NCBI GenBank assembly: GCA_025965155.1
Contig: JAOPXN010000005.1
Location: 1 to 50,974 of the forward strand
Reading direction: 5' to 3'
DNA length: 50,974 nt
Origin: Propionibacteriaceae bacterium
Lineage (GTDB): Bacteria; Actinomycetota; Actinomycetes; Propionibacteriales; Propionibacteriaceae
The notes under the pieces were generated by a model, which had not been told where the DNA came from, did no database searches, and worked only from the letters and a program-made list of their open reading frames with translations. Position 1 is the first letter of the stretch. Each line of letters starts with the position of its first letter. Below are positions 1 to 50,974 of this stretch, in pieces. A program made the position numbers and the translations under genes.

Positions 1-2
1 TC

Positions 3-107
<105 letters not shown>

Positions 108-110
108 CCA

Positions 111-370
111 AACCGCCGACTGGTCACATCCTTCGCAGTTCTGGCGGCGTCGCGGCCGTAGTGACCCCTCGCCGCGCACACCCACAACCGCCGACTGGTC
201 GCATCCTCCGCGGCCCTGGCGGCGTGTCGGGACGGTAGTGACTACTCACCGCACGCCCTCAACCGGCGACTGGTCGCATCCTCCGCGCTTCTGATGGCGT
301 GTCGCGGCGCGACTGGCTACTCGGCACGGACGAAGCCGGCAACTGGTCCGCATACACCGCGGTGCCGCCG
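111..370 (+). repeat. tandem array of ~75-bp units, about 3.5 copies
   Basis: Units begin at 111, 186, 261 and about 335, so the period is 75, 75 and 74 bases. Each starts with a version of CCGACTGGTCGCATCCTCCG, continues through a variable CTGGCGGCGTGTCG-like segment and ends near GGTAGTGAC. Units 1 and 2 match over most of their length, unit 3 diverges in its second half, and unit 4 is degenerate and incomplete. The array begins four bases after the metK stop codon. Confidence 0.8.
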
Positions 371-541
371 GAGGGTTCCGGATGACGCGACCTGGGCGGC
401 GCGCCGGCGAGTCGGTACAGCCGCACGACATCGGTCCCGTGAGTGCGCGTTGTGAGACGCCCTCAACCCGCCGCCTCCGGTCGACTTTGCCCGTCACCAA
501 CCGCCACTGCTTCAACCGTGTGGTGGGACGCGCGCCGAGTC

Positions 542-595
542 GTCACTACCGCCGCGACACGCCGCTTCGGCGCCGGAGGATGCGACCAGTCGGCG
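542..595 (-). repeat. inverted copy of the 75-bp unit
   Basis: Read on the minus strand this matches unit 2 of the array: CGCCGACTGGTCGCATCCTC at its start, GGCGTGTCGCGGCGGTAGTG near its end, with a short GC-rich hairpin between. Together with the direct copies it gives a long inverted repeat with arms 180 to 430 bp apart. Confidence 0.75.
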
Positions 596-622
596 AATTG
601 GGTGCCGGCGCTCCGGCGCCCC

Positions 623-670
623 TCGACCAGTCGGGCACGCGACCAGTCAGGTTCGCCGCGACACGCCGCG
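623..670 (-). repeat. partial, scrambled copies of the same repeat
   Basis: The GACCAGTC core recurs at about 624 and 641, and the 15-base head GCCGCGACACGCCGC at 655-669 is identical to 551-565 of the inverted copy. Spacing differs from the intact copy, so these look like broken remnants. Confidence 0.55.
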
Positions 671-741
671 CAGACCGGGGAGGTACCGACTTGTCGGCGA
701 AGGGGGGGTTGGGGACATCCGGAGTGTCAGAGGTGCGGCCC

Positions 742-747
742 TATCAT
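742..747 (+). promoter_or_regulatory. -10 element TATCAT for priA
   Basis: TATCAT lies 5 nt before the GTG at 753, close to the leaderless spacing seen at other genes here. No ribosome binding site is visible. Confidence 0.5.
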
Positions 748-752
748 CGGGT

Positions 753-2771
753 GTGCTCGAAGCCCCTCAGGTCGCCGCTCAGGTCGCCCTGCCGGTCGCG
801 CGGGTGGCGGTGGACGTGTCGCTCAGCCATCTCGACCGGCCGTTCGACTACGCCGTGACGCCGGAGCAGGACGCGGATGCGGTTCCCGGCGCCCGGGTAC
901 GGTTGCGCTTCGCCGGCAAGCAGCGTGACGGTCTGATTTTGGACCGGCTGGCCGAGACGGAGCACGGCGGGCGGCTGGCTCCGTTGACCAAGGTGATCTC
1001 GCCGGAGCCGGTGTTGACCCCCGACATCGCCCGGCTCGTACGGCAGGTCGCCGACCACTACGCCGGCTGCTTCGCCGACGTGATGAGGCTGGCCGTCCCG
1101 CCGCGGCATGCCGCCACCGAGAAGGCCGCGAGCGGCCATGCGGACCGCCTGGTTGAGCTCCCCGAGGAGACAGACACCCCGGACCCGCTTTGGTCGACCT
1201 ACCCGACCGGCCCCAGCCTGCTGGACGCACTGCGCGATGGCCGGAGCCCGCGCGCCGCCTGGCAGGTCACCCCGACAGCGGGCCGAGCCGGCGACTGGGC
1301 GTACGGCTTCGCCACCGCCGCCCTGGCAACGCTGCGCAGCGGCCGCGGGTCGGTGCTGATCGTGCCCGACCAGCGTGATCTCGATCGACTCCGCGCCGCA
1401 TGTACGCAGGTGCTCGGCGACAAGGCCTTCGTCGTGCTGAGCGCCGATCTCGGTCCGGCTGCCCGCTACCGCGCCTTCCTGGCCGTGCTCCGGGGCAAGG
1501 TCCAGGTCGTGATCGGGACCCGTGCTGCCGCCTTCGCGCCGGTCCAGAAGCTGGGCCTGGTCGCACTCTGGGACGACGGCGACGACCTGCTGGCCGAACC
1601 GCGGGCGCCGTACCCGCATGCCCGCGACGTGCTTGCGCTCCGAGTCGCCGACGCACGCAGCGCGGCCCTCTTCGCCGGTTACGGCCGGACGGCCGAAATT
1701 CAGCAATGGGTTGAGCGCGGCTGGCTGACCGAGCTCTGTGCTGACCGGGCGACGATCCGGCACAGCGCGCCCCGGGTGAAGGTCAGCGCCGACACCGACG
1801 CCGCCCTGGAACGCGACCCGGCCGCGCGTGCCGCTCGGGTGCCACGCGAGGTGTTCACCGTGCTCCGTTCGGCGCTGCCGCAGGGTCCGGTGCTGGTCCA
1901 GGTACCGCGAGCCGGCTACCTGGTCCAACTCGTCTGCCAGACCTGTCGGGAACCGGCCCGTTGCCTGCACTGCGGTGGACCCACCCGAACCCAACGCTCG
2001 GGCGGCAGCGGACCGGGCCCGATCGACTGCCGCTGGTGCGGCCGGCTCCAGGTTGGCTGGAGCTGCCCGATCTGCGGCGACTCCCGGGTCCGCGCCCCCA
2101 TCATCGGCGCCGCACGTACCGCCGAGGAGTTCGGCAAAGCGTTCCCCAACACGCCGGTCCGCAAGTCGATGGCCGGTCAGATCCTCACCGAGGTCCCGAG
2201 TACGCCCTCGATTGTGGTTGCCACCCCCGGCGCCGAACCGCCCGCCGAGGGCGGCTACGCGGCCGCGGTCCTGCTGGACACCCACCTTCTCCTGCTGCGG
2301 CCGGACCTACGTGCCGCTGAGGAGGCACTCCGTCGCTGGCTGAACGCGGTGGCGCTGGTCCGCGGTGGCACCGACGGCGGCTCGGTGATCGCAGTAGGGG
2401 AGAGCTCCGGACGGGCGCTGCAGGCGCTGGTGCGGCTGGACCCGCAAGGATCCGCGCTCCGTGAGCTGACCGAACGCGCCGAGGCTCACTTCACCCCGGC
2501 CGTCAAGATGGTCACGGTGGAGGGCCGGAGCAGCGCACTAACCGAGTTCGTCGAGCTGGCCGAGCTGCCCGACCCGACCGAGGTACTCGGTCCGGTAGAG
2601 ATCGGGATGCCGCCCGGCACCGACGAGATGCTGCACCGGCTGACCCTACGGACACCGCTCGCCTCCGGCGCGGAGCTGGTACGGGCCGTCAAGGACGTCA
2701 CCTCGATCCGCAACGCCAAGAAGAGCGAGGGCGCGCTACGGGTCCGGGTGGATCCGGCGGTGATCGAGTAG
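753..2771 (+). CDS. priA: PriA-like primosomal protein N', helicase motifs lost
   Basis: In most bacteria PriA is a DNA helicase that reloads the replisome at stalled forks. This 672-residue protein keeps the PriA layout: an N-terminal 3'-DNA-binding domain (DRPFDY motif near residue 25), a central ATPase-like region, and a zinc-binding insert with eight cysteines in four pairs (C395/C398, C404/C407, C426/C429, C438/C441). The nucleotide-binding signatures are gone: TPTAGRAGDW stands where the Walker A GSGKT should be, and WDDGDD replaces DEEH. Actinobacterial PriA proteins are known to lack these motifs, so this is family-typical and not decay. The start is GTG at 753, just downstream of TATCAT. 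fmt follows after 28 bp with its own promoter. Confidence 0.88.
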   Translation: MLEAPQVAAQVALPVARVAVDVSLSHLDRPFDYAVTPEQDADAVPGARVRLRFAGKQRDGLILDRLAETEHGGRLAPLTKVISPEPVLTPDIARLVRQVADHYAGCFADVMRLAVPPRHAATEKAASGHADRLVELPEETDTPDPLWSTYPTGPSLLDALRDGRSPRAAWQVTPTAGRAGDWAYGFATAALATLRSGRGSVLIVPDQRDLDRLRAACTQVLGDKAFVVLSADLGPAARYRAFLAVLRGKVQVVIGTRAAAFAPVQKLGLVALWDDGDDLLAEPRAPYPHARDVLALRVADARSAALFAGYGRTAEIQQWVERGWLTELCADRATIRHSAPRVKVSADTDAALERDPAARAARVPREVFTVLRSALPQGPVLVQVPRAGYLVQLVCQTCREPARCLHCGGPTRTQRSGGSGPGPIDCRWCGRLQVGWSCPICGDSRVRAPIIGAARTAEEFGKAFPNTPVRKSMAGQILTEVPSTPSIVVATPGAEPPAEGGYAAAVLLDTHLLLLRPDLRAAEEALRRWLNAVALVRGGTDGGSVIAVGESSGRALQALVRLDPQGSALRELTERAEAHFTPAVKMVTVEGRSSALTEFVELAELPDPTEVLGPVEIGMPPGTDEMLHRLTLRTPLASGAELVRAVKDVTSIRNAKKSEGALRVRVDPAVIE

Positions 2772-2787
2772 CAGTGACGCCGCTCTA

Positions 2788-2793
2788 TAGACT
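2788..2793 (+). promoter_or_regulatory. -10 element TAGACT, leaderless fmt
   Basis: TAGACT is followed by exactly 6 nt and then the GTG start of fmt, so transcription would begin at or next to the first base of the start codon. Confidence 0.65.
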
Positions 2794-2799
2794 CCTGCG

Positions 2800-3735
2800 G
2801 TGCGACTCGTCTTTGCCGGTACCCCTGAGGTGGCGCTGCCTTCCCTCAACGCTCTGCTCGACTCCGCCCACGAGGTGGTCGCGGTGGTGACCCGACCCGA
2901 CGCGCCGAGCGGCCGCGGTCGTACCCTACGGCCGAGCCCGGTCGCCGCCCGCGCGCTGGAGCTGGGGATCGAGGTGCTGCGCCCGGCCCGGCCGCGCGAG
3001 CCCGAGTTCGTGCAACGGCTCACCGAGCTCGCCCCGGACTGCTGCCCGGTCGTGGCGTACGGCGCGCTGGTGCCGCAGCAGGTGCTCGACATCCCGCGGT
3101 ACGGCTGGGTGAACCTGCACTTCTCGCTGCTGCCCGCCTGGCGCGGCGCGGCGCCGGTCCAGCACGCCGTGCTGGCCGGCGACACGCTCACCGGCGCCTC
3201 CACGTTCCAGCTCGTGGCCGAGCTCGACGCCGGTCCCATCTACGGCACCGTCACGGACACGATCAGCCCCACCGACACCGCCGGTGACGTGCTGACCCGG
3301 CTGTCCCTCTCCGGCGCCGCGCTGCTCACCGAGACGATGAACGGCATCGCGGCCGGCACCCTGACCGCGACCCCGCAGCCGGACGAAGGCATCACGCTCG
3401 CGCCGAAGATCAACGTCGAGGACGCCCGGATTGACTGGCAGCAGCCCGCTGCGGTGATCGACCGGCTGGTCCGCGGGTGCTTCCCCGCTCCCGGCGCCTG
3501 GACCACCTTCCGCGGCGACCGCTTCAAGCTCAACTCCGCTCGGCCGCAAACCGACGACTCAGCGACCCTGGCACCCGGGGAGCTGTTGATCACCAAGAGG
3601 TCGGTTCAGGTCGGAACCGGCAGCCACCCGTTGGAGCTCGACCGGGTGCAGGCGCAGGGCAAGAAGCCGATGAACGCGGCCGACTGGGCCCGCGGCCTCA
3701 CCTTCACCCCTGGCGAGAGGCTCGGCAACCCGTGA
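2800..3735 (+). CDS. fmt: methionyl-tRNA formyltransferase
   Basis: This 311-residue cytoplasmic enzyme formylates initiator Met-tRNA using 10-formyl-tetrahydrofolate. The N-terminal Rossmann domain opens with [11 protein letters not shown]. The catalytic set is intact: N105 and H107 in NLHFSLLP, the SLLP loop at 109-112, and D143 in [11 protein letters not shown]-terminal tRNA-binding domain follows from about residue 205. Length is normal. The GTG start at 2800 is chosen because the conserved MRLVFAGTP begins there and a -10 box sits 6 nt upstream. The rsmB-type gene follows after 19 bp, so the two probably share a transcript; fmt and rsmB are neighbours in many bacteria. Confidence 0.95.
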
Positions 3736-3754
3736 GCGTAGCTGGGAGCCTCTG

Positions 3755-5095
3755 GTGAAGCGGCGTCCGGTCGACCCGGCCCGGCGGGTCGCGTTCGACG
3801 CGCTGCGGGCCGTGCACGCCGACAATGCGTACGCCAACCTGGTGATCGCCTCCTTGCTCGGCGAACGCCGGATCACCGGCCGGGACGCAGCCTTCGCCAC
3901 CGAGCTGTTCGCGGGCACCTGCCGGATGCAGGGCAGCTACGACGCGATCCTGGTGGCCGCCTCCGGACGCAAGCTCAGCTCGCTCCAACCAGCGGTGCTG
4001 GACATCTTGCGGCTCGGAACCCACCAGCTGCTGGGCATGCGGGTGCCCACCCACGCGGCCGTCGCCGCCACCGTGGACCTGGCCTCCTCGGCTGTCGGGG
4101 AGCGGGTCAGCGGGCTGACCAACGCAGTGCTGCGAAGAGTCGCGGCCTCCTCCTACGACGCGTGGATCGACCAGCTCAGCGCCGGCAAGGACCACTTCGA
4201 CCTGCTGGCGCTGCGGCACTCCCACCCTCGCTGGATCGTGCAGGCGTACGCCGACCTGCTGCCGGCCGACGAGCTGGACGCTGCACTGGCCGCCAACAAC
4301 GTCGCGCCCCAGACCAGCCTCGCGGTCCGCCCGGGGCTCGCCGAGCCGGCGGACCTCCTCGCGGCCGGCGGCACACCCGGCCGGCTGTCACCGTTCGCGG
4401 TGACCTGGGGCGGCAGCCCGTCCGACTCGGCCGCTGTCCGCACCGGCGCGGCCGGCGTCCAGGACGAGGGCTCCCAGCTGGTCGCCTGGGGCCTGTCCCG
4501 GGCCGCCGCCGGGCCCGGCTGGTGGCTCGACCTGTGCGCCGGCCCCGGCGGCAAGACCGCGCTGCTGACCGGGCTGGCCCGCCGCGACGGCAGCCGGGTG
4601 CTGGCCAACGAGGTCAGCCCGCACCGCGCCAAGCTCGTCACCGACGCCGTCCGCCGGTACCAGCCCACCGACGTCGGAGTCGTCGTGGGTGACGGCACCC
4701 GCCCCGCCTGGCGACCGGGATCCTTCAGCCGGGTGCTGGCGGACGTCCCGTGCTCCGGCCTGGGGGCGCTGCGCCGCCGACCGGACTCCCGCTGGCGGCG
4801 GGAAACCGAGTCGGTGGAGCAGCTGCACCCGTTGCAGCTGTCGCTGCTGCAGACCGCCCTGGACGCGGCAGCGCCCGGTGGCCTGGTCGGGTACGTGACC
4901 TGCTCACCGCACCGGCGCGAAACCACCGACGTGGTCGAGGAGGTACTGGCGCAGCGGGACGACGTGACGGTGCAGCCGGCCGCCGAGCTGCTGCCCGAGC
5001 TGGAGGGCGCCGCTGTCGGGGACTACCTGCAGCTGTGGCCGCACCGGCACGGTACCGACGCCATGTTCGCCGCCTATCTGCGCAAGTCCGGCTGA
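3755..5095 (+). CDS. rsmB: 16S rRNA m5C methyltransferase, RsmB/Sun family
   Basis: This 446-residue protein has an N-terminal NusB-like RNA-binding domain (about residues 5-140) and a C-terminal SAM-dependent methyltransferase. Visible motifs are the SAM loop LCAGPGGKT (260-268), the catalytic cysteine C333 in DVPCSGLG, and the second cysteine C383 in TCSPH, the pair used by m5C RNA methyltransferases. The family methylates a cytosine of 16S rRNA (C967 in E. coli numbering). The start is GTG at 3755, 19 bp after fmt and without an obvious ribosome binding site. Translation coupling with fmt is likely. The exact target position is inferred from the family. Confidence 0.9.
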   Translation: MKRRPVDPARRVAFDALRAVHADNAYANLVIASLLGERRITGRDAAFATELFAGTCRMQGSYDAILVAASGRKLSSLQPAVLDILRLGTHQLLGMRVPTHAAVAATVDLASSAVGERVSGLTNAVLRRVAASSYDAWIDQLSAGKDHFDLLALRHSHPRWIVQAYADLLPADELDAALAANNVAPQTSLAVRPGLAEPADLLAAGGTPGRLSPFAVTWGGSPSDSAAVRTGAAGVQDEGSQLVAWGLSRAAAGPGWWLDLCAGPGGKTALLTGLARRDGSRVLANEVSPHRAKLVTDAVRRYQPTDVGVVVGDGTRPAWRPGSFSRVLADVPCSGLGALRRRPDSRWRRETESVEQLHPLQLSLLQTALDAAAPGGLVGYVTCSPHRRETTDVVEEVLAQRDDVTVQPAAELLPELEGAAVGDYLQLWPHRHGTDAMFAAYLRKSG

Positions 5096-5116
5096 TCGGC
5101 CGGGACCGGGGGTGGC

Positions 5117-5122
5117 TAGAGT
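5117..5122 (+). promoter_or_regulatory. -10 element TAGAGT, leaderless rpe
   Basis: TAGAGT lies 6 nt before the GTG start at 5129, the same spacing as fmt, and no Shine-Dalgarno sequence is present. Confidence 0.65.
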
Positions 5123-5128
5123 CGCCCC

Positions 5129-5791
5129 GTGGGAATCAAGATCATGCCGAGCCTGCTGTCGGCCGACTTCGCCAACCTGCAGAGCGCCGTTGAGTCGGTG
5201 CCGAGCTCCGACGCGCTGCACGTCGACGTGATGGACAGCCATTTCGTACCGAACCTGACCCTGGGCCTGCCCGTGGTGGAGTCGCTGCGCAAGGCTACCC
5301 AGGCGATGCTCGACATCCACCTGATGATCGAGGACCCCGACCGTTGGGCGCCGGCGTACGCCGAGGCGGGGGCCGAGTCGGTCACGTTCCACGTCGAGGC
5401 GGCCAAAGCCCCGGTACGGCTGGCCCGCGAGCTCCGCCAGCAGGGCGCCCGAGCCGGGATGGCGCTCAAGCCGGCGACCGCGATCGAGGGCTACGCCGAC
5501 CTGCTGCCGGAGCTGGACATGGTGTTGATCATGACCGTGGAGCCCGGCTTCGGTGGCCAGAAGTTCCTGGACATGACGCTGCCCAAGATCACCCGGACCC
5601 GGAAGCTGCTGGACGCCCTCGGCGGCGACATCTGGCTGCAGATCGACGGGGGAGTGTCGGTGGAGACCATCGAACGCTGCGTCGAGGCGGGTGCCGATGC
5701 GTTCGTCGCCGGCTCGTCCGTCTTCGGCGCCGACGACCCGGACGCCATGGTTCGCCGGCTGCGCGAGCTAGCCGTCAGTCGGCTCTCCTGA
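5129..5791 (+). CDS. rpe: ribulose-phosphate 3-epimerase
   Basis: Rpe interconverts ribulose 5-phosphate and xylulose 5-phosphate in the pentose phosphate pathway. The 220-residue TIM barrel shows the expected segments in order: [13 protein letters not shown] at the start, the metal-binding [13 protein letters not shown] near residues 31-43, DIHLMIEDP near 66-74, [12 protein letters not shown] near 135-146, and a phosphate-binding IDGGV...AGSSVFG end. Length is typical. It starts with GTG immediately after a -10 box. The product's substrate is also the precursor that the Bcs1-like enzyme at 33865-35274 is predicted to reduce, although the genes are far apart. It converges on the PAC2 gene, with 30 bp between. 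Confidence 0.95.
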
Positions 5792-5821
5792 CGCGGTCGC
5801 CCGCCTCAACCCAGCGGACCG

Positions 5822-6688
5822 TCAGCCGCCGTTGCGGCGACGCAGATAGCGCTCGAACTCGGCGGCGATCGCGTCGCCGCTGGCCTCGGGCAGCTCGGCC
5901 GCGTCCTGCTGCTGCTCCAACGCCGTGACGTACTCGGCCACCTCGGAGTCCTCGGCCGCCAGCTCGTTCACGCCGCGCTCCCACGCCCGCGCCAGCTCCG
6001 GTAGGTCGCCGAGCTCCAGCTGTGCGTCCAACAGATCCTCGATCCGGGACAGCAGCGCCAGGGTCGCCTTCGGGCACGGCGGGTGCGAGACGTAGTGCGG
6101 AATCGCCGCCCAGACCGAGAACGCCTGCATCCCGGCCCGGGTCACTGCATCGGCCATCACGCCGACGATGCCGGTGGGCCCCTCATAGGTGGACGGCTCC
6201 AGGCCGTACTCGACATTGAGCTGCTCGTCCCGGGTGGTGACCGAAACCGGCACCGGCCGGGTGTGCGGGGTGTCGGCCAGCAGGGCACCGAGGATCACCA
6301 CCCGCTTCGCCTTGGCTGAGATCAGCGCGGAGACCAGGAGCTGGCAGAACGGCCGCCAGCGCAGGTTAGGCTCGACTCCCTGGACCAGCACCAGGTCCCG
6401 TCCGTCGGGCAGGGTGGCGGTGCGCACCTCGGTGGTCGGCCAGGTGATCTCGGACCGACCGTCCTCGTCCAGCGACACCTGCGGGCGGTTCACCTGGTAG
6501 TCGTAGAAGTCGTCCGGGTCGATGGAGAACGCCAGCTCGGCGTCGTAGATGTCGGCCAGGTGCTCCACGGCCGCCGAGGATGCCGAGCCCGCGTCGTTCC
6601 AGCCCTCGAAGGCGACGACCACCACAGGATCGTGCAGGCCACGCAGACCGGCGTTGCCTGGCGTGTTCGCTTCCTCCGTACCGCTCAT
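5822..6688 (-). CDS. PAC2-family protein (proteasome assembly chaperone fold)
   Basis: This 288-residue protein opens with DPVVVVAFEGWNDAGSA, the hallmark start of actinobacterial PAC2-family proteins, and continues with RVVILGALLADTPHTRP and a TGIVGVMADA segment typical of the family. The C-terminal third is acidic and helical (several glutamate-rich stretches) and ends in basic residues. PAC2 proteins resemble eukaryotic proteasome assembly chaperones, but the role of the bacterial members is not established. The ATG at 6688 is chosen because TAGGGT sits 6 nt upstream on the minus strand. The gene is divergent from metH and not next to the proteasome genes, so a proteasome link is unproven. 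Confidence 0.8.
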   Translation of the reverse strand: MSGTEEANTPGNAGLRGLHDPVVVVAFEGWNDAGSASSAAVEHLADIYDAELAFSIDPDDFYDYQVNRPQVSLDEDGRSEITWPTTEVRTATLPDGRDLVLVQGVEPNLRWRPFCQLLVSALISAKAKRVVILGALLADTPHTRPVPVSVTTRDEQLNVEYGLEPSTYEGPTGIVGVMADAVTRAGMQAFSVWAAIPHYVSHPPCPKATLALLSRIEDLLDAQLELGDLPELARAWERGVNELAAEDSEVAEYVTALEQQQDAAELPEASGDAIAAEFERYLRRRNGG

Positions 6689-6694
6689 GGATCA

Positions 6695-6700
6695 ACCCTA
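6695..6700 (-). promoter_or_regulatory. -10 element TAGGGT, leaderless PAC2 gene
   Basis: On the minus strand TAGGGT is followed by 6 nt (TGATCC) and the ATG at 6688. No ribosome binding site is needed in this arrangement and none is seen. Confidence 0.6.
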
Positions 6701-6827
6701 GTTCCTCACCGGCCCTGTGTCGGCAACGTGCACCATCCGGGCAGCCGATGTCGGTGTCCGCGCGCCGGTCAGCTCTGGCAAAGCCGGTCACATGCTGGTA
6801 ACACCGGGGCCGGGCCGCGGCGCCGAC

Positions 6828-6833
6828 TATCCT
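6828..6833 (+). promoter_or_regulatory. -10 element TATCCT, leaderless metH
   Basis: TATCCT is followed by 6 nt and an in-frame GTG at 6840. This decides the metH start against the ATG at 6792 and the still earlier in-frame codon at 6717. Confidence 0.6.
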
Positions 6834-6839
6834 CAGGTC

Positions 6840-10331
<3,492 letters not shown>

Positions 10332-10340
10332 TTCGCAAAC

Positions 10341-10409
10341 CTGCCGCTCACCGGTCTGCTACCCGCCTCACCCCGGGGTGTCGCCCGATGCGCCGGCGGC
10401 GAGCGGCAG
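10341..10409. terminator. inverted repeats between convergent metH and argE-like genes
   Basis: CTGCCGCTC (10341-10349) pairs perfectly with GAGCGGCAG (10401-10409), and a perfect 12-bp palindrome CACCCCGGGGTG (10369-10380) lies inside. No T-run follows, so this would be a factor-independent-type hairpin without U tract, as is common in high-GC genomes. Confidence 0.5.
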
Positions 10410-10424
10410 CTTTCTGGACGCTGC

Positions 10425-11624
10425 TCAGGAGCCGCTGCGGCTCAGTCGCCGGACCAGCTCGTCGATGAACCCCTCGCAGGCGAGGATCTGGTCCAGCTCG
10501 ATGTACTCGTCGGCGGCATGGGCCTGGGCGATGTCGCCCGGCCCGCACACGGCCGTGTCAATGCCGGCTGCCGCGAACTGGCCAGCCTCGGTCCCGTAGG
10601 TGACCTTGTCGGTGGAGGGGCTGCCACCGATCTCGGCCGCGAACCGGTACGCCGGTCCGTCGACGTCGCCGTCCAGGCTCGGCACCTGGGCCAGCACGTT
10701 CACCTCGACCGACGCCTCGGGGCTCTCCGACCTCATCCGGGCCTCAAGGTCTCGGGCCCGTCGCCTGATCTCGCTGACGATGACCGCCGGGTCATCTCCA
10801 GCGATAGTCCGGAAGTCACACACCACCCGGCACCGGTCGGGGACCGTGTTGGAGGCTATCCCGCCGCTGACCAGGTTGACCCCGGCCGTGGTCCACGGCA
10901 CCCGGTACGCGCTGTCGAACGGACCGTCGGCTCGACGGGAGTCAGCGATGTCCCGGATGGCCGTGATTGCCTTGGCCGCGTACTCGATCGCATTGACGCC
11001 GTCGGAGGTCAGGGAGGAGTGGGCGGATCGCCCGGAGAAGATCAGCTCCACCACGTTGGCGGACTTGTGCGCCGCGATCACCCGCATGCTGCTGGGTTCG
11101 CCGACGATGCAGATCCGGGGCGGCTCCGGACGGGCGCCCAGCGCGGCAGCGATCTGGGCGCCGCCAATGCAGCCGACCTCCTCGTCGTAGGAGAAGGCCA
11201 GGTGAACCGGCTCCGCCAGCGACGCCTCGGCCAACCGGGGCAGCCGGTGCATGATCACGCCGATGAACGACTTCATGTCCGCCGTGCCGCGACCGTACAG
11301 CCGGCCGTCGCGGATCTCGGGGACGAACGGGTCGCTGGTCCAGTCCTGCCCATCGACTGGGACGACGTCGGTATGCCCGGACAGCACCACGCCACCGCCG
11401 ACCGACCCGTCCGCCGCGGGCAGCGTCAACACCAGGTTGGCCTTGCTCCCGTCGGCGTTGGGCAGTCGCTCAGGGGTCAGGCCCAGCCGTCGCATCTCCT
11501 GCTCCAGCAGCGCGATCAGGGCCAGGTTGGAGTAACGGCTGGTCGTGTCCAGCGCCACCAGGCGCTCAATCCACGGCAAGGAAGTGGGGGGCGGCGGGGT
11601 CGGCACTGGCACAGTCTCCCGCAC
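10425..11624 (-). CDS. argE: M20-family amidohydrolase, probable acetylornithine deacetylase
   Basis: This 399-residue protein is an M20 metallopeptidase-family enzyme. The metal site is complete: H84 and D86 in SGHTDVVPVDG, D116 in YGRGTADMKS, and E148/E149 in SYDEEVGCIGG, with further conserved histidines toward the C-terminus. The CSxxD-like WTSDPF pocket segment and overall spacing fit ArgE, which hydrolyses N-acetylornithine to ornithine in arginine synthesis. Related deacylases share these motifs, so the substrate is an inference. Several GTG codons near 11624 could be the start and no ribosome binding site separates them. It is alone in its orientation with the DUF559 gene upstream and no arginine genes nearby. 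Confidence 0.75.
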   Translation of the reverse strand: MRETVPVPTPPPPTSLPWIERLVALDTTSRYSNLALIALLEQEMRRLGLTPERLPNADGSKANLVLTLPAADGSVGGGVVLSGHTDVVPVDGQDWTSDPFVPEIRDGRLYGRGTADMKSFIGVIMHRLPRLAEASLAEPVHLAFSYDEEVGCIGGAQIAAALGARPEPPRICIVGEPSSMRVIAAHKSANVVELIFSGRSAHSSLTSDGVNAIEYAAKAITAIRDIADSRRADGPFDSAYRVPWTTAGVNLVSGGIASNTVPDRCRVVCDFRTIAGDDPAVIVSEIRRRARDLEARMRSESPEASVEVNVLAQVPSLDGDVDGPAYRFAAEIGGSPSTDKVTYGTEAGQFAAAGIDTAVCGPGDIAQAHAADEYIELDQILACEGFIDELVRRLSRSGS

Positions 11625-11653
11625 CCCGGTCCGGGCCCGGCGACGGAGGGTTC

Positions 11654-11706
11654 TCCAGGAATCTGCTCCTCATGGTGGCCGGGACCCGCCAGTACGGCGT
11701 GTCGCG
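11654..11706 (-). repeat. structured intergenic element, copy 1
   Basis: Read on the minus strand: CGCGACACGC (11697-11706), 23 nt containing a TGGC/GCCA hairpin, ATGAG (11669-11673), 5 nt, GATTCCTGGA (11654-11663). The last ten bases form a perfect inverted repeat with GATTCCTGGA at 11730-11739 on the plus strand. Confidence 0.65.
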
Positions 11707-11742
11707 CCGACCTGAGCCGATGACCGGCCGATTCCTGGACGC

Positions 11743-12609
11743 TCAGCTGGCCAACGCCTGCCGGATGGCCGCCACCACGACCTGCGGCTGCTCGGTCAGC
11801 ATCCTCCAGGTGAACCGGAGGACCCGCCACCCGGCCAGGATGATGTCGTTCTGCCGCCACCGGTCGCTTTCGAAGGCGACCGGATCGTCATGGAAGGCGC
11901 GACCGTCGATCTCGACCGCCAGCATCTGGGCCGGGAACGCGAGGTCGAGGTAGTAGATCAGTCCGAGCAGCGGCAGCGGATAGTTGGCCGTCCACCCGAC
12001 GATCCGCTCGGCGTGCATCAGCCGGTGTGCCTCACGCTCGGCCTCCGACCACGGGCTGTCGCGGGACTCGAGCAGGAGCAGCCGACGGTCGCCATTGCCT
12101 CGCCGCTTGCGGGTCAGCTCCAGCGCCTCGTACAGGTCGGGCAGGGTGACCTGACGGCTGCGCAGCGCAGCGTCGATCGCCTCCCCGCCGCAGGTCGTGC
12201 ACAGGTCCAGCGCCGTCAGCGCGGGCGCGGTGCAGCGCAGGCCAGCCCTGCTGATCACCAGCTCCGGGGGGATGCAGCGTCGGGTCACGATGTACCCGGT
12301 GCTGCCCTGGCGCCTCCCCCGGACCGCGAGCCGTACCTGGGGGAGCGGGACCTCCGGCCAGAAGGTCAGCCGGGCGGCCGCCTCGTGGGTCAGCACCGCG
12401 TCCCTCGCCCAGGCCTGCGCGGCACGCATCCGGCGGATCGGCTCCTCAGCACCGATCGGGTCGACATAGACCCCCGGCAGCAGGGTTCTCAGCCGGCCGG
12501 TGCTGACCAGATGCGCCAGCGGGTCCGCGAGGTGCGGGCATTCCCGTCGCGTGATGATGCCGTCGTTGGCCCGCAGCACCCGGGCGATGTCGAGTTGGTT
12601 GGCGTTCAT
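11743..12609 (-). CDS. DUF559-type protein with AbiEi-like N-terminal winged helix
   Basis: The 288-residue protein starts MNANQLDIARVLRANDG and has two parts. Residues 1-60 look like the winged-helix of AbiEi-type antitoxin-like proteins (LRANDGIITRRE followed by GRLRTLLPGVYV). The C-terminal 100 residues carry LAVEIDGRAFH, ESDRWRQNDI and GWRVLRFTW, the DUF559/very-short-patch-repair-like endonuclease fold. Proteins with this pairing are abundant in Actinobacteria, and their function is not established. I see no toxin partner beside it. The ATG at 12609 is preferred because the recognisable domain begins there; a longer upstream frame runs into the structured repeat and is unlikely to be coding. 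Confidence 0.65.
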   Translation of the reverse strand: MNANQLDIARVLRANDGIITRRECPHLADPLAHLVSTGRLRTLLPGVYVDPIGAEEPIRRMRAAQAWARDAVLTHEAAARLTFWPEVPLPQVRLAVRGRRQGSTGYIVTRRCIPPELVISRAGLRCTAPALTALDLCTTCGGEAIDAALRSRQVTLPDLYEALELTRKRRGNGDRRLLLLESRDSPWSEAEREAHRLMHAERIVGWTANYPLPLLGLIYYLDLAFPAQMLAVEIDGRAFHDDPVAFESDRWRQNDIILAGWRVLRFTWRMLTEQPQVVVAAIRQALAS

Positions 12610-12732
12610 ATCGAGAGGGTGCGCATTCCGCGGTCGATCGGAGCGCCCGGACCCGGGACCTGTGGACCGCGGTACGCGGACCGGTGCCGCTGTGGAGAGT
12701 CCACAAAGTGGCCCCTCGTCACAGCGGAGGTG

Positions 12733-12785
12733 CGCGACACGCGAATCTCCAGCGACTGGAGCCCGATGAGCGTTCGATTCAAGGA
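12733..12785 (+). repeat. structured intergenic element, copy 2
   Basis: CGCGACACGC (12733-12742), 23 nt holding a perfect CTCCAG-CGA-CTGGAG hairpin, ATGAG (12766-12770), 5 nt, then GATTC, ending in an AAGGA variant of the CTGGA tail. It lies between the divergent DUF559 and HAD genes, just before the HAD start. Confidence 0.65.
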
Positions 12786-12805
12786 ATCTGGCGCTCTCTG
12801 GAAGA

Positions 12806-13516
12806 ATGAGCCGAGCCATGAGTGAATTCACCCTGCCGTCCCGGACCTCCACCCTTGCCGCAGCCCTGTGGGACTTCGACGGCACCCTGGCCGACACGGA
12901 GCCGCTCTGGGTGGCCGCCGAGTACGAGCTGATCAACGGCCTCGGCCATAAGTGGGGTGAGGAGCACGCCGAACAGCTGGTCGGCAACTCGCTGCTCGAC
13001 TCCGGCGCCTACATCCTCAACGTGATCGGCCGCCACGACCTGACCCCGGAGTGGGTGGTCGAGCAGCTGCTGAGCCGCGTCGTCGGACAGCTGGAGACGA
13101 ACCCGATTCCCTGGCGGCCGGGCGCCCGCGAGCTGCTGGCGGCATTGAACGAGGCCGAGGTCCCGTGCGCGCTGGTGTCCGCGTCGTACCGGGTGCTGCT
13201 CGACGCCGCGCTGAAGCAGCTGCCCCCCGGGAGCTTCACAGTCTCCGTGGCCGGCGACGAGGTGACCCAGGGCAAGCCACACCCCGAGCCGTACGAGAAG
13301 GCCTGCGCCCTGCTCGGCGTCGAGGCACGGGACTGTGTGGTGTTCGAGGACTCCAGTACGGGCGCCCGGGCCGGCAACGCCGCCGGCGCGCTGGTGGTTG
13401 CGATCGAGAACCTGGTCCACGTCCCGCCGGCACCGCGACGGGTCCACGTCCGGTCGATGAAGGACCTGGACCCTGTTGCAGTGGCGCGGTTGCTCGAGGA
13501 CGCCAATGGCGGCTAG
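12806..13516 (+). CDS. HAD-superfamily phosphatase, beta-phosphoglucomutase-like subgroup
   Basis: The 236-residue protein has the HAD motifs in order: motif I WDFDGTLADTEPLW (nucleophile Asp near residue 23), motif II VSASYRV, and the motif III/IV region KPHPEPYEKA followed by VVFEDSSTGARAG. This spacing marks a small HAD hydrolase with an alpha-helical cap, the subgroup that includes sugar-phosphate phosphatases and phosphoglucomutases. The substrate cannot be told. ATG at 12806 or at 12818 could be the start, neither with a good ribosome binding site. Its last 11 bases overlap the start of the lipoprotein gene, so translation of the two is probably coupled. Confidence 0.8.
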   Translation: MSRAMSEFTLPSRTSTLAAALWDFDGTLADTEPLWVAAEYELINGLGHKWGEEHAEQLVGNSLLDSGAYILNVIGRHDLTPEWVVEQLLSRVVGQLETNPIPWRPGARELLAALNEAEVPCALVSASYRVLLDAALKQLPPGSFTVSVAGDEVTQGKPHPEPYEKACALLGVEARDCVVFEDSSTGARAGNAAGALVVAIENLVHVPPAPRRVHVRSMKDLDPVAVARLLEDANGG

Positions 13517-15005
13517 CCGGACAGCACGGCGGGTTGCGTCCCTGCTGATGCTGACGGCCCTCGGTGTCTCCGGCTGCACGCTGCTGGGCGACAAGCCGGC
13601 CCCGAGCCCGAGCCCCTCGGTGGCTCCGCGCCCGTTCACCGTCATGTCCACCGACCCGATCCGCGTCGCCGACCCGGCCGCGGTCACCGACGCCGACTCG
13701 GCCGTCCTCACCGAGAACGTGTTCCAGCGTTTGATGACTGCCGATCCGGGGGCGGACGTCCTCAAGCCGGATGCCGCGCGCGACTGCATCTTCACCGCCA
13801 GCACCGTCTACACCTGCACCTTGAACCAGAAGCTGTTCTTCTCCAACGGGCACGAGCTGAGCTCCAGCGACGTCAAGTTCAGCATTGAACGGGCCACCCG
13901 GCTTGATGTGGCCGGCTCCTCGGCATCCCTGCTGTCCTCACTCCGCCGGATCGAGACGCCGGACCCGCTGACCGTGCGGTTCGTGCTCAGTCGGGTGGAC
14001 ACCCAGTTCGGCTGGGCACTCGCATCCCCGGCCGCCTCCATCGTGGACGAGGAGCTGTACGACACCGACGAGGTACGGCCGCCCACCGAGCCGATCATCG
14101 GCTCCGGGCCCTTCAGCGTCAGCAGGTTCGACGAGTCCGGACTGCAGCTGGCCCGTTACCTGGAGTACGTCGGGCGCTCGCCGGCCACCCTGGACGCGCT
14201 GGTGTACCGCACCGTGCCGGACTCCGCGACCATCGAGGCCGCGATGGCGGACGGTACCGTCGACGTGGTGTGGCGGGGACTGAGCTCGGCGGCCCTGACC
14301 CGGCTGACCCAGCAGGTTCAGGCCAGCCCCGACGAGCAGACCGCCAACGGCTACACGATGAACGCCCTGCCCGGGATCCGGGTCCGCCAGCTGCTCTGGA
14401 ACCCGGCCTCACCGATCCGCAGTAACACCGCTCTGCGCAAGGCCATCGCGGCCGCGCTGCAGGAGGACCGCACCTCGGACTCGATCGTGCCGAGCAACGT
14501 CCCGGGACATACCTCCAGCTTTCCGATCGGCGGCAAGGTCACACCGAAGGTGGCCTGGTCCAACCGGATCCAGCTCATCCTGGGCTACGACTCGACCATG
14601 CCCGACGGTCGGGACCAGGCCAACCAGATCCGCAGCAGGCTGGAGGACACCGGCGGCCTCAGCGTCCGGGTCCGCCCCGACGACGCGGCCGCCGACCTGC
14701 AGCTTGTGGACCGGAAGGCGTGGACCGCCACTGCCCTGGCCTGGCTGCAGCCGTACGTGGACGCGCCGTTGCCGTTGACGCGGCAGACGGTGGACACCCT
14801 GGAGAGCCGTTACCGGGCCACCACCGACGACGCCGAGGCCACCCTGCTGCTCGCGGCACTGCAGCACCAGGCCGCGGTGGACGTGGTCGTGATGCCGGTC
14901 AGCCAAGGCGATGAGTACCTGTTTGCCCGCGCCGGGGTCGAGGTGTCCGACACCTCCTGGGGTCCCGGCTGGCAGCTCGGATTTTTTGGAATGAAGGATG
15001 GTTGA
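13506..15005 (+). CDS. extracellular solute-binding lipoprotein, SBP family 5 (DppA/OppA-like)
   Basis: The 499-residue product begins MAASRTARRV, a hydrophobic segment, and a lipobox LGVSGC with the lipidated cysteine at residue 24, followed by a proline/serine-rich linker. It is therefore predicted to sit on the outer face of the membrane. The body shows family-5 features: FTVMSTDPIRVADPAAV, NVFQRLM, and a KFSIERATR segment near residue 125 that matches the FSLERV motif of peptide-binding proteins. No permease or ATPase gene is next to it, so the ligand and even transport itself are uncertain. The ATG start lies inside the end of the HAD gene, and the stop codon overlaps the trmI start by 8 bp, indicating a three-gene operon. 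Confidence 0.75.
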   Translation: MAASRTARRVASLLMLTALGVSGCTLLGDKPAPSPSPSVAPRPFTVMSTDPIRVADPAAVTDADSAVLTENVFQRLMTADPGADVLKPDAARDCIFTASTVYTCTLNQKLFFSNGHELSSSDVKFSIERATRLDVAGSSASLLSSLRRIETPDPLTVRFVLSRVDTQFGWALASPAASIVDEELYDTDEVRPPTEPIIGSGPFSVSRFDESGLQLARYLEYVGRSPATLDALVYRTVPDSATIEAAMADGTVDVVWRGLSSAALTRLTQQVQASPDEQTANGYTMNALPGIRVRQLLWNPASPIRSNTALRKAIAAALQEDRTSDSIVPSNVPGHTSSFPIGGKVTPKVAWSNRIQLILGYDSTMPDGRDQANQIRSRLEDTGGLSVRVRPDDAAADLQLVDRKAWTATALAWLQPYVDAPLPLTRQTVDTLESRYRATTDDAEATLLLAALQHQAAVDVVVMPVSQGDEYLFARAGVEVSDTSWGPGWQLGFFGMKDG

Positions 15006-15897
15006 TCTGATGCAGGACCCCAAGGACTACTCCGGCGTACGGCTGGGGGAGTTCGTCGCAGGCGAGCGGATCACCCTGACCGATCCCAAGGGCCGCCGTC
15101 ACTCCATCGTGCTGGCCGAGGGCACCTTTTTCCACACCACCAAGGGCGGGATCTCCCACGACGACCTGATCGGTAGCCCGGAAGGCATCGTGGTCCGCTC
15201 CGTCGGGGGGGTGGAGTATCTGGCGATGCGGCCGCTGATGAACGAGTTCACCGTCACCATGCCGCGCGGCGCGCAGGTGATCTACCCCAAGGACGCGGCC
15301 CAGATCCTGATGGGCGCCGATATCTTCCCCGGCGCCCGGGTGATCGAGGCCGGCGTCGGGTCCGGCGCTCTCAGCTGCGCCCTGCTGCGCGCGATCGGGC
15401 CTACCGGGCGGTTGACGTCGTACGAGCGGCGGGAGGACTTCGCCGACATCGCTCGGCGGAACGTGGAGAACTTCCTCGGCGTAACGCATCCGGGCTGGCA
15501 GATCCGGGTCGGCGACCTGGTCGAGACGCTCAGCGATGAGCCGGCTGACCGGGTGGTGTTGGACATGCTGGCCCCGTGGGAGTGCGTCGACGCCATCGCC
15601 GACGTCCTGGTCCCGGGCGGGGTGCTCTGCGCCTACGTCGCGACTACCACCCAGCTGGCCCGGACGGTCGAGACCTTGCGGGCCCACTCCGGCTTCACCG
15701 AACCGGAGTCGACGGAGCTGATGGTCCGTGGGTGGCATGTGGAAGGGCTGGCTGTCCGGCCCAAGCACGCCATGGTCGGCCACACCGGTTTCCTGCTGAC
15801 CACCCGGCGGATGGCTCCCGGGGTGGCGGCGCCGCTCCCGAAGCGCCGACCGGCGCCTGGCGCGTATGGCGAGGATTACACCGGCCCGCGTCGATAA
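14998..15897 (+). CDS. trmI: tRNA (adenine-58-N1)-methyltransferase
   Basis: TrmI methylates adenine 58 in the T-loop of tRNAs using SAM. The 299-residue protein has an N-terminal beta domain with GKGRRH-like KGRRHSIVL and the KGGISHDDLIG segment, then a Rossmann methyltransferase with motif I VIEAGVGSGALSCALL (near residues 115-130), TSYERREDFA, and the catalytic-loop LDMLAPWE (near 187-194). Length fits bacterial TrmI. The gene lies just before arc/mpa, as it does near the proteasome genes of other Actinobacteria, which strengthens the call. ATG 14998 overlaps the preceding stop; ATG 15010 is the alternative. Confidence 0.92.
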   Translation: MVDLMQDPKDYSGVRLGEFVAGERITLTDPKGRRHSIVLAEGTFFHTTKGGISHDDLIGSPEGIVVRSVGGVEYLAMRPLMNEFTVTMPRGAQVIYPKDAAQILMGADIFPGARVIEAGVGSGALSCALLRAIGPTGRLTSYERREDFADIARRNVENFLGVTHPGWQIRVGDLVETLSDEPADRVVLDMLAPWECVDAIADVLVPGGVLCAYVATTTQLARTVETLRAHSGFTEPESTELMVRGWHVEGLAVRPKHAMVGHTGFLLTTRRMAPGVAAPLPKRRPAPGAYGEDYTGPRR

Positions 15898-15927
15898 GCC
15901 GGGTAATGTTTTGGGCAGGAGGTTCTG

Positions 15928-17676
15928 ATGACCACACCGTTCGGAGATCGACGCCCTGACGACCATGACCGGCTGGTTGCGCAGGTCCATGCCCTGTCTG
16001 AAGAAATCGAGCGGCTTCGGGACCGGCTGGCCTCCCACCCGCACGACCTCGCCATGTACGAACGCCGTCTCGCCGACGCCCGGGCCGAGGCGCGGACCAC
16101 TGCAGCCAACAACGAGCGGCTCGCCGCAACCCTGCGGGAGGCCCGGGACCAGATCGTCTCGCTGAAGACCGAGGTCGACCGGCTCGCCCAACCGCCGGCG
16201 AGCTTCGGTGTCTTCATCGCCGCAGCCGAGGACAACACGGCCGACATCTTCACCTCCGGCCGAAAGATGCGCGTCAGCGTCAGCCCCGATGTCGATCTCG
16301 ACGGGCTGCGTCCGGGCCGCGAGGTGATGATCAACGAAGCGCTGAACGTGGTCAAGGCGATGGAGATCGACGATGTCGGTGAGGTCGTCTTACTCAAAGA
16401 GGTGATGGAGGACCGCGAGCGCGCCCTCGTGGTCGGTCACGGCGACGAGGAAAGCGTGGTGCGGCTGGCCGAAGACCTCCGCGCCGAGCATCTCCGGGCA
16501 GGCGACTCGTTGTTGATCGACCGCCGCGTCCACTTTGCCTACGAGCGGGTGCCGAAGATGGATGTCGAGGAGCTGGTCCTGGAGGAGGTGCCCGACATCG
16601 ACTACACAGTCATCGGCGGGCTCGGGTCCCAGATCGAGGCCATCCGGGACGCGGTCGAACTACCCTTCCTCCACAAGGAACTTTTCGCCGAGTACGAGCT
16701 GAAGGCGCCCAAGGGCATCCTGCTGTACGGCCCACCCGGCTGCGGTAAGACGCTGATCGCCAAGGCGGTAGCGAACTCGCTCGCCAAGAAGGTGACCGAG
16801 CTCACCGGGCAAGAGGGCCGCAGCTTCTTCTTGAATATCAAGGGCCCTGAGCTGCTGAACAAGTACGTGGGGGAGACCGAACGGCACATTCGGCTGGTCT
16901 TCCAGCGGGCCCGGGACAAGGCCTCCGACGGGATGCCGGTGATCGTCTTCTTCGACGAGATGGACTCCCTGTTTCGGATCCGTGGCTCCGGCGTCTCCTC
17001 CGACGTGGAGAACACCATCGTCCCGCAGCTGCTGAGCGAGATCGACGGCGTCGAGGGCCTGGACAACGTGATCATCATCGGCGCCTCCAACCGCGAGGAC
17101 ATGATCGACCCGGCGATCCTGCGACCTGGTCGGCTCGACGTCAAGATCAAGATCGAACGTCCGGACGCGGAGGCGGCGCGGGAGATCTTCAGCAAGTACC
17201 TGCGACCCACACTTCCCTTGCATGCAGATGATCTAGCGGAGTTCGGGGACGATCCGGAGGCCACCACGCAGGCCATGATCGACCGTACCGTCGAGCGGAT
17301 GTATGAGGAGTCTGAGGCAAACCAGTTCCTTGAGGTGACCTACGCCGGCGGGGACAAGGAGGTCTTGTACTTCAAGGACTTCAACTCGGGTGCGATGATC
17401 CAGAACATCGTCGACCGGGCTAAGAAGATGGCGATCAAGGACCTGCTGGACAGCGGCTCCCGGGGCTTGCGGATCGACCATCTGCTGCAGGCCTGCGTCG
17501 ACGAGTTCGGCGAGAACGAGGATCTGCCGAACACCACCAACCCCGACGACTGGGCCAAGATCTCAGGCAAGAAGGGCGAGCGGATCGTCTTCATCCGTAC
17601 CCTCATCTCGTCCAACAAGGGCACCCAGCCGGGTCGTTCCATCGACACCGTGACCAATACCGGGCAATACCTCTAG
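15928..17676 (+). CDS. arc: proteasome-associated AAA ATPase (ARC/Mpa)
   Basis: This 582-residue protein forms the hexameric ring that recognises Pup-tagged proteins, unfolds them and feeds them to the 20S core. Domains in order: an N-terminal coiled coil (about residues 10-95, regular heptads), tandem OB folds (about 95-235), and the AAA module with Walker A GPPGCGKT (268-275) and Walker B VFFDEMD (D343/E344). The C-terminus is TNTGQYL; the GQYL end is the known tail that docks on the 20S alpha ring. ATG at 15928 has a strong AGGAGG 5 nt upstream (15917-15922). TAATGT at 15904 could be a promoter. The stop is followed by a hairpin before the opposing DUF3054 gene. Confidence 0.96.
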
Positions 17677-17705
17677 CCGCCCCGAACTTCGCACTGACGC
17701 CTCTG

Positions 17706-17724
17706 GCGGCCCAGCACGGGCCGC
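17706..17724. terminator. hairpin between arc and the DUF3054 gene
   Basis: GCGGCCC (17706-17712) and GGGCCGC (17718-17724) form a perfect 7-bp stem with a 5-nt loop between two convergent stop codons. No T-run is present. Confidence 0.5.
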
Positions 17725-17737
17725 AGCCGTCCGCCGG

Positions 17738-18115
17738 TCAGACCGAGGTGTCCTGGTGGGTCCGCTTGCGGGTGCGCTGAATCAGCACGTAGCCGGCACG
17801 CCAGCCCAGTAGCAGCAGGGCCAGGCTGATCGTCGCGACAATGACGAATGCCGTCTGCGCGGTGTCCCCGCTGAGTAGCCGGAGCACCATCCCGCCGAGC
17901 ACTGTGCAGGCCCAGATGCCGATGCCGGTGGGCAGGGCCTCGGGCCGGCGCCAGCCGCGGGAGATCAGAACTCCCACGGCGCACCCGGCCAGGAACGGCC
18001 ACGCCGTGTCCGCGACTCCCAGGAACGTGGTGCTCTCGTTGTGGTTGGACCGTCCGACGATCGCGAACAACAGGATGCAGATGACGTCCACGGCAATGGC
18101 GCGGGAGAGTTTCAC
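17738..18115 (-). CDS. small membrane protein, DUF3054 family
   Basis: The 125-residue product is almost all membrane: four hydrophobic stretches (AIAVDVICILLFAIVG, AWPFLAGCAVGVLIS, GIGIWACTVLGGMVLRLL, AFVIVATISLALLLLGW) and a basic C-terminal tail KRTHQDTSV. The IVGRSNHNE segment after the first helix is the family signature. The GTG at 18115 is chosen because TAGAGT sits exactly 7 nt upstream on the minus strand; a longer frame would add an arginine-rich run through that promoter. Function is unknown. It is inserted between arc and dop on the opposite strand, with its promoter about 75 bp from the dop promoter. Confidence 0.75.
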   Translation of the reverse strand: MKLSRAIAVDVICILLFAIVGRSNHNESTTFLGVADTAWPFLAGCAVGVLISRGWRRPEALPTGIGIWACTVLGGMVLRLLSGDTAQTAFVIVATISLALLLLGWRAGYVLIQRTRKRTHQDTSV

Positions 18116-18122
18116 GGCGTGC

Positions 18123-18128
18123 ACTCTA
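18123..18128 (-). promoter_or_regulatory. -10 element TAGAGT, leaderless DUF3054 gene
   Basis: On the minus strand TAGAGT precedes the GTG start by 7 nt. It decides the start codon of the gene. Confidence 0.6.
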
Positions 18129-18202
18129 CGCCGCCTACGACGGGCCATGGCGCGATCGCCGCCGCAGCCAGCGCGGCATCCTCCGGCTTCGGCACCGGGC
18201 AC

Positions 18203-18208
18203 TACGCT
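18203..18208 (+). promoter_or_regulatory. -10 element TACGCT, leaderless dop
   Basis: TACGCT is followed by 7 nt and the ATG of dop at 18216, again with no ribosome binding site. Confidence 0.65.
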
Positions 18209-18215
18209 TGATGAC

Positions 18216-19736
18216 ATGGCACAGGTGACGGTGATGGGCATCGAGACCGAGTACGGGATCAGTGCTCTGGGCGCACCCGATGACATCGACCTACACCCGA
18301 TGCAGCTGTCGAACCACGTGGTGAAGGCCTACGGTTCCGCGGCCTCGGGACGTCCGGCCGGCTGGGACTACGAGACCGAGACCCCGTTGCGTGACATCCG
18401 CGGGTACGAGCTGAGCCGGTCCGAGGCCCAGCCGGACCAGCTGACCGACTCGGAGCTGGGCATGGCGAACGTGATCCTGACCAACGGGGCACGGCTCTAT
18501 GTCGACCACGCCCACCCCGAGTACTCCGGGCCGGAGGTCACCTCAGCGATCGACGTGGTCCGCTACGACAAGGCCGGGGATCTGGTGATGGCGCTGGCGG
18601 CGCGCCGAGCAGGCCAGGGACTGGGCCGCTCGGTCCGGCTGTACAAGAACAACACCGACGGCAAGGGCGCCTCCTACGGCACCCACGAGAACTACCTGCT
18701 CTCCCGCACCACTCCGTTCGACCGGGTCGTCACCCAGTTCACCGGCTTCCTGATCTCCCGGCAGGTGATCACGGGCGCCGGTCGGGTCGGCGTCGGCCAG
18801 TCCAGCCAGCAGCCCGGCTTCCAGATCAGCCAGCGGGCCGACTTCTTTGAGGCCGAGGTCGGACTGGAGACCACCCTGAACCGCCCGATCATCAACACCC
18901 GGGACGAGCCACATGCCGACGCCAGCAAGCACCGGCGGCTGCACGTCATCACCGGTGACGCGAACCTGTCGGAGATCTCCACCTACCTCAAGGTCGGCTC
19001 CGCGTCCTGGGTGCTACGGATGATCGAGGCCGGCGCCCTGGAGACCGACGTCCGCGTCGCGCTGCCGGTAGCGACGATGCGCACAGTGAGCCACGACAGC
19101 ACAGCACGAGCCCTGATGACCCTCGCCGACGGCCGGACGATGACCGCCGTGGACCTGCAGGAGATCTATCTGTCGGCGGCCCGCGCCCATTTTGAGGCCA
19201 TTTCGGGGGAGCTGACGGAGGCGGTCCAGATCGAGGCCAAGGACGTCTTCGGCCGCTGGCAGGACACGTTGGACGCGCTGCGTCGAGACCCGTTCGAGCT
19301 GGCCGACCAGCTCGACTGGGTGGCCAAGCTGAAGCTGATGGAGTCCTACCGTGACCGCGACTCGCTTGGCTGGGACTCCCCGAAGCTGGCCCTGATCGAC
19401 CTCCAGTACGCCGACGTTGACCCGCGGCGGAGCCTGTACGCGGCCCTGGTGGCCAAGGGCAAGATGCAGACGCTGCTGAGCAGCGACGAGATCGAGCGTG
19501 CCCGGACGACACCTCCCGACGACACCAGGGCCTACTTCCGGGGTCGGGTGATGGAGAAGTTCGGCGGTTCGGTGGTGGCGGCGTCGTGGGACTCGGTCAT
19601 CTTCGACGTGCCCGACCGGCCGGCGTTGCAACGCATCCCGCTGCTCGACCCGTTGCGAGGGACCCGGGAGCAGGTAGGACAGATGCTCGACTCCTGCTCC
19701 GACGTGACCGAGCTGTTCGCCGCGCTCGGCCGCTGA
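18216..19736 (+). CDS. dop: depupylase/deamidase of Pup
   Basis: Dop converts the C-terminal glutamine of Pup to glutamate and can also remove Pup from proteins. The 506-residue enzyme belongs to the glutamine-synthetase-like carboxylate-amine ligase fold: nucleotide/metal motif MGIETEYGIS at the N-terminus, WDYETETPLRD, LYVDHAHPEYSGPE with the catalytic-type aspartate at residue 97, and KNNTDGKGASYGTHENY. The Dop-specific loop between residues 40 and 85 and the length distinguish it from the related ligase PafA. ATG at 18216 is set by the -10 box and by the conserved start. pup follows after 136 bp with its own promoter. Confidence 0.95.
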   Translation: MAQVTVMGIETEYGISALGAPDDIDLHPMQLSNHVVKAYGSAASGRPAGWDYETETPLRDIRGYELSRSEAQPDQLTDSELGMANVILTNGARLYVDHAHPEYSGPEVTSAIDVVRYDKAGDLVMALAARRAGQGLGRSVRLYKNNTDGKGASYGTHENYLLSRTTPFDRVVTQFTGFLISRQVITGAGRVGVGQSSQQPGFQISQRADFFEAEVGLETTLNRPIINTRDEPHADASKHRRLHVITGDANLSEISTYLKVGSASWVLRMIEAGALETDVRVALPVATMRTVSHDSTARALMTLADGRTMTAVDLQEIYLSAARAHFEAISGELTEAVQIEAKDVFGRWQDTLDALRRDPFELADQLDWVAKLKLMESYRDRDSLGWDSPKLALIDLQYADVDPRRSLYAALVAKGKMQTLLSSDEIERARTTPPDDTRAYFRGRVMEKFGGSVVAASWDSVIFDVPDRPALQRIPLLDPLRGTREQVGQMLDSCSDVTELFAALGR

Positions 19737-19841
19737 GGCGGCCCTGCTGGCGACGCGCCACGGCCGACGCCGGGCGTGCTGGTCAGACTCGCTGACGTCC
19801 GTGCCCGACGCATACCCTGCCGAACTGTCGGCCGAGCGCAC

Positions 19842-19847
19842 TAGGCT
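19842..19847 (+). promoter_or_regulatory. -10 element TAGGCT for pup-prcB-prcA
   Basis: TAGGCT lies 25 nt before the pup ATG, leaving a short leader that contains the GAGGAG ribosome binding site at 19863-19868. The same TAGGCTTGCCG string recurs at 40704. Confidence 0.5.
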
Positions 19848-19872
19848 TGCCGTACAACCCGTGAGGAGCACC

Positions 19873-20073
19873 ATGGCCGAGTCAGAACAGAGTCAGCGCA
19901 AGACACGCAGGGCCGAGGACGAGCAGGAGGTCACCGACATCGCGCCTGCCGACAGTGCACATAAGGCGGAGCTCGACTCCGAGGTCGACTCGCTGCTCGA
20001 CGAGATCGACGACGTGCTTGAGGTGAACGCGGAGGAGTTCGTCCGGTCCTTCGTGCAAAAGGGCGGCCAGTGA
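19873..20073 (+). CDS. pup: prokaryotic ubiquitin-like protein Pup (Gln form)
   Basis: This 66-residue acidic, intrinsically disordered-looking protein is the tag that PafA links to lysines of proteins bound for the proteasome. It has the family pattern: a charged N-terminal half that threads the ATPase, a helical central segment around [17 protein letters not shown] that binds the Mpa coiled coil, and the end VQKGGQ. The final glutamine means it must be deamidated by Dop before ligation. ATG at 19873 has GAGGAG 4 nt upstream. Its TGA overlaps the GTG start of prcB by four bases (GTGA), so pup and prcB are translationally coupled. Confidence 0.97.
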
Positions 20074-20909
20074 CCGACGGAAACATCGGCGCAGGGCTCC
20101 CACCAGCTTTTCTGCGCACCGGATCGTCGTCGTTCTCTGACTTCGCCGCCTCGGTAGCGCCGAACGTTCTGCCGACCAGCCGCCATGGTGGCGACGGCGC
20201 AGGTGCTCTCGCGCCCCACGGGACGACCATCGTTGCAGCTACGTTCCCTGGTGGGGTGGTGATGGCCGGCGATCGTCGGGCCACCATGGGCAACCTGATC
20301 GCCCAGCGCGACATCGAGAAGGTCTATCCGGCCGACGAGTACTCCATCATCGGGATCGCCGGCGCAGCGGGCATCGCGGTCGAGATGGTGGGACTGTTCC
20401 AGGTCGAGCTGGAGCACTACGAGAAGCTGGAGGGAGCACCGCTCTCACTGGTCGGCAAGGCGAACCGGCTTGCCACCATGATCCGGCAGAACCTGCCACT
20501 GGCCATGCAGGGCCTCATCGTGGTGCCGCTGTTCGCGGGCTGGGACCGGGCCATCTCCGCCGGGCGGATCTTCTCCTACGACGCCACCGGCGGCCGGTAC
20601 GAGGAGCACGCGTTCTTCTCGGTGGGATCGGGGTCCAGCTTCGCGCGCGGATCGCTGAAGAAGCTGTACCGTCCCGACCTGGACGCCCAAGGCGCAGCGC
20701 TCGCGGTGATCCAGGCACTCTACGACGCCGCCGACGACGACTCCGCTACCGGCGGTCCCGACCTGACCCGGGGCATCTACCCGGTGGTCATGGTTGCCTC
20801 AGCAGACGGTGTGGAACGATTCGCCGACACGGATGTGGCCGCCATGGTGAACCGGGTAGTGGAGGCACGGATGCAGCATCCCGACGGACCGAGAGCCGCA
20901 CTGACATGA
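20070..20909 (+). CDS. prcB: 20S proteasome beta subunit
   Basis: PrcB is the catalytic subunit of the 20S core. The 279-residue precursor has a 51-residue propeptide ending ALAPHG, and self-cleavage would expose T52 as the N-terminal threonine nucleophile (HG|TTIVAA). Other active-site residues are visible: the aspartate in GDRRATMGN and the lysine in [11 protein letters not shown]. Length and propeptide fit actinobacterial PrcB. The start is GTG overlapping the pup stop, and the end overlaps the prcA start (ATGA), so pup-prcB-prcA are one tightly coupled unit. Confidence 0.97.
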
Positions 20910-21721
20910 GCATGCCGTTCTACGTCGCGCCCGAGCAGCAGATGAAGGACCGGGCGGACTTCGCCCGGAAGGGCATCGCCCGTGGTCGGTCGGTGGTGGT
21001 GCTGCACTACGCCGACGGCATCTTGTTCGTGGCCGAGAACCGGTCCCAGGCGCTGCACAAGGTGAGCGAGATCTACGACCGGATCGGCTTTGCGGCTGTC
21101 GGCCGCTATAACGAGTTCGAGAACCTGCGGACCGCCGGGATCCGCTACGCGGACCTGCGGGGCTACAGCTACGACCGTACCGACGTCACCGCCCGAGGGC
21201 TGGCCAATGCCTACGCCCAGTTGCTCGGCACCATCTTCTCCTCGGGAGGGGAGAAGCCGTACGAGGTGGAGATCGTGGTCGCCGAGCTCGGCGCGGAGCC
21301 AAGCCTCGACCAGATCTACCGGCTGACCTACGACGGCTCGGTGGGTGACGAGGAAGACTTCGCCGTGATGGGCGGGGCGGCCGAGGTGGTCGCGGAGGCG
21401 CTGCGGCGGGGATACCAGCGCAAGCTCAACCTGTCCGAAGCCGTCCGGCTCGCGGTGGCGGCGCTCAGCTCCGACAGCGGCCCGAATGCCGAGAAGCGCA
21501 CCATCGAGCTGGAGGCGCTGGAGGTCGCCATCTTGGACCGGACCCGGGCGCTGCCACGCAAGTTCCGGCGCATCCGGGGTGACTGGCTGAGCAGCCTGCT
21601 GGCCGACGGGAACGCAGCCCCAGCACCGGAGCCGGAACGGGAACCGCCTCCCGCGGCGGTCGCGCCGGCCGCCGTACCGGAGGTCGGGACCACTCACGAC
21701 TCGCCGAGCTCCGAGGCGTGA
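20906..21721 (+). CDS. prcA: 20S proteasome alpha subunit
   Basis: PrcA forms the outer rings that gate the 20S chamber and receive the GQYL tails of the ATPase. The 271-residue protein starts [20 protein letters not shown], the gating N-terminus typical of Actinobacteria, and carries [10 protein letters not shown] and the [18 protein letters not shown] segment of the alpha fold. It lacks a catalytic N-terminal threonine. The last 40 residues are a proline/alanine/glutamate-rich, probably disordered tail. ATG overlaps the prcB stop by four bases and TGA overlaps the tyrA GTG in the same way. pafA, which follows prcA in many relatives, is absent here. Confidence 0.96.
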
Positions 21722-22794
21722 CCGCGCCGACCGCGACGCCGGTGGTCGTGGTGGTCGGCGCCGGTCTGGTGGGGGCGTCGATCGGCTGTGCCCTGACCGC
21801 CCGCGGCATCCCCGTCCATCTGCGTGACCAGAAGCCCTCGCACGCCCTGGTTGCCGCTGAGCTCGGCGCCGGCACGGTCGAACCGCCGGTCGAGCACGAC
21901 GTCACCTTGGTGGTGGCCGCCGTGCCCCCGAACGCCTTGCCCGGCGTCATCCGCGATGCGCTGGTCAGGTACCCCGGGGCGACCGTGACTGACGTCGGCT
22001 CGGTGAAGGCGGGGGTGCTGGCCGCGTTGTGGGACTCGGGCCTGGAGCTGGAGCGCTACGTCGGGTCGCATCCGATGGCCGGCTCACAGCATTCCGGGCC
22101 ACTCACCGCCCGGGCCGACCTGTTCGAGGACCGCACCTGGGTGATCACCCCCCACCGCCGGTCCGCGCCCGCGTCCGTCGCCGCCGTCGCCGCGATGGTT
22201 CAGGCATGCCGCGCCCGGCAGGTGATCATGGACGTCGACGACCACGACGCGGCCGTCGCCCGGGTGTCGCACCTGCCGCACCTGATGTCTGTCCTGATGG
22301 CCGGCCACCTCAACTCCGTGCCGGCCGAGCATTTGGTGCTGGCGGGCCAGGGGCTGCGTGATGTGACCCGGGTGGCTGGCAGCGATCCCGAGCTGTGGGA
22401 GCAGATCCTCGGGGCGAACTCGGCCGCTGTGCTGTTGGAGCTCCGTTCCGTGCAGGACCGGCTGGATCGGGTCATCAAGGCAGTCGAAAGCCCGGGCAGT
22501 GGTGAGCTGCAGGCGCAGCTGTGCCTCGGCGTCGAAGGGACCAGGCGGATCCCGGGCAAGCATGGCGCGACCCAGGTGGCGTACACCCAGGTGGTGGTCG
22601 AGATTCCCGACGCCCCGGGGGCGCTGGGGCGGTTGTTCGCGCTGGTGGGCGACGCCGGGGTCAATGTCGAGGACATCTCGATCGAGCACGATCAGGTCCG
22701 CCAGGTTGGCTACCTCGCCCTCTCCGTCGCCCCGGACCAGGCTCCCGGCCTGACCGCGGCGATGACCGCTCACGGTTGGTCGGTCCAACCCTGA
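21718..22794 (+). CDS. tyrA: prephenate dehydrogenase with C-terminal ACT domain
   Basis: TyrA oxidatively decarboxylates prephenate to 4-hydroxyphenylpyruvate in tyrosine synthesis. The 358-residue protein has an NAD-binding Rossmann start [17 protein letters not shown], the substrate-binding [13 protein letters not shown] near residues 103-115, a helical dimerisation domain, and from about residue 285 an ACT domain ([19 protein letters not shown], then [10 protein letters not shown]) that would bind an amino acid for feedback control. The GTG start overlaps the prcA stop by four bases, so a biosynthetic operon is physically chained to the proteasome operon. cmk follows with its own -10 box. 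Confidence 0.92.
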
Positions 22795-22820
22795 GTGGCT
22801 GGACGGCACTCTCGGCGAAG

Positions 22821-22826
22821 TACGAT
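22821..22826 (+). promoter_or_regulatory. -10 element TACGAT, leaderless cmk
   Basis: TACGAT ends 7 nt before the GTG at 22834. The in-frame ATG at 22825 lies inside this box, which argues for GTG as the start of mRNAs from this promoter. Confidence 0.55.
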
Positions 22827-22833
22827 GACGGTC

Positions 22834-23535
22834 GTGTCTGAGGCCAAGCAGCAGAACCGTCCCCTCGTTGTCGCCATCGACGGCCCCAGCGGCTCGGGAA
22901 AGTCGAGCACGTCCCGCGGCGTTGCGAAGCGCCTCGGTCTGGCCTTCCTTGACACCGGCGCGATGTACCGCGCGGCCACCTGGCTGTTGCTGGACTCGGG
23001 TGCGGACCTGAGCGATCATGCGGCGATCGGCCGACTGGTGGCCGAGGCCGTGTACTCGATCAGCATGGACCCGGACGACCCGACGATAGCCATCAACGGC
23101 ACGGACGTGACCGCTGCGATCCGCGAACCGGAGGTGTCGGCGGCGGTCAGCCAGGTAGCAACCAACCTGGAGGTGCGCGCCGACCTGGTCGCGCGGCAGC
23201 GTGAGCTGATCGCGGGGGCGGACGGCGGCATCGTGGCCGAGGGCCGCGACATCACCACGGTCGTCGCCCCAGACGCCCAGGTACGGGTGCTGCTGGTGGC
23301 CGACCCGCGGGCCCGGGTGGCCCGGCGGCACGCCGAGCTTGGCGGGAAGGTGGATACCGACGCCGTCACCGACCAGGTGATCCGACGCGATCGCGACGAC
23401 TCAACGGTGGCTCAGTTTGCCGAAGCCGCTCCCGGCGTGACCGTCGTCGACTCCACGCATCTCAACCTGGAGCAGGTCATCGACGCCATCTGCGCTCTGG
23501 TGGACACCGACCCGGTGGTCGGTGCGTCGACGTGA
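22834..23535 (+). CDS. cmk: cytidylate kinase
   Basis: Cmk phosphorylates CMP and dCMP with ATP. The 233-residue protein shows the P-loop GPSGSGKS (17-24), the family segment GLAFLDTGAMYRAATW, the RDITTVV...DAQVRVLL motif in the CORE/LID, and a lid with RRHAELGG. Length is normal. The start is taken as GTG 22834 from the -10 box; ATG 22825 would add three residues. The stop overlaps the acyltransferase GTG (GTGA), so the two are coupled. tyrA-cmk-acyltransferase-der is a standard actinobacterial order. Confidence 0.92.
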   Translation: MSEAKQQNRPLVVAIDGPSGSGKSSTSRGVAKRLGLAFLDTGAMYRAATWLLLDSGADLSDHAAIGRLVAEAVYSISMDPDDPTIAINGTDVTAAIREPEVSAAVSQVATNLEVRADLVARQRELIAGADGGIVAEGRDITTVVAPDAQVRVLLVADPRARVARRHAELGGKVDTDAVTDQVIRRDRDDSTVAQFAEAAPGVTVVDSTHLNLEQVIDAICALVDTDPVVGAST

Positions 23536-24254
23536 CCACCCAGGTCAGCACTGACCTGCCCCACCTGCCCGATCTCCCGCCGATCAAGGATCTCCCGCTC
23601 CGGGTCGCTAGGCCGATTGCAAAGCTGATCATGCGCAGCCTCTGGCGGATTCAGGTCCACGGCGCGGAGCAGGTGCCCGCTTCCGGTCCGGTCATCCTGG
23701 CCGCCAACCACATCGGCTTCCTCGATGGGCCGGTGCTGGTGGCGGTGACCCGGCGGCTGTCCTTCGTGCTGGCCAAGCGCGAGCTCTTCCGCGGGACCAT
23801 GGGCCGGTTTCTCGGAAGAATCGGTCAGATTCCCGTCGACCGGCACGGCGTGGACAAGGAGGCGATCAGCCGGTCCATCCAGGTGCTTCGCTCCGAGCGG
23901 GTGATGGTGGTGTTCCCGGAGGGGATCCGCGGCGCCGGCGAGGTGACGTTCGCCAAAGGGGGAGCCGCGTACCTGGCCATGGTGACCGGCGCACCGATCG
24001 TCCCCGTCGCCCTGCTCGGCACCCGTGACCCGGGTCAGACCACCAGTGAGATGCCGCACCGGCGGGCACGAATCCATGTCGTCTACGGGGAGCCGCTGCG
24101 GCTGCCCCGTTCGGCGTGGCCGCGACGCAAGCCGGAGGTGGCTGAGCTGACCGAGCAGGTGCGCGTACACCTCGCGGAGCACGTAATCGCGGCCCAGGCT
24201 CTGACTGGACTACCCTTGCCCGGGCCCCCCAAGGCCAAAACCCGCAAGACCTGA
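23532..24254 (+). CDS. 1-acylglycerol-3-phosphate acyltransferase (PlsC family)
   Basis: PlsC-type enzymes add the second acyl chain to lysophosphatidic acid at the membrane. The 240-residue protein has the acyltransferase motif I NHIGFLD (H60, D65), the glycerol-phosphate-binding motif FPEGIRG, and a later PIVPVALLGT strand. There is no strong N-terminal membrane helix, only an amphipathic stretch LPLRVARPIAKLIMRSLWRI, so it probably binds the membrane peripherally. The lysine-rich end (KAKTRKT) is typical of this cmk-linked group. The GTG start overlaps the cmk stop. The exact acyl acceptor is an inference from the family. Confidence 0.85.
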   Translation: MTTQVSTDLPHLPDLPPIKDLPLRVARPIAKLIMRSLWRIQVHGAEQVPASGPVILAANHIGFLDGPVLVAVTRRLSFVLAKRELFRGTMGRFLGRIGQIPVDRHGVDKEAISRSIQVLRSERVMVVFPEGIRGAGEVTFAKGGAAYLAMVTGAPIVPVALLGTRDPGQTTSEMPHRRARIHVVYGEPLRLPRSAWPRRKPEVAELTEQVRVHLAEHVIAAQALTGLPLPGPPKAKTRKT

Positions 24255-24273
24255 CAAGATCACAAGGTGAGAC

Positions 24274-25620
24274 ATGACTGACTCTACGACCGCCGAGACG
24301 CGCACAGCGCCCGTCCTTGCAGTAGTGGGGCGACCGAACGTGGGCAAGTCCACGCTGGTCAACCGTATCCTCGGCCGGCGCGAGGCCGTCGTCCAGGACG
24401 TACCTGGAGTTACCCGCGACCGAGTGTCCTACGACGCCACCTGGAACGGTCGTGAGTTCGTCGTCGTCGACACCGGCGGCTGGGCACCCGACGCGAAGGG
24501 CATGGCCGCGCAGATCGCCGAGCAGGCCGAGCTCGCCATCGCGGCTGCCGACGCTGTGCTGTTCGTCGTTGATGCGACGGTCGGCACGCAGGACATCGAC
24601 GAGGCGGTCGTGCAAGTGCTCCGGCGCAGCAAGAAGCCGGTGGTGCTGGCGGCCAACAAGGTCGACGACCAGCGCAGCGAGGCCGAGGCGGCGACGATGT
24701 GGAACCTCGGGCTGGGGGAGCCCTATGCCGTCTCCGCGCTGCACGGCCGGGGCAGCGGCGACTTGCTGGACGCCATTCTGGCCGCACTGCCGGAGGCCCC
24801 GCGGGAACGCGAAGCGGTCGAACGCGGGCCCCGGCGGGTCGCCATCGTCGGCAAGCCGAACGTGGGCAAGTCAAGCCTGCTGAACAAGCTGGCCAAGCAG
24901 CAGCGGGTGGTCGTCGACAACGTCGCGGGCACCACCGTGGACCCGGTCGACGAGCTCGTCGAGGTCGACGGAGAGGTCTACCGCTTCATCGACACGGCAG
25001 GCATCCGGCGGCGGGTCAAGGAGGCGTCCGGGCACGAGTACTACGCCAGCCTGCGTACCCACGGCGCCATCGAGCGGGCCGAGGTCTGCGTCGTCGTGGT
25101 GGACGCCAGCGAGCCGCTGAGCGAGCAGGATCTGCGGATCCTTACCTCAGTTGAGGAAGCCGGGCGGGCGCTGGTGATCGCGTTCAACAAGTGGGACCTG
25201 ACCGACGAGGAGCGCCGCCGCTACCTGGACCGGGAGATCGAACGGGACCTGGTCCAGTTCGAATGGGCCGGCAAGATCAACATCTCGGCGCAGACGGGAC
25301 GGCACGTGGACAAGCTGGGCGTGGCCATCCAGGAAGCGCTGACCAGCTGGGAGACCCGGATCTCCACGGGCAAGCTGAATGCGTTCCTCGGCAGGATCGT
25401 TGCCGCCCACCCGCACCCGGTCCGCGGCGGGAAGCAGCCCCGGGTGCTGTTCGGCACCCAGGCTCAGGCGTCGCCGCCGACCTTTGTCCTCTTCACCTCC
25501 GGCCAGATCGAGCCGGGCTACCTACGGTTTGTCGAACGCCGGCTGCGCGAGGAGTTCGGGTTCGTCGGGACACCCGTGCATGTCGAGGTCCGGGCCAGGG
25601 AGAAGCGCAAGAACCGGTGA
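24274..25620 (+). CDS. der: ribosome-assembly GTPase Der (EngA)
   Basis: Der is an essential GTPase of 50S subunit assembly. The 448-residue protein has its defining double G domain: G1 motifs GRPNVGKST (near residue 20) and GKPNVGKSS (near residue 195), G3 motifs DTGGW and DTAGI, G4 motifs NKVD and NKWD, and a C-terminal KH-like domain ending in the basic [12 protein letters not shown] at 24274 is preceded by AAGGTGA, a moderate ribosome binding site. The gap to the acyltransferase is 19 bp. der is the last gene of the tyrA-cmk group; about 370 bp without a gene follow. Confidence 0.96.
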
Positions 25621-25779
25621 CGGTCCTCGGTCGTGCTCGGTCGGCGCTGCGGTGAGGATGATCGTGCCGACCACGTGACCGATGAAGGACGTGGCGGCCG
25701 GCGGGCCGCTGTGAAGCCTCGGTCGGGTATCGCTACTACGCCGAAGTCCAGAATGCCGACCCTCATGACCGACGCCGAC

Positions 25780-25832
25780 CGCGGCACGCGGAAACCCGGA
25801 GCTTCCGCCGCGATGAGCGTCCGATTCCTGGA
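25780..25832 (+). repeat. structured intergenic element, copy 3
   Basis: CGCGGCACGC (25780-25789), 23 nt with a GCGGAA/TTCCGC hairpin, ATGAG (25813-25817), 5 nt, GATTCCTGGA (25823-25832). The block lengths are identical to copies 1 and 2. Confidence 0.65.
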
Positions 25833-25944
25833 CTAGGTCCGCAGACACCAGGATGCTCGGCTGGCGCCCCGCCCCGACGGCCTGCTGACCAGGTTCAGTG
25901 CCGGACACGGGCGGGGCGAGTTGGGTTTCGAGCGGCTGGACTAG

Positions 25945-25950
25945 TAGAGT
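25945..25950 (+). promoter_or_regulatory. -10 element TAGAGT of tRNA-Pro
   Basis: TAGAGT lies 37 nt before the mature 5' end, and TTGGGT at 25921-25926 is a fair -35 at 18-nt spacing. Confidence 0.5.
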
Positions 25951-25987
25951 TCCCGCTCGTGACATTCGCTCGCATGAGCGGTGTCCG

Positions 25988-26061
25988 CGGGCTGTGGCGC
26001 AGCTTGGTAGCGCACGTGACTGGGGGTCACGGGGTCGCAGGTTCGAATCCTGTCAGCCCGA
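25988..26061 (+). tRNA. tRNA-Pro (anticodon GGG)
   Basis: The full cloverleaf can be drawn: acceptor stem CGGGCTG/CAGCCCG (25988-25994 with 26054-26060) plus discriminator A, D-arm GCGC/GCGC with a GGT loop, anticodon stem CGTGA/TCACG around the loop CTGGGGG with anticodon GGG at 26022-26024, and a T-arm GCAGG-TTCGAAT-CCTGT. CCA is not encoded. It reads CCC (and CCU) proline codons. Confidence 0.96.
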
Positions 26062-26290
26062 CTAGCGATGGTCTAGTCTCAGGGCCGTTTCGGAAGGTGA
26101 ATGAGTACCTCCGAGACGGCCTTTGTCATCCCGGACCGCCTTGAGGACCACCATTTCGCCAGGGTTGCCAGTCCGACCAGATATCGGTCGGGCCCCAAGA
26201 CGCCAGATGCCACAGCCGGGCCCGAGATGATCGGCGATCCACCCGGCACCATGGGTCGGTTGATACGACGTTCAGACGCGACCTTTCGGC

Positions 26291-26337
26291 ACGTCATGCA
26301 ACCCATTTGACGTTCACGTCATGCACGTCATTGACGT
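26291..26337. promoter_or_regulatory. cluster of five ACGTCA/TGACGT half-sites
   Basis: ACGTCA occurs at 26291, 26316 and 26325, and its complement TGACGT at 26308 and 26332, all within 47 bp, forming overlapping inverted pairs. Such a density is not expected by chance and looks like a multi-site operator; the regulator is unknown. Confidence 0.45.
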
Positions 26338-26395
26338 TATTTGTCGCCTTGGGGTAACCATGCTGCTCTCTCGCACTCGTTTAGTTTGAGACGCA

Positions 26396-26433
26396 CCCCA
26401 CTAGTGGGGGTGGGTCGGCACCCTATAGCGGGG
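26396..26433. promoter_or_regulatory. paired palindromic operator-like sites, copy A
   Basis: A perfect 14-bp palindrome CCCCACTAGTGGGG (26396-26409) is followed 24 nt later by CCCTATAGCGGGG (26421-26433). The same pair, at nearly the same spacing, precedes the intact gene at 27143-27181. Confidence 0.55.
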
Positions 26434-26471
26434 TTGTCGGTGAATTCACCAGGTATGACGCTTGGTTAGTC

Positions 26472-26485
26472 CAGATATTTATCTG
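26472..26485. promoter_or_regulatory. CAGAT/ATCTG inverted repeat in leader, copy A
   Basis: CAGAT-ATTT-ATCTG lies about 45 nt before the pseudogene start. The second leader has CCAGA-N6-TCTGG at the same place, so pairing is kept while bases differ. Confidence 0.5.
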
Positions 26486-26529
26486 AGACATTCAGTATCA
26501 ATGAGAAGCAAACCATTGAGGGGGGAAGG

Positions 26530-26930
26530 ATGGCTAGTCCGGCTTGCGCAGTCGCGGTAATCGCCGAGCCCACCTTTGGCACCGCTGGGCCGCGATGCGG
26601 TCGTTGGTCTCAAGCCTGGCCGGTGACGGCGGAGTCGAATACCAGCGTCCTGCCGAACCGTGACATTGTTCCCGCCGTCGGTTGCAAGCCAGGCGACATC
26701 CTCACAGCCCGAGTGCGTCGGAACGGGAACGTTGAAAGGACGGCGAAAGGTCCGAAACTCGAGCTCGGCAAGGCGCCACGTATCGGTTATGGGCTCGAGG
26801 TCGACCAGGGCCCGGCGGGTTGGGATAAGCCCTGTCCGGGTACCCGCCGTACCGTAGTGCCGCGCGGGAGTGGCACATCACGGAATACAACATTTGCACC
26901 CTCAGCTGCTCAAGCTTTCAAAGGCGCTCC
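26530..26930 (+). pseudogene. decayed copy of the secreted Ig-like protein gene
   Basis: The start aligns with the intact gene at 27284: both have a G-rich AGGGGGGAA/AAGGGGGAA site followed by ATGG(C/T)TAGT, and both share GCGATGCGGTCGTTGG. The translation keeps recognisable pieces (VLPNRDIVPAVG against VFPNRDMVSAVG; GLEVDQGPAG against GLEVNHGPAG). The hydrophobic signal-peptide core is deleted, and after the GPAG segment the frame diverges. The proline-rich linker and the C-terminal Ig-like domain are missing. A frame stays open to 27093 but its end resembles no protein. I therefore call it a degenerate tandem duplicate; the end coordinate is approximate. Confidence 0.7.
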
Positions 26931-27142
26931 GACATCACAGCAGGGAAGTCATCGCTCTCAACCAGACAGCACCCGGGTGACCAGGCGGTCGTCTCCGAGG
27001 ATGCCGGGCAGCGCGCCGACCCGGCCCCCGCCATCGGGAACCGGACGACACGTCACCGGTGTCGCCCGGCAACTGATTTACGTTAGTCATTGACCGGCGG
27101 TAAATCTGCTCCCTTATTCCCCTAGATCGAAAGTGTGACGCA

Positions 27143-27181
27143 CCCCACTTATGGGGGTAACCCTTCCCCCCTATAGCGGGG
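27143..27181. promoter_or_regulatory. paired palindromic operator-like sites, copy B
   Basis: CCCCA-CTTA-TGGGG (27143-27156) and CCCCTATAGCGGGG (27168-27181) repeat the arrangement of copy A, with starts 25 nt apart. The sites sit about 100-140 nt before the start of the intact gene. Confidence 0.55.
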
Positions 27182-27218
27182 TTGTTGTGCTTTTCTCCCG
27201 GCACGACGCTGGATTAAT

Positions 27219-27234
27219 CCAGATACTCGTCTGG
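27219..27234. promoter_or_regulatory. CCAGA/TCTGG inverted repeat in leader, copy B
   Basis: CCAGA (27219-27223) and TCTGG (27230-27234) correspond to the CAGAT/ATCTG pair of copy A, within a longer conserved stretch GACGCTNGNTTANTCCAGAT. Confidence 0.5.
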
Positions 27235-27283
27235 GTAAAAGGCCATGTCTCAATCCGAGACAAATCATTTTCAAGGGGGAATG

Positions 27284-28465
27284 ATGGTTAGTTTTGGCAT
27301 GCACAATCGCGGTAATCCCGAGGCTCGGGGCCCGGATGCGATGGTGCGGAAGTCAAGCCGTTCGGTAGCGATGCGGTCGTTGGCCGCAGGCTCGCTGGTG
27401 ACCGCTGCGTTGGTAGCGCCGGTCTCTTTATCGGCGCAGCCGGCGAGTGCAGCAGTGACGGTAGGGTCGAACATCACCGTCTTCCCGAACCGGGACATGG
27501 TTTCCGCGGTCGGTTACCAGGTGGGGGAACAGCTCACCGTGGAGGTGGTTCGGAACGGACTGGTCGTGGGGACGACGTCGGGTCCGGCGGCCACGTTCGG
27601 ACAGCCGGGAAAGGAAGAGGTCGGGCTCGAGGTAAACCACGGACCAGCAGGCGCCCCACAACCGGGCGACTGCTGGACGGGCGGTACACCCGACATCGTT
27701 TCCGGGGACGTCGTTCGGGTCACCAGCGCGCGGGGCGTGGACAGCACCACGGTGAATGGCGTCAACTTCACCGGCGTTCGTCCGACACAGGTTGGTAACA
27801 GCGTCGTTGTCTCGGGCACCGTGACAGCCGGCAGCGCCCTGACCGTCGAGCTTCGACGCGACAAGCCCGCACCTCGGGTCCGGCGCGACCTCGTTCCGGT
27901 GGTTAATGGCACTCAGTGGACGGCGACGTTCGTACCTGCGGCCGCCGGGGAACTAGACATCGCGCTGAACCAGGCAGACTGGAGAGCGGTGGTCGACCTT
28001 GGTGCCGAGACGACGTTATCCGAGATGGGTGAGCTGGGCGGCGCCGCATTGGGTTGCCCACCCGGTGCTGCACCGGCGCCACCAGCTCCGCCACTTCCAC
28101 CTCCGCCGGCTCCACCCCTGCCAGTTCCACCGCCGCCGGCGGCCGATCCGGCACCGACGGTGAGAAGCAAGAGCCCTGGCGCTAGTGCAACAAGGGTCAC
28201 CCGGGGGGCTAACGTCTCCGCCACCTTCAGCGAGTCGGTCACCGGCGTGAGCCGTACGACCTTCACCGTCAAGAGCGCAACGGCCAGCGCAACCGCACCG
28301 GTTGTCTCCGCGTCCTTGACCCGCACCGGCAATCGGTGGACTCTCAACCCCACAAGGGATCTGGCAGCTAATACCAAGTACACCGTGACCTTGACGGGTG
28401 GTATTCGCGACTCGGCGGGCCAGGCCCTGGCGAGCACCTCGTGGAGTTTCACAACCCGCCGATAA
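27284..28465 (+). CDS. secreted protein with C-terminal bacterial Ig-like (SbsA/Big_5) domain
   Basis: The 393-residue product has a signal peptide (basic KSSRS then AAGSLVTAALVAPVSLS, probable cleavage after QPASA), an N-terminal region with ITVFPNRDMVSAVG and CWTGGTPDIVSGDVVRVT that is recurrent in secreted actinobacterial proteins, a middle beta-rich segment (WTATFVPAAAGELDIAL), a proline-rich linker near residues 260-285, and a final Ig-like domain ending WSFTTRR of the SbsA type. It has no sortase motif or C-terminal membrane helix, so it is probably released or loosely wall-bound. Start ATG 27284 follows GGGGGA and aligns with the duplicate; ATG 27341 is possible. Function unknown. Confidence 0.75.
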   Translation: MVSFGMHNRGNPEARGPDAMVRKSSRSVAMRSLAAGSLVTAALVAPVSLSAQPASAAVTVGSNITVFPNRDMVSAVGYQVGEQLTVEVVRNGLVVGTTSGPAATFGQPGKEEVGLEVNHGPAGAPQPGDCWTGGTPDIVSGDVVRVTSARGVDSTTVNGVNFTGVRPTQVGNSVVVSGTVTAGSALTVELRRDKPAPRVRRDLVPVVNGTQWTATFVPAAAGELDIALNQADWRAVVDLGAETTLSEMGELGGAALGCPPGAAPAPPAPPLPPPPAPPLPVPPPPAADPAPTVRSKSPGASATRVTRGANVSATFSESVTGVSRTTFTVKSATASATAPVVSASLTRTGNRWTLNPTRDLAANTKYTVTLTGGIRDSAGQALASTSWSFTTRR

Positions 28466-28487
28466 CGGCAGGGAGGCGCAACTGACG

Positions 28488-28528
28488 TCGGTCCTGGGTT
28501 GGTCATTGAGATGACTGTCCAGGACCGA
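28488..28528. terminator. hairpin between convergent Ig-like and hydrolase genes
   Basis: TCGGTCCTGG (28488-28497) and CCAGGACCGA (28519-28528) form a perfect 10-bp stem with a 21-nt loop, placed midway between the two stop codons; it could stop transcription from both sides. Confidence 0.6.
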
Positions 28529-28547
28529 TCGTCTGTCTGTACAAGGC

Positions 28548-29561
28548 TTAGCCCCGGTCGTCTACAGGCTTGACCACGCCTGAGCCATCCGGCCGGGTGG
28601 CCCTGTCCAACGCCTCCGCCTGGATCGTCTTGCCTTCCGCGATCAGCCGGTCCTCGTCTCCCAGGATCCCCCGCAGCTCCACCACTCGGCCCTGCACCGA
28701 CTGGAGCAAGACCCGAGCCGTGATGTCGGTGCTCGACTCGTGCAAGGCGTCGGCTGGGATGCGCTGGAGCCCTTCCGCCGCGTGCCCGATCGCGGGGTCA
28801 CGGGCGTGCTTGACACACAGCCTGGCAACCTCCTCGGCATGCGCGTGCATCACCGAGTGGGCGGCGTCGGGGATCTCGTACGCACGTGCTCGCGGCAGCA
28901 GCCCCGCGACATGCTCCACCCAGTCGGCGGGGGAGCTGAAGTCGTACTGGCCCCGGATCACCAGGGTGCTGGCTTGGACCCGCGGCAGCTGGTCCTCGAT
29001 CCGGTACTCCATCATCTCGGGCAGCACCCGGTAGAACCACTTGAAGCCGCACAGCAGGTACGCGCTCAGGGCGAGCGTCTTTACCCGGCCCGGCTCCCGC
29101 AGCGCGCACTGGAGAAAGCGCCGGGCCTGGAGCGGGACCCGGCGTTCGGCCGCATTGACGACCGGCCCGATCAGCACCACGGTCGACAGCTCGGGCCGGC
29201 GTGCCGCCAGATCCGTGACGACTTGAGTTCCCATCGAATGCCCAACCAGGATGGGGTCGTTCAGCCCCATCTCGTCGATCACGGTCCCCACCAGGTCGGC
29301 GTACTCGGCGATGCTGAGCTTGCTGGCCGGATGCGGGACCCCACCGAAGCCGGGCAGGTCGAGGGCGTGGACCGGCCCGTACTCGTTGAGGTTGGGGGCG
29401 AGCCGCTCGAAGTAGTTGGAGGAGACTCCAATGCCGGGGACCAGCACGAACGGCCGCTCGCCCTCGGTGCCCACGGTGCTGACCCGTACGTAGACCCCGC
29501 CGGCCCGGACCCGAACCACGCTGACATCGGTTCGACGCGTCCGGCGTGGGCGATCGGCCAT
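28548..29561 (-). CDS. alpha/beta-hydrolase fold protein
   Basis: The 337-residue protein has the alpha/beta-hydrolase catalytic set: nucleophile elbow GHSMGT with the serine, an acidic residue in RGQYDFSSP, and the histidine in DAAHSVMH. The oxyanion-side loop is VPGIGVSSNYFERL, followed by ALDLPGFGG. A basic N-terminus (MADRPRRTRRTD) precedes the domain; no signal peptide is seen, so it is probably cytoplasmic. After the fold there is a C-terminal extension of about 70 residues unlike standard esterases. ATG 29561 is preferred to the upstream codon at 29600. Substrate unknown. Confidence 0.8.
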   Translation of the reverse strand: MADRPRRTRRTDVSVVRVRAGGVYVRVSTVGTEGERPFVLVPGIGVSSNYFERLAPNLNEYGPVHALDLPGFGGVPHPASKLSIAEYADLVGTVIDEMGLNDPILVGHSMGTQVVTDLAARRPELSTVVLIGPVVNAAERRVPLQARRFLQCALREPGRVKTLALSAYLLCGFKWFYRVLPEMMEYRIEDQLPRVQASTLVIRGQYDFSSPADWVEHVAGLLPRARAYEIPDAAHSVMHAHAEEVARLCVKHARDPAIGHAAEGLQRIPADALHESSTDITARVLLQSVQGRVVELRGILGDEDRLIAEGKTIQAEALDRATRPDGSGVVKPVDDRG

Positions 29562-29655
29562 GCAGAATCCATTCGGGGAGGGCTGTGGGTGGATCAACAC
29601 TACCGGCGGTCGGTCGCAAACGGCGGTTGAGGTCGGCGCCCGGAGGACGACCGAC

Positions 29656-29661
29656 TACGCT
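29656..29661 (+). promoter_or_regulatory. -10 element TACGCT before the 31-residue ORF
   Basis: TACGCT would start a transcript near 29669, giving a leader of about 70 nt before the small ORF at 29741. Confidence 0.35.
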
Positions 29662-29740
29662 GCATGAACTACCACCGAGTTGGCGGCGTCCCGTTCGCTG
29701 ACCCGGCTGTTCACGAGGCGCTGCACCGAAGGAGAAGTGA

Positions 29741-29836
29741 ATGTTCGATTCCAAGGGTCGTCTGCTTGCGGTGGCCGGAGCGATCTTTGTCGCTGTGATC
29801 GTGATCCTGTTCATCGTGTTCGTCATCGTCTTCTGA
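29741..29836 (+). CDS. 31-residue single-span membrane peptide
   Basis: A short frame MFDSKGRLLAVAG continues into an unbroken run of Ile, Val, Phe and Ala that fills one membrane helix and ends in VIVF. The ATG is preceded by AAGGAGAAG, a good ribosome binding site about 6 nt upstream, and by a -10-like TACGCT. No charged residue follows the helix, so the N-terminus is probably cytoplasmic. It matches no family I recognise. The combination of ribosome binding site, clean start and stop, and strongly hydrophobic composition is the only support. Confidence 0.5.
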   Translation: MFDSKGRLLAVAGAIFVAVIVILFIVFVIVF

Positions 29837-30053
29837 GCGCCCACCACCGTCTGGTGTCCCTGTTCAGTCAGCGGCCTGCTCAGCCGGGTCGTTCAAGACC
29901 TGCCATAGGCGTAGTCGCGGCCGCCATCCGGCGCTGAGTCCGAGTCCCGAGACGGCCCGCCGGAAGCGGAATACCGCTCCGCCGCGACTGTTGTAGATGT
30001 TGAAAGTTGAATCAGTTTGCTGGTTCATCCCGAGATCTACAAGGAGCTTTTGA

Positions 30054-31136
30054 GTGACTGCAGTATTCGAGCCCATCAAGGTCGGCAGCTTCGACCTTCC
30101 GCAGCGTTTTGTGATGGCACCGCTGACCCGGAACCGGGCCGGCGCAGGGCAGGTTCCGCGCGACATCGCCGCGACCTACTACGCCCAGCGTGCCGGTGCT
30201 GGACTGATCATCACCGAGGGGACCCAGCCAAGCGCCGTCGGGCAGGGGTACCTCGACACCCCCGGCATCCACACCCCCGAGCAGATCGAGGGTTGGCGGA
30301 CGGTGGCGGACGCCGTGCACGCCGAAGGCGGCAGCATCGTCGTACAGCTGATGCACGTCGGACGCATAGCGCACCCGGACAACAAGGCGGGCCTGGAGAC
30401 GGTGGCTCCGAGCGCCATCCGGGCACCGGGTGAGATGGTGACCGCCACCGGCCGGGTGGAACACGTGCTGCCCCGGGCGCTGGAGACAGCAGAGCTCCCG
30501 GGCATCGTCGCTGAGTTCGTGCACGCAGCCAAGTCCGCGATCGAGGCCGGTCTGGACGGGGTCGAGATCCACGCGGCCAATGGCTACCTCCTGCACCAGT
30601 TCCTGGCTCCGTCGAGCAACCAGCGCACCGACGAGTACGGCGGCGCCCCGGCCAACCGTGCCCGCCTGGTGATCGAGGTCGCTGAGGCCGTCGCCGAGGC
30701 GATCGGCGCGGACCGGGTCGGAATCCGAATCTCGCCGGCGCACAACATCCAGGGGGTGCTGGAGGAGGACCCGGCCGATGTGCAGGCGACCTACCGCGCG
30801 CTGATCGATGGCATCGCGCCGCTGGAGCTGGCCTACCTCAGCATCCTGGCGGACCCCTCATCGGAGCTGGTTGCGGACCTGCGGGCCCGCTTCGGCGGTG
30901 CGCTGATGGTGAACAGCGGCTTCGCCAACGTCACCAACTTCGCCGAGGTCGAGCGCATCATCGGCTCCAACCAGGCAGACCTGGTGGCGGTCGGCCGTGA
31001 GTTCCTGGCCAACCCCGACCTGGTCCAGCGCTGGCGCACCGGGGCCGAGCTGAATACGCCCAACCCGGCCACCTTCTATGGCGGCGGGGCCGAGGGGTAC
31101 ATCGACTACCCGACCCTGGAGCAGCTGGCCGGCTGA
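30054..31136 (+). CDS. Old Yellow Enzyme family flavin oxidoreductase (alkene reductase)
   Basis: This 360-residue FMN-dependent enzyme family reduces activated C=C bonds, or nitrate esters and similar compounds, with NAD(P)H. The TIM barrel shows the family landmarks: FVMAPLTRNRA near the start, ITEGTQPS, VVQLMHVGRIAHP, the long IHAANGYLLHQFLAPSSNQR TDEYGG segment (written here in two parts), GIRISP, and VAVGREFLANPDL near the end. The start is GTG at 30054 with AAGGAG 7 nt upstream. It stands alone, convergent with the MBL-fold gene. The physiological substrate cannot be told from sequence. Confidence 0.9.
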   Translation: MTAVFEPIKVGSFDLPQRFVMAPLTRNRAGAGQVPRDIAATYYAQRAGAGLIITEGTQPSAVGQGYLDTPGIHTPEQIEGWRTVADAVHAEGGSIVVQLMHVGRIAHPDNKAGLETVAPSAIRAPGEMVTATGRVEHVLPRALETAELPGIVAEFVHAAKSAIEAGLDGVEIHAANGYLLHQFLAPSSNQRTDEYGGAPANRARLVIEVAEAVAEAIGADRVGIRISPAHNIQGVLEEDPADVQATYRALIDGIAPLELAYLSILADPSSELVADLRARFGGALMVNSGFANVTNFAEVERIIGSNQADLVAVGREFLANPDLVQRWRTGAELNTPNPATFYGGGAEGYIDYPTLEQLAG

Positions 31137-31153
31137 TCCACAGCCACCGGGTA

Positions 31154-31185
31154 CCGGCGGGGGAGCGCACTGCGCCCCTCGCCGG
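31154..31185. terminator. strong hairpin between convergent OYE and MBL genes
   Basis: An inner stem GGG(A)GCGC-ACT-GCGCCCC (31161-31178) is extended by CCGGCG/CGCCGG on the outside (31154-31159 with 31180-31185). It sits between the two convergent stop codons. Confidence 0.6.
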
Positions 31186-31217
31186 GAGCAGCGGACGGGC
31201 GGTCCTGACCTCCTGCG

Positions 31218-32048
31218 TCAGAGCCGCTCGTCAGGGTCGCGGATGGCGTCGGTCAACCAGCCGATGTAACGGTTCGCTGAGTCCTCGACCAGCTGCCGGG
31301 AATCGGCCTGAATCGCTGTGCCGAACGCGCCACGGATGCGGTCGTAGTCCAGTGGCGCCAAGGCAGCGGCGATCTTGCGGACCGAGCGGGCCGACAGCGG
31401 AATGTTGTTGGGATAGCTCCGCATGAAAGACACCGAACGCAGGTCGGCTGACACCATCACGGTGTCTCCGCTGAGCAGCACTCCTCGCCCGCCCGCCCCA
31501 CCGGCCCAGTGAGCCACGCTGCTGCCCGGGAAATGCCCTCCCGCCTGCACCAGGCTGAGGCCTGCTGTGATGTCCAGCCGGTCGGTCCAGAACTCGATGA
31601 CGTCGTCTGGACGGCACACCCAGCGACGGTCGTCGGCGTTGACGTAGACCGGAACGCCACCCAGAGCGTGACTCAGCGAGATGGAGGCGCCGGTCAGGTG
31701 CGGATGGCTCGCTGAGATCGCCACCACGGGTCCGAGGTTCCGGATGGCGTCGACCAGACCGGGGCTCAGGAAGCCGGACGGCTCCCAGACTAGGTTTCCG
31801 CCGTCAGTGGACACCACCAGAGGTCGGTGTCCGATGCCGAACGCGGGTGTCACCTCGATGCTGTGCAGGCGGGGTTCGACTTCGGTCAGCGTGAACGCGT
31901 GCCGGCTCTCAAGCTGTTGCTGGGTAACCCACTGCTGGCCCGTCGGCGGCACATACTGTCGCTCATCGGTGCAGATCAGGCAGCAGTCGGGAGACATCAC
32001 AGCATCTGGATATTCAATGCCACAGGTAAGACAGCTCCATACGGTCAT
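31218..32048 (-). CDS. MBL-fold hydrolase with N-terminal zinc-ribbon-like segment
   Basis: The 276-residue protein starts with WSCLTCGIEYPD and CCLICTDERQYVP, a rubredoxin-like four-cysteine knuckle, then a metallo-beta-lactamase fold. The usual HxHxDH metal motif is replaced by SASHPHLTGAS, with a later AGGHFPGSS and an LLSGDTVMVS strand where other metal ligands normally lie. A subgroup of MBL proteins has this SHPHxxGA pattern, so the protein may still bind metal or may be altered. ATG 32048 is chosen because the cysteine motif begins right after it. It lies in the same direction as the downstream-coded GT2 gene but 61 bp apart. Function unknown. Confidence 0.7.
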   Translation of the reverse strand: MTVWSCLTCGIEYPDAVMSPDCCLICTDERQYVPPTGQQWVTQQQLESRHAFTLTEVEPRLHSIEVTPAFGIGHRPLVVSTDGGNLVWEPSGFLSPGLVDAIRNLGPVVAISASHPHLTGASISLSHALGGVPVYVNADDRRWVCRPDDVIEFWTDRLDITAGLSLVQAGGHFPGSSVAHWAGGAGGRGVLLSGDTVMVSADLRSVSFMRSYPNNIPLSARSVRKIAAALAPLDYDRIRGAFGTAIQADSRQLVEDSANRYIGWLTDAIRDPDERL

Positions 32049-32109
32049 GAGCAACTCTCACACGCTGTCTGTGGGCACGCAGCCTGTTGGGTGAACCTGC
32101 GCAGGTCAG

Positions 32110-33819
32110 CTACCGAGCCCGCCTGTGCCGCAGGGCGCGGATCCGGCGGGCCATCTCGAAGGCGCGTGGGCGCGCCACCACCCTGCGGATCCTCGCCAGC
32201 GCGAGCTCGGTCGGAGCAGGCTGCCGTTGCCACCTCAGCGCGACGTTACCGTGCCGGGTGCGGTACACGACCAGCTCGTTCCGGCCGCTCCGACAGCTGG
32301 CACCCCGGGCCGTCTCGGGCGCCGCCGGCGTACCGACGTCCTCGGGCCACCTCAGTCGGGCCGTGCTGACCGTGACCCCGCCCAGCTGGCCTTCCACGAT
32401 CACGTTCCAGGAGGACATCACCCCCGTCGACTGACGGGTGCCGCGCACCCGGCGGCCGCCTTCAGCGAGGGCAGTTGGCTCCAGGTCCAGCCGCAGTCGG
32501 CGTGCCGGGTACGGCGCGGCGAGCAGCTCAACGGTCGTCGGTGCCTGCCGCTGCTGCGCCAGCACGTGGATGCTGTCCCAGGGGGCGCGGGCAGGTGGGT
32601 GGAGCTCCAGCTCCAGCTCGACCGACCCCCCTTTCGGATCCAACGCGGTCAGGGTCGGACTCAGCGAAAAGGAACTGGTGACGTGCCGGAGCGCCGACGG
32701 CAGGATCCAGTTCAGCCGGGAGCCCAGGTCGTAGCTCAGCACCCCGTCCGCGACGGTGTACGCCAGCGGCGCCGCCAGCCGGCGGTTGAGCTCAAGGAGA
32801 TCGGCGACGGTTCCGGCTCGGGCTACCGCCAAGCGGAGCCGCTTGCGGTCGTTGACCTTCTTCAGATGCCGATCCGTGAGGTACGGCAGCACCTCCGCCT
32901 GGATTCGGCGCAGGAAGGTGCTCTGCTCGTCCGCAGACGCGTTCAGGAACGGGTAGTGCAGGCCTGAGGGGAGCGTGGACAGCAGCACCCGTTCGAACAT
33001 CGCATCGCGGCGCGGCCCGGGCTCGGTATGGGCCACGATCAGCGACGCGACCCGCGTCGTGGTCAGCTCCTTGTTCTTCAGCGACTGAGTTCGGCTGGAG
33101 AGGTTGGTGCCGGCCGGGCTGGAGTGGCGGTGGTAGTAGTCGTAGTCGCCGAGGACCGTGACCCGGCGGGCCGTGAACAGACAGCTGGCCACGAAGACCT
33201 GGTCCTCTCCCTGCACCATGTCTTCGGGAAACTCCAGCTGGGTGTCGGTAATGAGGGACCGGCGGAACAGCTTCTGTGGCGCCAGGTTGCTCCACACCTT
33301 GTCCATCACCAGATCCGCATCGATGGCGGTCCGTGACGGCGATCGCCGTGCCCCTGATCTGTGCGGATCTTCCCCGCCTGCCTGGCCACCGATATGAACT
33401 GTCCGGCCGACTACCACGTCACAGGAGTAGGCGTCAGCGGTGCTGACCATCCGCTGCAACGCCTCCTCGCCAAGGTAGTCGTCGGCGTCATGGAAGAACA
33501 CGTAGCGGCCGGTCGCCACCCTCAGCGCCTTGTTCCGGCCGACGCTCGGTGTGCCGGAGTTCGGCTGGTGGAAGATCTGGAGTTGGGGCCACCCGGCCGC
33601 ATGCCCGACCAGGTACTCCCAGGTGCCGTCGGTCGATCCGTCGTCGACCACCAGCACCTCCAGCTCGTCGGCGTCCAAGGTCTGCCGCGCCAGGTGCTCA
33701 AGTGCGACCCGGAGCAGCTCAAGACTGTTGTACGTCGGGATGACGACACTGACGGCAGGAACTCGTCCGCCCGCGGGGTGGCTGGACGTGCCGTCGCCGG
33801 AGAGGCCGGTGTCCGGCAT
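32110..33819 (-). CDS. GT2 glycosyltransferase with long C-terminal domain (wall polymer decoration)
   Basis: The 569-residue protein begins with a classic GT-A fold: SVVIPTYNSLELL, nucleotide-binding VVDDGSTDG (D59/D60), QPNSGTPSVGRN, and the metal motif HDADD (D111, D113, D114). From about residue 330 a beta-rich C-terminal region follows, as in the teichoic-acid glycosyltransferases TarS/TarP, which decorate polyribitol phosphate with sugars. No membrane helix is present. ATG 33819 has a strong AGGAGGT about 5 nt upstream on the minus strand. It lies 45 bp after the Bcs1-like gene on the same strand, probably one operon. The sugar donor and acceptor are inferences from context. Confidence 0.78.
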   Translation of the reverse strand: MPDTGLSGDGTSSHPAGGRVPAVSVVIPTYNSLELLRVALEHLARQTLDADELEVLVVDDGSTDGTWEYLVGHAAGWPQLQIFHQPNSGTPSVGRNKALRVATGRYVFFHDADDYLGEEALQRMVSTADAYSCDVVVGRTVHIGGQAGGEDPHRSGARRSPSRTAIDADLVMDKVWSNLAPQKLFRRSLITDTQLEFPEDMVQGEDQVFVASCLFTARRVTVLGDYDYYHRHSSPAGTNLSSRTQSLKNKELTTTRVASLIVAHTEPGPRRDAMFERVLLSTLPSGLHYPFLNASADEQSTFLRRIQAEVLPYLTDRHLKKVNDRKRLRLAVARAGTVADLLELNRRLAAPLAYTVADGVLSYDLGSRLNWILPSALRHVTSSFSLSPTLTALDPKGGSVELELELHPPARAPWDSIHVLAQQRQAPTTVELLAAPYPARRLRLDLEPTALAEGGRRVRGTRQSTGVMSSWNVIVEGQLGGVTVSTARLRWPEDVGTPAAPETARGASCRSGRNELVVYRTRHGNVALRWQRQPAPTELALARIRRVVARPRAFEMARRIRALRHRRAR

Positions 33820-33864
33820 GGGCTACCTCCTGAGTCGGCTACAACCCATCCTGCCAGTGGGCAG

Positions 33865-35274
33865 CTACCCGTTGGCCAACGCCGCCGGACCGTCCTCGCG
33901 CCGAATGTCGATCACGTGTCCGGTCTGCCCGGACAGCAGCACGCCGAGGGACTGCCGAGCCACCTCGACCGACTCCAGCAGCGTCCCGGCCGGCTCATCG
34001 CCGAAGGCCTTGGTGCGCATCGGCGTACCGGTGCGTTCGGGGTTCACGCAGTTCACCCGGATCCCGTCGCCGGTCCACTCGTCGGCCAGCGCCTGGGTCA
34101 AGTTCACCACCGCCGCCTTCGCCGAGGAGTACAGCGAGTAGCCAGAGCGGCCACGGGTGTAGGAGGAGGAGGTGAACAGCAGCAACGAGCCCTTGCTCGC
34201 CGCCAGATGGGGGTAGAACTCCTGAGCAATGAAGACAGGCGCCAGGTAGTTGACCTCGGTCGCGGAGTAGATGGTCTCGTCGCTGGTGTCGGCCAGCGCG
34301 CCGCGGGGCAGTACACCGGCGGTGTTGACCACGAAGTCGACCCGGCCGGTGTCGGCCAGCACCGACTGGGCGGCCGCGGCGACGTCCTCCCGCCGTTCGA
34401 CATGGGTGTTGGTGGAGGACCGGGCGAAGGTACGCACGGTGGCGCCATACCGTCGGGCGAGCTCGGCGATGTCACCGCCGATCCCGTACGAGCCGCCGAA
34501 GATCACCATCGTTTTGCCCTGCAGCCGAGACCGGAACTGCTCCTCGGAGAGCGCATCGGGCTTGTCGGCCGAGGTCAGCTGGAATAGCTTGTCGGCGATG
34601 TAGACGTCGATCGGCTCGGTCACCTTCATGTTGCGTTCGTGCCCGGGCACCACCGCGATCGGCACCTCCGGCAGATACCGCAGCACCACGGTGCAGTCGT
34701 CGGTAGCGGTGAAGTCTGGATCCTTGGCCGCGTTCGCATAGGCCTCACGGATCGTCGACAGCCGGAACGACTGGGGAGTCTGCCCGCGGCGCAGCAGATG
34801 CCGAGGCAGCACGTCGGCCATCGCGGCCGAGTTCGCGTCGACCTGGATCACCGTGTCGGCGGAGGGGATGGCGGTGTCAACGGCCCGGTGGGTCTGCAGC
34901 GCCTCCACATTCGCCGCGATGATGGTCTGGGACACCAGAGGCCGGACCGCGTCATGCAACAAGACGTTGCACTCCTCCTCACCCAGTGCAGCCAAGGCGG
35001 CCGCCGTCGTGTCGTTGCGCGTACCGGCCCCCTCCAAGATCTTGCTCACCTTCGAGTAGTTGCCGCCGCGAACGATCGCCCGCACCTCGTCGAGGTAGCC
35101 GGGTGCCATCAGCACCAGGATCTCGTCGATCAACGGCGACTGCTGCATCACCGCAATCGTGTGCTCGATGATGGGCTTCCCGGCGATCTTGATCAGCTGC
35201 TTGGGGATGTTCAGCCCCACCCGGGTGCCGGTGCCGCCGGCCAGGATGACGGCCACGTTACGCAGTTTGCTCAC
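33865..35274 (-). CDS. bifunctional cytidylyltransferase / short-chain dehydrogenase (Bcs1-like, CDP-ribitol synthesis)
   Basis: Residues 1-230 are an IspD/TarI-type cytidylyltransferase: AGGTGTRVG (12-20), IPKQLI, and DAVRPLV near 108-114. Residues 255-469 are a short-chain dehydrogenase with the cofactor loop GGSYGIGG (260-267), the NTAG strand, catalytic serines near 369-371 and YxxxK (Y382, K386). This fusion is known from capsule and teichoic-acid loci (Haemophilus Bcs1), where the dehydrogenase reduces ribulose 5-phosphate and the other half makes CDP-ribitol from the product and CTP. The 469-residue length fits. GTG 35274 is set by TACAGT 6 nt upstream. It diverges from the GT2 gene at 35341, giving the locus a shared control region. 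Confidence 0.85.
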   Translation of the reverse strand: MSKLRNVAVILAGGTGTRVGLNIPKQLIKIAGKPIIEHTIAVMQQSPLIDEILVLMAPGYLDEVRAIVRGGNYSKVSKILEGAGTRNDTTAAALAALGEEECNVLLHDAVRPLVSQTIIAANVEALQTHRAVDTAIPSADTVIQVDANSAAMADVLPRHLLRRGQTPQSFRLSTIREAYANAAKDPDFTATDDCTVVLRYLPEVPIAVVPGHERNMKVTEPIDVYIADKLFQLTSADKPDALSEEQFRSRLQGKTMVIFGGSYGIGGDIAELARRYGATVRTFARSSTNTHVERREDVAAAAQSVLADTGRVDFVVNTAGVLPRGALADTSDETIYSATEVNYLAPVFIAQEFYPHLAASKGSLLLFTSSSYTRGRSGYSLYSSAKAAVVNLTQALADEWTGDGIRVNCVNPERTGTPMRTKAFGDEPAGTLLESVEVARQSLGVLLSGQTGHVIDIRREDGPAALANG

Positions 35275-35280
35275 CGGGCG

Positions 35281-35286
35281 ACTGTA
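35281..35286 (-). promoter_or_regulatory. -10 element TACAGT, leaderless CDP-ribitol synthase gene
   Basis: On the minus strand TACAGT is followed by 6 nt and GTG at 35274. It lies in the 66-bp divergent gap shared with the GT2 gene on the plus strand. Confidence 0.6.
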
Positions 35287-35340
35287 TCGGTCGGGCAAGG
35301 CGGCATCGGCGCGGTGAGGTGATGCTGAAATGCTGGGGGC

Positions 35341-36918
35341 ATGGTGAAGGTCAGCGTGGTGGTACCCGTTTACAACCCGGGCGAGTACGTCAGGGCGTGT
35401 GTAGCGGGGCTGCTGAGCCAGACGCTGCCCGCCACGGAGTTCGAGGCGATCTTCGTCGACGACGGGTCGACCGACACCAGTCCGGCCTACCTCGACGCGG
35501 TGGCGGCGGAGCATCCGAACATCCGGGTGATCCACCAGCCGAACTCCGGGTGGCCCGGACAGCCACGCAACGTCGGGATCGAGGCGGCTGTGGGCGAGTT
35601 CGTCTTCTTCTGCGACCACGACGACTGGCTCGGCGAGGAGGCGCTGCAGCGGATGTACGACTTCGCCGTCGCGACCGAGTCCGACATCGTGATCGGAAAG
35701 ATGGCCGGCATCCGCCGGGGGGTGCCCGAGGTTCTCTTCGCATCCACCCGCAGCGGGGTTTCGGTCGCCGACGCTCCGGTGATGGACAGCCTCACCCCGC
35801 ACAAGCTCTTTCGGCGCTCGTTTCTGAATCGGCATCAGATCCGGTTCCCGGAAGGAAAGCGACGGCTTGAGGACCACCTCTTCGTGGTGACCGCGTATCT
35901 GTCCACCGACCGCATCGGTATCTACAGCGACTACACCTGCTACTACCACATCCGCCGGGAAGACGTCGCGAACGCAGCCTTCAGCCAGATCAGCTGGCCT
36001 TCCTACTTCCAGAACCTGGAGGAGGCCATTGAGGTGGTGGTCGAGCGAACCGAGCCAGGGCCGCTGCGCGACCAGATTTTCAAGCGCTGGCTGCTGGTGG
36101 AGATGGTAGGTCGCCTTCGCGGGAAGCACTTCACCAAACTGGACCCGGACAGCCGCAAGGAGATCTTCGAGGCCGCCCACGGCACAGCCTCCAAGTACTT
36201 CGGAGACGGGGTCGCGGCGTTGTTGCCGCTGCTGCCACGCATCGTCGGCCGAGCCATCATCAGCGGTGACTTCGACGCCCTGAGCCGGCTGGCCGAGCAG
36301 GAGGCGCGCTGGCACGGCCGCGGGGCGCTTACCGCGGCCGGTTGGGTCGGTCGCCGGCTCCAGGTGTCCGGGGCGGTGGAGTTCTTCGACCGGGAAGCGG
36401 CCGACCCTGCCGTCCAGCGCTTCACCGACCTGGTCGGGGAGCTGCCCGCGGAGGAGCTGACCTCCGAGCTCGCCAAGCTGAGGCTTTCCGTCCGGCTCAC
36501 CGAACGAGGGTCGGGCCAAACCTGGACCGTGCCCGCCGTGACCAGGCGGCTCGGGCTGGCGACCGCGTTCACCGCCACCATCGACATCACCACGGCGGCC
36601 GGCGGCGGCCCGCTGCCGGCCGGCATCTGGGACATCGGCACCGAGCTGGTGGGGTTCGGGCTCCGGATTCGACAGAAGCCGGCGTTGGTGAGGCCGCTGT
36701 CCCAAAAGCCTCCCGTGCTGCGCAGGTCGCCTGCCGGCGAGCCGGAGGTTGCGTTGTACGTCGTCAAGAAGGTCCACTCGGCGGCACTCGACATCGGGCT
36801 GGTGCTCCATCCCGAGCTGTCTCGGCGTGGTGAGCCGACGGCAACAGACCGCCGCGGACGTGCCCGTAGAGCGGTGGGCAGGTTCGGCCGTTCCGTCAGC
36901 CGCCGCTTCGGTCTCTGA
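35341..36918 (+). CDS. GT2 glycosyltransferase, TarS-like
   Basis: The 525-residue protein has an intact GT-A domain: SVVVPVYNPGEYV, FVDDGSTD (D40/D41), QPNSGWPGQPRN, and CDHDDW (D92, D94, D95). It then has the TPHKLFRR and RRLEDHLFV segments shared with teichoic-acid glycosyltransferases, and a C-terminal beta-rich region from about residue 340 that may serve oligomerisation, ending in a very basic tail. It is clearly a paralogue of the minus-strand GT2 at 32110-33819 (same HQPNSG and LGEEALQRM). ATG 35341 has only a weak G-rich site upstream. Likely role: adding a sugar to the ribitol-phosphate polymer. The sugar is unknown. Confidence 0.78.
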   Translation: MVKVSVVVPVYNPGEYVRACVAGLLSQTLPATEFEAIFVDDGSTDTSPAYLDAVAAEHPNIRVIHQPNSGWPGQPRNVGIEAAVGEFVFFCDHDDWLGEEALQRMYDFAVATESDIVIGKMAGIRRGVPEVLFASTRSGVSVADAPVMDSLTPHKLFRRSFLNRHQIRFPEGKRRLEDHLFVVTAYLSTDRIGIYSDYTCYYHIRREDVANAAFSQISWPSYFQNLEEAIEVVVERTEPGPLRDQIFKRWLLVEMVGRLRGKHFTKLDPDSRKEIFEAAHGTASKYFGDGVAALLPLLPRIVGRAIISGDFDALSRLAEQEARWHGRGALTAAGWVGRRLQVSGAVEFFDREAADPAVQRFTDLVGELPAEELTSELAKLRLSVRLTERGSGQTWTVPAVTRRLGLATAFTATIDITTAAGGGPLPAGIWDIGTELVGFGLRIRQKPALVRPLSQKPPVLRRSPAGEPEVALYVVKKVHSAALDIGLVLHPELSRRGEPTATDRRGRARRAVGRFGRSVSRRFGL

Positions 36919-36954
36919 GACGCGTCAGAATCCCCGGTGCTGCGAGGCTCTGGC

Positions 36955-36960
36955 TATAGT
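36955..36960 (+). promoter_or_regulatory. -10 element TATAGT before the GT2-TagF gene
   Basis: TATAGT would start a leader of about 65 nt, which contains the palindrome CCCCTTGGGG (36984-36993) and a purine-rich GGAAAGGGGA site before the ATG at 37035. Confidence 0.45.
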
Positions 36961-37034
36961 TCCATCTCGATGACGACATCACCCCCCTTGGGGCGGGATC
37001 GGCACGGACACGGAAAGGGGACACGGCAGCCGTC

Positions 37035-40000
37035 ATGACCCGTCCTCACATTGCCCGGCTGGACAAGGTGGCTCGTTGGGTCGCACGTCCGGCCATCCGG
37101 GCCGTCCGCCGGAAGGTCCGTAAGCTGACCGGCGCCGTCCGGCCGGTGTCGCAGAAGCCGGCGAAGACGCCGCTGCTGAGCGTTGTCGTCGCCGTGTCAC
37201 CCTCGGACCGCTATCTCCAGGAGTGTCTGGGTAGCCTCTTGACCCAGTCGCTGAACAGGATTGAGGTCATCCTGGTCGGCACCCCGGATTTCGTCCTGCC
37301 GACGTCGGTCAACGACCGGCGGGTCCGGGTGCTGCGCCGGGCCGCCGGCGGCCCGGCGGCTGCCCGGAACTTCGGCGCCGCCGCAGCCGCGGGGACCTAC
37401 CTCACCTTCGTCGAGGCCAGTGACACCGTGCCGCCGGACGCCTTCGCCCAGATGACGCGGGCGCTGCAGCGGAGCGGGTCAGACTTCGTCGTCGGAGCCT
37501 TGCACCGGGTACGCAACGGCCGCGGCACCAAGCCCGCGTGGGTCAACAGCGTGCACGCCCTCGACCGGATCGGCGTCAACGTCGACGAGTTCCCGGTCGC
37601 CATGCAGGACGTGGTGCTGTTCAACCGGGTGTTCCGGCGAACCTTCTGGCGGGAGAGCATCGGGCAGCTCGCGGAAGGCTCAGCGAGCGGCGATCTGGTG
37701 GCCACGGTCACCGGATACATCCGCGCCAAGTCCTTCGACGTGCTCAGGGCCATCACCTACCAGTCACAGCTGCGCGCAGACAACGCCTCCATCCCGCAGG
37801 AGCGGTACAACCGCGCGCTGCTGGACGACCGCATCGCCGCTTTGGAGGGAGCCTGGCAGGTGGTTTCGGCGGAGGCGTCCGCTGCTGTCGCCGGCGCCTG
37901 GCTGGGTGGCGTCATCGACACTGATCTCGGCGCCTTCCTTGAGCAGGCCGCGGCAGCCGATGACGCCTACCGGGAGCGTCTGCAGCGGGCCTGTCGGTCC
38001 TTCATCGCCGAAGCCGGACCGCTGGTCTGGCCGCATGTCAGGATCGATCGGCGGCTCCGGGTCTGGCTCGGAGCCGAGGGTCGCTGGACCCCGCTGGAGC
38101 ACCTGGTCGAGTTCTTCCGGCTCAACGGGTCGATCCCGCCGACTCGGGTGGTGGACGGAAGCGTGATTGCGGACCTGCCGATCGTCGACGAGCTGGTGCC
38201 GGACGTCCCTGCCTTCTGCCTCGAGCTGGCCGAGAGCCAAACCGCCCTGTCGGCGTGCGTGCAGCGGGCTTACTTCGCCTCCGACGGCCGGCTGGTCGTG
38301 GACGGCTGGGCCTTCATCCGCGGCGTTGACCTGGCTACCTCGGTTCCGACGCAGCACGCGGCCCTGGTCGACTCGCAAACCGGTGAGGAGGTGCCGGTAT
38401 CGGTCCAGCAGCGCGTGGACCCGGCCGCAACCTACTGGGCCAACCATCTCAACCAGTCGGTGGACACGTCGGCGTTCCAGCTGCGGATCGATGTGGACGC
38501 CCTGCCTCCGCCGGATCCGACCCGTGGACCGCGCCGCTGGTCGCTGCAGATGACCGTGGTAGCCCGAGGCATTGAACGCAGCGGCGTGGTCCGATCGGTG
38601 GTCAGGTCCGGCAGCGCGCTACGGATGCGAGCCCGCCCGTTGGCCGGGCCGCTCGACCCGGTCCGGATTGTCCCGGTAATCGATCCAGGGCTCGGTTTCA
38701 CCGTCCAGGCGCGACCAGACCGGCTGCGGGCTGCAGATCTCGCCTGTGCCGACGGTCGTCGGCTGAGTGGCCGGATCCGGGTCATCAACCCGATAGCCGC
38801 GCCCCTAGTCCATGTACTGGCGACTTCGTCGAGCGTGGGGACTTCGTCGGGTGGAACGGTGACCGCCGAGCTGCGCGAAGGCGACGACGGCTGGTTCCGT
38901 TTCGACCTTGACCTGCCGGCGGGTGAACCCAACCTCGTCTGGACCTTCCGCGCGCTCGACGAGAACGGCACCAAGCACCGCGTGTCGTGGCCCGACGAAG
39001 CATCAGCAGGGGTCAGTGCGCAGGCGCGCGACGCCTCAGTGGCGTGGCTCCGATCGGCCCGAGGCTTCTGCGATATCCGTACCGACCTGTGCAGCTTCGA
39101 GGCAGAGTCGGTCGCAGTGGGCTCGGACGCGGTGACGATCGATGTCTGGGCATCCGGCCTGACCGAGGAGCAGCTCGGCACCGCGGTCCTGCGCAGCCAC
39201 CGCACCTCGGTCGTGGCCATGAACGTCCGCCAGCTTGGCCCGGACCGGTACCGGCTGACCTTCCCGACGCGGACCTCCGTCTGGGGCGGGCCGTCGCTGC
39301 CGCTCGCCTCGGGCGCATACTCCGTGGGGCTGGAGGACACGCCCCGTGCCTCGTCCGGCGCCCCGACTCCGCTGGGAGTCGTCTGCGGTGTCACCGACGC
39401 GTTCTTGGAGTGCTGCCCCATCGAGGGGCGCACCGAGCTCCACGGGTTCTCCGTCGGGCGCGCTTCAGGCGCGGACCGGCTGGTGGTGACGCTCCGGCCA
39501 CCGCTGGCCGACGACGAGATCGGCCGGCGTGCTCAGCGGCGGCTGGCGGACTGGTACCAGGAGACTGAGTTCGAACCCAGTGACGCGGTGCTGTTCCAGT
39601 GCTATCGGGGCGAGTTCGCCACCGACAGCCAGCTAGCGATCCACCAGGAGCTGTACCGGCGAGGCTCGCACCTGGAGCTGCGCTGGGGGGTCTCGGACCT
39701 GTCGGTATCGTTGCCCGAGGGCACCGTACCGCTGCTGATCGGCAGCCGGGCCTGGTACGAGGCGGTGGCCAGTTCCCGCTACCTCTGCCAGAACATCGAC
39801 TTCGACCGGTTCTTCCGGAAACGCCCCTACCAGCGCTACCTGCAGACCTTCCACGGCTACCCGTTCAAGTCGATGGGGATCTCCCTATGGCGGGCCCAGG
39901 GCAGGACCGCGGAGGTCATCGACGGCGAGTGCGAGCGACGCAACGCCGACTGGGACTCGATCCTGGTGCCGGCCCAGTTCTGCGAGCCGATGTACCGGCA

Positions 40001-40706
40001 GGAGTACCGCTACCAGCATGAGGTGCTTGTCACCGGCTACCCCCGCGACGACCTGCTGGTGACAGCCGAGCCCGAGACAGCGCGGAACGAGGTGCTGAAG
40101 CGCATCGGGGTGAACACCGACAAGACGGTGGTGCTGTACGCCCCCACCTGGCGCGACACCGTGGCCACCGGCGCGTTCCGCGCCAAGCTGTTCGCCGAGC
40201 TCGATCTGGACCGGCTGACCTCGGAACTGGGGACCGACTACGTCATCTTGGTCCGCGGCCACAACTACAACCTGCGCGAAGGCGAGCAGGTCCGGTCTGC
40301 CGCCGTCGTGGACGTTACGTCCTATCCGGAGATCAATGACCTGATCCTGGCTGCCGATGTGGCACTGCTGGACTATTCGTCGCTCCGGTTCGACTGGCTG
40401 CTGACCGGCAAACCCGCCTTGTTCTTCGTACCGGACCTCGCCGACTACCTGAGCGCCCGTACCGCCCTGTTCGAGTATGGCCCGACGGCACCCGGACCGT
40501 TGCTTCGGACGACCGAGGAGGTGGTTGACGCCTTGCAGCGGGTTGATCAGGTCGGAGCCGAGTACGCAGCCGACCGCGCTGCCTTCAACGCACGGTTCCA
40601 CGGGCTTCATGACGGGCACGCGACCAGCAGGGTGGTGGATCAGTTCTTCGGCACCGACGCAGGCCCGGGTCCCCAGGTCCCGGATCCAACCAGCGACAAG
40701 CCATAG
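37035..40706 (+). CDS. fusion of a degenerate GT2 domain to a TagF-type polyol-phosphate transferase
   Basis: This 1223-residue protein has a basic N-terminus (1-45), a GT2-like domain (about 48-330), a long beta-rich middle (about 340-860) and a C-terminal CDP-glycerol/CDP-ribitol phosphotransferase domain. The transferase signatures are intact: QTFHGYPFK with H940, VRGHN with H1076, and DYSSLRFDW at 1113-1121. These match the two catalytic histidines and the DYSS motif of TagF/TarL, which polymerise teichoic-acid main chains at the inner membrane face. The GT2 domain looks inactive: LVGTPD (80-85) replaces VVDDGS and VEASD (126-130) replaces DxDD. No membrane helix is seen. Polymerase or primase role is inferred; ribitol as substrate rests on the neighbouring Bcs1-like gene. 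Confidence 0.85.
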   Translation: MTRPHIARLDKVARWVARPAIRAVRRKVRKLTGAVRPVSQKPAKTPLLSVVVAVSPSDRYLQECLGSLLTQSLNRIEVILVGTPDFVLPTSVNDRRVRVLRRAAGGPAAARNFGAAAAAGTYLTFVEASDTVPPDAFAQMTRALQRSGSDFVVGALHRVRNGRGTKPAWVNSVHALDRIGVNVDEFPVAMQDVVLFNRVFRRTFWRESIGQLAEGSASGDLVATVTGYIRAKSFDVLRAITYQSQLRADNASIPQERYNRALLDDRIAALEGAWQVVSAEASAAVAGAWLGGVIDTDLGAFLEQAAAADDAYRERLQRACRSFIAEAGPLVWPHVRIDRRLRVWLGAEGRWTPLEHLVEFFRLNGSIPPTRVVDGSVIADLPIVDELVPDVPAFCLELAESQTALSACVQRAYFASDGRLVVDGWAFIRGVDLATSVPTQHAALVDSQTGEEVPVSVQQRVDPAATYWANHLNQSVDTSAFQLRIDVDALPPPDPTRGPRRWSLQMTVVARGIERSGVVRSVVRSGSALRMRARPLAGPLDPVRIVPVIDPGLGFTVQARPDRLRAADLACADGRRLSGRIRVINPIAAPLVHVLATSSSVGTSSGGTVTAELREGDDGWFRFDLDLPAGEPNLVWTFRALDENGTKHRVSWPDEASAGVSAQARDASVAWLRSARGFCDIRTDLCSFEAESVAVGSDAVTIDVWASGLTEEQLGTAVLRSHRTSVVAMNVRQLGPDRYRLTFPTRTSVWGGPSLPLASGAYSVGLEDTPRASSGAPTPLGVVCGVTDAFLECCPIEGRTELHGFSVGRASGADRLVVTLRPPLADDEIGRRAQRRLADWYQETEFEPSDAVLFQCYRGEFATDSQLAIHQELYRRGSHLELRWGVSDLSVSLPEGTVPLLIGSRAWYEAVASSRYLCQNIDFDRFFRKRPYQRYLQTFHGYPFKSMGISLWRAQGRTAEVIDGECERRNADWDSILVPAQFCEPMYRQEYRYQHEVLVTGYPRDDLLVTAEPETARNEVLKRIGVNTDKTVVLYAPTWRDTVATGAFRAKLFAELDLDRLTSELGTDYVILVRGHNYNLREGEQVRSAAVVDVTSYPEINDLILAADVALLDYSSLRFDWLLTGKPALFFVPDLADYLSARTALFEYGPTAPGPLLRTTEEVVDALQRVDQVGAEYAADRAAFNARFHGLHDGHATSRVVDQFFGTDAGPGPQVPDPTSDKP

Positions 40707-40709
40707 GCT
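40704..40709 (+). promoter_or_regulatory. -10 element TAGGCT overlapping the preceding stop codon
   Basis: The TAG stop of the GT2-TagF gene is the first half of TAGGCT; the string TAGGCTTGCCG is identical to the pup promoter region. A transcript from here would have a leader of roughly 35 nt. Confidence 0.4.
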
Positions 40710-40750
40710 TGCCGCGCACGCATGCACGAGTAGGAAGAAAAGGGGCCAGG

Positions 40751-43700
40751 ATGGCGGCGGCAACGCCTAGCGCCGAAGACCGCAGTTCTGCGTCCCAGCA
40801 GGCCCGCAGTTCTGCGTCCCAGCAGGCACTGTGTGTCGGGTCCGAGGCACTGCTGGAGATCGGCCTGATACTGCTCGGACTTGCCTCCCTGGCCGCCGCG
40901 CTCAGCGGCGCGTCGCTGATGGCCGCCGTGCTGGTTACCGTCGCGGCAGCCGCTTTCGTCGGGCGCGTCTTGCTGTTGCCCCGGGTCAGCAGAGGCTGGC
41001 TCGGCAGCTCTGGCGGCGCCCGCGCCCTGTTGGTGCTGGCCACCGCGGCCAGCTTCAACAACAGTGGATCGCTGACCGGCGGGGAGGTCGCCGCACTGGT
41101 CGCGTTCCTCGGTGCCGTCGGTCTGATCGTGCTGGAGCCGCATCTGGACCGGTTGACCGGAGCGCGGCTCACTGTCGTGGCTCACCTGCCCGGCGTTGAC
41201 CCGGTAGCTACGCTGCCCGACCGCAGCCGGGTGGTCGTCCTAGGTGGCGTGCTGTCCACCGTGGCCGGCGCCTGGTCGGCGGTGCTCGGCCTGCCCGGAT
41301 GGCTGTGGCTGGGTCTGGTCGTCCTGGCCGCGGCTCCAGTGCTGGCCTGGGGACTGGCCGGCCGCCGGCGCGTCGCCGCCGGCATCAGGCTGGAGGAGCA
41401 GCTGGACAGGGCTGTGGCCGACTACGCGCCGGAGTACATCCTCTACACCGCGCGACCCGACGATGCGTCCTATCAGGTGCTGATGTGGCTGCCGTACCTC
41501 CAGCGGGCAGGTCGCCGGTTCATCATTGTCACCCGGGAAGCGGTCCCGGCCATCGCCCTCGCCGCCCAGACCGACGTTCCGGTGATCCAGCGGCGGCGGC
41601 TGTCCGATCTCGACACGGTGGTGACTCCCGCGACTCGGGCCGCCTTCTACGTGAACGCCTCGTCCGGCAACGGGGCCCTGGTCCGGTACCACCAGCTCAC
41701 CCACATCTACCTCGGTCACGGCGACTCAGACAAGCCGCCCTCCTACAACCCCACCCACGCCATGTTCGACCGGATCTTCGCTGCCGGGCCGGCAGCCATC
41801 CGACGCTACGCCCAGCATGGGGTCAGCATCTCCCTCGACAAGTTCGACGTGGTCGGGCGGCCGCAGGTGGAGGGCGTCCAGCCGGCTCAGCGTCCGATTA
41901 CCGAGGTCGAGCGACCGGTTGTGCTGTACGCGCCCACCTGGCGCGGTCACGTCGAGGAGACCCTGCTGCACTCGCTGCCCGTGGGGGACCGGATTGTCCG
42001 GGCGCTGCTGAAACGCGACGTCGAGGTCATCTTCCGCCCCCACCCGTTCAGCTACGACTTCGAGGAGGACCGGGAGTCGATCCGACGGATCCACCGGCTG
42101 CTGTCCACGGACGCCGAGCAGACCGGTCGGCAGCATCGTTGGGGCGACGCCGCCGAACGGGACCTAGGCATCCTCGACTGCATCAACGCCTCCGACGCCA
42201 TGATCTCCGACGTCTCCAGTGTCGTCTCGGACTACCTGTTCTCCACCAAACCGTTCGCGATGGTTGCTGTCTCGACCGGAGTCCAGGATTTCGCGGAGCA
42301 GTACCCGATCGCCCGCGCCGCCTATGTGCTGGACGGCCACCTCGCGAACCTCGAACAGATCCTGGATTGGATGCTGCGCTGCGACCCGCTGTCGGCCCGC
42401 CGGATCGAGGTAAAGGCCGAGTACCTGGGAGACTTCCCGGCGGATCGCTACTCCGACGTCTTCGTCGACGCCGTGCGCCGCTGGGTGGATGAACCTCCCC
42501 CCGTGAGTGGCGGCGGGGTCGAGACGTCCGAGGACACCGAGCCGCCGACCGGTGTGTCGCTGCGGACCCAGGTCGCCGCCCTGGTCCGGGACGCGGCGAT
42601 CAGCGGGGCGGCAGCCCTGGCGGCGGTGCTGGCGCTCGCCGGCGCGCCGGCGGCAGCGGCCGTCGCTGCGGTGGTCAGCGTGGTTGCCATCGTCTGGTCG
42701 CGTCGACGGATGCTGACCCAACCGGAGGAGTGGACCCCGTTGCTGGGCAGCAACGCGATCGGGCGCATTCTGCTGGTGGCGTCGCTGCCCGTCGCCGCCG
42801 TGTATGTTGCGCCGGCCGACGTCAACCGGGTGCTGCTGGCGGCCGCAGTGCTCGCCGCGGCCATCGTGGCCGAGCGGACCATCCGGACGGCGTTGACTCG
42901 GCAAAGCCTGGTGACCTCTGGGCTGCCCGGGCTGGAGACGACAGTCAGCTCGCTGGCGCCGTGGGGGACCACCACGATCATCAGCTGGCTGGTCATCGTC
43001 GCCGGCTGGCTGGTGCTGGCGAGCGGGATCTCGACGGCGGTGCTGATCGGGTTGGCTCTGCTGCAGCTGCTGGCCTTCGTTGAGCCGTGGGTCAAGGCGC
43101 TGATCCGGGTCCACCACTTCGTCAGGGCGGAGGAACGGCTGCGCGAGACCGTGGCCGCGTACCGACCGGAGTTCGCCGTCTACTTCGCCGCCGCCGTGGG
43201 CGCCGGCTACCAGGTCGGGATGTGGCTGCCGTATCTGAAGAGGCTGGACCGACGCTTCATCATCATCACCCGCACGGTGGCGATGCTCCGCCAGCTTGAG
43301 CCGTTGGTGGACGTACCGGTGATCTTCCGGCCCACCCTGCGGAGCCTGGAGGACGTCACCGTCGACTCGATGACGACGGCGTTCTATGTCAACAACGCCG
43401 CCCGCAACACCCACTTCATCGAGCGGCGCCAGCTGAGCCACATCTGGCTCAACCACGGCGACTCGGAGAAGCCTGCCTGCTACAACCCGGTGCACGCGAT
43501 CTACGACCGCATCTTCGCTGCTGGTCAAGCCGGGATCGACCGCTACGCCCGGCACGGAGTCCACATTCCACCGGACAAGTTCCGCATCGTTGGACGGCCG
43601 CAGGTGGAGGCGATCAGCAAGGCGCGGAGCCCGATCGGTGAGATTGAGTCGCCGACGGTCTTGTACGCGCCCACCTGGCGAGGGCCGTTCGCGGACTCCC

Positions 43701-44242
43701 GGGTGTACTCGCTGCCGATCGGCGAGCAGATCGTGACAGCTCTGCTGGAGCGGGGTGCCACGGTGATCTTTCGTGCGCACCCCTTCAACTACCGGTTCGC
43801 CGACGCGGCCGCCACCATCGCCAGCATCGGCCGGCTACTGGAGGAGGACCGGGCCCGAACGGGCCGGCCGCACCTGTGGGGCGCGGCGGCTGAGACGGAG
43901 CTGACCGTCGAGGAGTGCTTCAACGCCTCGGACGCGATGATCGCCGATGTGTCCGCGGTGGTGTCTGACTATCTCCAGTCCGACAAGCCGTTCTCCATCG
44001 TCTCGGTGGGGCGCACCCCGGACCAGCTGCTTGCCGATGCACCCGCAGCGAAGGCCGCCTACGTGCTCTGCGAGGACCTGTCGAACCTCGAGGCCGTGCT
44101 GGATCAGCTGTTGATCATCGACTCGTTGGGCCGGGTACGAAGTGGCACGCGGATCTACTACCTGGGCGACTTCCCGCCCGAACACTATGCCGACGGCTTC
44201 ATCGCCGCCGCGCGCGACGTGGTCGACGCGGGACGTCCATGA
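40751..44242 (+). CDS. membrane protein with two tandem TagF-like transferase units
   Basis: This 1163-residue protein is an internal duplication. Each half has an N-terminal block of about four to five hydrophobic helices followed by a soluble transferase unit. Matching landmarks are spaced exactly 579 residues apart: GHGDSDK (H323) with NHGDSEK (H902), and FRPHPF (H431) with FRAHPF (H1010); both units have YAPTWRG and VGRPQVE. The 108-residue gap between the two histidines is the same in each half. FRxHP and YAPTWR tie it to TagF-type CDP-polyol phosphotransferases, but HGDSD replaces HGTPLK and SDVSSVVSDY replaces TDYSS. ATG 40751 follows AGGGGCCAGG. It overlaps the next gene by ATGA. Substrate uncertain. 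Confidence 0.8.
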   Translation: MAAATPSAEDRSSASQQARSSASQQALCVGSEALLEIGLILLGLASLAAALSGASLMAAVLVTVAAAAFVGRVLLLPRVSRGWLGSSGGARALLVLATAASFNNSGSLTGGEVAALVAFLGAVGLIVLEPHLDRLTGARLTVVAHLPGVDPVATLPDRSRVVVLGGVLSTVAGAWSAVLGLPGWLWLGLVVLAAAPVLAWGLAGRRRVAAGIRLEEQLDRAVADYAPEYILYTARPDDASYQVLMWLPYLQRAGRRFIIVTREAVPAIALAAQTDVPVIQRRRLSDLDTVVTPATRAAFYVNASSGNGALVRYHQLTHIYLGHGDSDKPPSYNPTHAMFDRIFAAGPAAIRRYAQHGVSISLDKFDVVGRPQVEGVQPAQRPITEVERPVVLYAPTWRGHVEETLLHSLPVGDRIVRALLKRDVEVIFRPHPFSYDFEEDRESIRRIHRLLSTDAEQTGRQHRWGDAAERDLGILDCINASDAMISDVSSVVSDYLFSTKPFAMVAVSTGVQDFAEQYPIARAAYVLDGHLANLEQILDWMLRCDPLSARRIEVKAEYLGDFPADRYSDVFVDAVRRWVDEPPPVSGGGVETSEDTEPPTGVSLRTQVAALVRDAAISGAAALAAVLALAGAPAAAAVAAVVSVVAIVWSRRRMLTQPEEWTPLLGSNAIGRILLVASLPVAAVYVAPADVNRVLLAAAVLAAAIVAERTIRTALTRQSLVTSGLPGLETTVSSLAPWGTTTIISWLVIVAGWLVLASGISTAVLIGLALLQLLAFVEPWVKALIRVHHFVRAEERLRETVAAYRPEFAVYFAAAVGAGYQVGMWLPYLKRLDRRFIIITRTVAMLRQLEPLVDVPVIFRPTLRSLEDVTVDSMTTAFYVNNAARNTHFIERRQLSHIWLNHGDSEKPACYNPVHAIYDRIFAAGQAGIDRYARHGVHIPPDKFRIVGRPQVEAISKARSPIGEIESPTVLYAPTWRGPFADSRVYSLPIGEQIVTALLERGATVIFRAHPFNYRFADAAATIASIGRLLEEDRARTGRPHLWGAAAETELTVEECFNASDAMIADVSAVVSDYLQSDKPFSIVSVGRTPDQLLADAPAAKAAYVLCEDLSNLEAVLDQLLIIDSLGRVRSGTRIYYLGDFPPEHYADGFIAAARDVVDAGRP
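40781..40828 (+). repeat. 24-bp in-frame tandem repeat
   Basis: Two adjacent 24-bp copies differ only in the last base and encode SSASQQAR-type octapeptides near residues 11-26 of the duplicated transferase, just before its first membrane helix. It looks like a recent slippage or duplication in a flexible cytoplasmic tail. Confidence 0.85.
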
Positions 44243-45786
44243 GAAACCTGATCAGGCGGGGCTCTGCACTGGTGCTACCCCAGGTGCCGCTCGCCATCGC
44301 CGTCGTTCTGATGCTTGGGCTGATCAGCAGACCGCGGGCCGAGACACCGGCCGCGGGCTCTGTCTGGATGGCGGCCGTCGCCGCCGGCCTGGTGATGCTG
44401 GCCTTGCCAGTGGCGGAGCGGGGGGCGGCGAAGGAACCGCTCCAGGTAGTGCACCTGCCGGGCTACCGCGAGCCGACCCGTCCGCCAAGACCCACCTGGG
44501 TACGGGTCGGGACTGGCATCTTCATCGCCGCCCTCGCCCTGGCTGCATCCTTCCCTCCGGTGTGGGCCACGGTGATCGTGGTGGGAATTACCGCTGTGCT
44601 GTTGTCGGTGGTGCTCGCCCTCGGGTTCCTCCGGGCCCGCGGCCGGCCGGCGGAGCGAGCCCGGATCACCGCGGCGCTGACCAGGTACGGACCTCGGTTC
44701 GTTGTCTACACCGGGCGCCGCAACGACGCCAGCTACCAGCTGCGGATGTGGCTACCGACACTGGAGAAGCTCGGCGTTCCCTACATCGTGGTGGTCCGGC
44801 ACCCGGCCGCCGTTTCCATGGCCGCGAAGCTGACCCAGGCTCCGATTATCTGCTGCCCGACTGTGGCTGACCTCGACTGTGTCGTGGTGGACTCGATCAA
44901 GGTCGCCTTCTACGTCAACATGATCGCCGAGAACACCAACTTCGTGCTGTACCGGACGATGACCCACGTCTACCTGGGCCACGGCGACTCCGACAAGGAA
45001 CTCTCCGCCCACCCGGCTCACGCCATGTTCGACAAGATCTTCGTCGCCGGGCCGGCCGCCCGGGAGCGGTACGCTCGCGGCGGCGTGCTGATCCCTGACC
45101 ACAAGCTGGTTGTCGTCGGACGACCTCAGCTGGTGGCTGCGGAGCCCGCCCGGCAACCGGTCCGCGATGCCTCACCGGCCCGGGTGCTCGTCGCGCCGAC
45201 CTGGCGCGGGTACAACAACAAGACAACCTTGAGCTCGCTGGCGGTCACTCCTCGGCTGGTGCAGGCGCTGATCGAGCGAGGTGCTGAGGTGATCTTCCGG
45301 CCCCACCCGTTCAGCTGGCTGGGCCGGTCCGAGCTGGCCTCCATCCGCGCGACGGACGAGCTGCTGCAGGCCGATCGGGCCGCCACCGGTCGAGCGCATG
45401 TGCTGGCCGCGGAGCAGCGCAGCCGAGACATCATCGAGGTGTTCAACGACAGTGACGCCATGATCACCGATGTGGGTAGCGTGCTGGTGGACTACTTCGT
45501 CACCGGCAAGCCGTACGCGGCCGTGCTGCCGGACATCGATGATGAGGCCGCCACTGCGCTGTTCCCCACCACGGAGGCTGCCTACGTGCTGCCGATCGCC
45601 GACCTGCGCGAGCCGAACCCGTCGGTCCTGGACAAGGTTCTGGGGGATCTGCTGCGCGACGATCCGCTCGCCGGCCGACGAGCCGAGGTGACGCGGCACT
45701 ACCTCGGTGACAGTCCGCGCGACGACGAACCGTTCCTGGATGCGGTCCGCGCTCTGCTCAGCTGTGGACCCCGAGGGCGCTGTTGA
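44239..45786 (+). CDS. third membrane-anchored TagF-like transferase unit (single)
   Basis: The 515-residue protein is a single copy of the unit doubled in the gene before it: an N-terminal membrane block (VPLAIAVVLMLGLIS, VWMAAVAAGLVMLAL and a long paired helix near residues 92-135), then GHGDSDK with H248, GRPQLV, APTWRG and FRPHPF with H356. The 108-residue spacing between the two histidines equals that of both neighbouring units. The DYSS-like motif reads TDVGSVLVDYF. ATG overlaps the previous stop by four bases, so the three units are made together. Its last 29 bases overlap the 3' end of the opposing pabB-pabC gene. Likely role: membrane-bound polyol-phosphate transfer in wall polymer synthesis; this is inference. 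Confidence 0.78.
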   Translation: MRNLIRRGSALVLPQVPLAIAVVLMLGLISRPRAETPAAGSVWMAAVAAGLVMLALPVAERGAAKEPLQVVHLPGYREPTRPPRPTWVRVGTGIFIAALALAASFPPVWATVIVVGITAVLLSVVLALGFLRARGRPAERARITAALTRYGPRFVVYTGRRNDASYQLRMWLPTLEKLGVPYIVVVRHPAAVSMAAKLTQAPIICCPTVADLDCVVVDSIKVAFYVNMIAENTNFVLYRTMTHVYLGHGDSDKELSAHPAHAMFDKIFVAGPAARERYARGGVLIPDHKLVVVGRPQLVAAEPARQPVRDASPARVLVAPTWRGYNNKTTLSSLAVTPRLVQALIERGAEVIFRPHPFSWLGRSELASIRATDELLQADRAATGRAHVLAAEQRSRDIIEVFNDSDAMITDVGSVLVDYFVTGKPYAAVLPDIDDEAATALFPTTEAAYVLPIADLREPNPSVLDKVLGDLLRDDPLAGRRAEVTRHYLGDSPRDDEPFLDAVRALLSCGPRGRC

Positions 45787-47881
45787 TCAGCGCCGCGACG
45801 CCGTTCCCGCGGCGGAGGTGACGGCCGTCCACTGCGCTGACCACCACGGCGCCGCTCAGGCTGCTGGTCCACAGGGCTGCGGCGGCATTCCGCAGCACGT
45901 TGACCGGCACCGGGGCCACCCGGTAGCTGACGCCGGCGCGCTCAAACCAGTCCAGGACCGCGCGGCGGGTCACGCCGGGCAGGACTTCGTCGTCCAACGG
46001 CGGCGTCAGCCACGTTCCGTCCGCGTCCAGCACAAACAGGTTTCCCCGGGACGTCTCACGGACGGTGCTGGAGACAGCCGATCCACAGCGAAGCGAGTCT
46101 GGGGTCGGTGTCGCGTCGGACACGAAGTACGGCAGGGCCGGAGCCGCTGCCTCCTCTGCGGCGTGGAGGTCGTTCCGGTCCACCCACTTGTGTCGCCAGC
46201 TGCGACGTGGCCGTGGCTGGCAGACGAGTGTGCATTCGACCAGGCGCGCCCCGAGGGGACGTAACGTCAGGTTCACCTCGACAGTGGCCCCTGCTCCGGG
46301 GGTGGCGGTCAGCCGGAGGGCGCGGCGATCGTCGGGAGAGGGGGACGGAGCCGTAGCCACCATTCGTCTGGCCTTCGCCGCCACATCGTCGGGTATGCCG
46401 GCCCCGTACAGCTCTCGGCAGGACCGGTCCAGCCGGGCCAGGTGCTCAGCCAGGCGCAGCGGCCGGGTGCCGACCACCAGCACGCTCTCGAAGACGCCGC
46501 CGACACGTTGGTCGGCTCCCGGCACAGTCAGACCTGACCTCAACTGTGGATGCAGGGTCGAGTGTGCCGCCGACACCAGCGGCCCGGCCTTGTCCAGACA
46601 CTCCTGCCATTCCCGGATCGGCACGCTGTCGGCGGTGATCCCGCCTCCGACACCAAGCTGGACCCGGCCCCCCGCCAGCTCAAAGCTCCGGATCACCACA
46701 TTGAGCTCGGCGCCAGCGCATGGGCTGACGAAGCCGGCCGCCCCGGTGTAGGTACCGCGCGGGACCGGCTCCAGGGCGCCGATGGCGGACATGGCGCTGA
46801 GCTTGGGAGCCCCGGTGACCGAGCCGGGCGGAAAGGTGGCCTCCAGCAGCTCGTTCATCCCCACGCCTGGCTCCAGCTGGGCGCTGATGGTGGAAACCAG
46901 GTGCCAGACTCCCGGGTGCGGCTCCAGGCCGAGCAGGTCTTCGACCACCACGGTTCCTGGACGGCTCACCCGGGACAGGTCGTTGCGCATCAGGTCGACG
47001 ATCATGACGTTCTCGGCAGCGTCCTTGGCTGAGGCGCGGAGCTGGGCCGAGTCGGTTTCGCCCAGGCCCCGTACCGCCGTGCCCTTGATCGGTGAGGTCG
47101 ACACCCGGTCACCGCGTCGCCGGAGAAATAGCTCGGGGCTGAAGGAGGCAAGCGGGCGGGCTCCGCCTACCAAGGCTCCGTACGCCGGTTCCAAGGCGGC
47201 GGCCATGTCGGCGAACATCGCGGTGGCCGATCCGCTGAAGTCCGCGAGCAGCCTGGTACAGAGGTTCAGCTGGTAGCACTCGCCTCGATGGATCCGCCCG
47301 ATCGCATTCTCCACAGCCGCCAGGTAGCGGTCCCGCGTATCGCCGGCCGGCCCGACGGTGCTGAACGGCCCCAGCTGCCACCGCGCGGCCGTCGCCGCGG
47401 GTGGCTCCGGCGCCTGCAGCAGTGCACGCCAGTCCGCCAGTGCCTGTTGCATCTGGGACTCACGGCCCTCCAGACCGAGCGACTCGAAGACCCATCGCCC
47501 GTCCGACCCGTACCGCACCAGGGAGTCGTAGAAGCCCAGCCAGCTGCAGCCGTCGTCATAGCCGAGCGACGCCAGCCAGCCGCCGCCGAGGCCAGAGAAC
47601 CTGTCAGCGGCGCCGTCTTCGCCCTGTTGGGCTTCGGTGCGGACCGCCGGCTGACGGTCCAGCACCTCGAACGCGTCCCGCACCCGCCCCGGATGGACCA
47701 CGTGCAGCGGCCGTCGGAGCAGCACGACACTCCCGCCGAACCATCGACCCCACAGGCATCCCGGCTCGTCATCACCGGACAACCGGCGCAGCACCGACGC
47801 CGGGGCGGCTCCCCGACCTAGGGTGACGGCGTAGGGGCGAGCGGCGCGCCGGTCGAGCAGGGCGGACGGGTCAGCTGGCAC
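45758..47881 (-). CDS. pabB: fused aminodeoxychorismate synthase component I and lyase (PabB-PabC)
   Basis: This 707-residue fusion makes 4-aminobenzoate for folate. Residues 1-435 are the chorismate-binding half, with PIKGT (K266, the lysine typical of PabB), DAAENVMIVDLMRND, and FPPGSVTGAPK (350-360). Residues 460-707 are a class IV aminotransferase-like lyase with the PLP lysine K565 in RHKWVDR and a SSLSGAVVVSAVDG end. PabB-PabC fusions are known in bacteria. The glutaminase PabA is not nearby. GTG 47881 lies within the last codons of the exonuclease gene, overlapping by 11 bp. Its 3' end overlaps the wall-polymer gene tail to tail. Confidence 0.88.
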   Translation of the reverse strand: MPADPSALLDRRAARPYAVTLGRGAAPASVLRRLSGDDEPGCLWGRWFGGSVVLLRRPLHVVHPGRVRDAFEVLDRQPAVRTEAQQGEDGAADRFSGLGGGWLASLGYDDGCSWLGFYDSLVRYGSDGRWVFESLGLEGRESQMQQALADWRALLQAPEPPAATAARWQLGPFSTVGPAGDTRDRYLAAVENAIGRIHRGECYQLNLCTRLLADFSGSATAMFADMAAALEPAYGALVGGARPLASFSPELFLRRRGDRVSTSPIKGTAVRGLGETDSAQLRASAKDAAENVMIVDLMRNDLSRVSRPGTVVVEDLLGLEPHPGVWHLVSTISAQLEPGVGMNELLEATFPPGSVTGAPKLSAMSAIGALEPVPRGTYTGAAGFVSPCAGAELNVVIRSFELAGGRVQLGVGGGITADSVPIREWQECLDKAGPLVSAAHSTLHPQLRSGLTVPGADQRVGGVFESVLVVGTRPLRLAEHLARLDRSCRELYGAGIPDDVAAKARRMVATAPSPSPDDRRALRLTATPGAGATVEVNLTLRPLGARLVECTLVCQPRPRRSWRHKWVDRNDLHAAEEAAAPALPYFVSDATPTPDSLRCGSAVSSTVRETSRGNLFVLDADGTWLTPPLDDEVLPGVTRRAVLDWFERAGVSYRVAPVPVNVLRNAAAALWTSSLSGAVVVSAVDGRHLRRGNGVAALINSALGVHS
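45776..45794. terminator. hairpin at the tail-to-tail overlap
   Basis: GGCGCTG (45776-45782) and CAGCGCC (45788-45794) give a perfect 7-bp stem with a 5-nt loop, spanning the two stop codons of the convergent, overlapping genes. Confidence 0.5.
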
Positions 47882-48833
47882 CGGTCATACTCGCCAGGAT
47901 GCGTTGGGCGCTACCACCCAGACCGAGTGACTCGGTCAGCGCCGCGAACGCCTCCGGATCTTTGGGCGCGGACGGCAGTAGCAGGTCCTCAGCCGTGACG
48001 TTGAGGTCCAGGTCACGCGCCACGGCCACCACCGTCGGGGCCACTGCCAGGTAGTCGATCGCCGCTCCGAGCCGTGACCGGACCGCATTACCCACCCCAC
48101 CGGATGGCTGACTGGCCGCGGCCAGGATCCCCTCCAGGTCACCATGGGAGGTCAGTAGGGAGGCGGCGGTCTTGTCCCCGATCCCGGCCACCCCGGGCAG
48201 ACCGTCGGAGGCGTCCCCGCGAAGGGTGGCGAAGTCGACGTAGGCCGAGGCCGGGACGCCGTACCGGGCTTGTATCCAGGCGTCGGTGACCTGTTCGTGC
48301 TTGCCGACACCACGGGCGATGTAGAGGACGCGGACCTGTCGCTGGTCGTCGACGAGCTGGAAGAGGTCGCGGTCGCCGGTGACGACGTCCACCGGCATGG
48401 TTGCCGTACTGGCCAGGGTGCCGATGACGTCGTCGGCCTCGTATCCGTCCTTGCCGACCACCGGCAGACCGAGCGCCTGCAGAGTCTTCACGATCAACGG
48501 CACCTGGACCGCAAGATCGTCCGGCGCCAGCTCACCCGCAGTGTCGGCAGAGCTCGCCATCTCCGCAACCACGGTGGCGCCGGGGCTGGCCACCCGGTGC
48601 GCCTTATAGCTGGGGATCAGGTCGACTCGCCACTGCGGCCGCCAGTCGTTGTCCCAGCAGCAGGCAAGGTGGGTGGGGTGGTAGGTGTCGATCAGCTTGG
48701 CGGTGAAGTCCAGCAGCCCGCGAACCGCATTGACCGGCGTACCGTCCGGTGCCCGCAGTGTGTCCGGCATTCCGAAGAAGGCGCGAAAATACAACGAAGC
48801 CGTATCCAAAAGCAGCAGGCGCGGCGAGTTCAC
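47871..48833 (-). CDS. 5'-3' exonuclease, stand-alone Pol I-type 5' nuclease
   Basis: The 320-residue protein has the order of a flap/5' nuclease: LLLLDTASLYFRAFFG at the N-terminus, CCWDNDW, YEADDVIG, VTGDRDLFQLV (metal-binding acids) and the helix-hairpin-helix GDASDGLPGVAGIGDKTA. There is no polymerase domain. It would act on RNA primers or flaps in DNA repair; the true substrate is a family-based inference. GTG 48833 is chosen because the fold begins there (VNSPRLLLLD) and a longer frame would cross the start of the divergent Lrp gene. Translation is probably coupled to the pabB gene, which starts inside its 3' end. Confidence 0.85.
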   Translation of the reverse strand: MNSPRLLLLDTASLYFRAFFGMPDTLRAPDGTPVNAVRGLLDFTAKLIDTYHPTHLACCWDNDWRPQWRVDLIPSYKAHRVASPGATVVAEMASSADTAGELAPDDLAVQVPLIVKTLQALGLPVVGKDGYEADDVIGTLASTATMPVDVVTGDRDLFQLVDDQRQVRVLYIARGVGKHEQVTDAWIQARYGVPASAYVDFATLRGDASDGLPGVAGIGDKTAASLLTSHGDLEGILAAASQPSGGVGNAVRSRLGAAIDYLAVAPTVVAVARDLDLNVTAEDLLLPSAPKDPEAFAALTESLGLGGSAQRILASMTGAS

Positions 48834-48859
48834 AGGTGAATACTGGCACGATAGCCGCC

Positions 48860-49297
48860 ATGGAAAAGCTGGACCGTCGCATTCTCGCCCTGCTCGCCAG
48901 GGACGGCCGGATGTCATACACCGACATCGGCAAGGAGACGGGCCTGTCAACCTCGGCCGCCCAGCAGCGGGTACGGCGGCTGGAGCAGCGCGGCGTGATC
49001 AAGGGCTACCACGCGCGTCTCGACGCCGCCGAGCTCGGCCTGCTGGTTACCGCCTTCGTCGCGATCAAGCCGTTCGATCCCAGCCAGCCCGACGACGCGC
49101 CGGAGCGGCTGCAGCACATCCCCGAGATCATCTCCTGCTACTCGGTGGCCGGTGAGCCGAGCTATCTGCTGAAGGTCCAGGTGCCCACGATGGTGGAGCT
49201 GGAGTCGCTGCTGGCCCAGATCCGGGCCGACGGCAAGGTCTCGACCCACACCACCACTGTGCTCTCCACTCCGTACGAGGACCGGCCGCAGCTATAG
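48860..49297 (+). CDS. Lrp/AsnC-family transcriptional regulator
   Basis: The 145-residue protein starts MEKLDRRILALLARDGRMSY, the usual first helix of Lrp/AsnC regulators, with a helix-turn-helix around TDIGKETGLSTSAAQQRVRRLE and a C-terminal RAM effector-binding domain (LLVTAFVAIKPF, then YSVAGEPSYLLKVQVP). Such proteins bind amino acids and control metabolism genes as octamers. ATG 48860 is 26 bp from the divergent exonuclease start, so it may also regulate that gene. The amidohydrolase downstream is a second candidate target. The ligand is unknown. Confidence 0.9.
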   Translation: MEKLDRRILALLARDGRMSYTDIGKETGLSTSAAQQRVRRLEQRGVIKGYHARLDAAELGLLVTAFVAIKPFDPSQPDDAPERLQHIPEIISCYSVAGEPSYLLKVQVPTMVELESLLAQIRADGKVSTHTTTVLSTPYEDRPQL

Positions 49298-49366
49298 GGC
49301 GTCGGGTTGAGCTCGTCGCCGGGGTTCGAAGGGCGGCGTTCGCGGTCGAAGATGCTGTCGGTCAGA

Positions 49367-50956
49367 ATGTCTGACGTGATCCCCCCCACGATCTACAGCC
49401 AAGGACGCCTGTACGCACCCGAGGAGCCCGAGGCAACCGCGCTGGTCGTTCGCAACGGCCAGATCGACTATGTCGGGTCCGACGAGGGCGCGCGGTCATT
49501 CGCCTCCGGCGCACCCGAGGTCGATCTCGGTGGTCGGCTGGTCACTCCAGCTTTCGTGGACGCCCACGTGCACACCATCCAGACCGGCCAGGTGATGAAC
49601 GGGCTGGATCTGAGTACTGCGTCCGACCGGGCCGACGTACTGGACGCGGTCGCCCGGTTTGCCCGCACGCACCCGGACCGGAAGCTGATCGTCGGTCAGG
49701 GATGGGACGAGCGGTACTGGCCCGATCCGCGGCCCCCGCTGCGCGCCGAGCTGGACCGTGCCGGTGGTGGCGCAGCGGTGTACCTAGCCCGGGTCGATGT
49801 GCACTCCGCCATCGTGTCGACGGCGCTGCTGGACCAGATTCCAGGCGTCGCAGACCAGCCGGGGTTCTGCCCAGACGGCCCGGTCACCCGCGACGCCCAC
49901 CATCTCTGCCGGAGTGCGACGGACCGGCTGTTCACCGATGCTGAGCGGCGGGCCGACGCCCGTACCGCGCTGAACCGTGCCGCGCAGGTCGGAATCGGCT
50001 GTGTGCACGAGCTGGGCGGACCGCATCTGGGACCCCAGGAGGACCTACTGCGGGTTCAACAGGTCGGCTCGCAGGTCGGAGTCGACATCGTCTGCTACTG
50101 GGGCGAGCTCGCCGACGACCAGTCAGTCGTCGATGCCGCCATCCGGGTCAATGCGCGGGGCCTGGCGGGGGACCTGTGTGTGGACGGCGCCATCGGCTCG
50201 CATACCGCTGCGCTGTTCGAGCCGTACTCCGACTCCGACGGCCTTGGTAATCGCTATCTCGATGTCGACCAGATCAGCCGGCACGTCAGCGCCTGCACCC
50301 GCGCCGGCCTGCAGGCAGGCTTCCACTGCATCGGGGACGACGCCGTTGCGGCTACCGTCGACGGCTTCCGGCGCGCCGCGGCGACGGTCGGGGAGGGCAG
50401 AGTGCGCCAAGCAGGCCACCGCCTGGAACATGTGGAGATGATCGACACCGCAGGAATCCGGGTACTGGCCCGCCTCGGCGTGATGGCCAGCATGCAGCCC
50501 GCGTTCGACATGGCCTGGGGAGCCCCGGGGGAGTTGTACGAGCAGCGGCTGGGACATCGTGCCGCGTCGATGAACCGGCTGGCCACGCTGCACAGGGCCG
50601 GCGTCGGGTTGGCCTTCGGCTCCGACTCGCCGGTGACGCCGTTGGCCGGGTGGGAAACCGTCCGCGCAGCGACCCATCACTCGAACACGGTGGAGCGGCT
50701 GGATGTGCCAACCGCCTTCGCCGCCGCCACGTTCGGGGCAGCACGCGCGGGCCAAGACCACCACCTCGGGATGCTGACGGTCGGGGCTCGGGCGAACGTG
50801 TCGATCTGGCAACCGTTCGCTGACCAGCGGCCCGACGGGCTGCCCACCTTGGAGGATGAGCTGCCGGTGTGCGCCGCGACGGTGGCCCGCGGGCGGGCCA
50901 TCTACTCAGATGGCTCCATCGATGGCTTCCCGTTCACCGCTTCGGACGATGGGTAG
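49367..50956 (+). CDS. YtcJ-like amidohydrolase
   Basis: This 529-residue metal-dependent hydrolase has the amidohydrolase landmarks: VTPAFVDAHVHTIQTG (first two metal histidines), GQGWDERYW, a CVDGAIGSHTA segment with the metal-lysine position region, RLEHVEMID, FGSDSPVTP (metal aspartate) and a composite beta-sandwich from both ends (VVRNGQIDYVG and ARANVSIWQPF). The YtcJ/NfdA-like group includes formamide deformylases and many uncharacterised enzymes; the substrate is not predictable. ATG 49367 (MSDVIPPT) is preferred, with upstream ATG 49352 and GTG 49376 possible. It lies 69 bp after the Lrp gene in the same direction. Confidence 0.82.
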   Translation: MSDVIPPTIYSQGRLYAPEEPEATALVVRNGQIDYVGSDEGARSFASGAPEVDLGGRLVTPAFVDAHVHTIQTGQVMNGLDLSTASDRADVLDAVARFARTHPDRKLIVGQGWDERYWPDPRPPLRAELDRAGGGAAVYLARVDVHSAIVSTALLDQIPGVADQPGFCPDGPVTRDAHHLCRSATDRLFTDAERRADARTALNRAAQVGIGCVHELGGPHLGPQEDLLRVQQVGSQVGVDIVCYWGELADDQSVVDAAIRVNARGLAGDLCVDGAIGSHTAALFEPYSDSDGLGNRYLDVDQISRHVSACTRAGLQAGFHCIGDDAVAATVDGFRRAAATVGEGRVRQAGHRLEHVEMIDTAGIRVLARLGVMASMQPAFDMAWGAPGELYEQRLGHRAASMNRLATLHRAGVGLAFGSDSPVTPLAGWETVRAATHHSNTVERLDVPTAFAAATFGAARAGQDHHLGMLTVGARANVSIWQPFADQRPDGLPTLEDELPVCAATVARGRAIYSDGSIDGFPFTASDDG

Positions 50957-50959
50957 GCT
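50954..50959 (+). promoter_or_regulatory. -10 element TAGGCT and start of the next, truncated gene
   Basis: The TAG stop of the amidohydrolase is the first half of TAGGCT, and a GTG follows 7 nt later at 50967. This is the same leaderless layout as dop and cmk, so a gene probably begins at 50967; only two codons are inside the window. Confidence 0.5.
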
Positions 50960-50974
50960 CGCCTTCGTGCAGAT

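Follow-up and report, generated by a model that had tools for sequence, protein, structure and literature searches.

Wall teichoic acid synthesis has been worked out mainly in Firmicutes. A locus of a Propionibacteriaceae bacterium (the window, i.e. the whole stretch of 50,974 nucleotides analysed, contig JAOPXN010000005.1) raises the question of what part, if any, is played in this process by a single protein that carries two TagF-like units and is followed by a third. The genes concerned, with the evidence for each in brackets, are the following.

32110 to 33822, minus strand: second GT2 plus TarS_linker protein, an open frame (Pfam)
33865 to 35319, minus strand: TarIJ-type fusion of a cytidylyltransferase (IspD/TarI type) and a short-chain reductase, putative CDP-ribitol synthase, start codon uncertain (Pfam, structure comparison)
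35341 to 36918, plus strand: GT2 plus TarS_linker protein (Pfam)
37035 to 40706, plus strand: GT2 plus full-length PF04464 protein of 1223 aa, 44 nt upstream of A-B (Pfam)
40751 to 42490, plus strand: unit A, membrane segments and TagF-like catalytic domain, the N-terminal half of the 1163-aa protein (alignment, PF04464, helices, hydropathy)
42491 to 44242, plus strand, stop codon included: unit B, with membrane segments of its own, the C-terminal half of the 1163-aa protein (alignment, PF04464, helices, hydropathy)
44239 to 45786, plus strand: unit C, a stand-alone protein of 515 aa whose start overlaps the A-B stop (alignment, PF04464, structure model)

The 1163-aa protein at 40751-44242 consists of two homologous membrane-anchored units, A and B, arranged head to tail. 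The initial annotation had proposed this duplication, and its lengths, coordinates and motif positions proved correct: the motif histidines H323 and H431 of A recur in B at +579 (H902 and H1010), and C has a corresponding pair, H248 and H356. In self-alignment all three units are homologous, with similarities far above chance level: A and B share 192 of 374 residues (51%) in a gap-free alignment with an offset of 579 (E 2e-120), A and C share 193 of 471 (E 2e-98), and B and C share 157 of 378 (E 7e-82). The period of 579, which had been called exact, is so across the catalytic domains, whereas the membrane parts of A and B can be aligned only with gaps. Anchoring of each unit in the membrane, likewise proposed, agrees with the hydrophobic segments that hydropathy places N-terminal to every catalytic domain and with the predicted helices, six ahead of A, six ahead of B (low-confidence model), and four ahead of C. 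In the model of the A-B tandem, for which six alignment rows were usable, the membrane parts are of low quality (pLDDT 62). The overlap of the A-B stop and the C start was read correctly as ATGA (44239-44242); the equivalent junction in two other loci, L010 and L011, is a GTGA overlap.

The assignment to the TagF-like family also held. Both proteins match PF04464 above its cut-off (82.7 and 41.3 bits versus 22.1), and so do 59 of the 60 aligned units (alignment A1, 60 of 61 units). The best matching stretches are confined to profile positions 192-298 of 367, i.e. the donor-binding C-terminal half; a match to the whole PF04464 domain was not found, and profile comparison with canonical domains likewise ends at the C-terminal half. 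In a profile search of the PDB the matches were Cps3D, TarL, and TagF only, with Cps3D best. The NCBIfam equivalog cut-offs for TarF and TarL were not reached (C scores 10.2 bits against 550 for the TarF model, and A-B matched no family), and Pfam found no glycosyltransferase domain in A-B or C. Both motif histidines are kept in 64 of 64 aligned units, where the second lies inside the PF04464 match and the first was equated by eye from its HGxxxK context, outside the scored alignment. The structure model of C (pLDDT 81) has a GT-B type fold, and its Foldseek matches include TagF and TarL (E 1e-8 to 1e-7), with UDP-GlcNAc 2-epimerases slightly ahead of TagF. A non-transferase reading as an epimerase was rejected because the sequence profiles returned TagF-like proteins only; the likeness is one of fold, and no epimerase came up in Pfam or, up to E 1, in the PDB profile search. 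TagF-like family membership, membrane anchoring, and, for A-B, more than one site per chain are supported; the polymerising or alternating mode of action that the initial annotation also suggested is no more than a candidate.

The N-domain of the TarIJ-type protein in the window is about as good a structural match to TarI as to IspD. Across 394 genomes of the class, TarIJ was defined as the 68 places scoring at least 340 bits, with exclusion of weaker places, mostly matches to the cytidylyltransferase half. At least 48 of these 68 genes have one of the 150 listed units at most 1 kb away, and 53 of 56 unit-TarIJ pairs within 3 kb are on the same strand. A match to A-B lies 0.6 kb from TarIJ in three genomes (G455, G463, G676), and at locus L092 an ABC-2 gene, an ABC ATPase, TarIJ, and a unit are consecutive. 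Linkage for every member of the subfamily was rejected: among the 150 matches listed, 70 units have TarIJ within 10 kb, namely 11 of 17 at 400-600 bits, 16 of 30 at 300-400, 2 of 32 at 250-300, and 41 of 71 at 200-250.

The best explanation, which we hold with modest confidence to be the probable one, is that wall teichoic acid synthesis employs A, B, and C as three non-equivalent polyol-phosphate transferases of the PF04464 type, each anchored in the membrane and most likely using CDP-ribitol as its donor. The three would work at the membrane, with their sites presumably facing the cytoplasm. The A-B fusion would place two active sites on one chain, in fixed stoichiometry and near a lipid-linked acceptor, production of C would be translationally coupled to that of A-B, and the sites may differ in the transfer that they catalyse (linkage, priming, extension, or branching). 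In its favour are the family matches and conserved histidines, the closeness of units to TarIJ, the TarIJ and TarS_linker glycosyltransferase genes next to A-B, the gene orders at L092 and L099, and the clades and dN/dS values given below. Several observations speak against this explanation. Linkage to TarIJ extends to only the 70 of 150 listed units; four genomes of the same genus contain TarIJ and lack A-B, and the reverse is seen in G023, which has its own tandem without TarIJ; a TagD-like gene is present below threshold (132.9 versus 165.4 bits) and leaves CDP-glycerol possible; the contig holding the window has no ABC2_membrane match; and both the restriction of the PF04464 match and the rank of the epimerases in Foldseek count here too.

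Another donor, either CDP-glycerol or a nucleotide sugar giving hexose-phosphate, would mean that the units are merely located in a ribitol teichoic acid locus. The G023 tandem and the TagD-like gene would fit this alternative, as would the ability of TagF-like domains to transfer glycerol-phosphate or hexose-phosphate, described in the accessible part of PMC5974469, and the composition of the S. griseus wall polymer, which contains ribitol-phosphate plus terminal glycerol-phosphate according to the available excerpt of PMC13274773. However, the proximity of units to TarIJ within 1 kb, and of the three A-B matches in particular, makes it unlikely.

Phylogeny bears on whether the sites differ. 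In the later tree, from which nine earlier rows were removed (seven distant single units and two duplicates) and to which twelve new ones were added, A units cluster with A and B units with B. This holds for genomes of the same genus, for a named MAG, and for two representatives of a second family of the order. Within the genus, the C units make up a clade of their own. A recent duplication or assembly artefact was rejected on the basis of these separate clades. Judged from the tree, the A/B/C set is old, and the separation of A and B predates the split of the sampled families or a transfer of the gene between them. The tandem is also seen in G676 of the second family, which is not among the genomes placed on the tree. 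As for the proposed search elsewhere in Actinobacteria, two units share one frame in at least 14 of the 293 genomes sampled from this order; the tandem architecture is not unique to the source genome. A plasmid search gave a single match, 33% identical, in a Nonomuraea record. The catalytic domains have dN/dS values of 0.14-0.28 in two species pairs, with B lowest in both, which supports purifying selection and a retained function; the earlier impression that the units look functional is consistent with these values and with the conserved histidines.

If A and B catalysed the same reaction, their fusion would just increase dosage or processivity, and this would suit their overall similarity, their common motifs, and the A-B-A-B arrangement found in two species, where the whole A-B gene is doubled (G018 and G098). 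Nevertheless, the A and B clades predate the family split or gene exchange and each have their own conserved residues, so that a shared reaction seems quite unlikely. In bacteria of the Microlunatus group, distinct A, B, and C copies are retained in many species, which suggests that each may perform a different step.

The spacing of the histidines is less telling. The initial annotation had noted 108 residues in all three units and taken this distance as conserved; the former is true, but exactly 108 residues are found in 7 of 16 A, 13 of 15 B, 7 of 8 C, and 14 of 25 other units, with a range of 101 to 119 in the remainder. The spacing as a special mark of the duplication was rejected, because it recurs widely across the subfamily while 9 of 16 A units lack it. 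The residues around the first histidine differ by clade, and so does the DVSS motif, where both serines are kept in 15 of 16 A units, the second is alanine in 15 of 15 B units, and the first is glycine in 8 of 8 C units. That B or C is weakened or non-catalytic and only binds donor, acceptor, or a partner protein would agree with these substitutions next to an intact A, but is very unlikely, as no B or C unit lacks either histidine, dN/dS is lowest for B in each of the two species pairs, and the second serine is glycine in 6 of 25 other units as well.

The non-equivalent transferases favoured here have in common with the wall teichoic acid polymerases TagF and TarL (PDB 3l7i, 8va1) the PF04464 donor-binding half, the GT-B type fold, and the two motif histidines. 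They differ in their N-terminal membrane helices, an N-terminal half outside Pfam recognition, a histidine distance of 108 versus 140 in TagF (numbering from the accessible part of PMC5974469), two units per chain in A-B, and rejection by the TarF/TarL equivalog models. The statement that known polymerases have one catalytic domain per chain needs qualification: the capsule polymerases Cps1B, Cps3D, Cps7D, and Bcs3 are also multi-domain chains with a TagF-like domain, fused to a glycosyltransferase or another enzyme (PMC5974469, PMC10299916, as far as available), whereas A-B has two TagF-like domains and no glycosyltransferase. The neighbour at 37035-40706 is closer to this capsule type than A-B is. 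The statement stands insofar as no case of two TagF-like domains on one chain was found in the accessible parts of the open-licence PMC literature, where searching for tandem TagF proteins, or for teichoic acid in Microlunatus, likewise found nothing on the A-B protein. Among actinobacterial loci, the Streptomyces-like L099 has the gene order L27, one gene, TarIJ, unit, which matches SGR_4954, 4956, and 4957 of S. griseus; there SGR_4957, called TagF, adjoins the TarIJ SGR_4956 (PMC13274773, in the excerpt available). SGR_4957 is equated with the L099 unit by gene order, not sequence, and the latter, unlike A-B, is single and unfused, its match being interrupted by about 70 residues. The tag cluster of Bifidobacterium bifidum contains two tagB genes, tagGH, and an IspD-type gene, all separate, unlike the fused A-B (PMC12286996, available in part).

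In the TarB-TarF-TarL relay and the CpsA transition transferases, several PF04464 enzymes, all separate proteins, work in turn on a single lipid-linked acceptor (accessible parts of PMC11666461 and PMC1458327). A, B, and C may do likewise; a search of the source genome for TagA (PF03808) found no match. Tentatively, and with clear doubt, A-B could be a protein of about 12 helices in which two different ribitol-phosphate transferase sites act successively on one lipid-linked chain, with C as the third, i.e. a fused TarB/TarF/TarL-like relay whose A-B order sets polymer order or branching.

Ribitol-phosphate-type wall polymers bear the umbrella toxin receptor in Streptomyces (PMC13274773, according to the excerpt available). 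The present findings outline a membrane-anchored TagF-like branch in Actinobacteria, often beside the CDP-ribitol synthase TarIJ, which in one order is fused into a putative two-site enzyme and keeps an ordered A-B(-C) set. If this is true, the division of ribitol teichoic acid priming, extension, and branching among paralogous sites would become a testable question.

The fused protein comprises two TagF-like units (A and B) in one reading frame and is followed by a separate unit, C. The features of the region are as follows.

33865-35319, minus strand: TarIJ-type fusion, a putative CDP-ribitol synthase, divergent from A-B (Pfam)
Divergent from A-B: a second protein with GT2 and TarS_linker domains (Pfam)
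35341-36918, plus strand: protein with GT2 and TarS_linker domains, upstream of A-B on the same strand
37035-40706, plus strand: protein with GT2 and PF04464 domains, upstream, ending 44 nt before A-B
40751-44242, plus strand: A-B protein, 1163 aa by translation; A is residues 1-580 and B residues 581-1163 by self-alignment
44239-45786, plus strand: C protein, 515 aa by translation, with an ATGA overlap with A-B
On the other side of A-B and C: pabB and a 5'-3' exonuclease (Pfam)

The head-to-tail duplication proposed in the initial annotation is borne out by self-alignment, in which A and B are 51% identical across 374 residues, gap-free, at an offset of 579 (E 2e-120). C is 41% identical to A across 471 aa (E 2e-98) and 42% identical to B across 378 aa (E 7e-82). 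On re-check, the candidate histidines H323/H902 and H431/H1010 (A/B) and H248/H356 (C) were found in place, and the third unit does overlap A-B as described; in two other loci (L010 and L011) the A-B stop and C start overlap by GTGA. C also shares about 29 nt at its 3' end (45758-45786) with a convergent gene of the chorismate-binding/aminotransferase type.

Pfam placed the TagF-like family PF04464 above cut-off in both proteins, with the best stretches restricted to profile positions 192-298 of 367, and 59 of 60 aligned units of this subfamily matched it. A PDB search with a unit profile hit only Cps3D, TarL, and TagF (five distinct sequences at E 1 or better), chiefly over the donor-binding half. 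When the profile was compared with five canonical TagF-like domains encoded in this genome, the probability was 97%, and here too the match fell on the C-terminal half. The TarF and TarL equivalog models did not accept the units. In A and C the first histidine sits within HGDSDK and in B within HGDSEK; three canonical proteins of this genome show HGYPFK or HGTPLK there, and the common HGxxxK was matched by eye outside the scored alignment. The two histidines are 108 residues apart in A, B, and C and 131-140 in the five canonical domains (motifs picked by hand); the units differ in this spacing from TagF (140) and from Cps1B and Cps7D (130-131), going by residue numbers in PMC5974469. Each catalytic domain is preceded by hydrophobic segments. 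In the model of C (pLDDT 81, nine sequences), four N-terminal helices lead into a GT-B type domain; the model of the tandem (pLDDT 62, six sequences) places six helices ahead of each of A and B, at low confidence there. An even helix count throughout the units would leave all catalytic domains facing the same way, toward the cytoplasm if a CDP-polyol is the donor. Foldseek ranked UDP-GlcNAc 2-epimerases slightly above TagF, and thus the fold alone does not decide the family. These units are best regarded as a branch of the TagF-like family that has diverged and is anchored in the membrane.

With C as query (E up to 0.001), 42 of 147 genomes of the family were matched. Among the matches listed are 15 same-genus genomes, and in 11 of them two units share one frame (G000, the window's own, G018, G041, G074, G098, G107, G114, G125, G130, G135, and G144, where a contig end cuts the second unit); only separate units were seen in G059, G088, G120, and G140. 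A tree of 61 units resolves A (14 rows), B (13 rows), and C (8 rows) as separate clades (support 100/99, 100/99, and 100/100). No C lies alongside A-B in G041, nor in two genomes with A-B-A-B, two A-B genes in succession. The units of G023, from another genus, group with one another and a G045 unit, and its tandem therefore arose separately.

L046:7048-14411 (G018): whole A-B gene doubled
L047:7793-15513 (G098): whole A-B gene doubled
L051:7135-12447 (G023): tandem plus single unit

At least 14 of 293 genomes in an order sample have two units in one frame among the matches listed, including G455, G463, and G676, all of a second family. Added to the tree, the first units of G455 and G463 fell into the A clade (100/99) and the second units into the B clade (100/100), so the fusion is either older than that split or travelled as one block. 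No same-frame pair occurred outside the order among the 150 matches listed for 394 class genomes (157 with a match). For the catalytic domains in two species pairs (dS 0.7-0.9), dN/dS was 0.19-0.21 for A, 0.14-0.19 for B, and 0.26-0.28 for C. The window's genome also carries a lone subfamily member on another contig (C66, 66-2033 of L054); together with single units from G018 and G041 it forms a separate conserved single-unit lineage.

Both histidines are retained in 64 of 64 units. Around the first, A has GHGDS followed by KP-SYNP, B has NHGDSEKPAC, and C has GHGDSDKE. The DVSS motif keeps both serines in A (15/16 units), carries alanine at the second serine in B (15/15), and glycine at the first in C (8/8). 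These clade-specific residues suggest different substrates or steps; alternatively, they could mark a weakened site.

In 11 tandem loci (L010, L042-L050, and L052), relatives of the exonuclease occur in 10, of pabB in five, and of the GT2-TagF or TarS-like neighbor in 10 (all but L045). The cytidylyltransferase half of the TarIJ-type fusion resembles TarI structures about as closely as IspD structures, and CDP-ribitol synthesis is thus its likely, not proven, role. In this genome a TagD-like gene scored below its cut-off, no TagA match was found, and four ABC2_membrane matches all lie on contigs other than the window's. A locus on contig C21 (8096-30896; L057, L058) holds four other PF04464 matches, and three of their frames also resemble the TarS-like neighbor; it probably represents a further cluster of teichoic acid or capsule type. 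The lowest-GC stretch of the window (61.7%) encodes a protein with a bacterial Ig-like (Big_5) domain (27239-28462, plus strand). ARAGORN also called a tRNA at 21994-22085 (plus strand), with an undetermined amino acid and a four-base anticodon; it falls within a long open frame and is probably spurious.

The class sample, comprising 68 TarIJ places (matches of at least 340 bits, 67 genomes) and 150 unit places, links the units to TarIJ: among the matches listed, a unit lies within 1 kb of 48 and within 10 kb of 54 of the 68 TarIJ places, 53 of 56 pairs within 3 kb share a strand, and 70 of 150 units have TarIJ within 10 kb. By match coordinates, 0.6 kb separates A-B from TarIJ in G455, G463, and G676; in 10 of 11 same-genus tandem genomes the two share a contig at a distance of about 6-29 kb. 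Against this link, G023 gave no TarIJ match despite its own tandem, and TarIJ is also present in the four same-genus genomes that lack a tandem, 448 kb (G088) or 902 kb (G120) from the best unit or on another contig (G059, G140). Locus L092 reads ABC-2 membrane gene, ABC ATPase, TarIJ, and unit consecutively; L096 has an LCP-family gene near its TarIJ-unit pair. L099 reads L27, one further gene, TarIJ, and unit; in L100, which shares this gene set, L27 and TarIJ are about 5 kb apart. SGR_4954, SGR_4956, and SGR_4957 of Streptomyces griseus are arranged as in L099. For that species, PMC13274773 calls SGR_4956 TarIJ and SGR_4957 TagF and describes a wall polymer containing 1,5- and 1,3,5-linked ribitol-phosphate with terminal glycerol-phosphate. 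From gene order, we infer that this putative TagF belongs to the unit subfamily.

Most likely, A, B, and C would each take a polyol-phosphate (probably ribitol-5-phosphate) from a CDP-activated donor and pass it, at the membrane, to an acceptor that is lipid-linked. The neighbor at 37035-40706 combines a full PF04464 with a glycosyltransferase domain, a pairing known from capsule polymerases (PMC5974469), and so is a good candidate to be the principal polymer synthase. A, B, and C could then handle linkage, priming, branching, or end steps, as TarB, TarF, or CpsA do in known systems (PMC11666461, PMC1458327). The initial annotation had envisaged a multi-site, membrane-embedded polymerizing or alternating transferase. 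That reading is partly supported: the TagF-like family, membrane anchoring, the two-unit chain, and the invariant histidines agree with it. A unit may itself polymerize: in L092, L093, L096, and L098 one unit adjoins TarIJ, and no frame there has the GT2-TagF protein as best match. A-B is best read as two TagF-like transferases fused in one membrane-anchored chain, maintained as an ordered set and associated with the genes for ribitol teichoic acid.
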